Below are positions 1-57,642 of a stretch of 57,642 nt of DNA, in pieces; within the stretch, counting starts at the first letter, position 1; each line of letters starts with the position of its first letter. Below the pieces are notes generated by a model. That model did not search any database, was not told the origin of the DNA, and saw nothing but the letters and a program-made list of their open reading frames with translations. The DNA is taken from NCBI GenBank assembly GCA_030530145.1, contig JAUMVN010000003.1:128810-186451 (forward strand). The letters run 5' to 3'. Both the position numbers and the translations under genes were made by a program. The stretch is from Coriobacteriia bacterium. Its GTDB lineage: Bacteria > Actinomycetota > Coriobacteriia > Coriobacteriales > Atopobiaceae.

Positions 1-623
1 TGCTGCCACGCCGGCTGCTGCCAGGCGCCCTGTTGATACGCGCCCGGGTAGGCGCCCGCGGAAGGGCCGGGGGCCGGCGCGCGCGATATGTCCATGGCCT
101 CGGTGCTCGGCCGGATGGAGATGGTCACCACGGTCCCGCCGGCGATGTTGTCCTCTATGACCAGGCTTCCGCCCTTGTCCTCCATATATTGTTGCGCGTA
201 CGGCAGGCCGCTCCCCACGCCTCGGATGTATTGGCGCATCTCCTCGGTGGCGGACGAGGTCCCGTACTCGAGCGCGAGGTCCTTCTCCTGGATGCCGGGG
301 CCCTGGTCGGAGAAGCGGATGGTGTTCCCGCCGTCGAGGATGGTGATCGTCGGGGACTGGAAGTACGCGTGGATGAAGTTCTCGACGATCTCGCGGATGA
401 CCATGAAGGGGATTTGGCCGCCCTGCTCGTGCGAGAGCTTGTTCACCGTGCCGGTGATCTCCTCGAGGTAGGAGCGGACATCCTTCGGCTCGACGACGAC
501 GACCCTCGGCGCCGCCGCCGCGTCGTCGTAGACGGCGATGCGCGCCGGGTTCGTGACCAGGGATTTCTCCTGGTCGCCGTCCGCGGCGCCTTCTTCGACC
601 ATCGGATAGAAATCGCGCGCCAT
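1..623 (-). CDS. GHKL-type ATP-binding protein (anti-sigma/histidine-kinase ATPase fold), 3' end outside window
   Basis: The reading frame starts at the ATG complementary to 621-623, preceded by a GGGAGAGGG ribosome site, and runs off the left edge after 207 codons. It carries the Bergerat ATP-binding signature: an N-box-like REIVENFIHA, a G1 box SDQGPGI and a G2 box GVGSGLPYAQQYMEDKGGS, then GGTVVTISI. No phosphoacceptor histidine domain or membrane segment is visible, so it resembles a soluble RsbW/SpoIIAB-like ATPase more than a sensor kinase. After the ATPase fold the chain enters a Pro/Ala/Gln-rich tail that is cut by the window edge. It is divergent from rpmH across the putative origin. 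The partner and function are unknown. Confidence 0.75.
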   Translation of the reverse strand, partial: MARDFYPMVEEGAADGDQEKSLVTNPARIAVYDDAAAAPRVVVVEPKDVRSYLEEITGTVNKLSHEQGGQIPFMVIREIVENFIHAYFQSPTITILDGGNTIRFSDQGPGIQEKDLALEYGTSSATEEMRQYIRGVGSGLPYAQQYMEDKGGSLVIEDNIAGGTVVTISIRPSTEAMDISRAPAPGPSAGAYPGAYQQGAWQQPAWQ

Positions 624-644
624 GTCCCTCTCCCACCCCGCTTT

Positions 645-735
645 CTCAACGGCTTTTCATCATTTGTAGAAAACTTTTCAGCCCGGATTCGATGTGAACG
701 AAAGTTTTCAACAACGGATGAAAACCCGTAGATAA
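645..735. other. Candidate origin (oriC) core: inverted repeat with DnaA-box-like 9-mers
   Basis: An AT-richer stretch contains two arms in opposite orientation. Around 651-675 the plus strand reads TTTTCATCATTTGTAGAAAA. Around 694-724 the minus strand reads TTTTCATCCGTTGTTGAAAA. Each arm holds a face-to-face pair of 9-mers one to two bases from the DnaA box TTTTCCACA: TTTTCATCA with TTTTCTACA, and TTTTCATCC with TTTTCAACA. A further TTATCTAC lies on the minus strand near 729-736. In many bacteria the rpmH-dnaA interval carries oriC, and parS sites and parAB lie 3 kb away. dnaA itself is not in the window, so the call is inference. Confidence 0.45.
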
Positions 736-877
736 CTCGTGCGCAAGGTGAATCCAAAGCCGAAAAAGCATAGCATCTTTCCGCAGGTTTCAGGCCGTTT
801 GAAAGAAACCTTCCGGCTTTGAAAGGAAGGCGTGAAAAGCTTCCCGCGCCGCGCGCGTACTTCTTTTGCGTAGATAT

Positions 878-907
878 TTGACACTTTGCCGCGCCGACCT
901 TTACAAT
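878..907 (+). promoter_or_regulatory. Sigma-70-like promoter of rpmH operon
   Basis: A perfect -35 hexamer TTGACA lies at 878-883. After an 18-bp spacer comes TACAAT at 902-907, one base from TATAAT. The start of rpmH follows 54 bp downstream. This would drive rpmH-rnpA and probably yidD-yidC-khpB. No other gene-like feature is visible between 736 and 960. Confidence 0.6.
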
Positions 908-960
908 CTTTGGGCTTATTGCCCTATAAAGACGTTTACACCCAACCGGGAGGAATAGCT

Positions 961-1095
961 ATGAAGCGTACGTATCAGCCCAACAAGCGCAAGCGCGCCA
1001 AGACCCACGGTTTCCGCGCCCGTATGGCCACCAAGGGCGGCCGCAAGGTCCTCGCTCGCCGTCGTGCCAAGGGCCGCAAGAAGCTCACCGTCTAA
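961..1095 (+). CDS. rpmH: 50S ribosomal protein L34
   Basis: This is a 44-residue, extremely basic protein beginning [22 protein letters not shown] and ending KKLTV, the standard L34 sequence and length. It binds 23S rRNA in the large subunit. The frame is open further upstream, but the ATG at 961 follows a GGGAGGAAT ribosome site and gives the canonical N-terminus. It is the first gene of the conserved rpmH-rnpA-yidD-yidC-khpB cluster and is followed 8 bp later by rnpA. Confidence 0.98.
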
Positions 1096-1103
1096 ATACA
1101 AAG

Positions 1104-1424
1104 ATGGAGACCATCAAATCCAAGCGTGAATTTGAGAAGGTCTTCTCTTGCGGGAAGAGGCTCAACGACCCTCTCCTGCGCATTCGAATGGCTAAGCTCG
1201 ACGAGGGCGACCCCGCAAGGGTCGCCTTCGTCGCGCCTAAGCGGCTGGGAAACGCCGTCTATCGGAATCGCTGCAAGAGGGTTCTGAGGGAAGCAGCGCG
1301 CGAGTGCGGCCTTCCCGTCGACGGGTACGACGTGATCCTCTTCTCGACCAAGGATACGCATGACAGCTCCCCTTCGAGTGTCGCGCGCTCTTTGAGAAGG
1401 CTCATCAAGAAGGCCGGCGCCTAA
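1104..1424 (+). CDS. rnpA: Ribonuclease P protein component
   Basis: This is the 106-residue protein subunit of RNase P, which together with the RNA subunit removes 5' leaders from pre-tRNAs. The hallmark RNR segment is seen as [16 protein letters not shown] around residues 50-65, preceded by [11 protein letters not shown]. The length is typical of the family. It lies 8 bp after rpmH and 1 bp before yidD, so these genes are surely cotranscribed. No rnpB RNA gene was recognised in the window. Confidence 0.97.
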
Positions 1425-1425
1425 G

Positions 1426-1662
1426 GTGAGGGGCTCGAAGGGGCGAAGCATCGCCTCCAGGGTCCTTCTCGCCGGCGTCGGCTTCTATCAACGTCGGATA
1501 TCCCCGCTCTTCGGGGCGAGGTGCATCTATTACCCCACGTGCTCCGAGTACGCCCGTCTCGCCATCTGCAAGTACGGGGCCCTCAAGGGCTCCCTGCTCG
1601 CCGTGCGCAGGATCCTTCGCTGTCACCCTCTCCACAACGGTGGGTACGACCCCGTCCCCTAG
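1426..1662 (+). CDS. yidD: Membrane protein insertion efficiency factor YidD
   Basis: A 78-residue protein with a GTG start one base after the rnpA stop. It shows the YidD signature: YYPTCSEYA with a conserved Cys, then [18 protein letters not shown] and GGYDPVP at the C-terminus. YidD is a small amphipathic, membrane-associated protein that assists YidC-dependent insertion. Position between rnpA and yidC is the usual one. The yidC start follows 20 bp later with its own GGAGG ribosome site. Confidence 0.95.
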
Positions 1663-1682
1663 TTACTGACCACGGAGGAATC

Positions 1683-2441
1683 ATGTGGGATTGGTTTATT
1701 AGCTTTCTGACCCAGGTGCTCGCGGGCATCCAGGGTTTCGTGGGCGATTGGGGCCTTGCCGTCATCGTCCTCACCATCATCATCCGCCTCATCCTGACGC
1801 CGCTTCAGACGAAGTCGGTCAAGTCGACCGCAGGCATGCAGGTCATGCAGCCGCGTATCCAGGAGATTCAGGAGAAGTACGCCGACGATCCCCAGCGGCT
1901 CCAGGAGGAGACCATGAAGGTCTACTCCGAGATGCACGTCAACCCGCTCATGGGCTGCCTGCCGCTGATCATCCAGATGCCGGTCTTCTTCGCTCTGTTC
2001 ACCGTCATCAAGAACGTGCCGACCGACGCGTGCTTCTACAGCATCCTCCCGTCGATCTCGGATTCCGTGTCCGGTGTTCTCGCCGCCTCCGGCTTCGTCG
2101 CCGCGCTTCCGTACATCATCATGGACGTGCTCTTCGGCGTGCTCACCTTCGTCCCGATGATGCTCAACTCCCAGTCCGCTGCTCCCGAGATGAAGCAGCA
2201 GCAGATGGTCATGGGCGGCGTCATGTCCGTCATGATGCTCTGGTTCGGCTGGACCTGCCCGGCCGCCGTCCTGCTGTACTACGTGGCTTCCTCGCTTTGG
2301 CAGGTCGTGCAGCAGAAGCTCGTGACCCAGAAGGTCATGGAGAAGGCCAAGCGCGAGGCTGAGGAGAAGGCGAAGAACGCGCCGGTCGAGATCAACGTTG
2401 TTCGCAAGGAAAAGAAGCCTCGTCAGCACAAGAAGAACTAA
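1683..2441 (+). CDS. yidC: Membrane protein insertase YidC/Oxa1 family
   Basis: A 252-residue integral membrane protein of the short Gram-positive YidC type. The start at 1683 (MWDWFISFLTQ) follows CGGAGGAATC; a longer open frame upstream lies inside yidD and is rejected. The conserved first core helix with its hydrophilic-groove arginine is visible (VLTIIIRLILTPLQTKS), followed by the cytoplasmic amphipathic loop, MGCLPLIIQMPVFFALF and later helices. The C-terminus is strongly basic (KEKKPRQHKKN), typical of ribosome-contacting tails. No lipobox is present at the N-terminus, unlike Bacillus SpoIIIJ. It inserts proteins into the cytoplasmic membrane alone or with Sec. Confidence 0.96.
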   Translation: MWDWFISFLTQVLAGIQGFVGDWGLAVIVLTIIIRLILTPLQTKSVKSTAGMQVMQPRIQEIQEKYADDPQRLQEETMKVYSEMHVNPLMGCLPLIIQMPVFFALFTVIKNVPTDACFYSILPSISDSVSGVLAASGFVAALPYIIMDVLFGVLTFVPMMLNSQSAAPEMKQQQMVMGGVMSVMMLWFGWTCPAAVLLYYVASSLWQVVQQKLVTQKVMEKAKREAEEKAKNAPVEINVVRKEKKPRQHKKN

Positions 2442-2497
2442 AAACGCTGGTGTTTTCCTGCATTAAGTTTAATTACCTATGTAATTCGGAGGTTGGC

Positions 2498-3085
2498 ATG
2501 GACAATGAGGAAATGACTGAGGAAACGACGGTCGCCGTCGATCAGTCCCTCGATGCTGGCGCTGCCGACGACGAGTTCGCTTCTATCCGCGAGCACTTCG
2601 AGGCTGGTGTGGCGCTCACCGACGAGGAGACCGATAAGGTCGCCGACGTCGCGGTCGAGCACCTTCGCAGCCTCCTCTCGTTCTTCGGCGAGAACAACTC
2701 CTCTATCGATGAGTACGACGGCGACAACGGAGAGCTTATTCTCGACGTCAACGGCGGCGATCTCGCTGTCCTCATCGGGAAGCACGGTCACACGCTTGAT
2801 TCCTTGCAGATGGTGCTTACTTCCCTTATGAGCTCTACGCTCAAGTTCTACTATCCGATCACTGTGGATATCGAGAGCTATAAGAGCCGTAGGAAGAACA
2901 AGGTTCAGGGACTTGCTAGAAGTGCCGCCCAGCGCGCCCGCAAGCAAGGTCGCGTTGCTATGGCTCCTATGAACGCTTACGAGAGGCGCCTTGTTCACCT
3001 TGCCTTGGTCGACGACGACTCCGTCACCACTCATTCCGAGGGAGTCGACCCTAATCGTCGCGTGGTTATCACAGCTGTTCGATAA
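2498..3085 (+). CDS. khpB: RNA-binding protein KhpB (Jag), KH-R3H
   Basis: A 195-residue protein. The ATG at 2498 follows CGGAGGTTGGC; the frame extends 16 codons further up but without a ribosome site. An acidic N-terminal region is followed by a KH domain with the GKHGHTLDSLQ loop around residues 103-113, then an R3H domain (RVAMAPMNAYERRLVHLAL and SEGVDPNRRVVI at the end). KhpB/Jag proteins bind RNA with KhpA and influence cell division and elongation. Codon use becomes more A/T-ending toward the 3' end, where the low-GC block begins. Confidence 0.94.
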   Translation: MDNEEMTEETTVAVDQSLDAGAADDEFASIREHFEAGVALTDEETDKVADVAVEHLRSLLSFFGENNSSIDEYDGDNGELILDVNGGDLAVLIGKHGHTLDSLQMVLTSLMSSTLKFYYPITVDIESYKSRRKNKVQGLARSAAQRARKQGRVAMAPMNAYERRLVHLALVDDDSVTTHSEGVDPNRRVVITAVR

Positions 3086-3109
3086 GCGTTTGATTCAGGT
3101 ACTATCTAA

Positions 3110-3135
3110 GGAGAGGATTTGTCCTCTCCTTTTTT
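3110..3135 (+). terminator. Rho-independent terminator after khpB
   Basis: Perfect 8-bp stem GGAGAGGA / TCCTCTCC with a TTTG loop, followed by six T residues. It ends the rpmH-khpB operon, so rsmG probably has its own promoter. Confidence 0.9.
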
Positions 3136-3180
3136 GTTGCCAATTCTTCGTGTGTCGAAAGTTTTTGTCAGGAGTCAGAT

Positions 3181-3933
3181 ATGGACCAGCATGAGATCGA
3201 TGAGGCTGTTGATCAGCTTCTTGAGGAAACCCATTCAATGGGGTTGAAGTGCCCTGAGGATAGAGCTCGTAAGATGGTTCGTCATCTTGAGTTGGTTATT
3301 GAGAAGAACAAAGTCATGAACCTCACGAGAATCGTCACTCTGAGAGACGCTGTGACGCTTCATATTGTTGACTCCCTTGTCCCACTCCTGACAAAAGATT
3401 TCAACCCCTCAGAAGGGCTTAGGTTTGTTGACATTGGAACAGGTGCAGGATTTCCTGGTATTCCACTTGCCATTTTGACCGGGATGGACGGTACGTTCAT
3501 CGATTCTGTAGGTAAGAAGATCGCTGCTGTAAATGAGTTTATTCAGGTGCTTGGTCTTGATAACTGTCGGGCAGTCTCGACGAGAGCAGAGATGCTTGCG
3601 ATCGAAGAGCCGTCTGTTTATGACTACGTCTGTGCCCGTGCTGTTGCTCAGAGCAATGTTCTCATTGAATATGCGACCCCGCTTCTTAAGTATGGTGGTC
3701 AGTTGATACTTGAGAAGGCTAATCCAACTGCTGAGGAGCTTGATAATGCAAATTATGCTGCCCAGGTTTGCGGCCTTGTCCGAGTTTCACGTGAAACATT
3801 CGAATTGCCTAGGGATCTTGGACATCGTGAGGTGTTGATCTATGAGAAGGATCATGAGGCGAGAATTCAACTGCCGCGTCGAAATGGATTGGCTAAATCT
3901 GATCCATTGTTAGCTCATAAAGGTCATAAGTAA
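3181..3933 (+). CDS. rsmG: 16S rRNA (guanine-N7) methyltransferase RsmG (GidB)
   Basis: A 250-residue SAM-dependent methyltransferase that modifies G527 of 16S rRNA. The SAM-binding motif reads VDIGTGAGFPGIPLAIL near residues 83-99, and the NLTRI segment upstream is characteristic of the family. Start ATG at 3181 follows TCAGGAGTC. The gene is A/T-richer than the flanking genome. A near-perfect parS (AGTTTCACGTGAAACA) is embedded in the coding sequence at 3783-3798, which constrains the codons for VSRETF. Confidence 0.96.
   Translation: MDQHEIDEAVDQLLEETHSMGLKCPEDRARKMVRHLELVIEKNKVMNLTRIVTLRDAVTLHIVDSLVPLLTKDFNPSEGLRFVDIGTGAGFPGIPLAILTGMDGTFIDSVGKKIAAVNEFIQVLGLDNCRAVSTRAEMLAIEEPSVYDYVCARAVAQSNVLIEYATPLLKYGGQLILEKANPTAEELDNANYAAQVCGLVRVSRETFELPRDLGHREVLIYEKDHEARIQLPRRNGLAKSDPLLAHKGHK
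3783..3798. other. parS-like site inside rsmG
   Basis: AGTTTCACGTGAAACA matches the parS consensus TGTTTCACGTGAAACA at 15 of 16 positions (first base differs). It is one of four close matches within 300 bp. Confidence 0.8.
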
Positions 3934-3955
3934 GATTCTCTAGCAGAGAATTGAA

Positions 3956-3989
3956 TACGGCCAGTGTTTCACGTGAAACACTGGCCGTA
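3956..3989. other. parS: parS within a 34-bp perfect palindrome
   Basis: The consensus parS TGTTTCACGTGAAACA is at 3965-3980 without mismatch. The symmetry continues on both sides (TACGGCCAG ... CTGGCCGTA), giving a 34-bp perfect palindrome just after the rsmG stop. The extra arms could form a cruciform or, in RNA, a hairpin that ends rsmG transcription, although no T-run follows. ParB loads at such sites. Confidence 0.9.
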
Positions 3990-4032
3990 GTATCTTTGAC
4001 TCAATAATCTAGTCCCATAATCAAATAGTCAG

Positions 4033-4048
4033 TGTTCCACGTGAAACA
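4033..4048. other. parS: parS site
   Basis: TGTTCCACGTGAAACA, the hybrid form of the two common parS half-sites (TGTTCCAC and GTGAAACA). It lies 78 bp upstream of the parA start. Confidence 0.88.
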
Positions 4049-4059
4049 AAGTAATAGAT

Positions 4060-4075
4060 GGTTTCACGTGGAACA
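4060..4075. other. parS: parS site
   Basis: GGTTTCACGTGGAACA matches a parS hybrid at 15 of 16 positions. Its centre is 27 bp from the preceding parS. Both sit in the likely parA promoter region, so ParB/ParA binding could also affect parAB expression. Confidence 0.82.
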
Positions 4076-4125
4076 TGACGTAAGATAGAGAAACTTCATT
4101 TGCTACATACAATAAGGAGTCGGAA

Positions 4126-4926
4126 TTGAGCTTTAGAGACGTAAAGCGTGGTTTTCCGGATAGAGATACTCGTATTCTTGCTTGTATCAACCAAAAAGGC
4201 GGTGTTGGCAAGTCGACAACGGTTATCAACCTTTCTGCAAGCCTTTCGGAGCTTAAAAAGAAGGTCTTGATTATCGACTTTGACCCTCAAGGGAACGCAT
4301 CATCGGGATTTGGTATTGAAAAAGAGGAACTAGAGCATGATATTTACGATGTTGTGCTCCAGGACTACCCGATAGAGGACATTATCCAGTCAACTGAATG
4401 TAAATCAGTGTATGTGGCTCCGGCTACCATCCAGCTTGCTGGCGCTGAAATTGAGTTGGTGTCTAAAATGTCCCGTGAAGGTTGCCTAAAGCGCGCACTG
4501 AAGCCTATTGAGGGTGAGTTTGACTACATAATCATCGATTGTCCGCCTTCGTTGGGGCTTCTTACTATTAACGCTTTGACTGCCGCCGATTCTCTGCTCA
4601 TTCCAATTCAGTGCGAGTATTACGCGCTTGAGGGCGTAACTAAGCTCCTTGAGTCGATGAGGATGGTGCAAAAGAACATCAACCCTGACCTTGAAGTGTT
4701 CGGTGTTGTTCTCACGATGTTCGATACCCGTACTTCCCTCTCCAAGCAAGTGGAAGAGGAAGTTAGGAATTACTTCGGTCCGAAAGTCTTTAAGACGGTC
4801 ATCCCGCGCAACATTAAGATTGCCGAAGCACCCTCATACGGGCAGCCGATCAATATCTACGCGCGTGTAAGTAAGGGAGCTCTTGCATACGGCAAGTTGG
4901 CAAAAGAGGTGACGAGGCGTGGCTAA
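4126..4926 (+). CDS. parA: Chromosome partitioning ATPase ParA (Soj)
   Basis: A 266-residue ParA/MinD-type ATPase. The deviant Walker A motif KGGVGKST is at residues 24-31, followed by IIDFDPQGNAS (A') and IIDCPPSLGLLTINAL (Walker B). The start is a TTG at 4126 behind AAGGAGTCGG; no ATG gives a better N-terminus. It cooperates with ParB and the adjacent parS cluster to segregate origins. It overlaps parB by 8 bp, indicating translational coupling. Base composition is low for the window (27 G/C in the 60-base line starting 4321). Confidence 0.97.
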   Translation: MSFRDVKRGFPDRDTRILACINQKGGVGKSTTVINLSASLSELKKKVLIIDFDPQGNASSGFGIEKEELEHDIYDVVLQDYPIEDIIQSTECKSVYVAPATIQLAGAEIELVSKMSREGCLKRALKPIEGEFDYIIIDCPPSLGLLTINALTAADSLLIPIQCEYYALEGVTKLLESMRMVQKNINPDLEVFGVVLTMFDTRTSLSKQVEEEVRNYFGPKVFKTVIPRNIKIAEAPSYGQPINIYARVSKGALAYGKLAKEVTRRG

Positions 4927-5782
4927 GAAAGCGCTTGGAAAAGGACTTGGCTCGCTGATGGGAACTGCTGAGGCAGAGACCGCAGCATTCGACAGCGACT
5001 CAACGCTTCCGATCTCTAAAATAGTCCCGAATAAAGACCAGCCGAGAAAGCTCTTTAAAGAGAAAGAACTGTCTGAGCTCTCTGATTCTATTAAGCAGAA
5101 CGGTGTTCTCCAGCCGCTTCTTGTAAGGAAAAAGGGTGCCCAGTACGAAATCGTCGCCGGTGAGCGTAGGTATCAGGCAGCAAAACTTGCTGGTCTCAAA
5201 GAAGTACCGGTCATCATCAAGGATATTGACGATGACGAGGTATTCAAGCTCGCGCTTATCGAGAACCTGCAGCGTTCAGATTTAAGCCCGCTTGAAGAAG
5301 CGAGGGGTTATAGGCAGCTGATTAAGGAGAGAGGCCTTACTCAAGATGAGACAGCGAAGCTCGTCTCTAAATCTCGTTCTGCTGTGACGAATACTCTCCG
5401 CCTTCTTGATTTACCCAGTGAAGTGCAGCAGTTCGTGGAGGACGGTTCACTGACCGCAGGGCATGCACGGGCAATCCTTGCGGTACCCTCTGAGGAAGGC
5501 CGCATCAAGCTTGCTCAAAAGGTGGTTGAAGAAAAGCTTTCGGTACGTCAGACAGAAACACTTGCCCCTCTCTTTTCTGTCGATGCTGACGCGACTCCTC
5601 GTCACAGGGAGCCGACCCCGCAATCATTTAAGCGAGCAGCACGCCAGTTGAGGCTTGCTCTCGAGACAAACGTCAAGGTCAAATCTGTTCGAGGGAAGAA
5701 CAAGATAGAGATTGAGTTTTCGACCGAAGAGGACCTCGCGCAGCTCGTAAACAAGCTTTCTGGTATGGACGGCGAGCAGTAA
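4919..5782 (+). CDS. parB: Chromosome partitioning protein ParB (Spo0J)
   Basis: A 287-residue ParB CTPase and centromere-binding protein. GTG start overlapping the parA end. The N-terminal LGKGLGSLM segment is the ParA-stimulating peptide; the CTP-binding GERRYQAAK box is at residues 81-89; IENLQRSDLSPLEEA and the HTH (TQDETAKLVSKSRSAVTNTLRLL) follow; the C-terminal dimerisation domain ends in NKLSGMDGEQ. ParB binds parS and slides to form the partition complex. The stop overlaps the next start by one base. Confidence 0.97.
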   Translation: MAKKALGKGLGSLMGTAEAETAAFDSDSTLPISKIVPNKDQPRKLFKEKELSELSDSIKQNGVLQPLLVRKKGAQYEIVAGERRYQAAKLAGLKEVPVIIKDIDDDEVFKLALIENLQRSDLSPLEEARGYRQLIKERGLTQDETAKLVSKSRSAVTNTLRLLDLPSEVQQFVEDGSLTAGHARAILAVPSEEGRIKLAQKVVEEKLSVRQTETLAPLFSVDADATPRHREPTPQSFKRAARQLRLALETNVKVKSVRGKNKIEIEFSTEEDLAQLVNKLSGMDGEQ

Positions 5783-6024
5783 TGAAGGTGAAAACACTCC
5801 TTATCAGTTCTGCGACTCTTACCGTAGTTGGATATCTGTTCTATACCTACGGTTTGCGAGATGACGCAAAACGTAAAATCGAGGAACTCGCGCAGGCATC
5901 AAAGAAGGCCTACTCAACCATCTCGAAGCTCGTCGAGGAACATCAGGGCGTCGTGATTGAGGACACCAGTTCGCTTCCTAATGTGCAGGCAACGAAGCTG
6001 CAATGGGAGACTTTAGGATATTAG
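5782..6024 (+). CDS. Small single-span membrane protein, third gene of the par operon
   Basis: An 80-residue protein whose ATG overlaps the parB stop by one base. An N-terminal hydrophobic helix (LLISSATLTVVGYLFYTYG) is followed by a charged helical region (DDAKRKIEELAQASKKAYSTISKLVEEHQ). This resembles YtxH-like small proteins in shape, but I do not recognise a family. Tight coupling to parAB suggests coexpression; whether it anchors partition proteins to the membrane is speculation. The C-terminus ends QWETLGY. Confidence 0.75.
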   Translation: MKVKTLLISSATLTVVGYLFYTYGLRDDAKRKIEELAQASKKAYSTISKLVEEHQGVVIEDTSSLPNVQATKLQWETLGY

Positions 6025-6034
6025 AGGTATAAAT

Positions 6035-6070
6035 AATGCGCCGTTAGAGAATATCTAACGGCGCATTTTC
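6035..6070. terminator. Terminator between parB operon and rlmN (convergent)
   Basis: A 14-bp perfect stem AATGCGCCGTTAGA / TCTAACGGCGCATT with a GAATA loop, flanked by TTTTC on the right. A/T residues on both sides let it serve both converging transcripts. Confidence 0.85.
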
Positions 6071-6091
6071 TTAAGTATGGTGCGTAAAGAG

Positions 6092-7147
6092 TTAACTCAT
6101 CCGCTGCTTCAGCTGACCACAGGCGGCGTCGATATCAGCGCCACGGGAATTGCGGATGGTGGCCTCGACGCCGACGCGGGCGAGCGCGTTGAGGAAGTCC
6201 TCGGCCTTGCGCTGGGTCGAAGGCTTGAGCTTCGAGCCTGGGACCTCGTTCAGTTGAATCAGGTTCACGTGGGCCAGCGTGTCGCGGCAGAAGTCGCAGA
6301 GCGCGTTCATCTCGTCGCGCGAGTCGTTCACGCCGCCGATGAGGGCGTACTCATAGGTCGGTCGGCGGCCGGTGCGGTCGACGTACTCGCCCATGGCCGT
6401 GTAGAGGTTGAGCAGCGAGTATTTCTTGACGCCCGGCATCAGGAAATTGCGGGTCTTCTGGACCGCGGAGTGAAGAGAGACCGCGAGGGTGAACTGCTCC
6501 GGCTCGTGGGAGAACTTTCGGATCATCGGGATAACGCCGCAGGTAGAGACAGTCAGGTGGCGTGCGCCGATTCCGCCCTGCTCGGGGTCGTTGAGCTTGC
6601 GGAGAGCGGCGAGGGTGGCGTCGTAATTCATGAAAGGCTCGCCCTGCCCCATAAAGACGACGCTCGTCACGCGCGTGTTGAAGTCGTCGCGGACATGCAT
6701 GACCTGGTCGTAGATCTCGGTGGCGGTGAGGTGACGCGTGAAGCCGGCACCTCCGGTAGCGCAGAAGGCGCAGCCCATAGCGCACCCTGCCTGACTGCTC
6801 ACGCAGACGGCGAGCTTCTTTCCAGAGGGCATGCCGACGCACTCGACGGTCGCTCCGTCGGGGAATTTGAGCAGGTATTTCCGGCTGCCGTCCTCGGAAA
6901 CCTGGCGCGCAACCTCCTCGACGCCGCCAAGGGTGAGCTTCGAGGAGAGCTCAGCGCGCAGTGACTTGGGGAGATTGGTCATATCGTCGAAAGAACTGGC
7001 GTTCTTGTTCCAAATCCAATCCTCGACTTGTTTCACGCGAAACGCCGGCTGGCCGAGGGAGGACATGAGCTCCATGAGCTCTCCCTTGGTCAGGGATTTG
7101 AGGTCGCGCATCTGCGCCGAAGAAACAGTTTCGTTCGTGGTGTCCAC
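6092..7147 (-). CDS. rlmN: 23S rRNA/tRNA adenine-C2 methyltransferase RlmN
   Basis: A 351-residue radical SAM enzyme that methylates A2503 of 23S rRNA and A37 of some tRNAs. The radical SAM cysteines are in CAMGCAFC (C-x3-C-x2-C), preceded by VSSQAG. FMGQGEPFMNYD, LAVSLHSA and the C-terminal IRNSRGADIDAACGQL are the family motifs, the last holding the methyl-carrying/resolving cysteine. A degenerate parS-like sequence lies in the 5' part of the coding region. It is convergent with the par operon and divergent from ddl. Confidence 0.96.
   Translation of the reverse strand: MDTTNETVSSAQMRDLKSLTKGELMELMSSLGQPAFRVKQVEDWIWNKNASSFDDMTNLPKSLRAELSSKLTLGGVEEVARQVSEDGSRKYLLKFPDGATVECVGMPSGKKLAVCVSSQAGCAMGCAFCATGGAGFTRHLTATEIYDQVMHVRDDFNTRVTSVVFMGQGEPFMNYDATLAALRKLNDPEQGGIGARHLTVSTCGVIPMIRKFSHEPEQFTLAVSLHSAVQKTRNFLMPGVKKYSLLNLYTAMGEYVDRTGRRPTYEYALIGGVNDSRDEMNALCDFCRDTLAHVNLIQLNEVPGSKLKPSTQRKAEDFLNALARVGVEATIRNSRGADIDAACGQLKQRMS
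7030..7045. other. Degenerate parS-like sequence inside rlmN
   Basis: TGTTTCACGCGAAACG differs from parS at two positions, including the central ACGT, which becomes ACGC. ParB binding is uncertain. It lies 3 kb from the main cluster. Confidence 0.3.
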
Positions 7148-7265
7148 GTAAGCTCCCGTCTACGAGTCGTCCCTGCGGTGGAGTATCCTCTCAACAGGAA
7201 ATGAACCTCTGTGTGTGCCAAATGAGTATACGTGCAGCGCAGGGGCGGTCTGGCTAAGGAGCGTC

Positions 7266-8243
7266 ATGAACACAGAAGAACTCAAGGCACTGAAGGTCGC
7301 CGTCCTCGCGGGCGGATGGTCCGATGAGCGGGAGGTCTCCCTCAAGTCGGGTGCCGAGTGCCAGAAGGCCCTTCTCGACGCCGGTTTCGCACAGGTCGAC
7401 TTCATCGATATCGCTGAGCCTGGGTTCGTCGAGAAGCTCAGCCGCGGCGGGTATGACGTCGCCTTCCCCGCCCTTCACGGGCGCTACGGCGAGGACGGGT
7501 GCGTTCAAGGCCTGCTCGAGGTGCTGCACATCCCCTATGCCTTCTCCGGTGTCCTCGCGCAAGCCGTATCGATGGAGAAGGAAGTCGCCAAGGTCATCTA
7601 TGAGAAGGCAGGTATCCGCGCGCCGCGCGGCTTCGACTTCCCCGCGACCGCCGAGCTTTCGGAGCACCAGCTCGACGCCATCGTGTCCGAGCTCGGGCTG
7701 CCGCTCATCGTAAAGCCGTCGGGCAACGGCAGCAGCTTCGGCATCACGAGGGTGACCGAGCGGCCGCTGCTCCCGGCCGCCATCGCTCGCGCCGGCGCGG
7801 GCGGCGAGCGCGTTCTCGTGGAGGAGTGCGTGCAGGGCATGGAGATCACCGTTCCGGTGATCGGCAACGACGAGCCCCATGCGCTGCCCATCGTGGAGAT
7901 AGTGACCGGCGCCGACTTCTACGACGAGAAGGTCAAGTACGAGCCGGCTGAGCTCCACCATGTCATACCCGCTCGTCTTCCCGCGACCGTCTACGCGAAG
8001 GCCCAGGCCCTCGCGGAGGCCGCGCACAAGGCCTTGGGCTGCGCCGGTTGCTCCCGCAGCGACTTTATCGTCACGCCCGAGGGCGACCCCGTCATCCTCG
8101 AGACGAACACCATCCCCGGCATGACGGCCGCGAGCCTGCTGCCGGACTCGGCGCGCCACGGCGGCATCGAGTTCCCGGAGCTCTGCACGAGGTTCATCGA
8201 GCTCGCCATGGAGAAGGCGAAGAGCCGGCAGGCCGCTGAATAA
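7266..8243 (+). CDS. ddl: D-alanine--D-alanine ligase
   Basis: A 325-residue ATP-grasp ligase that makes D-Ala-D-Ala for peptidoglycan precursors. The ATG at 7266 follows AAGGAGCGTC; an in-frame ATG 17 codons upstream has no ribosome site. Motifs: LAGGWSDEREVSLKSG at the N-terminus, ALHGRYGEDG, IVKPSGNGSSFGI, ADFYDEKVKYEP in the omega loop with the Lys-Tyr pair typical of D-Ala-specific ligases, and VILETNTIPGMT at the second metal site. Nothing suggests a vancomycin-resistance variant. It stands alone, divergent from rlmN. Confidence 0.94.
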   Translation: MNTEELKALKVAVLAGGWSDEREVSLKSGAECQKALLDAGFAQVDFIDIAEPGFVEKLSRGGYDVAFPALHGRYGEDGCVQGLLEVLHIPYAFSGVLAQAVSMEKEVAKVIYEKAGIRAPRGFDFPATAELSEHQLDAIVSELGLPLIVKPSGNGSSFGITRVTERPLLPAAIARAGAGGERVLVEECVQGMEITVPVIGNDEPHALPIVEIVTGADFYDEKVKYEPAELHHVIPARLPATVYAKAQALAEAAHKALGCAGCSRSDFIVTPEGDPVILETNTIPGMTAASLLPDSARHGGIEFPELCTRFIELAMEKAKSRQAAE

Positions 8244-8303
8244 TAGAAACGACGTCGCAAAACCTCCGCAGCGCGCGTGAAGAACATAGATAAGGAAGAT
8301 CAC

Positions 8304-11258
8304 ATGACGAAGGACGCCCAGCACGGGGGCCAGGCGACGCCTACCCTCGACGACCTCATCATGCCGGGAACCCCGGGCCAGGTGGCCGCCGCGTACCGCA
8401 CGCTCGCCGAGCGCGCCAAGACGGCCCGGTTCGGGCTGCTCGAGGACGACGTCGTGGTCCTCGACACCGAGACGACCGGGCTGAGCTTCAAGGACTGCGA
8501 GCTCATAGAGATAAGCGCCGCCCGCCTCCGCGGCCGCGAGGTCGTCGAGCGCTTCGAGACGTTCGTGGACCCAGGCCGGCCGATACCGCCCGAGATCCAG
8601 AAGCTGACGGGCATCTCGCAGATCGACGTCGCCGGCGCGCCGTCGCCGAAGGAGGCGGTCGCCGAGCTCGCGGCGTTTGTGGGAGGGGCGCCGGTCCTGG
8701 CCCACAACGCGACGTTCGACCGGACCTTCATCGAGGCGGTGCCGGGCGGCGCCGAGGTATCCGATATTTGGATCGACACGCTCTCGCTCTCGAGGATCGC
8801 GCTGCCGAGGCTCTCGTCCCACCGGCTTGCGGACATGGCCTCGGCGTTCGGCTGCGCCGCCGTCACGCACAACTCGACGGACGACGTCGACGCGCTCTGC
8901 GGCATGTGGAGGATCATCCTCTGCGCCTTGAACGACCTGCCAGCGGGCCTGACCGGGTTTCTCGCCGGCATGCACCCGGAGATCGACTGGGCGTTCAGAC
9001 CGGTGCTCTCGCAGATGGCGCTCGCCGAGGAGGGCGTGGGCTTCTCGCTGCCCGCGGCCCGGGCCAAGCTCGTCATGTCCGCGACGGGGCACGTTCGCGT
9101 GGACGCGCAGGAGCTCGATGGACCGGCGTCGTGCCCGTCTCCCGAGGAGGTGACCTCGGAGCTGCGCGCCGGCGGCGTCGCGTCGCGCATGTACGAGCGC
9201 CTCGAGCGCCGGCCGGAGCAGGAGGAGATGGCCCGAGAGGTGACCCGCGCGCTCAAGGAATCCTCTCACCGCGCCATCGAGGCGGGCACGGGCGTGGGGA
9301 AGTCGCTCGCCTACCTGCTCCCCATGGCGCTCTACGCGAAGAGGAACAACGTGACGGTGGGCGTGGCCACGAAGACGAACGCCCTGACCGACCAGCTCGT
9401 CTCGCATGAGCTGCCTGCGCTCGCCGCGGCCCTGCCCGACGGGCTCGAGTTCCATAGCCTCAAGGGCTACGACCACTATCCCTGCCTGCACAGGATGGAC
9501 CGCGCGGCGCGCGAGGACCTGCCCATCGCCGCCGGCAAGAAGGACGGCCGTTCTGACAACGCGGTCGGCTCCGATATGCTGACGGCGCTCGCCGTGTGCT
9601 ACGCGTTCGCGTGCCAGTCGCCGGACGGGGACCTCGACGCGCTCGGCATCCGCTGGCGCTACGTGCCGCGCAGCATGCTCACCACGACCTCCGGGGAGTG
9701 CCTGCGCTCGCGCTGCCCTTACTACCCCAACCTCTGCCTGCTCCACGGCGCGCGGAAGCGCGCCGCCTGCGGCGACGTCGTGGTCACGAACCACTCGCTG
9801 CTGCTCAGGAACGTGGAGGCGGACGGAAACATCCTGCCGCCTGTCCGGCATTGGGTGGTCGACGAGGCGCACGCCTTCGAGGCCGAGGCGCGCAGACAGT
9901 GGGCCGTCGAGGTCTCCGGCGAGGAGGCCCGCGTGGCCTTCGAGCTCCTGGGCGGGACGAAGACCGGCGTCATCCGCAATCTCATGGCCCAGGCGGCGCG
10001 GCTGGACAACTCGACGCTCGTCACGGGGCTTCTTGCCAAGGCGGCGGCGACGATAGCCAGAGCGCAGGTGTCGACGGCGGACCTCTTCGAGGCGGTGCAC
10101 GGGCTGGCGGGCCTTGCCCGCGGCGGCGAGGGCGGCTACGACGTGGCGACGCTCTGGGTGAGCCCGGAGATCAGGGAGAAACCCGAGTGGGCGGCGGTCG
10201 CGGAGACGGGCGCACGCGCCGCCGACGTCCTCGCCGAGGCGAACAAACAGCTCAAGGAGGCCGCAGACGCCCTGCGCGAGACCGACGCCCGCGCGGCGGC
10301 CGACCTCGGCGAGTCGACGCGCTTCTTGTCCGATCTGCTCAACGGCGCGCGCCTGGTGTGCGTGGAGCCCGACCCGGCCTATGTCTATTCGGCGCAGGTC
10401 AGCCGCTCGAAGAAGCGGCAGAACATGGAGAAGCTCTGCGCGGAGAAGCTCGACGTGGGCGCCGACCTCGCCGAGCGGTGGCTGCCCGAGATGGAATCGG
10501 TGGTCTTTACCTCGGCGACCATCGCCGTGGGAGAGAGCTTCGAGCACTTCGACGCCGCCGTGGGCCTGGACCGCGCCGGCAACCACCGCGACCTGAGGCT
10601 GGACTCCAGCTTCGATTACGACCGGAACATGAGCGTGGTCGTGGCCAAGGACATGCCTGCGCCGAACGAGAAGGGCTACATCGAGGCGCTCGTCGAGCTT
10701 CTCTACGACGTGCACGTGGCCATGGGCGGCTCGGTGCTCACCCTCTTCACGAACCGACGCGACATGGAGCGCGTCCACGAGCTGCTCGCGCCGCGGCTCG
10801 CCGACGCGGGGCTTGAGCTCGCCCAGCAGGGGAAGGGGACGAGCGCTCGCCGCCTGCGCGACCGCTTCGTCGCCGACAAGGGCCTCTCGCTGCTCGCGCT
10901 CAAGTCGTTCTGGGAGGGGTTCGACGCCGCCGGCGACACGCTGCGCTGCGTGGTCATCCCCAAGCTCCCCTTCGCGAGCCCGACCGACCCGCTCGCGCGC
11001 GAGCGCGAGGCCCGCGACCAGCGCGCCTGGTGGAAGCACTCGCTGCCCGAGGCCGTGATCAGCGTGAAGCAGGCCGCGGGCAGGCTCATCCGCACGTCGA
11101 CGGACACCGGCGTGCTCGTGCTGGCCGACTCGCGCCTGGTGACCAAGCGCTACGGGCGGCAGTTCGTCTCTTCCCTTCCGAGCAAGAGTGTGCAGACGAT
11201 GGAGCGCGCGGGGGTCGGCCGCTTCATAAAGATGTGGCGCGCGAGCCGGGAGCGCTAG
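8304..11258 (+). CDS. dinG: DnaQ-type exonuclease fused to DinG-family helicase
   Basis: A 984-residue fusion. ATG 8304 follows AAGGAAG; an ATG nine codons earlier is less well placed. Residues about 48-215 form a DEDDh 3'-5' exonuclease (VVLDTETTG at 51-59, HNATFD). The rest is an XPD/DinG superfamily 2 helicase: Walker A GTGVGKS near 329-335, a cysteine-rich [4Fe-4S] segment (GECLRSRCPYYPNLC ... AACGD) near 463-491, DEAH box VVDEAHAFE near 518-523, VFTSATI, and motif VI QAAGRLIRTS near 922. This exonuclease-helicase architecture is known in Gram-positive DinG. It probably unwinds damaged or structured DNA. Confidence 0.93.
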   Translation: MTKDAQHGGQATPTLDDLIMPGTPGQVAAAYRTLAERAKTARFGLLEDDVVVLDTETTGLSFKDCELIEISAARLRGREVVERFETFVDPGRPIPPEIQKLTGISQIDVAGAPSPKEAVAELAAFVGGAPVLAHNATFDRTFIEAVPGGAEVSDIWIDTLSLSRIALPRLSSHRLADMASAFGCAAVTHNSTDDVDALCGMWRIILCALNDLPAGLTGFLAGMHPEIDWAFRPVLSQMALAEEGVGFSLPAARAKLVMSATGHVRVDAQELDGPASCPSPEEVTSELRAGGVASRMYERLERRPEQEEMAREVTRALKESSHRAIEAGTGVGKSLAYLLPMALYAKRNNVTVGVATKTNALTDQLVSHELPALAAALPDGLEFHSLKGYDHYPCLHRMDRAAREDLPIAAGKKDGRSDNAVGSDMLTALAVCYAFACQSPDGDLDALGIRWRYVPRSMLTTTSGECLRSRCPYYPNLCLLHGARKRAACGDVVVTNHSLLLRNVEADGNILPPVRHWVVDEAHAFEAEARRQWAVEVSGEEARVAFELLGGTKTGVIRNLMAQAARLDNSTLVTGLLAKAAATIARAQVSTADLFEAVHGLAGLARGGEGGYDVATLWVSPEIREKPEWAAVAETGARAADVLAEANKQLKEAADALRETDARAAADLGESTRFLSDLLNGARLVCVEPDPAYVYSAQVSRSKKRQNMEKLCAEKLDVGADLAERWLPEMESVVFTSATIAVGESFEHFDAAVGLDRAGNHRDLRLDSSFDYDRNMSVVVAKDMPAPNEKGYIEALVELLYDVHVAMGGSVLTLFTNRRDMERVHELLAPRLADAGLELAQQGKGTSARRLRDRFVADKGLSLLALKSFWEGFDAAGDTLRCVVIPKLPFASPTDPLAREREARDQRAWWKHSLPEAVISVKQAAGRLIRTSTDTGVLVLADSRLVTKRYGRQFVSSLPSKSVQTMERAGVGRFIKMWRASRER

Positions 11259-11386
11259 GCCGGCGCTTGCGGGGGACAGACGTGGAGGAGATGTCGGCGC
11301 AGATGAAACCCGTCGCAGCTCGCGTATACTGATGGTTCTCATGCAGCGTCGGCGCCCCTGCCCGGGCGCCAAGGGAGGAGAAGCTC

Positions 11387-11857
11387 GTGGCACAGACCGC
11401 CGAGAAGCCGCTCGTGGGCATCATCATGGGCTCGAAGTCCGATATGCCGACCATGGAAGCCTGCACCGCCCAGCTCGATGAGCTCGGCGTCCCGTATGAG
11501 CTCGTGATCGCCTCGGCCCACCGCACCCCCGACAAGGTGCATGAGTGGGCCGCCTCCGCCGCCGACCGCGGCCTCAAGGTGATCATCGCCGCCGCCGGCA
11601 AGGCGGCGCACCTCGGCGGCGTGGTCGCGGCCTTTACCCCGCTGCCCATCATCGGCGTCCCGATGAAGACCTCCGACCTCGGCGGCATGGACTCGCTTCT
11701 CTCCATGGTGCAGATGCCCTCCGGCGTGCCCGTGGCCTGCGTCGCCATCAACGGGGCAAAGAACGCCGCCATCTACGCGACGCAGATCCTCGGCGCCACC
11801 ATGCCCGAGTACCGCCAGGCCATCGTCGACTTCAAGCAGCAGATGGCCGAGGCCTAG
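11387..11857 (+). CDS. purE: N5-carboxyaminoimidazole ribonucleotide mutase PurE
   Basis: A 156-residue class I PurE, converting N5-CAIR to CAIR in de novo purine synthesis. It carries [13 protein letters not shown] at the N-terminus, SAHRTPDK, and the [15 protein letters not shown] loop, all characteristic. The start is GTG 11387 after AAGGGAGGAGAAGC. A TATACT -10-like hexamer lies at 11325-11330. It opens the purE-srt-purF-purM-purN operon; purK and the remaining pur genes are not in this window. Confidence 0.96.
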
Positions 11858-11861
11858 CGGC

Positions 11862-12845
11862 ATGGCCCGTCACTTCAAGAACGACCCCGCGACCTCCGGC
11901 CAGCCGACCATCGCGCGCCCCCTGCGCGGGGGCGACGAGTCCTACCACGCCCCGGCCGGCAACCGCTACGCCAGGCCGTCCGCGGCCGGTGCCGTGGGAT
12001 ACAACTCCGTCGTCGGAGAAGCCGACGCGAAGAAGGGCCGCAAGAAAGGCCGCCGAGGCCCAGCGCACACCGACCCTTACGACATCAAGGGCAAGCGCGA
12101 CCCCAAGCGCCGCCGTTCCCGCATCATCTCGACCGTCTTCCTGGTCGTGGGCCTGGCGCTTCTCATCGGCGCCGCGGGAATGTGGATCTACAACCAGTAC
12201 CAGTACCACGAGCAGGACCAGATCAACGAGAAGCTCGCGACCTACGCCACGGTCGACGATACCGGTGCGACGGCGCCCCAGGTGGACTGGGCGTCGCTCA
12301 AGGCCGTCAACGCCGACGTCGTCGGGTGGATCCAGATTCCCGGGACCGTCGTCAACTACCCCGTTTACCAGGGGTCGGACAACGACGAGTATCTCCGCAC
12401 GAACGCCGAGGGGCAGTACTCGGTGGGCGGCCAGATTTTCCTCGACGCCGACAACACCGCGCCCGGCATGGTGGACAAGCAGTCGATCGTCTACGGGCAC
12501 CACCTGTACAACGGCTCCATGTTCAAGGCCGTGGCCGACCTCGAGAACCAGGGCATGTTCGACTCCATCCAGACCGTCTGGTACGTGACCGAGAACGCGA
12601 CCTACGAGCTGCGTCCCCTCTTTACGTACAAGACCGACGGCGACGACGAGAACGTCCGCCAGTTCTCCTTCGAGTCAGACGACGCGTTCCACAGCTATCT
12701 TTCCGACCTCGCGGCGAAGGCGAGCTCCAAGTCCTCCGACTGCGACGAGGCTATCTCGTCGGCCTCCAATGTGCTCTCGCTGTGCACCTGCAGCTACACC
12801 GGCAACGAGACGGGCCGCGTCATCCTCGTCTGCGTGCCGAAATAG
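11862..12845 (+). CDS. srtB: Class B sortase embedded in the purine operon
   Basis: A 327-residue membrane-anchored transpeptidase. The first ~87 residues are hydrophilic and basic, then one membrane helix (IISTVFLVVGLALLIGAAGMWIY, roughly 88-110) and an extracellular sortase domain. Catalytic residues fit class B: His in YGHHLYNGSMF (about 213), Cys in LSLCTCSY (about 310) and Arg in ETGRVILV (about 320). GWIQIPGTVVNYPV and QIFLDADN are further SrtB family motifs. It attaches surface proteins to the cell wall through a sorting signal; no substrate with a sorting signal was seen here. It begins 4 bp after purE and ends 40 bp before purF, so it must be cotranscribed with purine genes. The long cytoplasmic N-terminal extension is unusual. 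Confidence 0.92.
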   Translation: MARHFKNDPATSGQPTIARPLRGGDESYHAPAGNRYARPSAAGAVGYNSVVGEADAKKGRKKGRRGPAHTDPYDIKGKRDPKRRRSRIISTVFLVVGLALLIGAAGMWIYNQYQYHEQDQINEKLATYATVDDTGATAPQVDWASLKAVNADVVGWIQIPGTVVNYPVYQGSDNDEYLRTNAEGQYSVGGQIFLDADNTAPGMVDKQSIVYGHHLYNGSMFKAVADLENQGMFDSIQTVWYVTENATYELRPLFTYKTDGDDENVRQFSFESDDAFHSYLSDLAAKASSKSSDCDEAISSASNVLSLCTCSYTGNETGRVILVCVPK

Positions 12846-12885
12846 CGTTCTTCCCAGCCCCTAGCCGGCCCCAACCGAGAGGAAC

Positions 12886-14442
12886 ATGATCTTCGTGTCA
12901 GAGAAGTTCGACCACCTGGAAAGAAGGGCGACCGCCACGATCGCCGAACCAGAGCCCGACGACAAGCTCCACGAGGAGTGCGGAGTCTTCGGCATCTGGG
13001 CGCCCGGCCGCGACGTGGCGCGCATGACCTACTTCGCGCTCCATGCCCTGCAGCACCGCGGCCAGGACTCGTCCGGCATCGCCGTGGGCGATGGGAAGAC
13101 GGTCCTCGTGCGCAAGGACCTCGGCCTGGTCACACAGGTCTTCACCGACGCCGACCTGGCCGCCATGCCGGGCAAGGTCGCCTGCGGCCACTGCCGCTAC
13201 GGCACCGCCGGCGCCAAGGGCTGGGAGTCCGCCCAGCCGCACCTCTCGATGATCAACGACGTGATCATCGCCCTCGCGCACAACGGCACGCTCGTTAACT
13301 TCGACTCGCTGCGCCACGAGCTCATCGAGATGGGAATCCCGTTCCGCTCGAACACCGACTCCGAGGTCGCGGCCAAGCTCATCGGCTTCTTCACGCAGCG
13401 CGGCCACAGCCTGCGCACGGGCATCGCGCACACCATGCGCATGCTCGAGGGCGGCTACGCCATGGTGCTCGTGCGCGACAACGCGCTCTACGCCTTCCGC
13501 GACCCCCACGGCATCCGGCCCCTGGTCCTGGGCCAGCTTCCCGGCGAGGCCGGCTGGGTCGTGGCGTCCGAGACCTGCGCGCTCGACACCGTGGGCGCCG
13601 AGTATGTGCGCGAGGTCGAGCCGGGCGAGATCGTCCGCGTCTCGGACGACGGCCTTTCTTCCCAGATGGGATGCCGCGCCCGCGGTGCCGCGAACTGCAT
13701 CTTCGAGCACGTGTACTTCTCGCGCCCCGACTCCGTCAAGGACGGCATGTCCATCTACCAGGTGCGCCACAACATGGGCCGCGTCCTCGCGCGCGAGACG
13801 CCGGCGGAGGCCGACCTGGTCATCGGCGTGCCCGACTCCGGCTGCCCCGCGGCCGAGGGCTATGCCAAGGAGTCCGGTATCCCCTACGGCACGGGCCTCA
13901 TCAAGAACCGCTACATCGCGCGCACCTTCATCGCCCCCACGCAGGAGCTGCGCGAGCGCGGCGTCCGCCTCAAGCTCAACGCCCTCCACGACGTGGTCGA
14001 CGGCAAGAGGATCGTCATGGTGGACGACTCCATCGTCCGCGGCACCACCTCGAACCAGATCGTGCAGCTGCTGCGCGACGCCGGTGCGACGGAGGTGCAC
14101 GTGAGGAGCGCGTCGCCGATGGTCAAGTGGCCCTGCTTCTACGGCATCGACACGGCCGACCAGGACCAGCTCATCGCCGCGAACATGACCCTGGAGCAGA
14201 TCCGCGAGCACATCGGCGCCGACTCCGTCGGCTTCCTCTCGGTCGAGGGCCTCATGGAGTGCGTGCCCAAGGTCGGATACTGCAAGGCCTGCTTCGACGG
14301 CAATTACCCCGTCGAGATCCCGAAGTCCTTCTATGAGGAGAAGTTCCTTCCCGGCTACACGCCGAACAACCTGAACCCCGCGAGCGACCTCTCGAAGATG
14401 CACCCCGAGGACGTCCTCGAAATGGCAGACAAGGAGAACTAG
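12886..14442 (+). CDS. purF: Amidophosphoribosyltransferase PurF
   Basis: A 518-residue enzyme for the first committed step of purine synthesis (PRPP + glutamine to phosphoribosylamine). The N-terminal nucleophile Cys is residue 32 in EECGVFGI, implying a 31-residue propeptide as in Bacillus-type PurF. The glutaminase domain shows ALQHRGQDSSGI and GHCRYGTAG; the PRPP site reads KRIVMVDDSIVRGTTS. Cysteines in NCIFEHVYF, WPCFYGID and GYCKACFDG match the [4Fe-4S] class. Stop is followed one base later by purM. Confidence 0.96.
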   Translation: MIFVSEKFDHLERRATATIAEPEPDDKLHEECGVFGIWAPGRDVARMTYFALHALQHRGQDSSGIAVGDGKTVLVRKDLGLVTQVFTDADLAAMPGKVACGHCRYGTAGAKGWESAQPHLSMINDVIIALAHNGTLVNFDSLRHELIEMGIPFRSNTDSEVAAKLIGFFTQRGHSLRTGIAHTMRMLEGGYAMVLVRDNALYAFRDPHGIRPLVLGQLPGEAGWVVASETCALDTVGAEYVREVEPGEIVRVSDDGLSSQMGCRARGAANCIFEHVYFSRPDSVKDGMSIYQVRHNMGRVLARETPAEADLVIGVPDSGCPAAEGYAKESGIPYGTGLIKNRYIARTFIAPTQELRERGVRLKLNALHDVVDGKRIVMVDDSIVRGTTSNQIVQLLRDAGATEVHVRSASPMVKWPCFYGIDTADQDQLIAANMTLEQIREHIGADSVGFLSVEGLMECVPKVGYCKACFDGNYPVEIPKSFYEEKFLPGYTPNNLNPASDLSKMHPEDVLEMADKEN

Positions 14443-14443
14443 C

Positions 14444-15520
14444 ATGTCCGACGCCAAAGAGACCAAGCACATCACCTACGCCGAGGCCGGTGTCGACACC
14501 GCCGAGGGCGCCCGCGCCGTCGACTGCATCAAGGACGCCGTGAAGGCGACCAACCGCCCCGAGGTCATCGGCGGCCTCGGCGGGTTCGGCAGCTGCTTCT
14601 CCATGAAGGGCTTCAAGGACATGGAGGACCCGGTGCTCGTCTCGGGCACCGACGGCGTGGGCACCAAGCTCGCTATCGCGCAGCTGCTCGACCGCCACGA
14701 CACCGTGGGCGAGGACCTCGTGGCTATGTGCGTCGACGATGTCGTGCCCATCGGCGCCGAGCCGCTCTTCTTCCTTGATTACGTGGCCATCGGCAAGCTC
14801 CGCGCCGAGCACGTGGCCGAGATAGTCAAGGGCATCGCCGAGGGCTGCAAGAAGTCCGGCTGCGCGCTCGTCGGCGGCGAGATGGCCGAGCACCCCGGCG
14901 TCATGAACCCGGACGACTACGACCTCGCCGGCTTCGTGGTGGGCGTCGTCGACCGAACGAAGATGATCGGCCCTGAGAAGGTCAAGGCCGGCGACGTCAT
15001 CCTCGCCCTGCCTTCTTCCGGCATCCACTCCAACGGCTACTCGCTCGTGCGCAAGGTCGCCATCGAGGGCAAGACGGTCGAGGAGCTGAACGAGCCCCTG
15101 GACGAGCTCAGCGGCGAGTCGCTGGCCGACGCCGTGCTGCGCCCGACGACCATCTACGCCGGCGGCCTCGTGGCAGCCTTGCGCGCGGGCGCCCCGATCC
15201 ACGCGATGGCGCACATCACCGGCGGCGGCATCACCGAGAACCTCAACCGCGCGCTTCCCGCGGACGTCGACGCGCTCGTGTACCGCGGCGGCGAGGACGG
15301 CCCCGCATGGGACATGCCGCCCGTGATCCCGTACATGGTCAAGGCCGCGGGCCTCACCCTCGACGAGGCGTACCGCACCTTCAACATGGGCGTGGGCATG
15401 AGCATCATCTGCGCGCCCGAGGATCAGGCCGAGGTCGAGGCCAAGCTTCGCGAGCAGGGCTTCGAGCCGTTCGTCATGGGTGAGTGCGTGCCCGGCTCCG
15501 GTGAGGTGATCTATCGATGA
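14444..15520 (+). CDS. purM: Phosphoribosylformylglycinamidine cyclo-ligase (AIR synthetase) PurM
   Basis: A 358-residue ATP-dependent cyclase making AIR. The N-terminal TYAEAGVDTAEG, the GGFGSCFSM segment, VSGTDGVGTKL, MCVDDVVPIGAEPLFFLDY, GGEMAEHPGVM and ITGGGITENLNRALP are all PurM signatures. Length is normal. It is one base after purF and overlaps purN by 4 bp (ATGA), indicating translational coupling along the operon. Confidence 0.97.
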   Translation: MSDAKETKHITYAEAGVDTAEGARAVDCIKDAVKATNRPEVIGGLGGFGSCFSMKGFKDMEDPVLVSGTDGVGTKLAIAQLLDRHDTVGEDLVAMCVDDVVPIGAEPLFFLDYVAIGKLRAEHVAEIVKGIAEGCKKSGCALVGGEMAEHPGVMNPDDYDLAGFVVGVVDRTKMIGPEKVKAGDVILALPSSGIHSNGYSLVRKVAIEGKTVEELNEPLDELSGESLADAVLRPTTIYAGGLVAALRAGAPIHAMAHITGGGITENLNRALPADVDALVYRGGEDGPAWDMPPVIPYMVKAAGLTLDEAYRTFNMGVGMSIICAPEDQAEVEAKLREQGFEPFVMGECVPGSGEVIYR

Positions 15521-16179
15521 GCCATTGGAGCTGCGAGGGCGGCGTTTGCCGCCTGGTCGAGGACGACGAGCCGCTAAAAATCGGCGTGCTTCTTTCCGGG
15601 TCGGGCACGAACCTGCAGGCGATCATCGATCGCATTGCGGATGGCAGTTTGAACGCCGAGATTGCCCTGGTGGTCTCCAGCCGCCCGGGCGTGAAGGGCA
15701 TCGAGCGCGCCCAGGCCGCCGGCCTGCCGGTGCTCGTCATGGAGAAGTCCGAGTACGTCGCCGACGCCGAGGCAGCGGACGCGAAGATCGCGGCCGCGCT
15801 CACGGAGGCCGGCTGCGAGTACGTGATCATGGCGGGCTACATGCGCATGGTCCGCACCCCGCTGCTCGAGGCCTTCCCGAACCGCATCGTGAACCTGCAC
15901 CCGGCGCTTCTCCCCAGCTTCAAGGGGGCGCACGCCATCCAGGACGCGTTCGACTACGGCGCGAAGGTCACGGGCGTGACCGTTCACTTCGCCGACGATA
16001 AGTACGATTGCGGTCCCATCATCGCCCAGCGCGCGCTGCCGGTGGAGGAGGGTTGGACCGTCGATGAGCTCGAGGAGCACATCCATGCCATCGAGCACGA
16101 GCTCTACCCCGAGGTCATCGGCTGGCTCGCCGCTGGCCGTGTCCGCGTGGCCGAGGACGGCCGCGTGTCCATCGCCTAG
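15517..16179 (+). CDS. purN: Phosphoribosylglycinamide formyltransferase PurN
   Basis: A 220-residue formyltetrahydrofolate-dependent GAR transformylase. The family core starts at LKIGVLLSGSGTNLQAIID and includes the catalytic NLHPALLPSFKGAHAI with Asn/His and the conserved Asp in DKYDCGPII. There is a roughly 20-residue N-terminal extension (MSHWSCEGGVCRLVEDDEP) with two cysteines not expected in typical PurN; because the ATG overlaps the purM stop, the extension is probably real. Last gene of the operon. Confidence 0.94.
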   Translation: MSHWSCEGGVCRLVEDDEPLKIGVLLSGSGTNLQAIIDRIADGSLNAEIALVVSSRPGVKGIERAQAAGLPVLVMEKSEYVADAEAADAKIAAALTEAGCEYVIMAGYMRMVRTPLLEAFPNRIVNLHPALLPSFKGAHAIQDAFDYGAKVTGVTVHFADDKYDCGPIIAQRALPVEEGWTVDELEEHIHAIEHELYPEVIGWLAAGRVRVAEDGRVSIA

Positions 16180-16205
16180 CTGCCCGCGAATCAATCAAAG
16201 ACCCG

Positions 16206-16250
16206 CGCGCCGCGCCGAGAGATGCTTCTCTCGGCGCGGCGCGTCTTCTT
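16206..16250 (+). terminator. Terminator of the purine operon
   Basis: A 17-bp perfect GC-rich stem (CGCGCCGCGCCGAGAGA and its complement at 16227-16243), TGCT loop, then TCTTCTT. It sits 27 bp after purN. Confidence 0.85.
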
Positions 16251-16265
16251 ATGGGCTTCAGCAGG

Positions 16266-16337
16266 ATCTCTACCGCTCCAGAATGACGTTTCCGTCCTCT
16301 GTGGGGCCAAGAAATCGCATTCTGGAGCGGTAGAGAT
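16266..16337. repeat. 72-bp hairpin repeat, copy A (left flank of HTH-HipA cassette)
   Basis: Two 20-bp arms, 16266-16285 and 16318-16337, are perfect inverted repeats (ATCTCTACCGCTCCAGAATG and its complement) around a 32-nt centre containing GTGGGGCCAAGAAATCG. The whole unit recurs at 17816-17887 with a single base difference. The two copies are in the same orientation and bracket one gene. Confidence 0.95.
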
Positions 16338-16362
16338 ATCAAATGCCTCGGGCGCGCGAAGA

Positions 16363-16428
16363 GTTTAGATAAAACTATTCGTCAAAACGAATGGTTTTAT
16401 CTAAACTTAGCAACAGAAACTATTCGTC
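16363..16428. promoter_or_regulatory. Palindromic operator upstream of the HTH-HipA gene
   Basis: GTTTAGATAAAACTATTCGT (16363-16382) and its near-complement at 16387-16406 form a 20-bp inverted repeat with 19 of 20 matches and a 4-nt centre. The 12-mer AAACTATTCGTC inside it (16372-16383) is repeated directly at 16417-16428, just before the GGGAGGA ribosome site. This three-half-site layout is typical of an operator for a self-repressing HTH protein. The sequence is far more A/T-rich than its surroundings. Confidence 0.7.
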
Positions 16429-16439
16429 TGGGAGGAACT

Positions 16440-17780
16440 ATGCTCACCACGGAAGAGGCGGCTCGACGACTTGGTATAACGCGGCGCAGGGTGCAGGTGC
16501 TCGCTGCAGACGGATTGCTGACGGGCGAGAAGATCTCGGGCTCGTGGTTCATCGACGAGGCTTCGGTGGAGGCGCGGCTGGCCAACGTGAATAAAGAAGG
16601 TGGCCGCCCACGTCGTGGTCGGGCTCGGGGCGAGACGACCTTTACCCTCATGAACAGGGGCCATGAGGTTGCGCGCGTCGTCTACAGCTCGGAGAGGAAG
16701 GAATTCACGGGATTTCTGGGCGATATCGATCGGTCTCGTGCACCCGTTGGGCTGATTCCCGAGAAGGCAAACATGTCCCTCAGGGATTTCAACGATTGGT
16801 GGCGCGGCAGGGGGATTCCGTCTGCCCGCATGGGCCTCTCGGCGCTGCTCACGGAGCTTGGGGCGGACTTCCCGGAGGAGCTCCTGCAAAGAAACCTCGG
16901 GCTTTCCCTTTCCGATCAGTATTGGATCTGCCCCGACGGGTCCGGGTTGAAGTGGAAAGATATCAACTTCTTTAACAACGACTTCGATGAGGCGTCGCTC
17001 TCCATTGAACCCTTCGCTGTTGATGGCAAGTCGGCGGTGGCCACTCCGGACAACACGTCGGACGGTAACCTGCCCAAACGCTGGGTGTGCCGCAACGGCA
17101 CGCGTGCGCTGCTTAAAGGTGGGTCTTCCTACGGTCAGGAGCCTTACAACGAGGTTGTGGCCACGGCTCTTCACCGCCGCCTGCTCAAGGAGGGCGAGTA
17201 CGTGCCGTATGCGCTGGAGGGCGAGGGCGCTAATGCATTGAGCTGCTGCGCGGAGTATCTTGCCGATGAAGAGGAGTACGTCCCGGCCGTATACGTGGAG
17301 CGGGTGCTGGAGCAGGCGGCGAACCGCAACGACTTCGAGCATTATCTCGACTGCTGCGAGGCGCTCGGCGTTCACGCCGCGCGGCCCGCGCTCGAGCGGA
17401 TGATCGTATGCGACGACATGATCGCGAACCATGACCGCCACCGCCGCAACTTCGGCATCGTGCGAAACGTCGAGACCCTGCAATGCCGCCCCGCCCCGAT
17501 CTTCGACTCAGGTTCCTCGCTCTGGTGCGATGTGGGGACGTCTCGCCTCGCGGCGGGCGAGCATAGCTTCGTGAGCAGGCAGTTCTTCGAGAGCCCTGCT
17601 CACCAGATGCTTCTCGTCGAGGATATGAGCTGGTTTAGCGCCGATGCGCTGGAGGGCTTCATCGACGAGGCGATAGGGATTCTTTCTGCCAACGACGCGC
17701 TATTGGCCCGCTTGCCGTATCTTCGCGACGCCCTCGCCTGGCGCGTGGGACGCATGATCGACATCGCGGAGTGGGGCTGA
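16440..17780 (+). CDS. HTH domain fused to HipA-like protein kinase (single-protein)
   Basis: A 446-residue protein. Residues about 1-55 are an excisionase/MerR-like winged HTH (LTTEEAARRLGITRRRVQVLAADGLL ... GSWFIDEASV). A basic linker (GGRPRRGRARGE) leads to a kinase region. Kinase features: candidate ATP-binding Lys in ALLKGGSSYGQEPYNEV (about K226), catalytic loop IANHDRHRRNFGIV (N330, D332, H334, N337), and metal-binding IFDSG (D356). These match the HipA_C/CtkA-type Ser/Thr kinase fold. In HipBA the DNA-binding antitoxin is a separate protein; here HTH and kinase are one chain and no separate HipB is adjacent. A palindromic operator precedes it and 72-bp repeats flank it. Substrate and role (toxin-antitoxin, defence or regulation) are unknown. 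Confidence 0.82.
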   Translation: MLTTEEAARRLGITRRRVQVLAADGLLTGEKISGSWFIDEASVEARLANVNKEGGRPRRGRARGETTFTLMNRGHEVARVVYSSERKEFTGFLGDIDRSRAPVGLIPEKANMSLRDFNDWWRGRGIPSARMGLSALLTELGADFPEELLQRNLGLSLSDQYWICPDGSGLKWKDINFFNNDFDEASLSIEPFAVDGKSAVATPDNTSDGNLPKRWVCRNGTRALLKGGSSYGQEPYNEVVATALHRRLLKEGEYVPYALEGEGANALSCCAEYLADEEEYVPAVYVERVLEQAANRNDFEHYLDCCEALGVHAARPALERMIVCDDMIANHDRHRRNFGIVRNVETLQCRPAPIFDSGSSLWCDVGTSRLAAGEHSFVSRQFFESPAHQMLLVEDMSWFSADALEGFIDEAIGILSANDALLARLPYLRDALAWRVGRMIDIAEWG

Positions 17781-17815
17781 GCCGGCTCGGCCCCGCCGAG
17801 ACTCGGCCGACGGAG

Positions 17816-17887
17816 ATCTCTGCCGCTCCAGAATGACGTTTCCGTCCTCTGTGGGGCCAAGAAATCGCATTCTGGAGCGGTAGAGAT
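17816..17887. repeat. 72-bp hairpin repeat, copy B (right flank of HTH-HipA cassette)
   Basis: This copy is 71/72 identical to copy A at 16266-16337; the only change is TACC to TGCC in the left arm, at one stem position. It follows the kinase stop by 35 bp and precedes the converging DeoR gene. There is no T-run, so it is not an obvious terminator. Confidence 0.95.
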
Positions 17888-17926
17888 TCATGAAGGGTTG
17901 TTTACGGGCGGTCGCTGCCGCCGGTC

Positions 17927-18703
17927 TTAGACGCGGCGGATCTCGTGGATGCCGGCGTCGAGAAGGACGGCAATGTCCTCGTCGGTGGCGTCCTTATCGG
18001 TGATGAGCAGGTTCACCTGCGAGAGGTCCGCGTAGCTGAAGCCGGCGCTCACGCCGAGCTTGGTCGACGCGGCAAGAAGCACCAGGCGGTCGCTTCTCTC
18101 CACCATGAGCGAGTTGACGATGGCCTCCTGCTGGGTGGTCGAGGTCACGCCGGCGGTCAGCGAGATGCCGCCGCAGCCGACGAAGCAGGTGCTCGCCGCC
18201 ACGCTGCGGATGTTCGCGAGCGCGAACTCGCCCGAGAGCACGCCGCGCGGCGGGCGCACCTCGCCCCCGGTGACGAGTACCATGCCGCCCTCGGGGACGG
18301 TGAGGTCCTGGCCGTGCATGCTGTTCGTCACGATGGTCACGCCGTGGGACTTTATGTGCTTGACCGTGGCGAGCGCCGTGGTGGAGGTGTTGACGAAGAG
18401 CAGCTCGTTGTCGTCCACGAGGTCCGCGGCGGCCTCGGCGATGCGCTCCTTGATGACCTTGCTCGGGGAGTAGGCGGGCGAGCCGCCGAGCATCTCGTCG
18501 CCCTCGACGAGGACGGCCTCGCCGTAGCGGCGGCTCACGAGCCCGCGGCCCTCGAGCTCGTCGAGGTCGCGGCGCACGGTCAGGGTCGAGATGCCGAGTT
18601 TCTCGGCGAGCTCGCTCACGCCGGCGCGGCCCTTCTCGCGCAGGATGCGCAGGATGGTCTGACGACGCTGCTCGACGAAGCTGCGGCTTTTCTTCTCTGC
18701 CAT
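17927..18703 (-). CDS. DeoR-family transcriptional regulator, probable regulator of the ascorbate-type PTS locus
   Basis: A 258-residue DeoR regulator. The start MAEKKSRSFVEQRRQTILRILRE at 18703 gives the normal DeoR N-terminus; the 23-codon upstream extension lacks support. The winged HTH (VSELAEKLGISTLTVRRDLDELEGRGLVSRRYG) is followed by a sugar-phosphate sensing domain with VNTSTTALATVKHI, VTNSMHGQDL, VLVTGGEVRPPRGVLSG and AASTKLGVSAGFSYADLSQV. DeoR proteins usually repress divergent sugar operons and respond to phosphorylated intermediates. It is divergent from the EIIA-EIIC-EIIB operon, so a UlaR-like role is inferred. Confidence 0.88.
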   Translation of the reverse strand: MAEKKSRSFVEQRRQTILRILREKGRAGVSELAEKLGISTLTVRRDLDELEGRGLVSRRYGEAVLVEGDEMLGGSPAYSPSKVIKERIAEAAADLVDDNELLFVNTSTTALATVKHIKSHGVTIVTNSMHGQDLTVPEGGMVLVTGGEVRPPRGVLSGEFALANIRSVAASTCFVGCGGISLTAGVTSTTQQEAIVNSLMVERSDRLVLLAASTKLGVSAGFSYADLSQVNLLITDKDATDEDIAVLLDAGIHEIRRV

Positions 18704-18781
18704 GGCTGCTGCCCTGATCCTTTCCCCGGGGGTTGAATTTAAGTGTATAGGAGACGTGCCGCCCATATTCACATAGGGTTT

Positions 18782-18924
18782 GAACGGTTCGAACTATCTT
18801 TATAATCACAATATCAGAGATGAACGATATGAACAATTGCAATTACCGTTGACGGCTGTTATTCTACCGTTTGCGGGCATCATGGACAAAGCTAATGTTC
18901 AAGATGAACGGTTGGAGCTATAAA
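18782..18924. promoter_or_regulatory. Divergent control region with three operator-like repeats and promoter
   Basis: Three related 13-mers occur: GAACGGTTCGAAC (18782-18794), GAACGATATGAAC (18822-18834) and GAACGGTTGGAGC (18906-18918). The third lies between a weak -35 (TGTTCA, 18896-18901) and a good -10 (TATAAA, 18919-18924; 17-bp spacing) reading toward the PTS genes. This is the layout expected for repression by the adjacent DeoR protein. The whole 316-bp gap is A/T-rich and contains no gene. Confidence 0.55.
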
Positions 18925-19019
18925 TAAGCCAACAAAGCGTTCGTAACGTTCCTCAACAACACATTGAGAACACAACCTACGGCGCCCGTCAAGCAAGCAA
19001 AGGAAAGGAGAGGTTCCGG

Positions 19020-19487
19020 ATGCTTCTTAAGGAAATCGTCGAGAAGAAGCGCTATGCCTTCACCGAAGGCCCCCTCGATTGGAGGGAGGCGCTGCGCCAG
19101 TGCTGCAAGCCCCTCGAGGCCGAGGGCCTCGTCGAGCCGGTCTACGCCGACGTGATCATCGAGAACGTCGAGAAGAACGGCCCCTACATCGTGCTGGTCC
19201 CGGGCGTCGCGATGCCCCACACCACCGAGAACGCCCAGGGCTGCAACGGCACCGGCATCGGCTTCATGCGCTGTTCCGAGTCCGTCCACTTCGACGAGGA
19301 GAACCCCACCCCCGACACCGACGCGCAGATCTTCTTCACGCTGTGCTCCACCAACCAGGACGAGCACTTCAAGAACATGCAGCGCCTCATGGCCGTCCTC
19401 ACCAACGAGGAGGCCGTCGAGAAGCTCAAGGTCGCCACGACCGCGGAGGAGCTCCTCGAGATCGACGCCATGGTCGGCGACGAGTAA
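19020..19487 (+). CDS. ulaC: PTS EIIA component, ascorbate (SgaA/UlaC) type
   Basis: A 155-residue EIIA domain of the mannitol/fructose superfamily. The phosphorylated His lies in VPGVAMPHTTEN (about residue 68). IVEKKRYAFTEGPLDWREAL at the N-terminus and FFTLCSTNQDEHFKNMQRLMAVL are family features. It accepts phosphate from HPr and passes it to the EIIB 1.8 kb downstream. The start follows GGAAAGGAGAGGTTCCGG. It is the first gene of the PTS operon; codons are almost all C-ending, consistent with high expression. Confidence 0.9.
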   Translation: MLLKEIVEKKRYAFTEGPLDWREALRQCCKPLEAEGLVEPVYADVIIENVEKNGPYIVLVPGVAMPHTTENAQGCNGTGIGFMRCSESVHFDEENPTPDTDAQIFFTLCSTNQDEHFKNMQRLMAVLTNEEAVEKLKVATTAEELLEIDAMVGDE

Positions 19488-19560
19488 GACCGACCAGTTT
19501 AAGCACCAGTAATTGCGGGGCGCGTCGGAGGCGTCCCTGCAAAGGAAAGAAAGGAACGAT

Positions 19561-21063
19561 ATGGACGTCCTATTGGGAATCTGGTCGTGGATCGTCAACA
19601 ACATCCTGACCCAGCCCGCGTACTTCATCGGCCTGATCGTCGTCCTCGGCTACGCCCTCATGAAGAAGCCCTGGTACGATATTCTCGCCGGCTTTATCAA
19701 GGCGGTCATCGGCTACCAGATCCTGCTCGTCGGCTCCTCGGGCCTGACCAGCGCCTTCCGCCCCGTCCTCGTCGGCCTGCAGACCCGTTTCAACATGAAC
19801 GCCTGCGTCATCGACCCGTACTTCGGCCAGAACGCCGTTCAGGCCGCCATGGAGGACACCAGCTCCAGCGCCCTCGACTTCATCTCGGGCAAGTCCTTCT
19901 CGCTCGTCATGTTCCTGCTGCTCTTCGCCTTCATCCTTAACATCGTCCTCGTGGCGTTCCAGAAGGTCACCAAGTGCCGCGCCCTCTTCACCACCGGTCA
20001 CGTCCAGGTTCAGCAGTCCGCCCTCGCGTTCTTCCTGATCCTCTTCGCGTTCCCCGCCCTTAAGAACCAGGATTGGGCCGTTCTCGCGATCATGACCGTC
20101 CTCCTCGGCCTCTACTGGGCCGTCGGCTCCAACCTCTGCATCCGCCCGACCCAGGAGCTCACCGACGGCGCCGGCCTCACCATCGCCCACCAGCAGATGT
20201 ACGGCGTCTACCTCGCTTCCAAGGCCGCCGAGTGGATGAACAAGCACTCCAAGACCGAGTCCAAGAACGTCGACGACATCAAGCTCCCCGGCTTCCTCAA
20301 GATCTTCAACGAGAACCTCGTCGCCACCGCCATCCTCATGACCGCGTTCTTCGGCACCATCCTCGCGATCCTCGGCCGCGACTTCCTCGTCGAGAACTCC
20401 TTCATGAAGGAGAGCCAGGACTTCTTCATGTACATCCTGACGACCTCCTTCGAGTTCGCCGTGTACCTGTCCATCCTCCAGCTCGGCGTCCGCACCTTCG
20501 TCACCGAGCTCACCAACTCCTTCACCGGCATCTCCTCCAAGCTCCTCAAGGGCTCCGTCCCCGGCGTCGACTGCGCCGTCACCTTCGGCTTCGGCGCCCC
20601 CAACGCCGTGACCATCGGCTTCCTCTTCGGCGCCCTCGGCCAGTTCCTCGCCATCGGCATCCTGCTCCTCATGGGCTCCCCCGTCGTGATCATGGCCGGC
20701 TTCGTGCCCCTGTTCTTCGACAACGCCGTCATCGGCGTCTACGCCAACGACAAGGGCGGCCTGCGCGCCTGCTGCATCCTCCCGTTCATCTCCGGCCTCA
20801 TCCAGGTCTTCGGCTCCGCGTTCATCGCCGGCCTCACCGGCCTCGCCGCTTACGGTGGCTACATGGGCATGTGGGACTGGGCCGCTGTCTGGCCGATCAT
20901 GACCGTCCTCATGAAGTACCTCGGCTACGCCGGCCTCGCCCTCTGCGTCATCGGCCTCATCGCCATCCCGCAGATCCAGTACCGCAAGCACAAGGACACC
21001 TACTTCCTCGAGGTCGAGGATTGGCAGAAGTGCAAGGAGATGCGCGCCAACGGCACCAAGTAG
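19561..21063 (+). CDS. ulaA: PTS ascorbate-specific EIIC permease (UlaA/SgaT family)
   Basis: A 500-residue polytopic membrane protein with about a dozen hydrophobic helices. ATG 19561 follows AAGGAACG; an upstream open stretch of 16 codons is ignored. The N-terminal WIVNNILTQPAYFIGLIVVLGY, KAVIGYQILLVGSSGL, GVDCAVTFGFGAPNAVTIGFLFG and GFVPLFFDNAVIGVYANDKGG segments are those of UlaA permeases. It transports the substrate, phosphorylated by the partner EIIB, most likely L-ascorbate or a related lactone. It is flanked by EIIA and EIIB genes of the same class. Confidence 0.93.
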   Translation: MDVLLGIWSWIVNNILTQPAYFIGLIVVLGYALMKKPWYDILAGFIKAVIGYQILLVGSSGLTSAFRPVLVGLQTRFNMNACVIDPYFGQNAVQAAMEDTSSSALDFISGKSFSLVMFLLLFAFILNIVLVAFQKVTKCRALFTTGHVQVQQSALAFFLILFAFPALKNQDWAVLAIMTVLLGLYWAVGSNLCIRPTQELTDGAGLTIAHQQMYGVYLASKAAEWMNKHSKTESKNVDDIKLPGFLKIFNENLVATAILMTAFFGTILAILGRDFLVENSFMKESQDFFMYILTTSFEFAVYLSILQLGVRTFVTELTNSFTGISSKLLKGSVPGVDCAVTFGFGAPNAVTIGFLFGALGQFLAIGILLLMGSPVVIMAGFVPLFFDNAVIGVYANDKGGLRACCILPFISGLIQVFGSAFIAGLTGLAAYGGYMGMWDWAAVWPIMTVLMKYLGYAGLALCVIGLIAIPQIQYRKHKDTYFLEVEDWQKCKEMRANGTK

Positions 21064-21254
21064 CCTGCGCCTCTTAACCTGCTCGTCCCGCTGAGGCCAT
21101 AAGCCTCGCAAGAAGCACGTCGCAAGAAGCACCACCTGATTCACCAGCTCTACGAGGGGCGGTCGGTCCGCCGGCCGCCCCTCTTGCAAAGAAACGATCC
21201 CGGGCAGGGGCCCGGGGAAACCTCCGGGGCATCCCGGAAGAAAAGGAGAGAACC

Positions 21255-21563
21255 ATGAACGCCAAGATCCTCGTCGCTTGCGCTAACGGTGCCGGCACCT
21301 CCCTCATGATGAAGATGACCTGCGAGCGCGTGACCAAGAAGCTCGGCATGGGCGTCCAGGAGATCCACCACTGCGCGCTCTCCGAGGGCGTCTCCGTCGC
21401 CCGTCAGTACGACATCGTCTTCAGCCCCCTCAACTTCGTGAACATGTACGACTCCGCCAAGGCCGCCGGCGTCAACGTCATCGGCCTGCGCAACGTCCTC
21501 TCCGACGCCGAGATGGAGCAGCACCTCGTCGAGACCGGCGCTGCCGAGAAGTTCAAGGCCTAA
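21255..21563 (+). CDS. ulaB: PTS EIIB component, ascorbate (UlaB/SgaB) type
   Basis: A 102-residue EIIB protein. The phosphocysteine loop is CANGAGTSLMMKMT starting at residue 9 (Cys about 9). ILVACANG and FVNMYDSAKAAGVNVIGLRN fit the lactose/ascorbate EIIB fold. It transfers phosphate from EIIA to the incoming sugar at UlaA. It lies 191 bp after ulaA; that gap contains GC-rich imperfect repeats but no ORF I can support. Ribosome site AAAAGGAGAGAACC. Confidence 0.93.
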   Translation: MNAKILVACANGAGTSLMMKMTCERVTKKLGMGVQEIHHCALSEGVSVARQYDIVFSPLNFVNMYDSAKAAGVNVIGLRNVLSDAEMEQHLVETGAAEKFKA

Positions 21564-21644
21564 GGACCTCGCACTTCTTGCTCGGCGGCGCGCGCCGCCG
21601 GGAAGCACCGCAATCACGTTCGAATCCGAGGGGTAAGGGAAAAG

Positions 21645-22697
21645 ATGAACTATTCCAAGAAGGTTATCGCCGAGATGAACCTGGCCTACGCCATCGGCAC
21701 CTTCGACGGCGCTGACGCCAAGAGCTTCCTCATCGGCGTCGAGAAGCAGGGCCCGATCCGCCGCTTCGCCCTCGACGGCGAGCCGATGGAGACCGTGGCC
21801 GAGGGCCCCGGCGGCGTCATGACCATCACGCAGGTCCCGGGCCGCGACGACCAGTTCATGGCCACCTGCGAGTTCTTCTCGCCGAACTTCGGCGGCGACA
21901 CGGCGCACATCCGCACCTATACCCGCGCCGAGGACGGCTCCTGGAGCTCCAGCAAGCTCTGCGACCTGCCCTACGTCCACCGCTTCGGCCTGCTCAAGGG
22001 CGCCGACGGCGCGACCTGGGTCATCGCCTGCACCATCAAGGGCGCCTGCCGCCAGATCAAGAACGACTGGCAGACCCCCGGCGCCGTCTGGGTCGGCCGC
22101 CTCGACGAGGCCGCCGAGGCCTACGGCGACGAGAATCAGCTCGAGCTCACCTGCCTGGCCGCCGCCCAGGTGCAGAACCACGGTTTCTGGTACGCGCCCG
22201 ACCGCAGCTACGCGCTCGTGTCCACGGCTGCCGGCGTCTTCCGCTACGTGCCGCCCGCGACGGCCGACGGCGAGTGGGACGTGGCTTGCCTTATCGTCAA
22301 TCCCACGAGCGACATCTGCGTGGGCGACTTCGACGGCGACGGCGCTGAGGAGATCCTGACCATCTCCGCTTTCCACGGCGACACCCTCAAGGTGTGGCAC
22401 GCGACCGAGAACGCCGACGAGTACAAGTGCGTCTGGACCGACCCCGAGCGCCGCAACTTCCTGCACGCCATCTGGTCGGGCGAGCTCGCCGGCGAGCCCT
22501 GCGCCGTGGTGGGCAACCGCAAGGACGCCCGCGACCTGCTGCGCGTCGTGTACGCCGACGGCACCTACGCCGTCGAGCAGATCGACCACGACCGCGGCCC
22601 GGCCAACTGCTGGGTCATCGAGGACGAGGGCGCGCAGCGCATCATCGCCGCGAACCGCGAGACCAACGAGGTCGCGCTCTACACCGTCGAGGCCTAA
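21645..22697 (+). CDS. FG-GAP/VCBS-like protein of unknown function in the PTS operon
   Basis: A 350-residue soluble protein with no signal peptide or membrane helix visible. Repeated strand-rich segments suggest a beta-propeller: VGDFDGDGAEEILTISAFHGD is a clear FG-GAP/VCBS calcium-loop motif around residues 225-246, with GGVMTITQVPGRDDQFMAT, ATWVIACTI and RIIAANRETNEVALYTVEA as other blades. It sits between ulaB and a UlaG-like lactonase, in the same orientation and with its own AGGGGTAAGGGAAAAG ribosome site. I do not recognise an enzyme. A role in handling or sensing the transported sugar acid, for example as a lactonase-type propeller, is conceivable but unproven. Confidence 0.7.
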   Translation: MNYSKKVIAEMNLAYAIGTFDGADAKSFLIGVEKQGPIRRFALDGEPMETVAEGPGGVMTITQVPGRDDQFMATCEFFSPNFGGDTAHIRTYTRAEDGSWSSSKLCDLPYVHRFGLLKGADGATWVIACTIKGACRQIKNDWQTPGAVWVGRLDEAAEAYGDENQLELTCLAAAQVQNHGFWYAPDRSYALVSTAAGVFRYVPPATADGEWDVACLIVNPTSDICVGDFDGDGAEEILTISAFHGDTLKVWHATENADEYKCVWTDPERRNFLHAIWSGELAGEPCAVVGNRKDARDLLRVVYADGTYAVEQIDHDRGPANCWVIEDEGAQRIIAANRETNEVALYTVEA

Positions 22698-22802
22698 CGA
22701 GCGTCGCTCGGCGCCCCTCTCGGCGCTATGCAGTTCAAGAGTTTATTAGCTTGGCGGGTACCGCGCGTGCCCGCCGAAAGAAGAAATACTAGGAGGAAAG
22801 AC

Positions 22803-23927
22803 ATGTCTGCTATCGACGAGGTCACCCGCGAGAGCTGGATCATGAACACGTTCCCCGAGTGGGGCACGTGGCTGAACGAGGACATGGAGGCCGCCAAGCC
22901 GGCGCCCGGCACCGTCGAGATGTGGTGGCTCGGCTGCACCGGCATCTACATGAAGACCCCGGGCAACACCGCCATCACCATCGACCTGTGGACCGGCAAC
23001 GGCAAGCGCACCCACGGCGACGGCAAGATGAAGGTCGGCCACCAGATGGCCAACATGGCCGGTTGCCGCGCCATGCAGCCCAACCTGCGCAACATCCCCT
23101 ACGTCTTCGATCCCTTCGCGATCAAGCACGTCGACGCGGTTCTCGCCACCCACTACCACCAGGACCACATGTCCAAGGAGTTCGCGGCCCACGTCATCCA
23201 GTCCGGCATGACCACCACCGACGCCGACGGCAACGAGATCCCCGTCCCGTTCATCGGCCCGAAGAAGTCCGTTGAGTTCTGGCTCAAGTGGGGCGTGCCC
23301 GAGGAGCGCTGCATCACCGTCAAGCCCGGCGACGTGATCAAGGTCGGCGACATCGAGATCGTCTGCATGGACTCCTTCGACCGCACCTGCATCACCACCA
23401 CCGACTCCACCGGCCCCGACCGCGAGGACCTCTGGGGCGTCTGCCCGATGGACATGGACGAGAAGGCCGTCAACTACCTTCTTCGCACCCCAGGCGGCAA
23501 CATCTACCACTCCGGCGACTCCCACTACTCCATCTACTTCGCCAAGCACGGCAAGGACATCGCCAAGCAGTACGGCGGCGTCGACGTGGCCTTCGGCTCC
23601 TACGGCTGCAACCCCATGGGCATGCAGGACAAGATGGAGGCCTCCGACATCATCCGCATGGCCGAGGCCCTGCAGTGCAAGGTCGTCATCCCCATCCACT
23701 GGGACGTCTGGACCAACTTCGAGGCCGACCTGCGCGAGATCGAGGTTCTCTACAACATGCGCAAGGAGCGCCTGGGCTACACCTTCAAGCCCTACTACTG
23801 GAAGGTCGGCGGCCACTACACCTACCCGACCGACTTCGAGAACGGCAAGAAGTACTTCGTGTACCAGCGCGGTTTCGAGGACTGCTTCGACGAGGAGCCC
23901 AACGTCCCGTTCCGTTCCGTCCTCTAA
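22803..23927 (+). CDS. ulaG: UlaG-like metallo-beta-lactamase-fold lactonase (L-ascorbate-6-phosphate lactonase family)
   Basis: A 374-residue MBL-fold hydrolase. ATG 22803 follows AGGAGGAAAGAC, the best start. The metal-binding motif HYHQDH (ATHYHQDHMSKEFA) is intact, with further ligands in YHSGDSHYS and IPIHWDVWTNF. MWWLGCTGIYMKTPGNTAITIDLWTG at the N-terminus is typical of UlaG. UlaG opens the lactone ring of L-ascorbate 6-phosphate in the cytoplasm, matching the PTS genes just upstream. High-expression codon use continues through this gene. Confidence 0.9.
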   Translation: MSAIDEVTRESWIMNTFPEWGTWLNEDMEAAKPAPGTVEMWWLGCTGIYMKTPGNTAITIDLWTGNGKRTHGDGKMKVGHQMANMAGCRAMQPNLRNIPYVFDPFAIKHVDAVLATHYHQDHMSKEFAAHVIQSGMTTTDADGNEIPVPFIGPKKSVEFWLKWGVPEERCITVKPGDVIKVGDIEIVCMDSFDRTCITTTDSTGPDREDLWGVCPMDMDEKAVNYLLRTPGGNIYHSGDSHYSIYFAKHGKDIAKQYGGVDVAFGSYGCNPMGMQDKMEASDIIRMAEALQCKVVIPIHWDVWTNFEADLREIEVLYNMRKERLGYTFKPYYWKVGGHYTYPTDFENGKKYFVYQRGFEDCFDEEPNVPFRSVL

Positions 23928-23998
23928 GGTCTTTCGGGCGACGTTGAACGCTTGAGGCGCCCCGCGGTCGCGGTTATGTGGCCGCTCAGGCGCGCACA

Positions 23999-24034
23999 GG
24001 GCCGACCGTTCATAAGGGCGGTCGGCCCTTCTTG
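23999..24034 (+). terminator. Hairpin between ulaG and ulaE (terminator or attenuating stem)
   Basis: Stem GGGCCGACCG / CGGTCGGCCC (10 bp) followed by TTCTTG. The T-run is weak, so it may reduce rather than stop transcription into ulaE, which begins 32 bp downstream. Confidence 0.6.
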
Positions 24035-24065
24035 ATGAATGAATGCCTGTTCAAGGGAGAGAACC

Positions 24066-24923
24066 ATGTCCAAGCCGTATCTGCTCGGCATGTACGAGAA
24101 GGCCGTCCCCAACGACATCTCCTGGAAGGAGCGCCTGGAGGTCGCGCGCGAGTCCGGCTTCGACTACGTCGAGATCTCCGTCGACGAGACCGACGCCAAG
24201 CTCGCCCGCCTGGAGTGGACCGCCGACGAGCGCCGCGAGCTCGTGCGCCTGCAGCAGGAGTGCGGGCTGCCCATCCGCTCGATGTGCCTCTCGGGCCACC
24301 GCAAGTATCCGTTCGGCGCGACCGACCCCTCGGTGCGCGAGCGAAGCATGCAGATCATGACCCAGGCGCTCGAGCTCGCCTGCGACCTGGGCGTGCGCAC
24401 CATCCAGCTCGCCGGCTACGACGTCTACTACGAGGAGGGCACCGACGAGACCCGCAAGTGGTTCGCCGAGAACCTTGCCCGCGCGACCGAGCTCGCCGCG
24501 CGCGAGGGTGTGCTGCTGGGCTTCGAGACGATGGAGACGCCGTTCATGGACACCGTCGAGAAGTCCATGGCCTACGTGAGCCAGGTCGACAGCCCGTACC
24601 TGGGTGTCTACCCCGACCTCGGCAACCTGACGAACGCGAGCTTCCTCTACGGCAAGTCCGTGACCGACGACCTCGCCACCGGCCGCGGCCACCTGGTGGC
24701 CACCCACTGCAAGGAGACCGTCGCGGGCGCCTATCGCGAGATCCCCTTCGGCACCGGCACCACCGACTGGGAGGCGCTCGACGAGTGCGTGCGCCAGGGC
24801 GTGCGCCGCTACGTCGCCGAGTTCTGGTACGTCGGCAGCGAGAACTGGCGCGAGGAGACCGCCTTCGCGAGCGAGTACGTGCGCGGAAAGATCGAGGCCG
24901 CGTTCGACCGCGTCGGCGCGTAA
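24066..24923 (+). CDS. ulaE: L-ribulose-/L-xylulose-5-phosphate 3-epimerase, UlaE family
   Basis: A 285-residue TIM-barrel sugar-phosphate epimerase. ATG 24066 after AAGGGAGAGAACC. Family features: YLLGMYEKAVPNDISWKERLEVARESGFDYVEISVDE at the N-terminus, IRSMCLSGHRKYPFG, IQLAGYDVYYEEGT, GFETMETPFMDTVEK with a metal-binding Glu, YPDLGNLTNA, GHLVATHCKETVAG and EFWYVG near the end. UlaE converts L-xylulose 5-P to L-ribulose 5-P. The normal partner decarboxylase UlaD and epimerase UlaF are not in the window, so the pathway here is incomplete or uses unlinked genes. Confidence 0.88.
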   Translation: MSKPYLLGMYEKAVPNDISWKERLEVARESGFDYVEISVDETDAKLARLEWTADERRELVRLQQECGLPIRSMCLSGHRKYPFGATDPSVRERSMQIMTQALELACDLGVRTIQLAGYDVYYEEGTDETRKWFAENLARATELAAREGVLLGFETMETPFMDTVEKSMAYVSQVDSPYLGVYPDLGNLTNASFLYGKSVTDDLATGRGHLVATHCKETVAGAYREIPFGTGTTDWEALDECVRQGVRRYVAEFWYVGSENWREETAFASEYVRGKIEAAFDRVGA

Positions 24924-24960
24924 GGCGACGAAGAACGTAAGGGAGAAGGGAGGCCCGGCG

Positions 24961-25629
24961 ATGATGCCCGCATGGCTTGAGCAGGCCAGATACGCGCTCT
25001 TCGACTTCGACGGCGTCATCGCCGACACGGAGCCGCTCTACATCGACCTCGACCGGGCGGCGCTCGCCGCGCTCGGCTACGAGGCGACCGATGAGGACCT
25101 GGAGTCGTTTATCGGCAAGGCCTCCGAGGTCGCGGGGCCCGAGCTTCTTGCCGAGCACGGGATCCGCGCGACGACCGAGGACTATCTGGCCGTCTGGGAC
25201 TCGGACGCGGGCATCTACGGGCGCGAGGACCTCGAGCCGAGCCCGGGGCTGCGCGAGCTGTGGGAGCGCCTTAGCGAGCGGGGGTGTCGCATCGCAGTCG
25301 TCTCGACGACGCGCTGCGTCAGTCTTGTGAGGGCGCTCAACCACTTCGGGATGCTCACGTATGTGGACGCGATCGTGGGGCGCGAGATGGTGTCGCGGCC
25401 CAAGCCCGACCCCGAGCCGTATGAGCGGGGACTCGAGCTTCTTGCCGGCTTGGAAGGCGAGGGCGCGGATGAGGCCCGGGCGCGGGCCGTTGCGTTCGAC
25501 GACTCGCCGTCCGGCATCGCGAGCGCCGAGGCCGCGGGCATCTTCGCGGCCCGCTACACGGGCGCGACCGCGACCCTGCCCGTGGACGGCGCGGATGCGA
25601 CCGTCGCGTCCTTCTCGACACTGCTTTAG
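24961..25629 (+). CDS. HAD-superfamily sugar phosphatase/phosphomutase
   Basis: A 222-residue HAD hydrolase of the beta-phosphoglucomutase-like group. Motif I FDFDGVIADTEP (nucleophile Asp near residue 17), motif II AVVSTTR, motif III Lys in RPKPDPEPYE, and motif IV AVAFDDSPSGIASA are all intact, with an alpha-helical cap between I and II. Substrate cannot be told from sequence. It is last in the PTS operon, 37 bp after ulaE, suggesting it acts on a phosphorylated sugar from that pathway or relieves sugar-phosphate stress. Confidence 0.85.
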   Translation: MMPAWLEQARYALFDFDGVIADTEPLYIDLDRAALAALGYEATDEDLESFIGKASEVAGPELLAEHGIRATTEDYLAVWDSDAGIYGREDLEPSPGLRELWERLSERGCRIAVVSTTRCVSLVRALNHFGMLTYVDAIVGREMVSRPKPDPEPYERGLELLAGLEGEGADEARARAVAFDDSPSGIASAEAAGIFAARYTGATATLPVDGADATVASFSTLL

Positions 25630-25640
25630 CTACCTGAATT

Positions 25641-25716
25641 ATCTGACGGGATTACCACAGCCGTTCCGGCCCCGAATTGGGCTCCTAACCGCTGTGATAA
25701 TCCCGTCAGATTTTTC
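25641..25716 (+). terminator. Long-stem inverted repeat and terminator after the PTS operon
   Basis: Arms 25641-25661 and 25691-25711 are 20/21 complementary (ATCTGACGGGATTA at the base) around a 29-nt centre with GGCCCCGAATTGGGC, followed by TTTTTC. It resembles in size (71 bp) the hairpin repeats flanking the HTH-HipA gene, though the sequence is different. Confidence 0.75.
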
Positions 25717-25765
25717 AGCTCCCTGTATCTATGGTTTTTGGTGAGAAGAACGGCTGATGCGGCGG

Positions 25766-26413
25766 TTAGCTGCTAAGGCCCGCCACCGCCTGGAGCTTGG
25801 GCAGCGCCACGTGGTTGAACGCGTAGATCACGCGGCCGACGCCCACCATGGAGGCGATGGTGCCCAGGCCCACGCCCAGCCAGAGATTTCCCATGGAAAG
25901 GCCGACCGCCAGCGAGCACGCCACGCAGAACACGTCGACGCCGTTCTTGCAGAGGCCGAGCTCCTTCTTGGTCCTGCCCGCGATGCTGCTCACGATGCCG
26001 TCGCCGGGGTTGGGGATGAGCTGCATATCGACCGTCACCGCGGCTCCGATGCCGGTGAAAATGATCCCGAGCGCGAGCATGACGAGGTCCGTGGGCAAAT
26101 ATCCGCTCTGGTAGGGGATGGCCCACTCTATGAGCGCCATGAAGCGGGTGAACACGATGCTCACCGCGATCTGCAGCACGTCGATCCACTGGCGGTCCTT
26201 GCCCTTGACGAAGAACTGCAGCACGACGAGCAGGCAATACGTGATGAGCGTGAGGTTTGCTAGGCTCAGGCCGGTTCCCTCGCTGATGGTGTAGGGCACC
26301 GAGATGATCGCCGATGCGCCCAGGCCGGCCTTGGTGTTGAGCATGACGCCCAGGGCGATGGAGAGCATTCCCACGAGATAGATACCGAACCGGATGCCGA
26401 GCTGCTTGTTCAT
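25766..26413 (-). CDS. YczE/YitT-like integral membrane protein
   Basis: A 215-residue membrane protein with about five hydrophobic helices. It begins MNKQLGIRFGIYLVGMLSIALGVMLNTKAGLGASAIISVPYTIS and includes VTVDMQLIPNPGDGIVSSIAGRTKKELGLCKNGVDV, both characteristic of the YczE/YyaS family. Function is not established for the family; the fold is shared with YitT proteins. It is transcribed alone on the minus strand, toward the PTS-operon terminator. Confidence 0.78.
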   Translation of the reverse strand: MNKQLGIRFGIYLVGMLSIALGVMLNTKAGLGASAIISVPYTISEGTGLSLANLTLITYCLLVVLQFFVKGKDRQWIDVLQIAVSIVFTRFMALIEWAIPYQSGYLPTDLVMLALGIIFTGIGAAVTVDMQLIPNPGDGIVSSIAGRTKKELGLCKNGVDVFCVACSLAVGLSMGNLWLGVGLGTIASMVGVGRVIYAFNHVALPKLQAVAGLSS

Positions 26414-26593
26414 GAGTCACTTCCGTCGACGGCAGCACAAGCGCCGCCGCCCCGGACAGGGCGGCGGCCTTCGCTGCATATAAGAGAGTTGTTTGCCGTA
26501 TGTGAGGATACTCCCCGCCGGCGCATGTCACAGAACCAGCACGTAGATGCCGTCATATGGCGCGGGATGCCGCCTCGTGGTGCCGGGAGCGCG

Positions 26594-27769
26594 TCAGCGG
26601 CGCGCGAGGACGGCGACGGACTCCGTGTGCTTCGTGTGGGGGAACATGTCCACCGGGGTCACCGACTCGATCCGGTAGCCGCGGGAGCGAATGAACTCCA
26701 GGTCGCGGGCCTGCGTCTGGATATTGCAGCTCACATAGACCACGCGCTCCGGCGCGAGCGCGGCCACGCCGTCGAGAAACGCCTCGGTGGAGCCGGCGCG
26801 CGGCGGGTCCATGAGGACGACGTCGAACCCGAGGCCGCGGCCCTCGCGCGCCATCCAGGAGGTCGCGTCGGCGGCCACGAAGGAGCATCGGTCGGAGAGG
26901 CCGTTGATCGCGGCGTTCTTCTTTGCCGCGCGCACGGCCTCCTCGACCTTCTCGACACCGATGACCTGCAGCTCGTTTACCGCGGCAGCCGCGCAGATGC
27001 CGATGGTGCCGCACCCGCAGTAGGCGTCGAGCGCGCGCATGCCCGGCTTGAGCGCCGCGCCCTCGATGGCCAGGCGGTAGAGGGTCTCGGTCTGCGCGGG
27101 GTTCGTCTGGTAGAAGCTCGCGGGGCCGATCTGGAACGTGCAGCCGAGCAGCTCGTCGCGCATGGAGCCGGGGCCGTAGAGCGTCTTGTTCTCGAAGCCG
27201 AGGATAGCGTTGGTCCGTCGGGTGTTCACGTTCTGGACGATGCTCGTGACCTCGGGCGCCTCGGCAAGAAGCGCGTCGACGAACTTCTCGGCCTTCCGAA
27301 GGCTCGGCGTGTTCGTGACCACGGTGAGAAGCACGTCGTCGGTCGCGTACCCGCAGCGCACGACGGCGTGGCGCAGGACGCCGGTCCCGCGGTCCTCGTC
27401 GTAGGCGGGAATGTGCTGTTCGGCGGCCACTCGGGCCACGGCGTTCAGCACCTTGCGGGCCCGCGGGTCCTCTACCAGGCACTCGTCGCAGGGGACGATG
27501 CGGTGGGTGCCGCGCGCGTAGAAGCCGCAGGCGATGCGCCCGCGCCCGGCGTAGGCGAAGGGGGTCGCCGCCTTGTGGCGATACGCGAGGGGCTCCCCGT
27601 CGACGCCGACGATCTCTCGCAGCTCACCGCCGTCCTCCTCGGCCATGCGGCCAAGAAGCCCCTGCGCCTCTTCCTGCTTCCGGCGCAGCTGGATGGGATA
27701 CGGCACGCTCAGCCACTCGCAGCCGCCGCACTTCTTCGCAATGCCGCATGTGTAAGTGCGGTAACCCAT
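26594..27769 (-). CDS. 23S rRNA (uracil-C5) methyltransferase, RumA/RlmCD family
   Basis: A 391-residue SAM-dependent RNA uracil methyltransferase. Start MGYRTYTCG at 27769 follows GAGGGAGACACAC; a 12-codon upstream extension is less likely. A cysteine cluster CGIAKKCGGCEW near the N-terminus plus VPCDECLV suits the [4Fe-4S] site of RumA-type enzymes; no separate N-terminal TRAM domain is obvious. The SAM motif is ALDAYCGCGTIGICAA, the catalytic DPPRAG motif is present, and VYVSCNIQTQARDL holds the nucleophile Cys. Exact target (U747 or U1939) cannot be assigned. Confidence 0.9.
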   Translation of the reverse strand: MGYRTYTCGIAKKCGGCEWLSVPYPIQLRRKQEEAQGLLGRMAEEDGGELREIVGVDGEPLAYRHKAATPFAYAGRGRIACGFYARGTHRIVPCDECLVEDPRARKVLNAVARVAAEQHIPAYDEDRGTGVLRHAVVRCGYATDDVLLTVVTNTPSLRKAEKFVDALLAEAPEVTSIVQNVNTRRTNAILGFENKTLYGPGSMRDELLGCTFQIGPASFYQTNPAQTETLYRLAIEGAALKPGMRALDAYCGCGTIGICAAAAVNELQVIGVEKVEEAVRAAKKNAAINGLSDRCSFVAADATSWMAREGRGLGFDVVLMDPPRAGSTEAFLDGVAALAPERVVYVSCNIQTQARDLEFIRSRGYRIESVTPVDMFPHTKHTESVAVLARR

Positions 27770-27875
27770 GTGTGTCTCCCTCGTCAAATTTCGTCTTTCC
27801 AGCATACACGAGGCCTATGCTGGCCTCGAGAGTCGGGGACCCTCGGCCCGCAAAGTCATCGCAACGGAGGCACAC

Positions 27876-28829
27876 ATGGGCAGTTTGGGCAAGGTCGGCA
27901 TCATCGGGTTGAGTCATGTGGGCGCGCACGTCGCGGACGTGCTTCTTTCCCACGGGACGGTCGAGGAGCTCAGGTTCTGCGACAAGGACACGAAGCTTTC
28001 CCGCGCGCAGGCCAACGACATGCTCGACGCCATGGCGTATTACCCGCGCCGCGCCCGCGTCATCGACTGCGCATGCGACTACGAGGAGCTCGCGGGCTGC
28101 GACGTCATCGTGAACGCTGCAGGGCACGTGGCCGCGTCGAAGACGAACCGCGACGCCGAGAACCTGCTCACGCCCGCCGAGGTGGCCACGTTCGCGCCGC
28201 GGATCATGGCGGCCGGCTTCAAGGGCGTGTGGGTGACCATCGCCAACCCCTGCGACGTCGTGGCCCTTGAGCTGCAAAAGGAGACGGGGATGGAACCGCG
28301 CCGCATCATCGGCTCGGGCACCGCGCTCGACTCCTCCCGCCTGCGCCACGCCCTGGCGGACGCCACGGGCTACGATCCCGCGAGCGTGAACGCGTGGATG
28401 CTCGGCGAGCACGGCTTCAGCGAGTTCGCGTGCTTCAGCCACGCGGCGATCGGCTGTCTGACGCTCGGCGAGGTCGAGGCCCAGTCCGGGACCAAGCTCG
28501 ACCGGGCGGCCATCGAGGAGCAGGCCACGCACGGCGGCTATATCACCATGCAGGGCAAGTGCTGCACCGAGTACTCGGTCTCGCGCGCGGCGGCGCAGAT
28601 CGTCGAGGCTGTTCTCGGCGACACCAAGCTGGTGACGCCGGTGTCCACGCTCGTCGAGGACGTCTACGGCGTGAGCGGCATCTACTCGAGCCTGCCGTGC
28701 GTTATCGGAGCCGAGGGCGTCGAGCAGGTATTCGTTCCCGCGCTTTCCGAGGACGAGATAGAGAAATGGCACGCTACCTGCGACCACATCGCTACGAACG
28801 TCGCGGCGTTCGAGGCCAGCAAGGCGTAA
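27876..28829 (+). CDS. L-lactate / L-2-hydroxyisocaproate dehydrogenase-like protein
   Basis: A 317-residue NAD-dependent 2-hydroxyacid dehydrogenase of the LDH/MDH family. ATG 27876 behind ACGGAGGCACAC. N-terminal GKVGIIGLSHVGAHVADVLL is a variant Rossmann loop closest to HicDH (GLGNVG); the usual middle glycine is Ser. NAAGH, TIANPCDVV, GSGTALDSSRLRHALA with the substrate-binding Arg, and the catalytic His in MLGEHGFSEF are present. It reduces pyruvate or a branched 2-keto acid in the cytoplasm. A lactate permease gene lies 15 kb away. Confidence 0.82.
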   Translation: MGSLGKVGIIGLSHVGAHVADVLLSHGTVEELRFCDKDTKLSRAQANDMLDAMAYYPRRARVIDCACDYEELAGCDVIVNAAGHVAASKTNRDAENLLTPAEVATFAPRIMAAGFKGVWVTIANPCDVVALELQKETGMEPRRIIGSGTALDSSRLRHALADATGYDPASVNAWMLGEHGFSEFACFSHAAIGCLTLGEVEAQSGTKLDRAAIEEQATHGGYITMQGKCCTEYSVSRAAAQIVEAVLGDTKLVTPVSTLVEDVYGVSGIYSSLPCVIGAEGVEQVFVPALSEDEIEKWHATCDHIATNVAAFEASKA

Positions 28830-28857
28830 GGGCGGCCTACCGACGTTGGTGCTTCTT

Positions 28858-28898
28858 GCCCCGTGAGCAGGTGTGCGCGCCCGCTCACGGGGCGTTTG
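28858..28898 (+). terminator. Terminator after the hydroxyacid dehydrogenase
   Basis: Perfect 11-bp stem GCCCCGTGAGC / GCTCACGGGGC followed by GTTTG. It overlaps a GCTTCTTGCC word at 28851-28860. Confidence 0.75.
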
Positions 28899-28918
28899 TG
28901 CTCCGGGGTCGTTCGCGT

Positions 28919-29055
28919 TGCAAATTTTCTAACGTGGTTTAAAAAACCTGCTATTCCGCTTAAAAAAGGGGTAGTATGCCTCTGGTATTTAAAACGGGTT
29001 CAAAAAATCGCCGACGTGGGGGTGCGGCGTCCCGTTCACGAAGGAGAGGCATCAC
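28919..29055 (+). promoter_or_regulatory. A-tract-rich upstream region of the radical SAM gene
   Basis: A/T-rich stretch with A-tracts at 28941-28946, 28962-28967, 28991-28994 and 29002-29007, spaced 21, 29 and 11 bp, near multiples of a helical turn, suggesting intrinsic curvature. A TAGTAT hexamer at 28972-28977 could be a -10. The start codon follows AAGGAGAGG. No other gene is seen here. Confidence 0.4.
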
Positions 29056-30519
29056 ATGCAGTCCAAGATCGCACATGCTGCGGAACGTAAGGCGTTCAGC
29101 ATTGCGCTCGACCAGATAATCAAGACCGCGTCGGGCCCCGACCGCGAGAAGAACCTCGACAAGCTGCTCGACATGGCCGGCAAGCTGCTCAAGGACACCG
29201 CCCCCGGCGCCATCCGCGGCATCCGCAACGGCCTGTACCCGGGCTCCAAGTGGGAGCAGTTCCTCTGGGACGTCATCGACAACACCGACCACCACGTGCT
29301 CAAGACCTCGATCCTGAACGGCGGCTACGAGGCGGCCTTCCGCGGCCTGCGCAACACCACCGCCAACGCCGAGAAGGAGCAGTGCAACGTCCCCTGGATC
29401 ATCCTCTTCGACCCGACGAGCGCCTGCAACAAGCACTGCGTGGGCTGCTGGGCCGCCGACTACGGCAACAGCCTGAACCTCACGTATGAGGACATGGATC
29501 GCCTGGTCACCGAGGGTTCCGACCTGGGATGCCACCTCTACATGCTCACCGGCGGCGAGCCGCTCGTGCGCAAGCGCGACGTCATCAAGCTCGCCGAGGA
29601 GCACAACGACTGCCTGTTCAACATCTTCACCAACGCCTCGCTCATCGACCAGGCGTTCTGCGACGACGTCAAGCGCGTGGGCAACATCGTCTTCAGCGTC
29701 TCGCTCGAGGGCACCGAGGACTCCAACGACGGCCGCCGCGGCGACGGCTCCTACCAGGAGGTCATGCGCGCCTTCGACCTCATGCACGAGAACGGCCTGC
29801 TCTACGGCACCTCCACGGCCTACACCCGCGCGAACACCGAGATGGTCAGCTCCGACGAGTACTTCGACAAGATCATCGAGAAGGGCTGCCGCTGGGCCTG
29901 GTACTTCCACTACATGCCCGTCGGCGAGGGCGCCTCGGTCGACCTGTGCCCGACCGTCGAGCAGCGCACCTACATGTTCAAGCGCATCCGCGAGGTTCGC
30001 GGCGTCACCGGCGGCAAGCCCATCTTCGCCATGGACTTCCAGAACGACGGCGAGTACGTCGGCGGCTGCATCGCCGGCGGCCGCGTGTATTGTCACATCA
30101 ACGCCCGCGGCGACGTGGAGCCCTGCGTCTTTATCCACTACTCCAACGCCAACATCAAGGAGCAGTCGCTGCTCGAGTGCCTCAAGCAGCCGATTTTCCA
30201 GGCGTATCGCCGCCACTACCCCTTCAACGACAACATGCTCAAGCCCTGCCCGATGCTCGAGAACCCGGAGATCCTGCCGGAGATCGTCCACGAAGCCGAC
30301 GCCAAGTGCACCGAGTACGTGACGCCCGAGGACGTCGACCATCTCTGCGCCCGCACTTCAGTCTACGCAAAGAGCTGGGAGCAGCGCGCCGAGGAGCTGT
30401 GGCTCGCGCAGCACCCCACCGGCAAGAAGGTCTATGAGGACGAGGTCTCCAACTACGACGTCGCCGCGAAAGCCAAGCTCATCGCCGAGGCCGACGAGCA
30501 GGCCGAGGCCGTTGAGTAG
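29056..30519 (+). CDS. Radical SAM protein of unknown substrate
   Basis: A 487-residue radical SAM enzyme. The [4Fe-4S]-SAM cysteines are CNKHCVGC (C124, C128, C131), preceded by WIILFDPTSA; LYMLTGGEPLVRK, NIFTNASLID and FSVSLEGTEDSNDGRRGDGSY are the downstream barrel motifs. About 115 residues precede the core. Extra cysteines in GGCIAGGRVYCHINARGDVEPCVFIHYSNANI and LKPCPMLENP resemble a SPASM-like auxiliary cluster, as in peptide-modifying or HpnH-like enzymes. No precursor peptide gene is seen beside it. It stands alone with its own terminator; substrate unknown. Confidence 0.85.
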   Translation: MQSKIAHAAERKAFSIALDQIIKTASGPDREKNLDKLLDMAGKLLKDTAPGAIRGIRNGLYPGSKWEQFLWDVIDNTDHHVLKTSILNGGYEAAFRGLRNTTANAEKEQCNVPWIILFDPTSACNKHCVGCWAADYGNSLNLTYEDMDRLVTEGSDLGCHLYMLTGGEPLVRKRDVIKLAEEHNDCLFNIFTNASLIDQAFCDDVKRVGNIVFSVSLEGTEDSNDGRRGDGSYQEVMRAFDLMHENGLLYGTSTAYTRANTEMVSSDEYFDKIIEKGCRWAWYFHYMPVGEGASVDLCPTVEQRTYMFKRIREVRGVTGGKPIFAMDFQNDGEYVGGCIAGGRVYCHINARGDVEPCVFIHYSNANIKEQSLLECLKQPIFQAYRRHYPFNDNMLKPCPMLENPEILPEIVHEADAKCTEYVTPEDVDHLCARTSVYAKSWEQRAEELWLAQHPTGKKVYEDEVSNYDVAAKAKLIAEADEQAEAVE

Positions 30520-30558
30520 ACAACGCCGCGCGTAAGCATAGAGGCGACCGGTCGAGGT

Positions 30559-30591
30559 CGGGCGAAGGGGATGCCTTCGCCCGGCCTTTTT
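30559..30591 (+). terminator. Terminator after the radical SAM gene
   Basis: Stem CGGGCGAAGG / CCTTCGCCCG (extendable with GGT / GGCC) and a run of five T residues at 30587-30591. Confidence 0.9.
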
Positions 30592-30747
30592 GCGCGCGGG
30601 GCAAGAAGCCCGCCTGCCTTGCGCCATACGCTCGCGGAGCGCTAGGCGTCGCTGCCCGAATGCACATAGGGCAGCCCCTCCGACGTGGGTATGGTTTGCT
30701 GCAACGTGTGATGAATCACGCAGAATCGCTCCGATAAAGGAGGCATC

Positions 30748-32823
30748 ATGGCAGCAAAAGCACCCGAGAACGTGAAGAACGTGGTCCTTGTGGGCCAAGG
30801 CGGCGTGGGCAAGACCATGCTGGCCGAGGCCATGCTCCACCTGACGGGCCGCACCACCCGCCTGGGAGGCCACGCCGGCACCAAGCCCACGCTTGATTAC
30901 GACGGCGAGGAGGGCGAGCGCGGCTTCTCCATCTCCACGGCCATCGCCCCCGTCGAGTGGGAGGGCACCCGCATCAACGTCCTGGACGCTCCCTGCTACC
31001 CTGACTTCGTCGGTGACGCCTATGCCGCGATGTCCGCTTGCGAGACGGCGCTCTTCGTGGTCGACGCCGCGTCCGGCCCCGGTACTGTGACCACGCGCCT
31101 CTGGTACGCGGCCGAGGACCTCTCGCTCGCCCGCGCGCTCTTCATCAACCGCATCGACCGCGCCGACGCCGACTACGACCTCGCATTCGCCACGCTCCAG
31201 GAGCGCTTCGGCAACAAGCTCGGCCCCGTCACCATCCCCATGGGCTCCGGCGACGCCTTCGAGGGCGTCATCGACGTCGTCCACATGAAGGCGCGCCACC
31301 TCGAGGACGGCAAGCCCGTCGTCACCGACATCCCCGACGCGTACAAGTCCGCGGCTGAGGACGCCCGCGCGCAGCTCACCGACCTGGTGGCCGAGGCCGA
31401 CGACGAGATCATGATGAAGTACCTCGAGGGCGAGGAGATCACCCAGGACGAGCTCGAGGGGCTTCTTGCCAAGGCGGTGGCGGAGAGGATCTTCGTGCCG
31501 GTGTTCACGGGCAGCTGCGTGCGCGAGGAGGGCGTTATCTCGTTCATGGACGCCGTGGTCTCGTGGTTCCCGACCATGGCCGACTTCGGCCGCATCCCGC
31601 TGGTCAACGGCGAGCAGCTCGACATCTCCGCGGACGACGACCGCCCGGTCGTGTTCGCCTTCAAGTCGCTGAACGACCCGCAGAACGGCCGCCTCAGCTT
31701 CCTCAAGGTCCTCGCGGGCACCGTGACGCCGGGCCTCGAGCTCACGAACGCGCGCACGCGCAAGTCCGAGCGCCTGGGGCACCTCTACCTCATGTGCGGC
31801 AAGGAGACGACCGACGTCCAGTCCGCCGCCGCGGGCGACATCGTCGTCGTGCCGAAGCTCGAGGCGCAGACGGGCGACACGCTCTCCGTCACCGGCAAGG
31901 TCGAGGCCGCCGCGTTCCGCTTCCCGAACTCGCTCTACCGCATCGCCATCGAGCCCGACAAGCGCGGCACCGAGGGCAAGCTCTACGCCTTCCTCGAGAA
32001 GTCCGCGGACGCCGATCCGACCCTCAAGGTCGAGCGCGACGAGGACACGGGGCAGACCGTCATCTCGGCCATCGGCGAGGCGCAGGTCAGCGTGCTTCTT
32101 GACCGCCTCGAGGCCCGCGCGGGCGTGACCGCGCACACCGTCGCGCTCAAGATCCCGTATCGCGAGACCATCCGCCGCGTGGCCTCCGCCCAGGGCCGCC
32201 ACAAGAAGCAGACCGGCGGCGCCGGCCAGTACGGCGACTGCTGGCTGCGCATCGAGCCGAACCCGGGCGCCGGCTACGAGTTTGTCGACGAGGTCGTCGG
32301 CGGCCACATCCCGCGCGGCTTCATCCCCGCCATCGACAAGGGCGTCCAGGAGACCATGAAGGACGGCGTCCTCGCCGGCTACCCGATGATCGACGTCAAG
32401 GTCGCCGTCTACGAGGGTTCTTATCACCCCGTCGACTCCAACGAGATGGCCTTCAAGACGGCCGCGCGCATCGGCTTCCAGAAGGCCGTCGACCAGGCGG
32501 AGCCCGTGCTGCTCGAGCCGATGGCGCATCTTTCCATCACCGTGCCGGACAGCTACGCCGGCTCCGTGATGGGCGACGTCTCCGCGAGCCGCGGCCGCGT
32601 CGAGGGCATGGCCGCGGGCGACGGCGTCAACGCCGGGCAGACCACGGTCGAGGCGACGATCCCGTACGCCGAGGTCACCGACTACGCGACCCGTCTGCGC
32701 TCGCTCTCGCGCGGCACCGGCGAGTTCACGCTCGAGCTCTGCGGCTACGAGCAGGTCCCGCACGACATCCAGCAGAAGCTCGCCGCCGACTACGCCGCCC
32801 GCCGCGCCGCCGGCGAGAAGTAG
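30748..32823 (+). CDS. Elongation factor G-like GTPase
   Basis: A 691-residue translational-GTPase homologue with the five-domain layout of EF-G, but divergent in the G domain. G1 is GQGGVGKT (normal EF-G has AHxDxGKT), G3 is LDAPCYPDF instead of DTPGHVDF, and G4 is NRIDR rather than NKxD. Domain IV (KKQTGGAGQYGDC, GGHIPRGFIPAIDKGVQE, AFKTAARIGFQKA) and domain V (VMGDVSASRGRVEGM) are well kept. This pattern is the EF-G-like/EF-G2 group, whose role is unclear and not the main translocase. Ribosome site AAAGGAGGCATC. Confidence 0.9.
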   Translation: MAAKAPENVKNVVLVGQGGVGKTMLAEAMLHLTGRTTRLGGHAGTKPTLDYDGEEGERGFSISTAIAPVEWEGTRINVLDAPCYPDFVGDAYAAMSACETALFVVDAASGPGTVTTRLWYAAEDLSLARALFINRIDRADADYDLAFATLQERFGNKLGPVTIPMGSGDAFEGVIDVVHMKARHLEDGKPVVTDIPDAYKSAAEDARAQLTDLVAEADDEIMMKYLEGEEITQDELEGLLAKAVAERIFVPVFTGSCVREEGVISFMDAVVSWFPTMADFGRIPLVNGEQLDISADDDRPVVFAFKSLNDPQNGRLSFLKVLAGTVTPGLELTNARTRKSERLGHLYLMCGKETTDVQSAAAGDIVVVPKLEAQTGDTLSVTGKVEAAAFRFPNSLYRIAIEPDKRGTEGKLYAFLEKSADADPTLKVERDEDTGQTVISAIGEAQVSVLLDRLEARAGVTAHTVALKIPYRETIRRVASAQGRHKKQTGGAGQYGDCWLRIEPNPGAGYEFVDEVVGGHIPRGFIPAIDKGVQETMKDGVLAGYPMIDVKVAVYEGSYHPVDSNEMAFKTAARIGFQKAVDQAEPVLLEPMAHLSITVPDSYAGSVMGDVSASRGRVEGMAAGDGVNAGQTTVEATIPYAEVTDYATRLRSLSRGTGEFTLELCGYEQVPHDIQQKLAADYAARRAAGEK

Positions 32824-32847
32824 CGCCGCACCAGCTGGCAACGCAGG

Positions 32848-32885
32848 GAAGCGCCGGTCTCCGATGAGGCCGGCGCTTCTTCTCA
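32848..32885 (+). terminator. Terminator after the EF-G-like gene
   Basis: Stem GAAGCGCCGG / CCGGCGCTTC then TTCTC. It contains an in-frame ATG at 32864 that I reject as the start of the next gene. Confidence 0.75.
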
Positions 32886-32902
32886 CTTTCGGAGGGGATG
32901 CC

Positions 32903-33889
32903 GTGACTGAGCGAAGGATTGTCGTTGGGTATGCATCGGCGTTGGATTTCTGGCGGTCGGCGCGCATCGCTGGGGCGGGGCCAGCGCGCGAGCCGGAGGG
33001 CGTCGTCTATGGCGCCTGCCGCGACGAAAGCCTTCTTGCGAGGGCAAAGAGAGCGGCCGACCTGTGCGGCTCGGGGTTGCCGCTCGATACTGTGGTGAGA
33101 GCTCGCGCCGAGCGCAGGAACTGCGATGCCCTGAACGACCGTGTGTGGTCGGGGCCGCTTTCCGGGCAGCTGACCTGGTTGGACAACGAGGCGTGGGCAT
33201 GTTCCTTTCCGGCCACGTTCGTGCAGCTCGCGAGCCTCTTGGACGAGGCGGAGCTTGCCGCGCTCGCCTACGAGGCGTGCGGGACCTACGGGCTGCCGTC
33301 CACGGCGCTCTATGAAGGCGCGCAAGACCTGGCCCCCTTGACGACGGTCGCCGAGCTGGGGTCATATGCTTCCGCCGCCCGTGCCCTAGGGGTGCGAGGG
33401 GCAAAGCGAGCCTGCTCCGCGCTCGAGCTTGTGGTCGACGGGTCAAACTCTCCCCGAGAGACCGACGTCGCCGTCCTCCTGAGCCTTTCTCGTAGGAAGG
33501 GAGGCTATGACCTGCGGGGATTCGAGATGAATGCGACGATAAAGGTCCCAAAATCGCAGAAGGCGGCTTTGGGACAGGAGACGATCAGCCCCGATTTCCT
33601 TTGGCTCGACAAGAAAGTGTTGCTGGAGTATGACAGCAACGCCCACCATCTTTCGCCGCGGGAAAAGGAGCGCGACGAGGCTCGGCGCCGCGTGCTTGAG
33701 AACATGGGGTTCAGGGTCTTCGTCATGACGAACGAGGTGATTCGCAGCGACGTCAAGCTAAGCGCTTTTATGCAGGACCTGCAGGGGTCTTTGGGGGTGC
33801 GCCGCGCAGCTCCCAGCACCGCGGTTCTCAAGGCGCAAGAGGAGATGCGATACAGGGCTGTGCAAGGTTTTGCTCCAAGTGCGACGTAA
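32903..33889 (+). CDS. DUF559/Vsr-like endonuclease-domain protein, unknown function
   Basis: A 328-residue soluble protein. GTG 32903 follows GGAGGGGATGCC. The N-terminal two thirds is helical with no family I can name. The C-terminal part carries a very-short-patch-repair/DUF559 nuclease signature: ISPDFLWLDKKVLLEYDSNAHHL followed by EKERDEARRRVLENMGFRVFVMTNEVI. DUF559-containing proteins occur in AbiEi-like and repair contexts, but no partner gene is adjacent. The last eight codons and the stop lie inside the 26-bp repeat unit that begins the 212-bp element downstream, so the native C-terminus may have been changed by that element. Confidence 0.7.
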   Translation: MTERRIVVGYASALDFWRSARIAGAGPAREPEGVVYGACRDESLLARAKRAADLCGSGLPLDTVVRARAERRNCDALNDRVWSGPLSGQLTWLDNEAWACSFPATFVQLASLLDEAELAALAYEACGTYGLPSTALYEGAQDLAPLTTVAELGSYASAARALGVRGAKRACSALELVVDGSNSPRETDVAVLLSLSRRKGGYDLRGFEMNATIKVPKSQKAALGQETISPDFLWLDKKVLLEYDSNAHHLSPREKERDEARRRVLENMGFRVFVMTNEVIRSDVKLSAFMQDLQGSLGVRRAAPSTAVLKAQEEMRYRAVQGFAPSAT

Positions 33890-34073
33890 GGGGCGAATCG
33901 CTGCAAGGTTTTGGCCTTCGTGCGACGTTGACGGGGGCTGATTCGGCCTGTTCCGAGGCCAAAATCCCGCTTCGAGGGCTTTGAAGCGCAGTTTTCGCCC
34001 GAACTTACGCTGCACGAAGGCCAAAACCTTGCAGGGACATTCCCTCTACGTCGCACTTGGAGCAAAACCTTGC
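33862..34073. repeat. 212-bp four-unit palindromic element, copy 1
   Basis: Four 26-bp units related to GCAAGGTTTT-(variable)-GTGCGACGT: direct at 33862-33887 and 33903-33928, inverted at 34007-34032 and 34048-34073. The outer pair are exact reverse complements; the inner pair match at 24 of 26. A 78-bp centre contains small hairpins. Unit-start spacing is 41, 104 and 41 bp, identical to copy 2 at 52655-52866. It occupies most of the 349-bp gap before the CNNM gene; no ORF there is credible. Confidence 0.93.
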
Positions 34074-34238
34074 GATGGGCGGCTGCGTGATTCGCGTAGG
34101 AGGCCTGATGCTCCTGCAACGGGTATGAAACAGGCTGGGGGCAATGACCTGATAGAATCATGAATTTAAGCCGCGCGCCCCAACGTCTAACGCGCGGCCG
34201 CATCTGACCATCGACCCAAGGAGGTCGCGCAATCGCGC

Positions 34239-35594
34239 ATGGACGTAGCCATTAGCATCATCGTCACGTTTGTTCTCACGCTGGTCAACGGGTTCTTCTC
34301 GGCATCCGAGATGGCGGTGACCACTGCGAAGAGGGCGCTTCTCGAGCCTGAGGCCGAGGAAGGCGATAAGCGGGCGAAGAACGCCCTGGACCTCTCGTCC
34401 GATTCGGACCAGTTCCTGGCGACCATTCAGGTGGCCATCACGCTCGTCGGGTTCGCCTCCTCGGCGTTCGCGGCGACGAGCCTCTCCGACCCCCTCGCGA
34501 GCTGGCTCGTGAGCCTCGGCGTGGCCGAGGGCATCGCCGGCAGCATCGCCGTCGTGGCCATCACGCTCATCGTGGCGTATGTGTCGACCGTCGTCGGCGA
34601 GCTCGTGCCCAAGCGCCTGGCCCTGGCCAACGCAGAGTCGGTGGCTAAGTCCGTGGCCGGGCCCATCCGCGGCTTTATGAAGATCGCGACCCCGGTCGTC
34701 TGGCTTACCTCCAAGTCCGCCGCCGGCCTCTCCACCGCGCTGGGCATCAAGTCGGCCGACGACCGCCAGGATGTCTCGGAGGAGGAGCTCAAGTATATGG
34801 TCACCGACTCCGACGACCTCTCGGAGGAGGAGAAGTCCATGATCCACGAGGTCATCGACCTGGGCGACACCATCGCCCGCGAGGTCATGATCCCGCGCGT
34901 GGACATGACCTGCGTGGAGGACACCAAGAACCTGAACGAGGTCCTCGGCCTCATGCGCCGAACCGGCTTCTCCCGCGTGCCCGTCTACCACGGCTCCGTC
35001 GACCGCGTGATCGGCATCGCCCACATCAAGGACATCATCAGCCCGATCATCGATGGCGGGAAGGGCGGCGCGCTCATCGGCGATTATGTGCGCACGGCCA
35101 ACTACGTGCCCGACACCAAGGACATCATCCCGCTGCTCTCCGAGATGCAGACGAGCCACGACCAGATGGTCATCGTCGTCGATGAGTACGGCGGAACCGC
35201 GGGCGTCCTCACGCTCGAGGACATCGTGGAGGAGATCGTCGGCGAGATCGAGGACGAGTTCGACCCCGACAACAAGTACCTGACCAAGCTCTCCGACAAC
35301 GAATGGCTGGTAGACGGTCGTTTTTCGCTCGATGACGCCATCGACCTCGGATGGCCCGTGGAGGACAACGAGGAGTACGAGACCATCGCGGGCTACGTGC
35401 TCGAGCTCGCCGACAAGGTCCCGCATCCCGGCGACCTGTATGAGAAGGACGGGTATTACTTCCGCGTGCAGTCCATGCGCGGCCGCCGCGTGAGCCTCTT
35501 GCGGGTGACGGCGCCGGAACCCGCCTCCGAGGAGGAGCTCGACTCCGAGTCCTCGGGCGACGAGACTAAGGAAGCGGCCGCCGATAAGCAATAG
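34239..35594 (+). CDS. CNNM/CorC-HlyC family transporter (hemolysin-like)
   Basis: A 451-residue membrane protein. N-terminal DUF21/CNNM transmembrane domain (IIVTFVLTLVNGFFSASEMAVTTAKRALLE, then further helices to about residue 160), a CBS pair (REVMIPRVDMTCVEDTKNLNEVL and VDEYGGTAGVLTLEDIVEEIVGEI) and a C-terminal CorC/HlyC domain, ending in an acidic tail. Such proteins are linked to Mg2+ and Co2+ transport or efflux. A perfect AAGGAGGT lies at 34218-34225, 13 nt from the ATG, which is longer than usual, so the start could be earlier at a non-ATG codon. Confidence 0.9.
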   Translation: MDVAISIIVTFVLTLVNGFFSASEMAVTTAKRALLEPEAEEGDKRAKNALDLSSDSDQFLATIQVAITLVGFASSAFAATSLSDPLASWLVSLGVAEGIAGSIAVVAITLIVAYVSTVVGELVPKRLALANAESVAKSVAGPIRGFMKIATPVVWLTSKSAAGLSTALGIKSADDRQDVSEEELKYMVTDSDDLSEEEKSMIHEVIDLGDTIAREVMIPRVDMTCVEDTKNLNEVLGLMRRTGFSRVPVYHGSVDRVIGIAHIKDIISPIIDGGKGGALIGDYVRTANYVPDTKDIIPLLSEMQTSHDQMVIVVDEYGGTAGVLTLEDIVEEIVGEIEDEFDPDNKYLTKLSDNEWLVDGRFSLDDAIDLGWPVEDNEEYETIAGYVLELADKVPHPGDLYEKDGYYFRVQSMRGRRVSLLRVTAPEPASEEELDSESSGDETKEAAADKQ

Positions 35595-35674
35595 GCCCCG
35601 CGCCGCTTCGTTGACTACAATGAACAGAAGTTGCGCCAAGCCCGGGGGACGGGCTTTGAACGAGAGGGGCCGCG

Positions 35675-36769
35675 ATGGCTCAGCTATTTGAAATCAAGAA
35701 GGTCGTCGTCGGCCCGAAGAACCTCGAGGCGACCGTCGAGCTCGCGCCGAGCGCGCCGCTGATGACCCGTGAGGACCTCGAGGGCACGACCCGTGCCTGG
35801 GAGGTCATGCCGCAGCTTCGCGACCACGTGTGCCTGGGCGACGAGTCGGGGACCTTCGGCGACGTCATGGGCAACACCGAGCTCGCGCACCTGCTCGAGC
35901 ACGTGACCGTAGAGCTTCTTGCCAGGACGGACATCGCCGGCGACATCTCGTGCGGGCAGACCGCCGAGGCGGGCGAGCGCACCTACAAGCTGACGTTCAA
36001 GTGTCCCGACGACGTGCTCGTGGTCGGTGCGCTCTCCAGCGCGGCGTGGCTCATGCAGTGGGCGTTCTCGGGCGGCGGCGACCCCAAGCCTGACGCGGAC
36101 GCCATCGCGTCCGGCCTGGTCGACCTGGTCAAGAGCCTACCCGAGGTCGAGGAGGAGCCTGAAGACGAGCTCGTGCCCGCGCCTGAGGAGGAGCAGCCTG
36201 CCGCCGCGGACGACGACGCTTGCGAAGAGCCGGCGGAGGAGGCCCCGGCGGCCGAGCCCGAGCCGGAACCGGTCGCTGCCGAGCCGCAGGAGCCGGTCGC
36301 TGAGCCCGTCCCGGCGCCGGAGCCCGAGACGCGGACGGTGGACGAGGCTGAGGTCGAGGCGATTCTCGCCGCCGATCCGGTTGTGCCCGAGGAGGCGTCC
36401 GAACCCGTCGCCGATGATGGTGAGGATGCGGCCGAGGTCTATGGCGACGTCGTCGACAACTGCCCTGCGTCGGACTTCCCGGGGCTGTTTAGCGACCCCG
36501 AGCCCTGGGATGACTCGGAGCCCGAGGATGAGGCCGATGAGGTGTTTGAGCCCGAGGCTAACGATGAGGTCGATGCCGACGTACCCGCCGCAGCCGCGCC
36601 TGTGATGGAGGCCGAGCCGCCGGCCGAGTCTGTCGAGGAGCCCGAAGCCGCGCCTGCCGAGCCTGCGCCGCAGCCTGTCCCCGAGCCCGAGCCCGAGCCC
36701 GAGGCGCCCAGCGCCCCCGCCAACGACTGGGGCTTCGACAACGTCCCGCGCCCGCACGTCGTCCGTTAA
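35675..36769 (+). CDS. Cyanophycin-synthetase N-domain-like protein with long acidic Pro/Glu/Ala tail
   Basis: A 364-residue protein in two parts. Residues 1 to about 130 resemble the N-terminal domain of cyanophycin synthetase (FGDVMGNTELAHLLEHVTVELLARTDI compares with the HxxEHVALEL signature of CphA), but the ATP-grasp and Mur-ligase domains that make CphA catalytic are absent. From about 150 to the end the chain is low-complexity and very acidic, with repeated PEPEPE/PAPE/EEPAEEAP segments, ending NDWGFDNVPRPHVVR. No signal or membrane helix. Possibly a binding or scaffold protein; function unknown. Next genes are YtxH and PRC-barrel proteins. Confidence 0.65.
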   Translation: MAQLFEIKKVVVGPKNLEATVELAPSAPLMTREDLEGTTRAWEVMPQLRDHVCLGDESGTFGDVMGNTELAHLLEHVTVELLARTDIAGDISCGQTAEAGERTYKLTFKCPDDVLVVGALSSAAWLMQWAFSGGGDPKPDADAIASGLVDLVKSLPEVEEEPEDELVPAPEEEQPAAADDDACEEPAEEAPAAEPEPEPVAAEPQEPVAEPVPAPEPETRTVDEAEVEAILAADPVVPEEASEPVADDGEDAAEVYGDVVDNCPASDFPGLFSDPEPWDDSEPEDEADEVFEPEANDEVDADVPAAAAPVMEAEPPAESVEEPEAAPAEPAPQPVPEPEPEPEAPSAPANDWGFDNVPRPHVVR

Positions 36770-36859
36770 TGTCCAACCGGTAACCCTTGCCCGCGCACAC
36801 GCGCCTTCGGGTAAGAGATACCTAACGTTGCAGCAGCCACAACAACTTTGGAGGAACTT

Positions 36860-37306
36860 ATGAGCAAGAAGACCGTTGGTTTCGTCCTTGGCAGCATCTT
36901 CGGCGCGGCGGCCGGCGTCGTCGCGGGCATCATGATCGCGCCGCGCTCCGGCGCCGAGTCTCGCGCCATGGCCGCTGACGCCATGAACGACGCCTGGGAT
37001 TCCGCCGTCGACACCTACGAGCGCGCCGGCGCCGTCGTCAACGAGCAGGTCTCCGGCGTCCGCCCGACCGTCGACGCGAAGACCGACGAGCTGCGCGCCA
37101 AGGTCGACGCCGCCCGCGAGCGCATGGACCAGCTCCGCGACTCCCTCTCCGACGTGGTCGCCCAGACCTCCGAGCAGGTCACCGAGGCCGTCAACACCGT
37201 CGCCGACTCCGTGGTCTTCATGGCCGACGCCGCTTCCGAGCAGGGTGCCGCCCCCGCCGAGGCCGTCCACGTCGAGGTCGTCGAGCCCGAGAAGGACGAG
37301 GCCTAG
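36860..37306 (+). CDS. YtxH-like membrane-anchored coiled protein
   Basis: A 148-residue protein. ATG 36860 follows TTGGAGGAACTT. The N-terminal glycine-rich helix (VGFVLGSIFGAAAGVVAGIMIAPRSGAESR) is the YtxH/gas-vesicle-like signature, followed by a long heptad-rich helical region (VDAKTDELRAKVDAARERMDQLRDSLSDVVAQTSEQVTEAVNTVADS). YtxH proteins are associated with envelope stress in Gram-positives. It is 2 bp upstream of the PRC-barrel gene, so both are cotranscribed. Confidence 0.82.
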   Translation: MSKKTVGFVLGSIFGAAAGVVAGIMIAPRSGAESRAMAADAMNDAWDSAVDTYERAGAVVNEQVSGVRPTVDAKTDELRAKVDAARERMDQLRDSLSDVVAQTSEQVTEAVNTVADSVVFMADAASEQGAAPAEAVHVEVVEPEKDEA

Positions 37307-37308
37307 CC

Positions 37309-38388
37309 TTGCTTAAAGTCAACGATCTCTACGGCCGCAAGGTCTACGTTCCGAAGAAGGCCAAGAAGGGCAAGGACGGCCAGGAGCAGGTTAAGTTCTC
37401 CAAGCTCGGCAAAGTCCACATGGCGGTCTTCTCGCCGAACGGCCGCGAGGTCGTTGGCTTCCTCGTGTCCCGCCCCGAGATCGCAGGCATGGTCAAGCGC
37501 CCCGACGCGTTTCTCGCCTTCGACTCCTATGCCGTCCAGGACGACGGCACCCTGCGCGTGACGCGCGAGGCCGCCGCCCTGGACGACGACGCCCGCAAGC
37601 GCCTCGCGCTCGAATGGGACGCCTGCGTCATGTGGGCGGGCATGGACGCCAAGACCGTTGGCGGCAAGAAGCTTGGCTACGTCTCGGACGCCGAGTTCGA
37701 CGCGAAGACCGGCACCGTGAGCAAGTTCTTCGTCGGCGACGGCGGCGTGGCGCGCGCCATCGTGGGCAGCTTCGAGATTCCTGCCGCCATGGTGCGCGGC
37801 TACTCCAACGGCTACATGATCGTCGACAACGAGGCCGCGAGCCTGGAGCTCGACGGCGGCGTGGCCGCAAAGGCGGGCGAAGGCTACGCGAAGGCCAAGG
37901 TCAAGGGTGCCGAGGCCGCCCAGAAGGCGGGCAAGGCCGCCGGCGAGGCGGTCGACAAGGGCTCGTACGCCTTCGGCCGCATGCTCGGCCGCGCCAAGCG
38001 CGCCATCGAGGACGCCGCGGCGGACGGGGAGACGCCCGCGCCGAAGAAGCAAGCGCCCCAGGCCCCCGCCGTGCCCGCCGCCGACGTCCGCGTGAGCGAG
38101 CCGGTGGAGACCCTGCGCGCCGGTAAGGATGAGCGTTCCGCTGCGGACGAGCCGAGGACGTACGCGCCTGCATCCGAATCAGCCGCAGCTCAAGGGCAAA
38201 AACCCGTCAAGAAACCCGCATCGGCGGTCGCGTCCGCGGCGGCCAAGCCCGCCAAGTCACCGGCAAAGAAGCCCGCCGCGAAGAAGCCCGCGGGCGACGC
38301 GGCGGCAAAGGCGGTCGGCAAGCAGATCGGCCGCATGGGAAAGATGTTCTCCTCCTTCAAGGACGAGTTCGACAAGGCGAGCAAATAG
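37309..38388 (+). CDS. PRC-barrel domain protein with Ala/Lys-rich tail
   Basis: A 359-residue protein from a TTG start. The first ~190 residues contain two PRC-barrel-like halves (LLKVNDLYGRKVYVPK ... REVVGFLVSRPEIAGM and KKLGYVSDAEFDAKTGTVSKFFVGDGG). From residue 190 on there are amphipathic AKVKGAEAAQKAGKAAGEAV stretches and a histone-like PAKSPAKKPAAKKPAGDA tail. PRC barrels bind RNA, ribosomal proteins or metals in other systems. The basic tail suggests nucleic-acid or envelope-polymer binding; that is inference. Followed 8 bp later by the GH3 gene. Confidence 0.72.
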   Translation: MLKVNDLYGRKVYVPKKAKKGKDGQEQVKFSKLGKVHMAVFSPNGREVVGFLVSRPEIAGMVKRPDAFLAFDSYAVQDDGTLRVTREAAALDDDARKRLALEWDACVMWAGMDAKTVGGKKLGYVSDAEFDAKTGTVSKFFVGDGGVARAIVGSFEIPAAMVRGYSNGYMIVDNEAASLELDGGVAAKAGEGYAKAKVKGAEAAQKAGKAAGEAVDKGSYAFGRMLGRAKRAIEDAAADGETPAPKKQAPQAPAVPAADVRVSEPVETLRAGKDERSAADEPRTYAPASESAAAQGQKPVKKPASAVASAAAKPAKSPAKKPAAKKPAGDAAAKAVGKQIGRMGKMFSSFKDEFDKASK

Positions 38389-38396
38389 GAACACCC

Positions 38397-41300
38397 GTGA
38401 AGCGCCCCACGAAGAAGCAGGTCCTGAAGGTCGCCGGCTATACCGGCGCGGCGGCGGTCGTGGCCGTCGTCGTGGCGGCGAACGTGGCGATGGCGCTGTT
38501 CGGCGACACCATCAACGCGTATTTCGGCGCCGATAAGGTCGACATCTCCGAGGACGAGAAGTCCGCCGTCATGGACGACGGCCGCGTCCTGGCCAAGCGC
38601 ATCGAGGGCGAGGGCATCGTCCTTCTTCGCAACGAGGGCCAGGCGCTCCCGCTCGAGTCGTCGACGAAGAAGGTCAACGTCTTCGGGTGGGCGTCGACGC
38701 AGTGGGTGGCCGCCGGCTCCGGGTCCGGGCAGGTCAGCGGCACGACTGAGGGTTTCCTCGAGGCGCTCTCGGCGGCCGGCGTCGAGTACAACGCCGAGCT
38801 CACCAACATGTATAAGTCGTTCCACGGCGAGCGCGACTACAAGAGCGCGGGCGCGCTGAACAGCCATGCGTCGGAGTACTGCCGCCTCTATGAGCCGAGC
38901 GTCTACGACGACTCCTGCTACTCCGACGAGCTTCTTTCCAACGCCGAGGCGTACTCCGACACGGCGATCGTGGTCATCGGCCGCACCACGGGCGAGAGCA
39001 TCGACTGCCCGGCGGTCCAGTACAAGGTCAACGCCAAGGGCGGCGACGTGACCGCGGACGTCACGCGCACCTACCTGGAGCTCTCGACCGAGGAAGAGGC
39101 CCTGCTGCGCTACGTCGGCGCGCACTACGAGCACGTGTGCGTCGTCGTCAACTCGACGAACACGATGGAGCTCGGCGAGCTCGAGACCATCCCCGGCATC
39201 GACGCGGCGCTTCTTGCCGGGCCGACGGGCGAGGTCGGCGCCGACTCGGTCGTCGCGGCCCTGTGGGGCGACATCAACCCCTCCGGGCGAACCACCGACA
39301 CCTACGCGTATGACTTCACGACTGCTGCGAGCTGGGCGAACTCGGGTGCCATGGGCGAGGGCGTGTACACGAACGGCAGCGGCCTCTACCCGGCGGACGG
39401 CACGAAGAACTCGAACGTCGGCACCGACGAGAAGTACGACGGCGTCCGCTTCGTCGACTACACCGAGGGTATCTACGTCGGTTATCGCTGGTACGAGACG
39501 GCCGACGCGGAAGGCTACTGGGACAACGTCAAGAACAAGCACGGCCAGGGCTACGACGCCGTGGTCCAGTACCCCTTCGGCTACGGCCTCTCGTACACGA
39601 CCTTCGACTGGCAGGTTACCGGCCGCACGCCGGGCCAGGGCGCGCGCGTCTCGCGCGACACGGAGTTCACCGTGACCGTGCTGGTGACGAATACGGGCTC
39701 CTCGGCCGGCCGCGACGTCGTGCAGCTCTACTGCACGCCGCCGTACACAGAGGGCGGCATCGAGAAGTCCTCGACCGTGCTCGTGGCCTATGCGAAGACC
39801 AAGCTGCTCGAGCCGGGCGAGAGCCAGGAGGTCAGCCTCTCGTTCATGTTGGACGACGTGGCGAGCTACGACTGCTACGACGTGAATGGGAACGGCTTTA
39901 CCGGCTACGAGCTCGAGAGCGGCGACTACACGATCGAGCTCAAGCGCAACGCGCACGAGGTCGCGGACTGCGAGTATGCGTCGACCACGCTCTATGTGCC
40001 GCGCACCGAGGAGTGCTCCGAGGACCTTGCCACGGGCGCCGAGGTCAAGAACCGTTTCACGGGCGACGACGCGTGGGACGGCATCTCCATCGACGGCTCG
40101 AACTCAGGGGCCGACATCACCTGGCTCACCCGCGCGGACTTCGCCGGCACCTTTGCGAAGAAGTCCGACCCCGACCGCGCGATGACCGACAACGTCGCGA
40201 GCCTTAACCTGTACACAGAGAAGGACATCGAGGCCGACGCGGCCAACTACCAGGGGCTTGTTGGACAAAGCCTGCAGCTGACGCTGCGCGTGGCGTCGGG
40301 CAGGTCGTCCTATACCCTCTGCGAGGACGGGCTTCTCACCGAGCTCGGGCAGCGCCTGGGCCTGAACTACAACGACTCGACGTGGGACGACCTGCTGGAC
40401 AGCCTGACCGTGGAAGAGATGAGCAAGGCCGTGCTGCACAGCTACATCTCCACCGCGGCGATCGGCTCGGTGGGCCGTCCCCTGACGAAGGAGGTCGACG
40501 GTCCCTCGCAGGTCGGGTCGTTCAACCAGCTGACGATGGGCGTCGGGTACCCCGCCGGGACCGTCCTCGCCCAGACCTGGAACGATGGCCTGGCGCGCGA
40601 GTACGGCCGCCAGCTCGGGCTCGAGGCCGCGGCGCTCGGCGTCGACGGGCTGTACGCGCCGAGCGTGAACATCCACCGCACGCCGCTCTGTGGCCGCAAC
40701 TACGAGTACTTCTCGGAGGACTCGACCATGTCGGGGCAGATGGGCGCCGCCGTGGTCGCGGGCATGAAGGACTCCGGGACGTATTGCTACCTGAAGCACC
40801 TGGCCCTGAACAATCAGGAGTCCTACCGCGACTCGCTCTATGAGTGGCTGACGGAGCAGACCCTGCGCGAGCTCTACCTGAGGCCGTTCAAGATCGCTGT
40901 GGTCAAGGGCGGGGCGACCGGGTTCATGACCTCCTACAACCGCATCGGCGCGACGTGGGCGGGCGGCAATATAGCCCTGCTCACAGACGTGCTGCGCGGG
41001 GAGTGGGGCTTCGAGGGCACGGTGATCACCGACTACGCGGACCACCACAAGTACATGAACGCCGACCAGATGCTGCGCGCCGGCGGCGACCTCTACATGG
41101 ACGGCGTCTTCGGCAACGGCGCCTTCGAGTACGGCTTCACCGAGGACGAGCTCGTGTCGGCGAAGGGCACCTCGTCCGAGGCGCGCGCCATCAGCTTCCA
41201 GACGAACCTGCGCCGCGCCACCAAGGACGCGCTCTATACCTGGCTGAATGCCCGCGCGTCGCAGAGCGCCGAGGTTTCCCGCCCGGTGAAGAGGAAAGGC

Positions 41301-41411
41301 ATCCAGTGGATCCGCGTCGGCATCGGCGTGGCGGACATCCTCGTGCTCGCTGCCGGCGGTGTATGGGCGAAGCGCCACCGCGACCGCCGGTTGGGGCGCC
41401 GGGAGCGGTAG
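38397..41411 (+). CDS. Membrane-anchored, domain-swapped GH3 beta-glucosidase-like enzyme
   Basis: A 1004-residue protein from a GTG start. An N-terminal membrane helix (GYTGAAAVVAVVVAANVAMAL) is followed by the GH3 C-terminal-type domain (GIVLLRNEGQALPL, VNVFGWAST, VVVNSTNTMELGEL, YPFGYGLSYTTF), then a fibronectin-like domain (TEFTVTVLVTNTGSSAGRDVVQLY). Only after these, from about residue 680, comes the catalytic TIM-barrel domain normally first in GH3 (GPSQVGSF, GVDGLYAPSVNIHRTPLCGRNYEYFSEDS, YLKHLALNNQE), with the likely nucleophile Asp in VITDYADHH. A second hydrophobic helix and basic tail end the protein. Swapped order is known in some GH3 enzymes. Substrate is probably a beta-linked glycoside. 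Confidence 0.85.
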   Translation: MKRPTKKQVLKVAGYTGAAAVVAVVVAANVAMALFGDTINAYFGADKVDISEDEKSAVMDDGRVLAKRIEGEGIVLLRNEGQALPLESSTKKVNVFGWASTQWVAAGSGSGQVSGTTEGFLEALSAAGVEYNAELTNMYKSFHGERDYKSAGALNSHASEYCRLYEPSVYDDSCYSDELLSNAEAYSDTAIVVIGRTTGESIDCPAVQYKVNAKGGDVTADVTRTYLELSTEEEALLRYVGAHYEHVCVVVNSTNTMELGELETIPGIDAALLAGPTGEVGADSVVAALWGDINPSGRTTDTYAYDFTTAASWANSGAMGEGVYTNGSGLYPADGTKNSNVGTDEKYDGVRFVDYTEGIYVGYRWYETADAEGYWDNVKNKHGQGYDAVVQYPFGYGLSYTTFDWQVTGRTPGQGARVSRDTEFTVTVLVTNTGSSAGRDVVQLYCTPPYTEGGIEKSSTVLVAYAKTKLLEPGESQEVSLSFMLDDVASYDCYDVNGNGFTGYELESGDYTIELKRNAHEVADCEYASTTLYVPRTEECSEDLATGAEVKNRFTGDDAWDGISIDGSNSGADITWLTRADFAGTFAKKSDPDRAMTDNVASLNLYTEKDIEADAANYQGLVGQSLQLTLRVASGRSSYTLCEDGLLTELGQRLGLNYNDSTWDDLLDSLTVEEMSKAVLHSYISTAAIGSVGRPLTKEVDGPSQVGSFNQLTMGVGYPAGTVLAQTWNDGLAREYGRQLGLEAAALGVDGLYAPSVNIHRTPLCGRNYEYFSEDSTMSGQMGAAVVAGMKDSGTYCYLKHLALNNQESYRDSLYEWLTEQTLRELYLRPFKIAVVKGGATGFMTSYNRIGATWAGGNIALLTDVLRGEWGFEGTVITDYADHHKYMNADQMLRAGGDLYMDGVFGNGAFEYGFTEDELVSAKGTSSEARAISFQTNLRRATKDALYTWLNARASQSAEVSRPVKRKGIQWIRVGIGVADILVLAAGGVWAKRHRDRRLGRRER

Positions 41412-41432
41412 ACGAGGTTGGGGAGAACAACG

Positions 41433-41470
41433 GGCGCGCCGATGGGGGGTCCCACCGGCGCGCCTTTCTT
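41433..41470 (+). terminator. Terminator after the GH3 gene
   Basis: Stem GGCGCGCCG / CGGCGCGCC (extendable by GGG/CCC) followed by TTTCTT. The convergent LemA gene ends 15 bp further on. Confidence 0.8.
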
Positions 41471-41484
41471 GCCAAGAAGTGCTG

Positions 41485-42030
41485 CTAGAAACTGACCTTC
41501 GGGTTGTCCGCGGCGTCCGCGCCGGCAGAGAAGCCCTGGCGCGGCTGCCGTCCGCCGGCGACAAGGTTGCCCGGGAAGGTCTGGATCGCGTTGTTGTACA
41601 TCATCACGCAGTCGTTGTAGCTCATGCGAGCGTAGCTGAGGCGGTTCTCGGTGTCGGCGAGCTCGCTCTGGAGCTGCTGGAAGTTGGCGCTGGCCTTGAG
41701 GTCGGGGTAGTTCTCGGCCACGGCGAGAAGGCTGTTGACCGCGCCGGTCAGGCGAGCGGCGGCCTGCATCTTGTCCTCGGGCGTCGCGGCCTTCTCCTCG
41801 GCGGCGCGCGCGTCGGTCACAGCTTGGAGGGTCTTCGACTCGTGCGCGGCGTAGCCCTTGACGGTCTCGACGAGGTTGGGGATAAGGTCATGGCGGCGCT
41901 GGAGCTGCGCCTCGATGGTCTGCCAGGCGTTGTCGCACTTGTTCGACGCGCGGACGATGCCGTTGCTGACGGTTATCCAGGCGACGGCGATGACGACGAT
42001 TGCGGCGATGACGATGATGGCGACGGTCAT
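41485..42030 (-). CDS. lemA: LemA family protein
   Basis: A 181-residue protein with one N-terminal membrane helix (TVAIIVIAAIVVIAVAWITVSNG) and the LemA core: NKCDNAWQTIEAQLQRRHDLIPNLVETVKGYAAHESKTL, then LLAVAENYPDLKASANFQQLQSELADTENRLSYARMSYNDCVMMYNNAIQTFPGNLVAG. These motifs are unmistakable. LemA is an outward-facing helical protein of uncertain role. Monocistronic on the minus strand, just downstream of tRNA-Ser on the same strand. Confidence 0.93.
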   Translation of the reverse strand: MTVAIIVIAAIVVIAVAWITVSNGIVRASNKCDNAWQTIEAQLQRRHDLIPNLVETVKGYAAHESKTLQAVTDARAAEEKAATPEDKMQAAARLTGAVNSLLAVAENYPDLKASANFQQLQSELADTENRLSYARMSYNDCVMMYNNAIQTFPGNLVAGGRQPRQGFSAGADAADNPKVSF

Positions 42031-42086
42031 GAGCGGCCCCTTTGGTCCGGGCGCGGTCTCAGATGGCCTGGCCCGCGCAGGTGATA

Positions 42087-42177
42087 TGGCGGAGGAGGAG
42101 GGATTCGAACCCTCGGTACGGGGTTACCGCACGACGGTTTTCAAGACCGCTGCATTCAACCACTCTGCCACTCCTCC
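42087..42177 (-). tRNA. tRNA-Ser (anticodon UGA)
   Basis: On the minus strand the acceptor arm GGAGGAG (42177-42171) pairs with CTCCTCC (42097-42091), followed by discriminator G and an encoded CCA (42089-42087). The anticodon stem-loop CGGTCTTGAAAACCG gives anticodon TGA. A long variable arm (GTGCGGTAACCCCGTAC) and the T-arm GAGGGTTCGAATCCCTC confirm a class II serine tRNA. Confidence 0.97.
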
Positions 42178-42292
42178 GGAGATGCGAGCTTCTTTATATT
42201 AGCGGACGCGGGGGCGTCGCGCGCCGCGGCGTGGGTAAAATGGGCCACATATCCCAACGCGAATCGCACCTCAGAAGAAAGGAACCGACGCC

Positions 42293-43159
42293 TTGAATCG
42301 ACGTCCCTCCAGCCCTGTGCTGAATTTTCTGCTCCTCGCGCTCGGCGCGGCCATTGCCGCTTTCGCCATCGAGGAGTTTCTCGTTCCGAACACGATCCTC
42401 GACGGCGGCGTCATCGGCATCGGCATGATGGTGAGCCACCTGACGGGGGCTCCGCTCGCGGTGTTGACGGTCGTGCTCAACGCGCCGTTCCTCGTGCTCG
42501 GCGGCATGCGGCTGGGCAAGGGCTTCACGGTGAAGGCGGCTTTCTCGATGGCGGTCTTCTCGGCGTGCGTCGCGCTGTTCTCGGGTTGGGCGAACGCCAC
42601 CGACGAGACGCTGCTGGCGGTCTGCTTCGGCGGCGTGCTCCTGGGCCTCGGCGTCGGCATCGTCATCCGTGCGGGCGGCTGCCTGGACGGCACGGAAGCC
42701 GTGGCCATCCTGCTGAGCCGCCGAACGAACCTCGCTGTCGGCGAGATGGTGCTGTGCATGAATGTGGTCATCTACGGGCTCGCCGGCCTGCTGTTCGGCC
42801 TCGACCGCGCCATGTATTCGCTGCTCACGTACTTCATCACCTCGAAGGTGCTCGACATGGTCGAGTCCGAGATGAACCAGGCCAAGGCGGCGCTCATCAT
42901 AACTGACGACGCGGACCAGATCTGCGAGCGCATCTACGACCAGATGGGCCGCACCGTCACTATGATGGACGGCTCCGGCCTGGTCAGCGGACCGAAGAAG
43001 GTGCTCTACTGCGTGATCACCAAGTTCGAGATGCGCGAGCTGCGCGAGATCGTGGACTCGGTCGACGCCTCGGCGTTCGTGACGATTCTCGACGTGTCCG
43101 AGATCATCGGCAACCACATCAAGCAGAACGACGGGCAGCTCGAGGGCGGCGCGCGATGA
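42293..43159 (+). CDS. YitT family membrane protein with C-terminal DUF2179
   Basis: A 288-residue protein from a TTG start after AGAAAGGAACC. About five to six hydrophobic helices (NFLLLALGAAIAAFAIEEFLVPNTILDGGVIGIGMMVSHLTG through YSLLTYFITSKVLDMVE) are followed by a cytoplasmic DUF2179 domain (KAALIITDDADQICERIYDQMGRTVTMMDGSG ... VLYCVITKFEMRELREIVDSVDASAFVTILDVSEIIGNH). This is the standard YitT/YpjC architecture. Function not established. It overlaps tadA by 4 bp. Confidence 0.9.
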   Translation: MNRRPSSPVLNFLLLALGAAIAAFAIEEFLVPNTILDGGVIGIGMMVSHLTGAPLAVLTVVLNAPFLVLGGMRLGKGFTVKAAFSMAVFSACVALFSGWANATDETLLAVCFGGVLLGLGVGIVIRAGGCLDGTEAVAILLSRRTNLAVGEMVLCMNVVIYGLAGLLFGLDRAMYSLLTYFITSKVLDMVESEMNQAKAALIITDDADQICERIYDQMGRTVTMMDGSGLVSGPKKVLYCVITKFEMRELREIVDSVDASAFVTILDVSEIIGNHIKQNDGQLEGGAR

Positions 43160-43644
43160 GCGACGACGAGCGGTTCATGCGCGAGGCGCTCGAGGAGGCC
43201 CGTCTTGCCGCGGGGGAAGGGGAGGTGCCCATTGGCGCTGTCGTGGTCTGTGACGGCGAGGTGGTGGCGCGCGCCCATAACCGCCGGGAGACCGATCTGG
43301 ACCCCTCGGCGCATGCGGAGTTCTCGGCCATGGTCGCGGCCTCGCGCGCGCTCGGCCGCTGGCGGCTCTCCGGCTGCACGGTCTACGTGACGCTCGAGCC
43401 GTGCCTTATGTGCGCGGGCCTCATGGTCAACGCGCGCATCGACCGCTGCGTGTACGGCGCGGCCGACCCCAAGGGCGGCGCGCTCGGTACGCTCTACGAC
43501 GTGAGCCACGACGCGCGTCTCAACCATGAGTTCGAGGTCGAGGCCGGGGTGCTCGCCGATGAGGCGGCGGGGCAGCTGCGGGACTTCTTCCGGGCGCGGC
43601 GCGCGCGGGCGAAGGAGGCCAAGCGCGCCGCGGCGGAGGCTTAA
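43156..43644 (+). CDS. tadA: tRNA-specific adenosine deaminase TadA
   Basis: A 162-residue zinc deaminase making inosine at the wobble position of tRNA-Arg(ACG). The catalytic HAE is in SAHAEFSAM and the other zinc ligands in LEPCLMCAGLMVNARI; GEVPIGAVVV and VYGAADPKGGALGTLYDV are family motifs. ATG overlaps the YitT stop (ATGA). A basic C-terminal helix rich in Ala/Arg/Lys ends the protein. Sits near tRNA-Ser only by chance. Confidence 0.94.
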   Translation: MSDDERFMREALEEARLAAGEGEVPIGAVVVCDGEVVARAHNRRETDLDPSAHAEFSAMVAASRALGRWRLSGCTVYVTLEPCLMCAGLMVNARIDRCVYGAADPKGGALGTLYDVSHDARLNHEFEVEAGVLADEAAGQLRDFFRARRARAKEAKRAAAEA

Positions 43645-43676
43645 GACCCCTGAAAGTGGGGTTCACGGAAGTTCTG

Positions 43677-43808
43677 CCCGACTTTTCCCGCATTAAAATT
43701 GGATTTGCTGAGTAGACCGGCCGTCCTAGAGCTCAGTTATCTGCGGAAACGTAACAAAAAGCGCTCCCTCTACTGAGGGAGCGCAATTTTAAAACGGGAA
43801 AAGTCGGG
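43677..43808. repeat. Long inverted repeat enclosing a terminator, between tadA and lactate permease
   Basis: Arms 43677-43701 and 43784-43808 are complementary at 23 of 25 positions (CCCGACTTTTCCCG at the base). Inside, 43761-43784 is a perfect 10-bp hairpin GCGCTCCCTC-TACT-GAGGGAGCGC, with AAAAA to its left (43756-43760), i.e. a T-run on the minus strand. The inner hairpin is a good terminator for the minus-strand lactate permease; the outer repeat is unexplained. Confidence 0.8.
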
Positions 43809-43831
43809 TAGGTTTTGCTTGGGGGCCTGTT

Positions 43832-45385
43832 TTAGCCCAGAACGAGGGTGCCGACGTAGACCAGGACGGCCATCGCGGCGGCGAAGCCGAAGGCGTACTT
43901 GGCGATCTGGCCCAGGATCTCGCCGTCTTTGCCGGCGAGGCCGCAGGCAGCGCAACCGATGGCGATATTCTGCGGGCTGATCATCTTGCCGGCGGAGGTG
44001 CCCAGGGAGTTGGCGGCCACGAGCCACATCGGGTCGTCGCCGAGGGTCTCGGCGGCGTGGAGCTGGACGTTTCCGAAGAGGACCTCGCTCGAGGTGCCGG
44101 AGCCGGTCACGAAGGTGCCGAGGGCGCCGAGCAGCGGGGCCACCAGCGGATAGAACCCGCCGAGAAGCGCGACGAAGAAGGCCGCGATGCTCGCGATCAT
44201 GCCCGAGTAGCCCATGATCTTGGCCACGGCGAGGACGCCGAGCATGGTAAGGACGGTCTTCGACATCTGGGCGCAGGTGTCCTTTAGGACGCCGAGCATC
44301 TCGCGGACGCTGCAGCCCTGGATCACACCGCCGATGATGCCGCAGATCATGATGAGGATGCCCGGGGTGTCGATCCAAACAAAGGTGAGGGTCGCGGTCG
44401 GGTCGCCCTGGTAGATGTTCAGCGTGGTCGAGATCGAGGAAAGCGGGCCGTAGATGGCGGGGAAGAGCTTGCTCGTGACCAGGAGCAGGATGAAGATCAG
44501 AATGAACGGCGACCAGGCGAGGATGATCTGCAGCACGGGCGCGCCGAAGCCCTCGGTGTGCTGCGCGTTGGCGAGGCGGTACTCCTCGGGGACATCGTTG
44601 CCGCGCGTGGCGACGGCGAACGCGAAGACGGCGAAGAGCGAGACGACGGAACCCACGACCACGGCGAGGTTCGGGCCGATGAACATGGCGCCGGCGAGCT
44701 CGGCCGCGGCGAGGGAGACGCCGGCGACGAGGGTGATGGGCAGCACGCCCTTGAGGCCCTTGGGGCCGCCGCCGACGAGCATGACCATGAGGATCGGGCA
44801 GGCGACGATGAAGGGGATGGCCTGGATGGTCTGGGTCGTCGCGAGCGAGATCGGGTCCATGGAGGTGATGGAGGCGAGCGTGGTCGTCGGGATGCCGATG
44901 GAGCCGAACATGGTCGGCACGGAGTTGGCGATCAGACAGGCGAGAATGGCCTCGATGGGCGCGACGCCCACGGCCACGAGCATGGACGCGGGGATGGCAA
45001 CGGCGGTGCCGAAGCCGGCCATGCCCTCGAGGAAGGCGCCGAAGCACCAGCCGATGAGGAGCACGAGCACGCGCTTGTCGGCAGAGACGGAGCAGAGCAT
45101 GGCCTTGATCGTCTCGATGCCGGCGGTGTGCACGGTCACGTTGTAGGTGAAGACGGCGGCGATGATGACGAGGGAGATGGGCCACAGCGCCATCGCGAAG
45201 CCCTCGAGCGCGGCAGTCGCGATGTTGACGGCGGTCATCTGCCAGCCGATGGCCGCGACCACGATCGCGACGGCGAGCGCGCCGAGGCTCGCCTTCCAAG
45301 CCTCAATGTGTAGGCCGCAGAGGGCGATGACCAACCAGATGATGGGGGTGAGGGCCAGAACGAACATTCCAAACAAGCCGAGCAC
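43832..45385 (-). CDS. lctP: L-lactate permease (LctP family)
   Basis: A 517-residue polytopic transporter. Family motifs include IIWLVIALCGLHIEAWKAS, LIGWCFGAFLEGMAGFGTAVAIPASMLVAVGVAP, ACLIANSVPTMFGSIGIPTTTLA and SGTSSEVLFGNVQLHAAETLG near the end. About 13-14 hydrophobic helices. It moves L-lactate (and glycolate) with protons. It is monocistronic; no lactate dehydrogenase operon is adjacent, but a hydroxyacid dehydrogenase gene lies 15 kb upstream. Lactate export or uptake fits a gut fermenter. Confidence 0.94.
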   Translation of the reverse strand: MLGLFGMFVLALTPIIWLVIALCGLHIEAWKASLGALAVAIVVAAIGWQMTAVNIATAALEGFAMALWPISLVIIAAVFTYNVTVHTAGIETIKAMLCSVSADKRVLVLLIGWCFGAFLEGMAGFGTAVAIPASMLVAVGVAPIEAILACLIANSVPTMFGSIGIPTTTLASITSMDPISLATTQTIQAIPFIVACPILMVMLVGGGPKGLKGVLPITLVAGVSLAAAELAGAMFIGPNLAVVVGSVVSLFAVFAFAVATRGNDVPEEYRLANAQHTEGFGAPVLQIILAWSPFILIFILLLVTSKLFPAIYGPLSSISTTLNIYQGDPTATLTFVWIDTPGILIMICGIIGGVIQGCSVREMLGVLKDTCAQMSKTVLTMLGVLAVAKIMGYSGMIASIAAFFVALLGGFYPLVAPLLGALGTFVTGSGTSSEVLFGNVQLHAAETLGDDPMWLVAANSLGTSAGKMISPQNIAIGCAACGLAGKDGEILGQIAKYAFGFAAAMAVLVYVGTLVLG

Positions 45386-45504
45386 GGGCTTCTCCCTTCG
45401 TCAGGGACGAGTGATGTGGTATGCCGTTCACCGATATTATCACGCCGTTTGCGGGTATAAGGCGCTGTTCTGAAATTCGAAACGCGTGTTGTGGAACCGA
45501 TTCC

Positions 45505-45555
45505 AGAAAATAAGAAAGACGCTGGTGAGAGGTAACGTTCACCCTCACCAGCGTC
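45505..45555 (-). terminator. Terminator of rlmI (minus strand)
   Basis: Perfect 12-bp stem GACGCTGGTGAG / CTCACCAGCGTC (45518-45529 with 45544-45555); reading the minus strand it is followed by TTTCTTATTTTC. Confidence 0.85.
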
Positions 45556-45599
45556 TTGTCAAGCCTGCGGCGCGGCGGTCCGCGCCGCCGTGTCTGGGC

Positions 45600-46868
45600 C
45601 TACACTACCTGGAAGATAAAAAAGTCAAGGTAATGGCTCTCGGGAACGCCCCAGAGAATGGGGTGGTCCGGCGCCTGCTGGCGCTCCTCGACTTGCTTGA
45701 GCTGCACGTTGGCCTGGTGCGCGGCGTCCGCGACGGCCTCGGCGAGCAGGTCGCGCGTCATGAAGTGGCTGCAGCTGCACGTGGCCAGGTACCCGCCGCG
45801 CGGCAAGAGGCGCATGGCCTCGTAGTTGATCTGGCGGTAGCCCTTGGCGGCGTGCTTGACGGTGCCGCGGCTCTTCGTGAAGGCCGGCGGGTCGAGGACG
45901 ATGAGGTCGTACGGGCCGCCCTCCTTGCGCAGACGGCCGCGGTCGCGCCGGAGCTCGGGCAGGTACTCGAGCACGTTCGCGCAGGTAAAGTCCATGCGCC
46001 CGTCGAGCCCGTTCAGGCGCGCGTTCTGTGCGGCGAGGTCGAGGGCGGTCTGGCTCACATCGACGCAGCGCACGAACTCGGCATCGCCCGCCGCGGCGTT
46101 CAAGCCGAACGGCCCCACGTGGCAGAAGCAGTCGAGCACGCGGCGCCCGCCCGCGATCTGGCGCACGGCGCGTCGGTTGTACTTCTGGTCCAGGAAGAAG
46201 CCCGTCTTCTGGCTGTTCTCGATGTCGAGGTCGAAGGTGAGGCCGTTCTCGACGACTTTGATGCGCGGCGCCGCGGGAACCTCGGCGCCCTCGCCGTCCC
46301 ACCAACCCTTGTACTGGGGCAGGCCCTCCTTCGCGCGGCTCGGCGAGTCGTTGCGCTCATAGATTGCGGTCACGTTCTGGCCGTCCGCCTGCAGCGCCTG
46401 GAGCAGCAGCGGGTAGATCACGGGGCGCAGCAGCTCCATGCCGACGGTGCCCACCTGCGTGACCAGCACGTTCTCGTAGCGGTCCACAATGAGTCCCGGC
46501 ATCTGGTCGGCCTCGGAGAAGACCACGCGGCACGCGTTCGTGTCGGGCTCGCACCCGGGAAGCGCCCGGCCGCCCATGGCGACCTTGCGGTGGTTCCACG
46601 CGTACGCGACGCGCCTGCCCCAAAACGCCTCGTCAACGCGGTCGTTCGCGTTGCGCGTGACGATGCGCACCCGGATCTTTGACTCCTTGGAAAGAAGCCC
46701 CGCGCCCTGCCAGGTGCCGTTCTCCTCGAAGACGTCGACGACGGAGCCGTTCTCGGCCGCCTCGGCATCGAGCACCTCGCCCTCGAAGACCCACGGGTGT
46801 CCCGCCTTGAGCGAGCGCGCCGCCTTGCGCGTGACGACGACCTTCGGGTAGGGGCGTGCCTGCTTCAT
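45600..46868 (-). CDS. rlmI: 23S rRNA (cytosine-C5) methyltransferase, RlmI-like
   Basis: A 422-residue class I SAM methyltransferase. MKQARPYPKVVVTRKAARSLKAGHPWVFEGEVLD is the N-terminal PUA domain; start 46868 follows AGAAAGGCGCTGGA. A central EEHEC-like domain is followed by the Rossmann domain with VLDCFCHVGPFGLNAAAG and the catalytic YDLIVLDPPAFTKSRG, then YLATCSCSHFMT with conserved Cys. RlmI methylates C1962 of 23S rRNA in E. coli; the same role is inferred. Lies 86 bp downstream of the DEAD-box gene on the same strand. Confidence 0.9.
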   Translation of the reverse strand: MKQARPYPKVVVTRKAARSLKAGHPWVFEGEVLDAEAAENGSVVDVFEENGTWQGAGLLSKESKIRVRIVTRNANDRVDEAFWGRRVAYAWNHRKVAMGGRALPGCEPDTNACRVVFSEADQMPGLIVDRYENVLVTQVGTVGMELLRPVIYPLLLQALQADGQNVTAIYERNDSPSRAKEGLPQYKGWWDGEGAEVPAAPRIKVVENGLTFDLDIENSQKTGFFLDQKYNRRAVRQIAGGRRVLDCFCHVGPFGLNAAAGDAEFVRCVDVSQTALDLAAQNARLNGLDGRMDFTCANVLEYLPELRRDRGRLRKEGGPYDLIVLDPPAFTKSRGTVKHAAKGYRQINYEAMRLLPRGGYLATCSCSHFMTRDLLAEAVADAAHQANVQLKQVEERQQAPDHPILWGVPESHYLDFFIFQVV

Positions 46869-46954
46869 TCCAGCGCCTTTCTCCATAAATATAGGGACAA
46901 CGCCGGACCGGCCGCGCGCCGACGGCGCAACGGGCGGCGCTGTCCCCGCTGATC

Positions 46955-48217
46955 CTAGTAGTGCCTGCCGTAGCGCCCGCCGGAGATGCCGCGGCCGCGG
47001 GAGCGCGAGCCGGAGAACATCGTGCGGGTGGGCTTCTTCGTGCTGCGGCCCTCCTGCGGGATGATGCGCCCGGCGTCGTAGCTAAAGCCCTCGAGGTCCC
47101 AGGTCGGCACGAGCTTCTTGGTAAAGTACTCGATCTCGCGCAGGGGGCTGATCTCGTCGGGGGCGACGAAGGTGTAGGCGTGGCCCGTGGCACCCGCGCG
47201 GCCGGTGCGGCCGATGCGGTGCACGTAGTCCTCGGGGTCCATGGGCACGTCGAAGTTGACGACGGCGTCGATGCCCGAGACGTCGATGCCGCGGCTCATG
47301 ACGTCGGTGGCCACGAGCACCTGGACCTTGCCCTCGCGGAACTTCTCGAGCGCCTTCTCGCGAGCCTTCTGCGGGCGGTCTGCGTGCATGACGTCTACCT
47401 TGACCTGCGCGTTCTTGAGCATCTTGCTCACGTCGTCCACGCGGTGCTTCGTGCGGCAGAAGACGAGCACGCGCTCGGGCTTCTCGCCCGCGGCGCCGCC
47501 GGTGGCAAGAAGCGCGCGCAAAAGCTCCGGCTTCTGGGCCTGCGTGACCGGGCAGAGGTGCTCGTCGACGGTGTCGGCCGTCTCGCCCACGCGGGCGATC
47601 TCGACCGTCACGGGGTCGGTGAGCAGCGCGTCGATGGTCGACTTGATCGACGGCGGGATGGTCGCCGAGAAGAGCAGCGTCTGGTGCGCGTCCGGCAGCG
47701 CGTGCATGATGCGGCGGACGCTCGGCCAGAAGCCCATGTCGAGCATGCGGTCCGCCTCGTCGAGCACGAGCGTCTGCACGTTGGCGAGGCTCACGTGGTT
47801 GTGCTCCATGAGGTCGAGGAGGCGCCCCGGCGTGGCGACGAGAAGGTCGCAGCCCTGCTCGAGCTGCTCGATCTGCTTCTCGAAGCGGGCGCCGCCCATG
47901 ACGATGACCGCGCGCTGGCCGGTCTTCTCGCAGACGACGCTCACGACCTTGTCGATCTGCGCGGCGAGCTCGCGCGTCGGCGTGACGACGAGGGCGTGCG
48001 GGCCCTTGCCCTCGGCGCCGGTGATGACCTGCAGCGTGGGCAGGCCGAACGCGGCGGTCTTGCCCGTGCCGGTCTGCGCGGAGGCGACGACGTCGCGCCC
48101 GGCGAGGACCTCGGGGATGGCACCGGCCTGCACCGGCGTGGGGGTGGAAAAGCCGAGGGCGTCTACCCCGGCCAGGATCTGCTCGTTTAGCCCGAGCTCG
48201 GCAAATGTGGTAGTCAT
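46955..48217 (-). CDS. DEAD-box RNA helicase (RhlE-like)
   Basis: A 420-residue superfamily 2 RNA helicase. Q-motif FAELGLNEQILAGVDALGFSTPTPVQAGAIP, motif I AQTGTGKT, Ia PTRELAAQI, II VLDEADRMLDMGFWP, III LLFSATIP, IV VLVFCRTKH, V VATDVMSRGIDVSG and VI HRIGRTGRAG are all intact. The short C-terminal tail is Arg/Gly-rich (FSGSRSRGRGISGGRYGRHY), typical of an RNA-binding extension. Likely acts in ribosome assembly or mRNA decay. Followed by the rRNA methyltransferase RlmI. Confidence 0.94.
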   Translation of the reverse strand: MTTTFAELGLNEQILAGVDALGFSTPTPVQAGAIPEVLAGRDVVASAQTGTGKTAAFGLPTLQVITGAEGKGPHALVVTPTRELAAQIDKVVSVVCEKTGQRAVIVMGGARFEKQIEQLEQGCDLLVATPGRLLDLMEHNHVSLANVQTLVLDEADRMLDMGFWPSVRRIMHALPDAHQTLLFSATIPPSIKSTIDALLTDPVTVEIARVGETADTVDEHLCPVTQAQKPELLRALLATGGAAGEKPERVLVFCRTKHRVDDVSKMLKNAQVKVDVMHADRPQKAREKALEKFREGKVQVLVATDVMSRGIDVSGIDAVVNFDVPMDPEDYVHRIGRTGRAGATGHAYTFVAPDEISPLREIEYFTKKLVPTWDLEGFSYDAGRIIPQEGRSTKKPTRTMFSGSRSRGRGISGGRYGRHY

Positions 48218-48230
48218 GCCTGCAAGTATG

Positions 48231-48270
48231 CACCAAAACGCCCCGTCTCTGCACGCAGGGACGGGGCGTT
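48231..48270 (-). terminator. Terminator of the metNIQ operon (minus strand)
   Basis: Stem AACGCCCCGTC / GACGGGGCGTT (48237-48247 with 48260-48270); on the minus strand it ends in TTTTGG. It lies about 110 bp beyond the metQ stop and next to the DEAD-box start, so it may also overlap that gene's leader. Confidence 0.7.
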
Positions 48271-48379
48271 GGTTGAAACTCTATGGCGCGGAGAAGGGCG
48301 CGCCGGCCCGGCGGGTCGCGATCGAGTCGCCGTTCGCGTGCCGTCGGGGCCTTCGGCCCGCGGCGCTTCTTGCCAGGGC

Positions 48380-49240
48380 CTAGAACACCGGGATGACGGA
48401 GCCCTTGTACTCGGACTCGATGAAGTCTTCGGCGGTCTGGCTGGTCAGGGCCTTGATAAGGGCCCGGGTCTTCTCGTTGTCCTCGTCGCCCTTGCGCACG
48501 GCGATGATGTTCGCGTAGGTCTGGGCAGCCTCGGAGTCGGCGGCCTCGGAAGCGAGGGTCGCGGAGGTGTCGAGGCCGGCGGAAAGCGCGTAGTTGCCGT
48601 TGATGATCGCGAAGTCGACGTCCTCGAGCGAGCGGGCGACGGCAGCGGCCTCGACCTCGACGAGCTCGATGTTGTGGGGGTTGGACTCGATGTCGTTGGC
48701 GGTCGCCTCGAGGCCGGCGCCGTCCTTAAGGGTGATCACGCCCTGGTCCTGGAGCAGCAGGAGCGCGCGGGCCTCGTTGGTGGCGTCGGAGGGCACGGCG
48801 ATCTTGGCGCCGTCGGGGACGTTCTTGATGTCGGAGCTCTTGCCGGCGTAGATGCCCATCGGCTCGAAGTGGATCGCGTACGCGCTCACGAGGTCGGTGC
48901 CGTTCTCCTCGTTGTAGTTCTCGAGGTAAGGGGCGTGCTGGAAGTAGTTGGCGTCGAGGTCGCCGTCGGCGAGGGCGACGTTGGGCTGGATGTAGTCGTT
49001 GTACTCGACGACCTTGAGCTCGTAGCCCTCGGCCTTGAGTTCGTCGGCCACGGCGTTCAGGATCTCGGCGTGGGGGGAGGGCGAGGCGCCGACGGTGATC
49101 ACGTTGTCGGAGGCGGCGGAGGTGTCGGAGCTCGCGGAGCTGCTCGACGCGGAGCTGCCGCCGCAGGCGACGAGGCTGAGGGCGAGGGCGCCGCTGGCAA
49201 GGATGCCGGCGGCCGGCTTGATGAAGTTCTTGATGGACAT
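48380..49240 (-). CDS. metQ: Methionine ABC transporter substrate-binding lipoprotein MetQ
   Basis: A 286-residue lipoprotein. Start MSIKNFIKPAAGILASGALALSLVACGG at 49240 follows AAAGGAACCG; the 25-codon upstream extension is rejected. The lipobox is LVAC with Cys near residue 25, then a serine-rich linker and the NlpA domain: VGASPSPHAEILNAVADELKAEGYELKVVEYNDYIQPNVALADGDLDANYFQHAPYL is diagnostic. It captures methionine outside the membrane for MetNI. Third gene of metN-metI-metQ. Confidence 0.95.
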   Translation of the reverse strand: MSIKNFIKPAAGILASGALALSLVACGGSSASSSSASSDTSAASDNVITVGASPSPHAEILNAVADELKAEGYELKVVEYNDYIQPNVALADGDLDANYFQHAPYLENYNEENGTDLVSAYAIHFEPMGIYAGKSSDIKNVPDGAKIAVPSDATNEARALLLLQDQGVITLKDGAGLEATANDIESNPHNIELVEVEAAAVARSLEDVDFAIINGNYALSAGLDTSATLASEAADSEAAQTYANIIAVRKGDEDNEKTRALIKALTSQTAEDFIESEYKGSVIPVF

Positions 49241-49373
49241 AACGGTTCCTTTCAAAGATTGCTGGGCCTCTTCCCAAAGGCAAATCGGCATATGAGTGGC
49301 CAGGGGGTCTGGCATGGCTCCAAATAAAGGTGTGATGGCGCCGCCGGTCGGGCGGCAAACTTGTGTCTATGCG

Positions 49374-50050
49374 CTAGGAGCGCATTCGCTTGTCGCAACC
49401 GCGGACGAGCAGGTTGCAGAGCGTCTGGATGACCTGCACCATGATCACGAGGATGATCACGGTGGCAATCATGACGTCGTCCTGGTAGCGCTGGTAGCCG
49501 TAGCGGATGGCGATGTCGCCCAGGCCGCCCGCGCCGACCGTGCCGGCCATCGCGGTGTAGCCGAGGATGGTGATGATCACGATCGGCAGGCCGCGGAGCA
49601 GGGAGGGCAGGCCCTCGCGCAGGTAGACCTTGAGGATGATCTCCCAGGTAGAGGCGCCCATGGAGGTGGCGGCCTCGATGAGGCCGCGGTCGACCTCGGC
49701 CTCGCTCGACTCGACCATGCGGGCCACGAAGGGCGCTGCCGAGACGATCAGCGGGAAGACCGCGGCGGGGACGCCGAGGGTGGTGCCCACGACGGCGCGG
49801 GTGACGGGGATCAGGAAGAGCAGCAGGATGATGAACGGCAGCGAGCGCGCCATGTTCACCAGCCAGCCGATGACGGAGTAGGCGACGCGGTTGGGGCGCA
49901 GGCCGTCCGGCGCGACCACGGTGAGCAGCGTGCCGAGCACGATGCCGATGACGTAGGCCCCGAGCGTGGAGGCGAGCACCATGACCGTGGTGTCGACCGT
50001 TCCCTGGGCAAGAAGCGCGCCGTACTTCTCGATGAATGCGGAAAGATCCA

Positions 50051-50051
<1 letters not shown>
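49374..50051 (-). CDS. metI: Methionine ABC transporter permease MetI
   Basis: A 225-residue permease with five hydrophobic helices. It contains GTVDTTVMVLASTLGAYVIGIVLGTLL, RSLPFIILLLFLIPVTRAVVGTTLG, the EAA loop ESSEAEVDRGLIEAATSMGASTWEIILKVYLREGLPSLLRGLPIV and TAMAGTVGAGGLGDIAIRYGYQRY, the last a MetI hallmark. The start overlaps the metN stop by one base (TAATG). It forms the membrane channel for methionine import. Confidence 0.95.
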
Positions 50052-50809
<758 letters not shown>

Positions 50810-50819
50810 AGCGTTGAAG

Positions 50820-50825
50820 AGTCTA
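50820..50825 (-). promoter_or_regulatory. Possible -10 of a near-leaderless metN transcript
   Basis: Minus strand TAGACT ends 10 nt before the metN ATG. No clear -35 is seen. The placement would start the mRNA at or within a few bases of the start codon. Confidence 0.35.
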
Positions 50826-50859
50826 GCAGCCTGTTTTAAGGATTCGGGCGCGATGCTTA

Positions 50860-50888
50860 GAGCGATATTCGATGGGTGGCTATCGCTC
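50860..50888. promoter_or_regulatory. Inverted repeat in the metN-metA divergent region
   Basis: GAGCGATA (50860-50867) and TATCGCTC (50881-50888) are perfect inverted repeats 13 nt apart; another GCGATA follows at 50892-50897. A plausible operator for a methionine regulator near the metN promoter. The remaining 50898-51000 stretch holds no gene. Confidence 0.4.
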
Positions 50889-51006
50889 AGGGCGATACCT
50901 GGGTTGACGTGGGACGATATACGGCCCCGGAGCGCGCCCTCGCCGCGCCCGTCTTGCCGCCGCCCGACTTCGCCGACGGCTTCGACGGGCTTCTTGCCAG
51001 CGTTGC

Positions 51007-51012
51007 TATACT
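51007..51012 (+). promoter_or_regulatory. Possible -10 hexamer for the metA leader transcript
   Basis: TATACT, four to five of six consensus bases, placed so that transcription would start near 51019-51020, about 33 nt before the leader-peptide ATG. No convincing -35 at 17 bp. Confidence 0.45.
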
Positions 51013-51051
51013 GGTTCGCATCTAGTCGCGATTACCCGAGGGGAGAAGCAT

Positions 51052-51105
51052 ATGTGCGCAGCCGCCGCTCTCCCCATGCTGATGCGAATGCGGGGGCACT
51101 GCTGA
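51052..51105 (+). CDS. Methionine-rich leader peptide of metA
   Basis: A 17-codon ORF, MCAAAALPMLMRMRGHC, preceded by a strong GAGGGGAG ribosome site with 6-nt spacing. Four of 17 codons are Met: the start, then 51076-51078, 51082-51084 and 51088-51090, three within five codons. Its stop (TGA, 51103-51105) overlaps the 5' arm of the terminator hairpin that follows. Size, codon content and position match amino-acid attenuator leader peptides. Too short for routine gene calling. Function is inferred, not shown. Confidence 0.7.
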   Translation: MCAAAALPMLMRMRGHC

Positions 51106-51169
51106 GCTCAGCCGCCGGCTGTTGTTCTGAGCAGTGCTTTTATCGTCGTCAGCCAACCCGCATCCGCAT
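51082..51169 (+). promoter_or_regulatory. Candidate attenuator: leader Met codons pair with sequence touching the metA Shine-Dalgarno
   Basis: ATGCGAATGCGGG (51082-51094), which contains the last two Met codons, is complementary at 12 of 13 positions to CCCGCATCCGCAT (51157-51169). The next bases, AGGAGAG, are the metA ribosome site. This stem encloses the terminator hairpin, so the two can coexist as a nested structure. A ribosome paused at the Met codons would break both. Confidence 0.6.
51096..51141 (+). terminator. Intrinsic terminator in the metA leader
   Basis: Perfect 8-bp stem GCACTGCT / AGCAGTGC (51096-51103 with 51130-51137), plus CAG/CTG after a bulge and an inner CAGCC-GCC-GGCTG hairpin, followed by TTTT (51138-51141). 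It lies between the leader peptide and metA. Confidence 0.7.
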
Positions 51170-51183
51170 AGGAGAGCCGAAAC

Positions 51184-52149
51184 ATGCCTATCAACATCCC
51201 CGACGGCCTGCCCGCCAAGGCGACCCTGCACCAGGAGCGCATCTTCGCGCTCGAGGAAGAAGTGGCCAACAACCAGCAGATCCGCCCGCTGCACGTGGTC
51301 ATCCTCAACCTCATGCCGACCAAGGTGGAGACCGAGACGCAGATCCTGCGACTCATATCCAAGTCGCCGCTGCAGGTGAGCTGCGATTTCATGCGCGTGA
51401 GCAGCCATGAGGCCACACACACCTCGGCTGACCACCTGGTCAAGTTCTACGACACGTTCGACGCGCTCAAAGACAACTATTACGACGGCTTCATCGTCAC
51501 CGGCGCGCCGATCGAGCACCTTGAGTTCGAGGACGTCGACTACTGGGACGAGTTCTGCCGCATCGTGGACTGGTCGCAGACCCACGTGCTCTCGACGATG
51601 TACCTGTGCTGGGGCGCGCTCGCGGGGCTCTACCACCTGTATGGCATCCCGAAGAAGATGCTCGGCGCCAAGCTCTTCGGCGTCTTCAAGCAGAAGCTCT
51701 GCGATGAGTACAACTTCCTGACCAACGGGTTCGACGAGGTGCACTACATGCCGCACTCCCGTCACGCCGCCATCGATACGGCGGCGCTCGCTGCCCACCC
51801 TGAGCTGCAGGTCCTTTCCGAGGGCTTCACGAGCGGGCCGGCGCTTATCGCCACGCGGGATTTCCATGAGGTGTACGTGACCGGCCACTTCGAGTACGGG
51901 CGCGACACGCTCGGCTCCGAGTTCTGGCGCGATTTCCACAAGGGGCTGCCCATCCGCGTGCCCGAGAACTACTTCCCCGACGACGACCCCGAGCAGCAGC
52001 CGCTCTTTACCTGGCGCGCGCACGCCAACCTGCTGTATCGCAACTGGCTCAACTGGATCTACCAGATGACGCCCTACGAGCTCGAGCGCATTCCCGAGGT
52101 CATCGAGGAGCTGCGCGGCGGCGGCGACATCATGACGGACAAGTTCTAG
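51184..52149 (+). CDS. metA: Homoserine O-acetyltransferase (MetA family)
   Basis: A 321-residue enzyme activating homoserine for methionine synthesis. MPINIPDGLPAKATLHQERIF, LNLMPTKVETETQILRLI, and MYLCWGALAGLYHLYGI with the catalytic Cys are MetA signatures; HFEYGRDTL holds the conserved His/Glu region. In TGAPIEHLEFEDVDYW the residue after Ile is Glu; in MetA proteins Glu here is linked to acetyl-CoA use and Gly to succinyl-CoA, so acetylation is inferred. Start follows AGGAGAGCCGAAAC. Upstream is a Met-rich leader ORF and terminator; divergent from metNIQ. Confidence 0.96.
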   Translation: MPINIPDGLPAKATLHQERIFALEEEVANNQQIRPLHVVILNLMPTKVETETQILRLISKSPLQVSCDFMRVSSHEATHTSADHLVKFYDTFDALKDNYYDGFIVTGAPIEHLEFEDVDYWDEFCRIVDWSQTHVLSTMYLCWGALAGLYHLYGIPKKMLGAKLFGVFKQKLCDEYNFLTNGFDEVHYMPHSRHAAIDTAALAAHPELQVLSEGFTSGPALIATRDFHEVYVTGHFEYGRDTLGSEFWRDFHKGLPIRVPENYFPDDDPEQQPLFTWRAHANLLYRNWLNWIYQMTPYELERIPEVIEELRGGGDIMTDKF

Positions 52150-52158
52150 GCGGTGCCC

Positions 52159-52620
52159 ATGGCTTCGGTTGAGGGGAAAAGCGAAGAGCGCATTACCGAG
52201 GAGCTGCTCGAGCGGCTGCTGGCGTCGGCCACGCCGGAGGCGTATCTTTCGGCGCCGGACGCGACCGTCGATCGCGGCCTGCCCGACTACCTGCACGAGC
52301 TCCTCGATGAGCACGGCCTGAAGCGGGCCGACGTGGTTCGCGCGAGCGGGATTAACGCCACGGTGGTCTACGACGTCTTCTCCGGCAAGAGCCGTCCGGG
52401 GCGTGACCATGCGATCATGCTCGCCTTCGGCCTGGGCTGCGACCTGCGCGAATGCCAGCGCCTGCTGCGCTTGGCCGGTGTGTCCGAGCTGTGGTGCAAG
52501 GTGCGCCGCGACGCGATTCTCATCTGGTGCGTGGAGAACGGGCGCACGCGCGAGGAGGCTGACGACGAGCTGTACCGGCTGGGCGAAAAGACCCTGCTGG
52601 GAACGGGCCCGCTGCGCTAG
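52159..52620 (+). CDS. XRE-like helix-turn-helix protein
   Basis: A 153-residue protein. ATG 52159 has AGGCGG 5 nt upstream; GTG 52153 is a possible alternative. After an N-terminal helical region comes an XRE-type HTH (LKRADVVRASGINATVVYDVFSGKSRPGRDHAIMLAFGLGCDLRECQRLLRLAGV), then a helical tail (IWCVENGRTREEADDELYRLGEKTLLG). It starts 9 bp after metA but its relation to methionine is unclear. A Ser/Thr kinase gene lies 430 bp downstream; pairing of the two is a guess from proximity. Confidence 0.75.
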   Translation: MASVEGKSEERITEELLERLLASATPEAYLSAPDATVDRGLPDYLHELLDEHGLKRADVVRASGINATVVYDVFSGKSRPGRDHAIMLAFGLGCDLRECQRLLRLAGVSELWCKVRRDAILIWCVENGRTREEADDELYRLGEKTLLGTGPLR

Positions 52621-52654
52621 GGGCGGCTCATCAAGGGACGCCGGGCTTTCGCAT

Positions 52655-52866
52655 GCAAGGTTTGGGCCTTCGTGCGACGTGGAGGCACGCGCCGTGCAAG
52701 GTTTTGCGCTTCGTGCGACGTTGACCTGCGTCGGTCGGGGCGTTTGAAAGGCTTCAGATCGACAATTTGGCCCGTTTAGCCCTCTTTGTCGGCAAAAGAA
52801 CGTCGCACGAAGGACCAAACCTTGCAGCGAAGTGGCCGTTACGTCGCACGAAGGCCCAAACCTTGC
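52655..52866. repeat. 212-bp four-unit palindromic element, copy 2
   Basis: Four 26-bp units: direct at 52655-52680 and 52696-52721, inverted at 52800-52825 and 52841-52866. The outer pair are exact reverse complements, although their middle (TTTGGGCCTTCG) differs from copy 1 (TTTTGCTCCAAG). Spacings (41, 104, 41) and total length equal copy 1, but the 78-bp centre is different sequence. It fills most of the 430-bp gap between the XRE gene and the kinase; I see no gene in that gap. Confidence 0.93.
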
Positions 52867-53050
52867 ATCGACGGAGTTCTTCTGTGGCTATTTGTGACGG
52901 TGCGCGTTGGCCTGATCGGCACGGCGCCGTCCGCCGATTCAGCTGGCAACTGAAGAACGTCATTGCCGCGGGGCCTAAACTGAAGAGATGGCGCCGCGAG
53001 CTCCCGCGGGGGGGGGTATCCCGGATGCGCCGATCGAGAACGGGAGCGGT

Positions 53051-54673
53051 TTGAACGACGAGCAGGTCATGCATGCCATGAGCCTCGACGATGTATACCA
53101 CGTCGAGCGCGTGCTCGCGCATGGCGCGGGCGGCGTGACGGAGCTTGTCTCCATCGACGGCGCGGGCCCGTTCGTCCGCAAGAAGCTTCCCCTCGAGATA
53201 GCGAATCAGGGCGTCTGGTCGGCCATCGGCGCGCTCGACTGCAAGCGCCTTCCCAAGGTCGAGGCCACGTACTCTCTGCCCGACCAGTTCGTCGTCGTGT
53301 ACGACTACGTGCCCGGGCAAACGCTTGAGGAGCTGGTCACGAGCCGCGGGCAGCTGGACGCTGCCGGGGCGGCGTCTCTTGCCGGCGACATCTGCGAGGC
53401 CGCCGCGGCGCTGCATTCCTGCGGCATCATCCACCGTGACCTGAGCCCCCGCAACGTGATCGTCGCGGCGGACGGCGCGCATCTCATCGACCTGGGCATC
53501 GCGCGGATGCGCGTGGAGGGCGCGACCCGCGACACGACATCGCTGGGCACGCGCGGCTTCGCGTCTCCCGAGCAGTACGGCTTCGCGCAGACGGATGCTC
53601 GCAGCGACGTGTACGCCATCGGCAAGCTGCTCGGCTACATGCTCACGGGCATGCAGCCGGACGGCGATGAGTACGAAGCGCGGCTCGGAGATGCCATTGC
53701 GGTCGACGCACGGCTGGCTGGCGTGGTGCGCCGCGCGTGCGCGTTCGAGCCGAGCGCGCGGTACCAGACGGCGGCGGAGCTGGCCGCGGCGTTGGCGGAG
53801 CCCGGCGGGCCGGCAGTTGCCGGATCTGCCCCGGTTTCGTCCTCCGCGGCGGCGTCTGAGTCTGCCCGCTCTGGCAAGAAATTCCAGCTCAATGTATCTA
53901 AAGTGCTGGTCGCGGTAGGCATCGTGGCGCTTCTTGCCGCCGTTGCGCTTACGGTTCGGTTGGCTTTGAGCGGGGGAGAGACGACCGTCGCCGGTGGCGA
54001 CGGCGCCTCCGCGGCTTCGGCCGGCGCGTCGTCTAATGCGATGACCACTTCCTCAAACGTGGCCGCGGCTCCGGATGACGACGAAGAGGACCTGCCTCTC
54101 GAGATCGTCGAGTCGGGCTGGACAGCCAGCTCGAGCGGCTACGTCCACTTTGCCCTGGGCGTCAAGAATTCGAGCAACGACACAGCCTATGAGCTGGTCA
54201 CGGTTAAGGTCGTGGGTTACGATGAGGACGGCTCGGTCCTCTTCAGCCAGGACTGCGGAATCATGGTCTGCCTTCCCGGGCAGACGACGTATTATGCGAG
54301 CCAGGTTGGCGGCGGCGCCGCGCCGGATCGCGTGGAGTTCACGCTGCAAAGAAACGTGTCGACCTCGGCGCGCCGCATGGGCGACAAGCTCGAGATGAAG
54401 GTCACCGACCTCTCGATTTCCGAGCATGCCGGCACGACGAATTTCGTGTGCACGTATTCCGTGGCGGGTTCTGATGAGGCTCTTTCGAGCGTTTCGTCGT
54501 ACCTGAACACGACCGCGGTCGTCGTCGTGCTGCGCGACGCCGACGGCAACATCGTCTACGGCACCAACGGGTTTGTTTATAGCCTGGAGTTCGGCGAGGG
54601 CCAGACGACCCAGGTCGCCGCGAGCGACCTGCCGGCCTACGCCACTGCCGAGGCGTACGTGATGCCTTGGTAG
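53051..54673 (+). CDS. Membrane Ser/Thr protein kinase with extracellular domain
   Basis: A 540-residue Hanks-type kinase. The start is uncertain: TTG 53051 follows GGGAG; an ATG at 52988 lacks a ribosome site and another at 53069 is later. The kinase domain spans about residues 15-255: degenerate glycine loop LAHGAGGVTELV, Lys in FVRKKLPLE, HRDLSPRNVIV (H128-D130), DLG in place of DFG (D147), and GTRGFASPEQYGFAQTDARSDVYAIG. An alanine/serine linker leads to one membrane helix (VLVAVGIVALLAAVALTVRLAL, about 283-304) and an extracellular beta-rich domain (WTASSSGYVHFALGVKNSSNDTAYELVTVKVVGYD). Extracellular part is not PASTA. Substrate unknown. Confidence 0.85.
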   Translation: MNDEQVMHAMSLDDVYHVERVLAHGAGGVTELVSIDGAGPFVRKKLPLEIANQGVWSAIGALDCKRLPKVEATYSLPDQFVVVYDYVPGQTLEELVTSRGQLDAAGAASLAGDICEAAAALHSCGIIHRDLSPRNVIVAADGAHLIDLGIARMRVEGATRDTTSLGTRGFASPEQYGFAQTDARSDVYAIGKLLGYMLTGMQPDGDEYEARLGDAIAVDARLAGVVRRACAFEPSARYQTAAELAAALAEPGGPAVAGSAPVSSSAAASESARSGKKFQLNVSKVLVAVGIVALLAAVALTVRLALSGGETTVAGGDGASAASAGASSNAMTTSSNVAAAPDDDEEDLPLEIVESGWTASSSGYVHFALGVKNSSNDTAYELVTVKVVGYDEDGSVLFSQDCGIMVCLPGQTTYYASQVGGGAAPDRVEFTLQRNVSTSARRMGDKLEMKVTDLSISEHAGTTNFVCTYSVAGSDEALSSVSSYLNTTAVVVVLRDADGNIVYGTNGFVYSLEFGEGQTTQVAASDLPAYATAEAYVMPW

Positions 54674-54690
54674 GGGCGGCGGGGCTGCGG

Positions 54691-54762
54691 AACTTGAAAT
54701 TAATGGCGAATGCTACACTTATTTCAAGAAATAAGTGTTCGAATCGACATAAATTTCAAGTT
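54691..54762. promoter_or_regulatory. Nested inverted repeats upstream of the DUF4143-type ATPase
   Basis: Outer arms AACTTGAAATT (54691-54701) and AATTTCAAGTT (54752-54762) are perfect complements. Between them ACACTTATTTC-AA-GAAATAAGTGT (54715-54738) is a perfect 11-bp palindrome. The right outer arm abuts the GGGGG ribosome region of the next gene. Layout suggests an operator pair or an RNA fold hiding the ribosome site. Confidence 0.6.
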
Positions 54763-54772
54763 GGGGGTCACG

Positions 54773-56107
54773 ATGGCTGGCTTTGCGAGAAAGATCGACG
54801 AACAGCTCGTCGCTTGGAAGGCGTCTGAGTCTCGTAAGCCCTTGGTGCTTCTCGGCGCTCGTCAGGTCGGGAAAACCTATGCACTCCGCCGCTTTGCGGA
54901 GAAGGAATTCGAGTCGCTCGCATACGTCGACTTCAGCCGCGACGTCGACGCGGCGGCGATTTTCAACGGCCCGATCTCCCCGGCACAGCTCGTCTCAAAC
55001 CTGAGCGTCTATCTGCGCATGGACATCGAGCCGAGTAAGACACTCATTGTGTTCGACGAGGTCCAGCTTTGCGAGCGTGCACTGACGTCGCTCAAGTATT
55101 TCTGCGACGAGGCTCCGGAGTATTGCATCGCTGCGGCCGGGAGTCTTCTGGGCGTGCAGATCCACCGCGAGAACTTCTCGTTCCCAGTCGGCAAGGTGGA
55201 TATTCTCAACCTTCACCCAATGAGCTTCGAAGAATACCTGTTCGCGAGGGGAGAGGCGCGTCTAGCCGATGCGATTCGGGGGGCCTACGGGAACCCCGGC
55301 GTCGCGTTCCCATTGCATGACCACGCTATGAGGCTGGTTAGGGAGTATGAGCTCGTCGGTGGTATGCCGGAAGTCGTCTCCGAGTTCGTGGGCGCCGGAG
55401 CGTCCGGTAACGCTGCCCTTGACCTCGCGCAAAAGAAGCAGACGGAAATTTGCGTGGCGTACGCTGCGGATATGGTCAAATACGCCGATGAGCAGGACGC
55501 GCCGCGGATCCTCGCGGCCTGGAACAGCCTGCCGCGCCAGTTGGCTAAGGAGAACCATAAGTTCCAGTACAAGGAGATCCGCTCCGGAGCGCGGGCGGCG
55601 CAGTATCAAACCGCTCTCGAGTGGCTGGACGCGGCGGGAATCGCCGAGCGCTGTCTGCGTGTGACCGACGCTGTGGCGCCGCTCGCCACCTTTGCGGAGG
55701 ACGCGAACTTCAAGCTCTATGGTGCCGACACCGGGCTTCTTTCCAGCAGGTTCGAGGCGAGGCCCGAGGATTTGGAGCCCGCGGACAACATAGCGTCGAG
55801 GTTCCGCGGCGCGATTGCCGAGAACTACGTGTTCCAGCAGCTCCGGGCTGCCGACGCGTCCGTGTACTACTGGGGAACTGCGAGCCGCTACGAGGTCGAG
55901 TTCGTTGCTCGTAAGAAGACCGGCGAAGTTGCCCCCATTGAGGTCAAATCCGGCAAGAACGTTCGCTCGAAGAGCCTGCAGGAATTTGCGGAGCGCTACG
56001 ACATCGAGAAGTCATATCGTCTGAGCAGCCGCAACTTCGGTGAGGCCGGCGGGGTCGTGAGCATCCCGCTGTATGCTGCGTGGCTGCTGGGGGGGGAACT
56101 GCGGTAG
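54773..56107 (+). CDS. AAA ATPase with DUF4143-type C-terminal domain
   Basis: A 444-residue protein. N-terminal AAA_14-type ATPase: Walker A GARQVGKTYALRRFA near residue 30, Walker B LIVFDEVQLCERALTSLKYF, sensor AAAGSLLGV, and FPVGKVDILNLHPMSFEEYLFARGE. The C-terminal part (NFKLYGADTGLLSSRF ... IAENYVFQQLRAADASVYYWGTASRYEVEFVARKKTGEVAPIEVKSGKNVRSKSL) is a DUF4143/PD-(D/E)XK-like module with E...EVK spacing of a nuclease fold. These ATPases are common in gut bacteria and have no settled function. ATG 54773 chosen after TTGGGGGTCACG. Confidence 0.88.
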   Translation: MAGFARKIDEQLVAWKASESRKPLVLLGARQVGKTYALRRFAEKEFESLAYVDFSRDVDAAAIFNGPISPAQLVSNLSVYLRMDIEPSKTLIVFDEVQLCERALTSLKYFCDEAPEYCIAAAGSLLGVQIHRENFSFPVGKVDILNLHPMSFEEYLFARGEARLADAIRGAYGNPGVAFPLHDHAMRLVREYELVGGMPEVVSEFVGAGASGNAALDLAQKKQTEICVAYAADMVKYADEQDAPRILAAWNSLPRQLAKENHKFQYKEIRSGARAAQYQTALEWLDAAGIAERCLRVTDAVAPLATFAEDANFKLYGADTGLLSSRFEARPEDLEPADNIASRFRGAIAENYVFQQLRAADASVYYWGTASRYEVEFVARKKTGEVAPIEVKSGKNVRSKSLQEFAERYDIEKSYRLSSRNFGEAGGVVSIPLYAAWLLGGELR

Positions 56108-56126
56108 GGGCAGCGCCCGCCCGCCC

Positions 56127-56172
56127 AGTTCACAGCGGGGAGAGAAATGACCGTTTTCCCCCGCTGTGAACT
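56127..56172. repeat. Intergenic hairpin after the ATPase gene
   Basis: AGTTCACAGCGGGG (56127-56140) and its perfect 14-nt complement (56159-56172) enclose an 18-nt centre containing GAAATGACCGTTTTC. No T-run follows, so a terminator role is uncertain. Confidence 0.7.
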
Positions 56173-56289
56173 CGATTCCACTTTGCTCGCGTCGCTGACT
56201 CGCGTAATTCAGCTGGCAACTGATGCGACCAAGATCGTCCCGCTATTTACTTTCAGGAGACGTAAAGGCTCCGGAGTTGGGGGTGCGGT

Positions 56290-56883
56290 ATGGAAAGTCA
56301 GCCAGCCAGCAATATTGAAAAGATCAAGAAACAAACCGTTATGGTTCCATCCGTGGTTGCCATCATTGCAGCAATCCTGCTTTGTGTTAGCTATTTCTTG
56401 CCATTTACCGTGGCAAAGGATGACTCGATAGTAACGAGTCAGTTCGCGCAAAGTTTCGAGATCTACGAGGGGTCCGGCGTTACGGCGAGTGACCTAGCGA
56501 ATCCATCAATCATTACCTGGGCGCGTTTCTATAAGGCATATTGCGATCGTCTTGAGAAATCGGTGACGAGTGATCTAAATGACTACTCGGCAGTGTTCTG
56601 GCTGATTGTTGTTTCTGGGGCGCTTGCTGTTCTTGCCTTGCTGTTCGCCCTTCTTCGCAAGGCCACGCCGACAGCGCTCTTTGCGTTGGCAAACTTGGGC
56701 TTGATGCTGCTTATCAGCCAATACTTTGAGGATTACGGTCCCGTGTCGAGTGGGGCGGCTAGCAATTGGGCCTTTGGCCACGTGGCGCTGCTCGGTTTCG
56801 CAGCGGTGCTCGTCGCGGCAGGCATTTGGCTATTTATTTCCAAGTGGAGGCAGAAGCACTTGGCTTTAGGCCAACAGCAATAA
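56290..56883 (+). CDS. Four-helix membrane protein, unknown function
   Basis: A 197-residue protein, lower in GC than most of the window. Four hydrophobic helices: VPSVVAIIAAILLCVSYFLPF (about 19-39), FWLIVVSGALAVLALLFALL (about 103-122), TALFALANLGLMLLIS (about 127-142) and HVALLGFAAVLVAAGIWLFIS (about 168-188). A roughly 60-residue loop after helix 1 would be outside. The start ATG is 5 nt after GGGGTGCGGT, a weak ribosome site. No family recognised. A lipoprotein gene follows on the same strand. Confidence 0.65.
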   Translation: MESQPASNIEKIKKQTVMVPSVVAIIAAILLCVSYFLPFTVAKDDSIVTSQFAQSFEIYEGSGVTASDLANPSIITWARFYKAYCDRLEKSVTSDLNDYSAVFWLIVVSGALAVLALLFALLRKATPTALFALANLGLMLLISQYFEDYGPVSSGAASNWAFGHVALLGFAAVLVAAGIWLFISKWRQKHLALGQQQ

Positions 56884-57012
56884 ATCGATGTGCACGCCTT
56901 GTCTACCGCTTACAGAATCAAGCTCGGAATTCAGTTGCCAACTGAGGAATTGCTTTCCGGTGGTTTTCAGAATGTGCCTAACAGCAAAACGCTCAGTTGA
57001 TTGGAGCTAAAG

Positions 57013-57516
57013 ATGAATAAGACTGCTGCTATCGTTCTTTCTGCAGCGCTCGCGCTTACGCTGGGGGCCTGCGGTTTGTCCTCGTCTAAGGAGAGCAGCT
57101 CGGATGCGTCTTCTAAGACGACGCAGGAGCAGACGACTAAATCTGACAGCTCCTCTTCCGAGGCGAAGAAGGAAGAGACGGTTGCCGATAGCACGAAGAC
57201 CGAGTCGACCTCCACGAAGGACGCCGAGGAACCTGAGAGCACGACCGAATCGTCGTCTGAGGTTACCCCGAGCTTCAAGGAAACCATGGACGGCTACGAG
57301 AAGTTCATGGGTGAGTACGTCGAGTTCATGAAGAAGTACCAGGACTCCGACAATACCGCGTCGATGCTCGCCGACTACGGAAAGATGATGTCCAGCTATG
57401 CGGAGTGGACCTCAAAGTTCGATGCCATCGACGGCGACTCGCTTTCAGCGGCGGATTCTGCGTATTACTTGGAGGTCCAGGGCCGCGTGCTACAGAAGCT
57501 TGCTGAGGTTCAGTAG
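57013..57516 (+). CDS. Small Ser/Thr-rich lipoprotein (DUF6591-like)
   Basis: A 167-residue lipoprotein. ATG 57013 follows TTGGAGCTAAAG. Signal peptide MNKTAAIVLSAALALTLGACG with lipobox LGAC (Cys near residue 20). A long Ser/Lys/Glu/Thr-rich linker (about 22-85) precedes a helical domain: TPSFKETMDGYEKFMGEYVEFMKKYQDSDNTASMLADYGKMMSSYAEW ... YYLEVQGRVLQKLAEVQ, which resembles DUF6591 lipoproteins of gut Firmicutes and Actinobacteria. Function unknown; membrane-anchored outside the cell. Confidence 0.75.
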   Translation: MNKTAAIVLSAALALTLGACGLSSSKESSSDASSKTTQEQTTKSDSSSSEAKKEETVADSTKTESTSTKDAEEPESTTESSSEVTPSFKETMDGYEKFMGEYVEFMKKYQDSDNTASMLADYGKMMSSYAEWTSKFDAIDGDSLSAADSAYYLEVQGRVLQKLAEVQ

Positions 57517-57554
57517 CGACGTGCGCCTTGAGGCGGTTAGCGTGGATAAATTAG

Positions 57555-57595
57555 AGGCCCGCCTGCGGAATCATTCCCGCAGGCGGGCCTGCCTT
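57555..57595 (+). terminator. Terminator after the lipoprotein gene
   Basis: Stem AGGCCCGCCTGCGG / CCGCAGGCGGGCCT (57555-57568 with 57577-57590), then GCCTTT. The remaining bases to the window end show no ORF start I can support. Confidence 0.8.
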
Positions 57596-57642
57596 TACGC
57601 TCCCGTGCGGCCTCCAATAATCCTCGTCCCATATGTCGAAAT

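Follow-up and report, generated by a model that had tools for sequence, protein, structure and literature searches.

The origin and spread of REP-like palindromes are an open question that has so far been tied to the RAYT transposases. The nearest known kinds of palindrome system are the REPtrons, in which REPs accompany a RAYT (TnpA-REP) gene, and the TIRtrons, in which RAYT-like genes are located between long inverted repeats; in the portions of the literature on which this comparison draws (PMC8266576, PMC3733652), the difference from the system considered here is the protein. No description of a system made of such palindromes and an AbiEi-like gene was recognised in the open-access literature.

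The window, a stretch of 57,642 nt (G000:C26:128810-186451) from a Coriobacteriia genome (G000) whose assembly comprises 2.47 Mb in 57 contigs, carries two 72-bp palindromic units around a kinase gene (Table 1). On balance, these units are regarded as scattered copies of a species-specific palindrome spread by the nuclease-like 343-aa protein (P0001) of a palindrome-gene-palindrome source unit on contig C57. The gene and its palindromes make up matched units that are specific to a species; at conserved sites such units vary as a whole, and solo copies of the palindromes are dispersed.

Table 1. Features of the kinase locus (window positions) and location of the source unit in the same genome
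Feature	Position	Strand	Basis or remark
Left neighbour, purN-type formyltransferase	15517-16179		
Unit 1 of the 72-bp palindrome (ATCTCTACCGCTC...GAGCGGTAGAGAT)	16266-16337	+	Sequence comparison, covariance model
Spacer, 24-nt, unit 1 to operator	16338-16361		
Operator-like palindrome with a 4-nt loop and 95% complementary arms of 21 nt	16362-16407		AAAACTATTCGT-type motif
Second copy of operator half AAACTATTCGTC, directly before start codon	16417-16428	+	
HTH_17 + HipA/CtkA-like kinase gene, 446-aa	16440-17780	+	Pfam, PDB CtkA, PADLOC
Spacer, 35-nt, kinase gene to unit 2	17781-17815		
Unit 2 of the 72-bp palindrome	17816-17887	+	71/72 identical to unit 1
Right neighbour, DeoR-type regulator	17927-18772	minus	
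Source unit, palindrome - 343-aa gene - palindrome	G000:C57:39071-40335		

The Palindrome Pair and the Kinase Gene

The two units have the same orientation and differ at a single position, and their identity ends at the unit edges (73 nt with one flanking G); the outer arms of unit 1 are perfect over 20 bp, and its 27-nt arms are 89% complementary. A sequence-only reading of the window had claimed two near-identical, direct 72-bp hairpin repeats, made of 20-bp inverted arms, around one gene with its own operator, and this description stands. The same reading assigns the genes beyond the DeoR-type regulator to a putative PTS operon. Unit 1 is identical to the nine other 72-bp copies of the genome at 50-56 of 72 positions, taken in the better orientation of each, in comparison to 71/72 within the window pair, which is therefore exceptional; the best pair among the remaining copies reaches 61 of 72. 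Judging from these sequence identities, the window pair probably consists of the youngest scattered copies of the palindrome family in this genome. No Rfam match at the gathering score was found in window 15500-18600, and exact target-site duplications of 2-12 nt, proposed in the sequence-only reading as a check of mobility, were found at 0/11 unit copies and were likewise absent around the unit-kinase-unit composite.

The single ORF between the units is the kinase gene, whose product matches HTH_17 above the Pfam cut-off (E 9.8e-8) and HipA_C with 22.3 bits, under the curated cut-off of 30.5; its catalytic stretch is matched by CtkA (PDB 3akj, E 4.9e-4) and the protein by PADLOC PDC-M03A (2e-14). 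The features in common with HipA/CtkA kinases are the HipA_C stretch, a CtkA-like motif around NxDRHxxN and an APIFD motif (motifs read by eye); in contrast to these kinases, the window protein has HTH_17 fused to the kinase chain, and no separate HipB gene is present between the units. A single-sequence structure model of the kinase, with a mean pLDDT of 38.7, was set aside.

Dispersed Copies in the Genome and in Relatives

A covariance model of the unit, built from ten own-genome copies including both window units, identifies 12 places in the genome, of which 11 measure exactly 72 bp and one, a weak match, 73 bp. Where the surroundings of solo copies were read, the genes on either side are unrelated. 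The sequence-only reading had allowed that a unit scattered widely and unconnected with cargo would speak against a cassette, and this applies by half: most of the 12 places are cargo-free, and one further pair brackets the 343-aa gene on C57.

A wider model, based on 18 copies from two genera, matches 20/39 genomes examined; the matches in the same genus and in several genomes of genus g33 are mostly palindromes of exactly 72 bp, with arms that vary by lineage. In the alignment of 18 palindromes, standard pairs occupy 83.5% of pair cells and 21/28 pairs have changes on both sides, with a covariation score of 0.47 vs 0.14 for shuffled alignments and <=0.16 when slid. Close palindrome pairs bracket one homologous gene in the own genome (P0001 on C57), in G001 and in G095, and the solo copies best match the bracket of their own species (G000 10/10, G001 3/3, G095 4/4). 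Among the solo copies of G097, 0/9 are strictly own-best, the sister species G095 being matched at least as well as the single known bracket copy of G097. In G095, the interval corresponding to one of the G097 palindromes lacks that palindrome, and in another interval G104 has a palindrome of its own type, in alignments of G097, G095 and G104 that are too diverged for a clean junction.

The location of solo copies between unrelated genes and the further close pairs on C57 are also what would be seen if ordinary REP- or MITE-like palindromes had piled up intergenically and two sister copies had come to flank the kinase by chance. This explanation is considered rather unlikely, as the window units are each other's near-identical closest copies in direct orientation, target-site duplications are absent, and the only RAYT match of the genome, on contig C52, adjoins repeats of another kind, with no unit in the 8 kb scanned; with this, RAYT as the mobiliser of the unit was rejected. 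The match itself, the sole one of RAYT type (PF01797) in the genome, lies at G000:C52:19877-20209 (locus L105) and adjoins another repeat, which contains CTCTCAAATGAGAG.

A pattern scan across a genome contig collection, from which own or very near records were possibly excluded, returned 28 stretches, all from unrelated bacteria by their record titles and judged to be chance matches.

Other palindromes and short sites are present in the window. An 85-bp palindrome (25634-25718) lies between two genes, has arms unrelated to those of the 72-bp unit and shows no second copy in the own-genome DNA examined; a further palindrome of exactly 72 bp (54691-54762) has AT-rich and equally unrelated arms. 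Sites resembling TGTTTCACGTGAAACA, which we take to be the parS motif, occur with <=3 mismatches at 3783, 3965, 4033, 4060 and 7029 and suggest that the start of the window may lie near the replication origin.

The 343-aa Protein Family and Its Palindromes

Relatives of P0001 are encoded in 91/140 genomes of the bacterial family, belonging to 19/35 genera, and no viral or phage relatives were found; the protein family is widespread and apparently unnamed. The palindromes of the source unit are alike at 56 of 72 positions, no more than other pairs. Ninety loci were analysed, 30 supplied by the search and 60 taken from further rows of the ranked list, so that the sample leans to better matches. 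With a palindrome defined by a score >=14 and a span >=50 within 450 bp of the gene, one was found upstream at 52/90 loci, downstream at 49/88, on both sides at 37/88 and on either side at 62/88; the other 26/88 loci have none by this definition. The corresponding values for purN control loci are 4/19 for either side and 0/19 for both, first-order random sequences gave 0/264, and 20,000 random genomic segments of 1030 bp drawn from 244.5 kb gave 9.9% for either side and 0.27% for both.

The left and right palindromes match each other (>=0.5) in 36/36 brackets compared, vs 26/1260 comparisons between loci, and the brackets are direct in 23 cases and inverted in 13. For the proteins, which were extracted for 84/90 loci, similarity follows that of the palindromes with a Mantel r of 0.67, reached by 0/999 permutations (n=58), while the Spearman coefficient is only 0.19; shared ancestry of loci at one site accounts for part of the correlation. 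The fraction of pairs with alike palindromes (>=0.5) is 0% at protein identity below 0.5, 1% at 0.5-0.6, 0% at 0.6-0.7, 56% at 0.7-0.8 and 8/8 above 0.8; between loci, palindromes are alike only at a protein identity of about 70% or more. In the genome under study, three genes of the family (on C57, C19 and C18) are accompanied by three different palindromes.

In the loci bracketed on both sides, the distance between gene and upstream palindrome is 55-348 nt, and AbiEi represses from an inverted repeat, as reported in the part of PMC3985639 referred to here; both facts fit palindromes that serve in the regulation of the AbiEi-like gene, as operators, insulators or terminators, and are not parts of a spreading element. 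A matching palindrome is also present downstream of the gene, the palindromes recur at 12 to 22 places elsewhere and Rfam gives no match for the window units, which makes this function an improbable account of them.

The nature of the protein was considered in an alignment (A3) of 44 sequences, the 343-aa protein and 43 relatives. Its invariant residues include E209, S210, R213, Q227, D242, W245, E256, D258, G259, K262, R282, R284 and E285, and the C-terminus of the family follows the pattern E…D…ExD…K, a candidate PD-(D/E)XK-like block, as in DUF559/Vsr-type proteins. Pfam, NCBIfam, PADLOC, PHROGs and PDB gave no match supporting a nuclease domain, and the profile comparison with E. coli Vsr, a single sequence and thus of little power, was empty. 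PF01797 (HUH/Y1) does not match any of the 44 proteins up to E 10. At the N-terminus, the Pfam model AbiEi_4 matches 2/44 members weakly and AbiEi_1 matches 1/44, P0001 itself having neither. Overall, the family looks like a combination of an AbiEi-like (winged-helix) N-terminus and a nuclease-like C-terminal block. Recognition of a long palindrome by such an N-terminus would fit, since AbiEi binds a 23-3-23 bp inverted repeat according to the portion of PMC3985639 used here.

At the sequence level, Collinsella aerofaciens shows the same layout as the system of this genome. The record NZ_OY725717.1, labelled as a plasmid yet carrying ribosomal protein genes, encodes WP_148332043.1, a "hypothetical protein" 34.7% identical to P0001, whose gene is flanked by 2 copies of a 55-65-bp palindrome on one side and 4 on the other. 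This palindrome occurs at 22 places in the record; 18 arm-paired copies, grouped by eye into 7 clusters, were found in the 300 kb read out of 900 kb.

Different Units at the Same Chromosomal Site

Comparison of the flanks of 84 P0001-family loci revealed groups located at single chromosomal sites. In genus g33, the flanks on both sides of locus L270 recur at L271, L272, L275 and L277 (left 84-86%, right 88-90%, outermost left 71-76%), and between these flanks the proteins are 59-70% identical and the palindromes unalike (0.17-0.27), homology restarting 5-42 nt beyond the right palindrome. The C57 unit and that of G001 have downstream flanks that are 85.5% identical over 890 nt, around proteins 60% identical and palindromes with a similarity of 0.19; along C57, a first palindrome is followed by P0001, a second palindrome, a putative ABC transporter gene and a third palindrome, and synteny with G001 restarts ~110 nt past the last of these. 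For L235 and L237, whose proteins are 89% identical, synteny is lost inside the upstream palindrome, and some same-site pairs keep alike palindromes, as L252 and L255 (1.0). Whole gene-plus-palindrome units appear to be replaced at conserved sites; no transposition event was directly seen, and fast divergence in place could account for part of these same-site versions.

Relatives of the Kinase Locus

Four near relatives (G001, G103, G059 and G058) have purM-purN in common with the window, and the sequence that follows purN in the window is non-syntenic in them; for this reason no empty site between purN and deoR is readable there. The kinase relatives at 54-55% identity (G133, G127, G046 and G128) share with one another only ~1.43 kb, that is the operator and the gene (82.8% for G133-G128 and 73.5% for G133-G046), and a flank is also shared only by G127 and G128. 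The closest kinase relative met is WP_320677884.1 of C. aerofaciens (63% over 445 aa), which is preceded by a similar AAAACTATTCGT-type operator motif; palindromes are present 395 bp upstream, with a tRNA-Thr gene in between, and none downstream. The unit model R2 found the 72-bp unit in 0/7 other HTH-HipA contexts (L028, L029, L101-L103, L039 and L040). Among 28 HipA loci a palindrome is present on either side at 8 and on both sides at 1, in contrast to the nuclease-associated loci; the HipA loci of G104 and G099 have one palindrome ~229 nt downstream, with similarities to the G104 nuclease palindrome of 0.44 and 0.53.

These data bear on the mobile cassette proposed in the sequence-only reading. 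In a cassette proper, unit-kinase-unit would itself be mobile, having entered via recombination between 72-bp units or by palindrome-bounded exchange, with the kinase as selected cargo. Part of that proposal finds support: the window pair appears much younger than the other copies, its layout is shared by the palindrome-gene-palindrome units that surround a different gene here and in related genomes, units seem to be exchanged at palindrome edges and at conserved sites, the third palindrome of C57 sits where synteny restarts past a further gene, and the HTH-HipA relatives, which share operator and gene between unlike flanks, occupy differing places in each genome. Against it, no duplication surrounds the composite, no empty site was seen in the four non-syntenic relatives, the unit occurs at ten other places of the genome, and kinase relatives exist without it, including that of C. 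aerofaciens with its one-sided palindromes; a kinase cassette proper is doubtful. The kinase gene would seem to move also by means other than the 72-bp units, and its movement by way of them is possible.

Several HTH-HipA loci have repeats or palindromes of their own. The second HTH-HipA gene of the genome (on C55, 40% identical) has a perfect 25+25-nt palindrome upstream (L028 4518-4572), and palindromic operators of their own are present in other HTH-HipA relatives as well. A REP-like repeat, GTGAACAGGTACCCGTCCCCTGTTCAC, flanks the gene of G128 on both sides (L103 4171-4213 and 6608-6682), coinciding on one side with the synteny break relative to G127. Remnants composed of the operator and first codons, followed by a stop and unrelated sequence, are found in L172, L173 and L178 (G130, G135 and G126), and in C. 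aerofaciens a second gene, annotated as a HipA family toxin (L335 10196-11500), lies 7 kb from the HTH-HipA relative.

Proposed Mechanism

For the spread of the palindromes by the 343-aa protein, we infer recognition, cutting and copying by a protein with a nuclease fold, and any movement of the kinase, along the following lines. The N-terminal domain would recognise both arms of its own palindrome and the C-terminal domain would nick or cut it, possibly once the palindrome has been extruded as a hairpin; repair or recombination with another copy would spread and homogenise the palindromes, and protein and palindrome would thereby co-evolve as lock and key, like RAYT proteins and REPs. The kinase between the window units would be a passenger bracketed likewise, or enclosed through local copying. 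More generally, and with somewhat less confidence than doubt, the fusion of AbiEi-like DNA-binding and nuclease-like parts may form with its matched palindromes a lock-and-key module that is exchanged at fixed sites, seeds species-specific families across Coriobacteriia and now and then carries another gene, here the HTH-HipA kinase.

If this is true, a second, unrelated protein family has the same anatomy as the RAYT systems, and dozens of natural protein-palindrome pairs, along with the dispersed families specific to each species that match them, would make the question of origin and spread testable by swapping; in addition, a concrete testable function would be assigned to an uncharacterised gene family present in 91/140 genomes of the bacterial family and in C. 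aerofaciens.

Comparison with Known Systems

MITE-flanked passenger genes, such as the TIME elements, are similar by description in having one gene amid two near-identical short repeats; in contrast to them, the window composite has no target-site duplication and no known transposase, and the duplication by which a DDE-type MITE is recognised was found at 0/11 copies. AbiEi type IV antitoxins, in the part of PMC3985639 considered, bind a long inverted repeat and are similar in the weak N-terminal Pfam match of a few members; here, differently, the brackets read contain one gene each, the C-terminus is another one, and the palindromes lie on both sides and are dispersed. TIRtrons, within the extract of PMC3733652 on which we rely, share the location of a gene amid long palindromic repeats and the occurrence of solo families, but their protein is a tyrosine transposase and their repeats are inverted, whereas 23/36 brackets here are direct and 13/36 inverted.

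REPtrons, in what is drawn from PMC8266576 and PMC3733652, have in common with the present system species-specific intergenic palindromes, one bracketed gene and the co-evolution of protein and palindrome, and the gene here, as in a REPtron, is bracketed by palindromes of its own that also occur dispersed. Their palindromes, in the same excerpts, measure 20-40 bp in comparison to about 50-97 bp here, and the 343-aa protein differs in lacking HUH/Y1 by Pfam, the RAYT of the genome being located elsewhere with other repeats. The system looks like a REPtron type built on a non-RAYT protein.

Follow-up and report, generated by a model that had tools for sequence, protein, structure and literature searches.

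The metA gene of the analysed DNA (the window, a stretch of 57,642 nucleotides of contig JAUMVN010000003.1 from a Coriobacteriia bacterium of the family Atopobiaceae) is preceded by a short leader ORF, whose translation and conservation are strongly indicated by comparison with related genomes, and with a probability of roughly two in three metA is subject to ribosome-mediated, methionine-responsive leader-peptide attenuation. The elements of the locus are as follows:

51004-51012, plus strand: extended -10 element, TGCTATACT, read directly
51038-51045, plus strand: Shine-Dalgarno sequence of the leader ORF, GAGGGGAG, from the sequence
51052-51105, plus strand: leader peptide ORF of 17 codons encoding MCAAAALPMLMRMRGHC and a stop, from the sequence, with equivalent uORFs in 11 Atopobiaceae genera
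51082-51094, plus strand: 5' arm of the outer stem (Met-codon segment), ATGCGAATGCGGG, complementary at 12/13 positions to 51157-51169
51085-51090, plus strand: conserved CGA-ATG (Arg-Met) core, kept in 36/37 leaders
51095-51138, plus strand: hairpin with its 5' arm over the ORF stop, from its fold, its spacing and its occurrence at the same place across genera
51138-51143, plus strand: U-tract TTTTAT behind the hairpin, from the sequence
51157-51169, plus strand: 3' arm of the outer stem, CCCGCATCCGCAT, immediately 5' of the metA Shine-Dalgarno sequence, from own-versus-swapped pairing
51170-51174, plus strand: metA Shine-Dalgarno sequence AGGAG, from the sequence
51184-52149, plus strand: metA, homoserine O-acyltransferase, the regulated gene in the proposal, from an NCBIfam match

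The leader ORF with its Shine-Dalgarno sequence and three Met codons (codons 9, 11 and 13), the terminator-like hairpin overlapping the ORF stop (-26.5 kcal/mol, then TTTTAT) and the 12/13 complementarity reaching the metA Shine-Dalgarno sequence had all been described in a sequence-only reading of this DNA, and all are present. The metA product matches the NCBIfam models MetA_acetyl (E 6.8e-130) and MetA_succinyl (E 1.3e-119), both under the curated cut-offs, and metNIQ lies upstream of the metA leader in divergent orientation. The sequence-only reading had regarded a transcription start downstream of 51105 as contrary to it; the start is predicted instead, from TGCTATACT, near 51019, 5' of the leader ORF. 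In the leader-bearing loci where a -10 box was recognised, it stands about 135 to 220 nt before metA (-135 to -220), 5' of the uORF, which suggests that the leader is probably transcribed; in the leaderless genera a TATACT-like -10 box is found at a median of -37 from metA (median of 49). A generic sigma-70 scan, which also demands a -35 hexamer, called no promoter at the leader. It is also worth recording that within 51038-51076 the leader Shine-Dalgarno core GGGGAG can pair, weakly, with CTCCCC (CTCTCCCC) inside the ORF; the segment 51036-51080 folds with -16.8 kcal/mol (z -1.5), and such self-pairing would possibly limit translation of the leader.

metA was found in 131 of the 140 Atopobiaceae genomes, the kin genomes of the window's family being recorded under the names Olsenella, Atopobium, Thermophilibacter and Tractidigestivibacter. 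A short, Shine-Dalgarno-led uORF with an in-frame CGA-ATG near its stop lies 5' of metA in 11 genera. A uniform rule finds it in 29 of 80 genomes, where dinucleotide shuffles predict 0.12. The single exception among the 37 leaders compared for the CGA-ATG pair has CGG; CGA is a rare codon, occurring 4 times among the 135 Arg codons of seven window genes. The codon after CGA-ATG is mostly CGN or TGY, and the usual stop is TAG with a C after it. The encoded peptides, exemplified by MSWNRANMAPLTARMRRMR, MCWNGTRIGLTQRMR, MSWNENADLLLPRMR, MRRTPETLAGRMRRCG, MGSFPKTLSYRMQGL, MRPLLHAYRMC and, in the window, MCAAAALPMLMRMRGHC, each ending at its stop codon, share almost nothing between genera beyond Arg-Met. 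The exact sequence CGAATGYGYTAGC occurs 23 times in the 140 genomes, 13 of these occurrences just upstream of metA. Comparison further shows the uORF to be, as judged from its substitutions, under coding selection: in genus g35 synonymous and non-synonymous changes number 316 and 383 in frame, versus 112/527 and 44/598 in the other two frames. That a chance Met-rich ORF merely adjoins an unrelated terminator agrees with the unremarkable fold of the complete 171-nt window leader (z -1.28), and is hardly credible given the excess over expectation and the coding selection, by which comparison has already refuted it.

The richness in Met codons that had drawn attention to the window is not the conserved trait. 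Every counted leader has an internal Met codon close to its end, only some have a run of Met codons, and many have just one internal Met codon; Met-richness was therefore discarded as a conserved feature in favour of the CGA-ATG pair, which is kept instead. The distribution of the leader is patchy. Homologous loci lacking the ORF, which the sequence-only reading had counted against itself, do exist in the sister species G001 and in many genera, and to that extent they speak against it. Yet the absence is better read as loss or replacement than as chance, because the leaderless loci have either a -10 box close to metA or another structured 5'UTR. No convincing CGA-ATG leader was seen in 54 metA upstream regions outside the Atopobiaceae (other Coriobacteriia families, Bifidobacterium, Firmicutes), and in the leader-bearing genomes tested no such uORF precedes metE-like or metNIQ genes.

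Leader peptides also precede metY, the gene for O-acetylhomoserine sulfhydrylase, the next step of the pathway after metA, in many of the same genomes. One type conforms to MKKKHxYNxLIC[LM]GLFM[PR]KPxL., at times shortened to end with GLFMP before the stop, and the other to M[KE]xTxTY....GRQMP before the stop. The MKKKH-type is conserved along its whole length, M1, K2, K3, H5, Y7, N8, L10, I11, C12, G14, L15 and M17 being invariant in 12 leaders, and a profile of it gave significant E-values only at Atopobiaceae metY in a search of 296 Coriobacteriia genomes. Synonymous and non-synonymous changes in the metY leaders of this type number 760 and 397 in frame, versus 230/1085 and 85/1109 in the other frames. 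Two metY-type leaders, L215 and L216, carry CGA-ATG as well. The metY gene of the window genome has no leader, and in the sister species G001 a leader is found on metY and none on metA.

Several other arrangements were observed upstream of the methionine genes. At three metY loci (L296, L300 and L302) one 5' arm, GCCCGAGCTC, has its complement twice further downstream, which would permit two mutually exclusive hairpins in MKKKH-type metY leaders. A palindrome GTTATC-N8/9-GATAAC, probably a transcription-factor operator, lies 5' of metY in several lineages (L217 of the window genome, L275, L278, L279, L269, L274 and others); it is present in none of the MKKKH-type metY leaders and in some of the other type. 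Upstream regions of metE-like genes (L243, L244 and others) contain palindromes of the CTATAG/GATAAC type and no uORF.

The whole-length conservation of the metY peptides, accompanied by synonymous change, speaks for a reading in which the leader chain itself, lying in the exit tunnel, stalls the ribosome near the Met codon. Slow decoding or a metabolite (methionine, SAM or homocysteine) would be the trigger, as for TnaC and SpeFL, and scarcity of Met-tRNA would be secondary. The frequent presence of just one sensing Met codon and the invariance of Arg-Met in the metA leaders agree with nascent-peptide arrest as well. The metA peptides, however, are nearly unshared between genera beyond these two residues, and CGA is kept as a codon and not just as an amino acid, which an effect of the peptide alone fails to explain; arrest of this kind as the principal mechanism is considered rather unlikely.

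The window hairpin (z -3.7) is more stable than any of 200 shuffles, and hairpin and outer stem together reach -43.4 kcal/mol (z -3.3, again 0/200 shuffles); a generic terminator scan calls only the inner 5-bp stem and not the full hairpin. Across the leaders the fold z-score peaks at the uORF stop, at -1.16±0.42 for metA and -2.59±0.53 for metY, the flanking windows being near background, so that comparison shows a predicted hairpin at this place to be conserved in the metA leaders across genera. The metY hairpins begin, with few exceptions, 4-5 nt past the critical Met codon, whereas the stop lies 3-33 nt away. Because this spacing is constant and the distance to the stop varies, the Met codon and not the stop appears to be the geometric reference in metY, and stalling at the stop codon was rejected in that role. 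For a ribosome waiting at the Met codon to open the hairpin, a spacing of 4-5 nt would be required. The metA hairpins are placed more loosely than those of metY, mostly starting 0-8 nt past the Met codon (4 nt in the window).

Regular spacing is also informative with respect to a uORF that acts constitutively, tuning metA translation by re-initiation or shielding the mRNA with no sensing of methionine. uORFs near ribosome sites can act in that way, but a Met codon set at a fixed distance from a hairpin before two methionine genes, within otherwise unrelated sequence, and the lack of such uORFs before the metE-like and metNIQ genes make a purely constitutive function improbable.

The sequence-only reading had proposed intrinsic termination, but a U-tract directly behind the hairpin is present in the window only, no comparable tract being found in other leaders, so intrinsic termination is local to the window genome and was rejected as the family-wide output. 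No antiterminator was seen in the minimum-free-energy and centroid folds, in which outer stem and hairpin coexist, nested one within the other. In most relatives attenuation might instead depend on Rho, in a tna-like manner: the stalled ribosome would mask an unstructured, C-rich stretch past the hairpin, Rho would terminate transcription after its release, and the U-tract terminator of the window would be a local substitute. The relatives lack a U-tract directly behind the hairpin, the 30 nt after the stop are less structured than shuffles (+0.69±0.16), and this stretch is C-rich and G-poor in many leaders (e.g., C 0.52, G 0.18), all of which fits Rho-dependent termination. The excess of C over G is missing, though, in g19, g27 and part of g25, and rut sites are unprovable from sequence, so a role of Rho in most relatives is put forward as a tentative alternative that we would sooner doubt than adopt.

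The outer stem joins the sensing-codon segment to the ribosome-site region of metA; it abuts the Shine-Dalgarno sequence and does not cover it. On its own the window pairing is modestly above chance (p 0.03, from shuffles of the pre-Shine-Dalgarno region). Over 29 leaders the complementarity between the CGA-ATG segment and the pre-Shine-Dalgarno region exceeds that of shuffles (mean z -1.10), and in a sliding control it peaks at CGAATG, the genus-averaged z being only -0.63±0.35. Each segment pairs better with its own partner than with swapped ones (permutation p=0.0003); with one leader per group the median p was near 0 (10-90% range 0-0.02), the 12 groups of this test corresponding to 11 genera, since Tractidigestivibacter (gc) and g34 are apparently one genus. 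The stem is clear in the window, in g24 (an 11-bp match in L199), g22, g25, Tractidigestivibacter (L019) and some of g35; it is weak or absent in g19, g5, g27 and part of g35. The pairing proposed in the sequence-only reading is thus upheld by the preference for the own partner, but it is detectable only in a subset of genera.

According to the proposed mechanism, transcription would begin near 51019 and a ribosome would translate the 17-codon leader. Under a shortage of charged Met-tRNA this ribosome would pause with ATG 51088-51090, the predicted sensing codon, in the A site and the rare CGA before it, covering the outer stem's 5' arm and the foot of the hairpin, which begins 4 nt further on; with both the hairpin/terminator and the outer stem blocked, metA would be transcribed and translated. 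When methionine is ample, the ribosome would finish and leave, the hairpin would form and, in the window, the U-tract would end transcription, while the outer stem would close against the metA ribosome site. In relatives lacking the U-tract the hairpin would more likely affect translation of metA, whether or not Rho takes part. Methionine supply is the likely signal; the pause at the Met codon, the lowering of expression by the hairpin and the sharing of control between termination and translation are predictions from sequence. What is sensed may be Met-tRNA or the nascent peptide, the metY peptides favouring some role of the chain. Conservation, coding selection, spacing and the swap test point the same way for the attenuation model, several of these tests sharing data, genus g35 contributing about 16 of the compared leaders and many loci being metagenome-assembled. 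Of the model as first drawn, the translated leader, a Met codon as the likely sensing position, the structure behind it and the outer stem are retained, and Met-richness and a family-wide terminator are given up.

A single internal Met codon, as found in many relatives, is weak for a classical sensor of tRNA starvation, and starvation for methionine would also slow initiation on the leader uORF itself. CGA is generally decoded by inosine wobble, and on that ground its invariant presence before AUG may make decoding slower or less stable there. Speculatively, an Atopobiaceae-wide methionine regulon can be envisaged, in which a P-site CGA sensitises the decoding of a single AUG to Met-tRNA supply in the metA leaders and a conserved nascent chain of 17 residues (MKKKHxYNxLICxGLFM) does so in those of metY. 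If this held, one Met codon would suffice as a sensor although methionine is the initiator too; the CGA-AUG pair, together with the conserved metY peptide, points to a way in which one codon might acquire enough sensitivity.

Leader-peptide attenuators have been described for many amino acids, as in the trp, his, leu, thr and phe leaders, with which the metA system shares a short translated leader ORF, codons for the product of the pathway, a hairpin behind them and, in the window, a U-tract terminator. It differs from them in having methionine as its amino acid, in often having one sensing codon, placed after a rare CGA, in showing no antiterminator, in the lack of conservation of its terminator and in the nested stem that reaches the metA ribosome site. 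Arrest-peptide leaders are represented by TnaC, SpeFL and ErmCL; common to them and to the methionine leaders, those of metY above all, are a conserved short peptide, a possible C-terminal stall and a downstream structure, whereas the stall in the Met leaders is a prediction and the metA peptides are unconserved beyond Arg-Met. In other bacteria the methionine pathway is controlled by SAM riboswitches and Met T-boxes. Rfam gave no match at the window leader at gathering score and nothing relevant at E<=1 for 18 leader loci, the SAM riboswitch and T-box models remaining unmatched.

Like the metA leader, the LEU element of actinobacterial leuA has regulatory leader codons that base-pair with the region of its structural gene's ribosome site; it also contains a leucine run and a pseudoknot, and changing its Leu codons was reported to leave regulation unaffected (PMC1262725). 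The metA leader, unlike it, uses Met, has its hairpin at the stop and places the stem just 5' of the Shine-Dalgarno sequence. Cys leader peptides of Mycobacterium, Propionibacterium and Bifidobacterium, with a Cys run near the uORF stop, have been suggested to involve Rho (PMC1262725). They too serve sulfur amino-acid genes, with the sensing codons near the uORF stop and no conserved intrinsic terminator, but the metA and metY leaders use Met, and their conserved hairpin keeps a defined spacing to the sensing codon. In a survey of Actinobacteria from 2005 no conserved RNA element was seen upstream of methionine operons (PMC1262725). Our literature search, in which subscription journals were thinly covered, so that a prior description is possible, found no earlier methionine leader peptide, in line with the sequence-only reading, which knew of no description for metA in this class. 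A leader-type methionine sensor would be of interest as one that must work although the starvation it reports also hits initiation.

In the sister species G001 (L211) and in genus g28 (L140 and L141) a conserved, structured 5'UTR stands about 90 nt before metA in place of the leader. Its layout is GCCGGCGG-NAGACCGACC-GGCGC...GGTCTCATTTGCC...AGAAAGG, and its loop AGACC can pair with GGTCT; in G001 GGACC faces GGTCC, a compensatory change consistent with a pseudoknot-like arrangement. No relevant Rfam match was obtained at E<=5, and the element is a candidate for an unlisted metA riboswitch. When 296 Coriobacteriia genomes were searched by pattern, it was located at metA in G001 and G059, with one further match in G162. 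Among the other metA loci, that of G053:C1 shows extra partial matches, one of them with a stop, and that of G057:C1 is split into two adjacent pieces.
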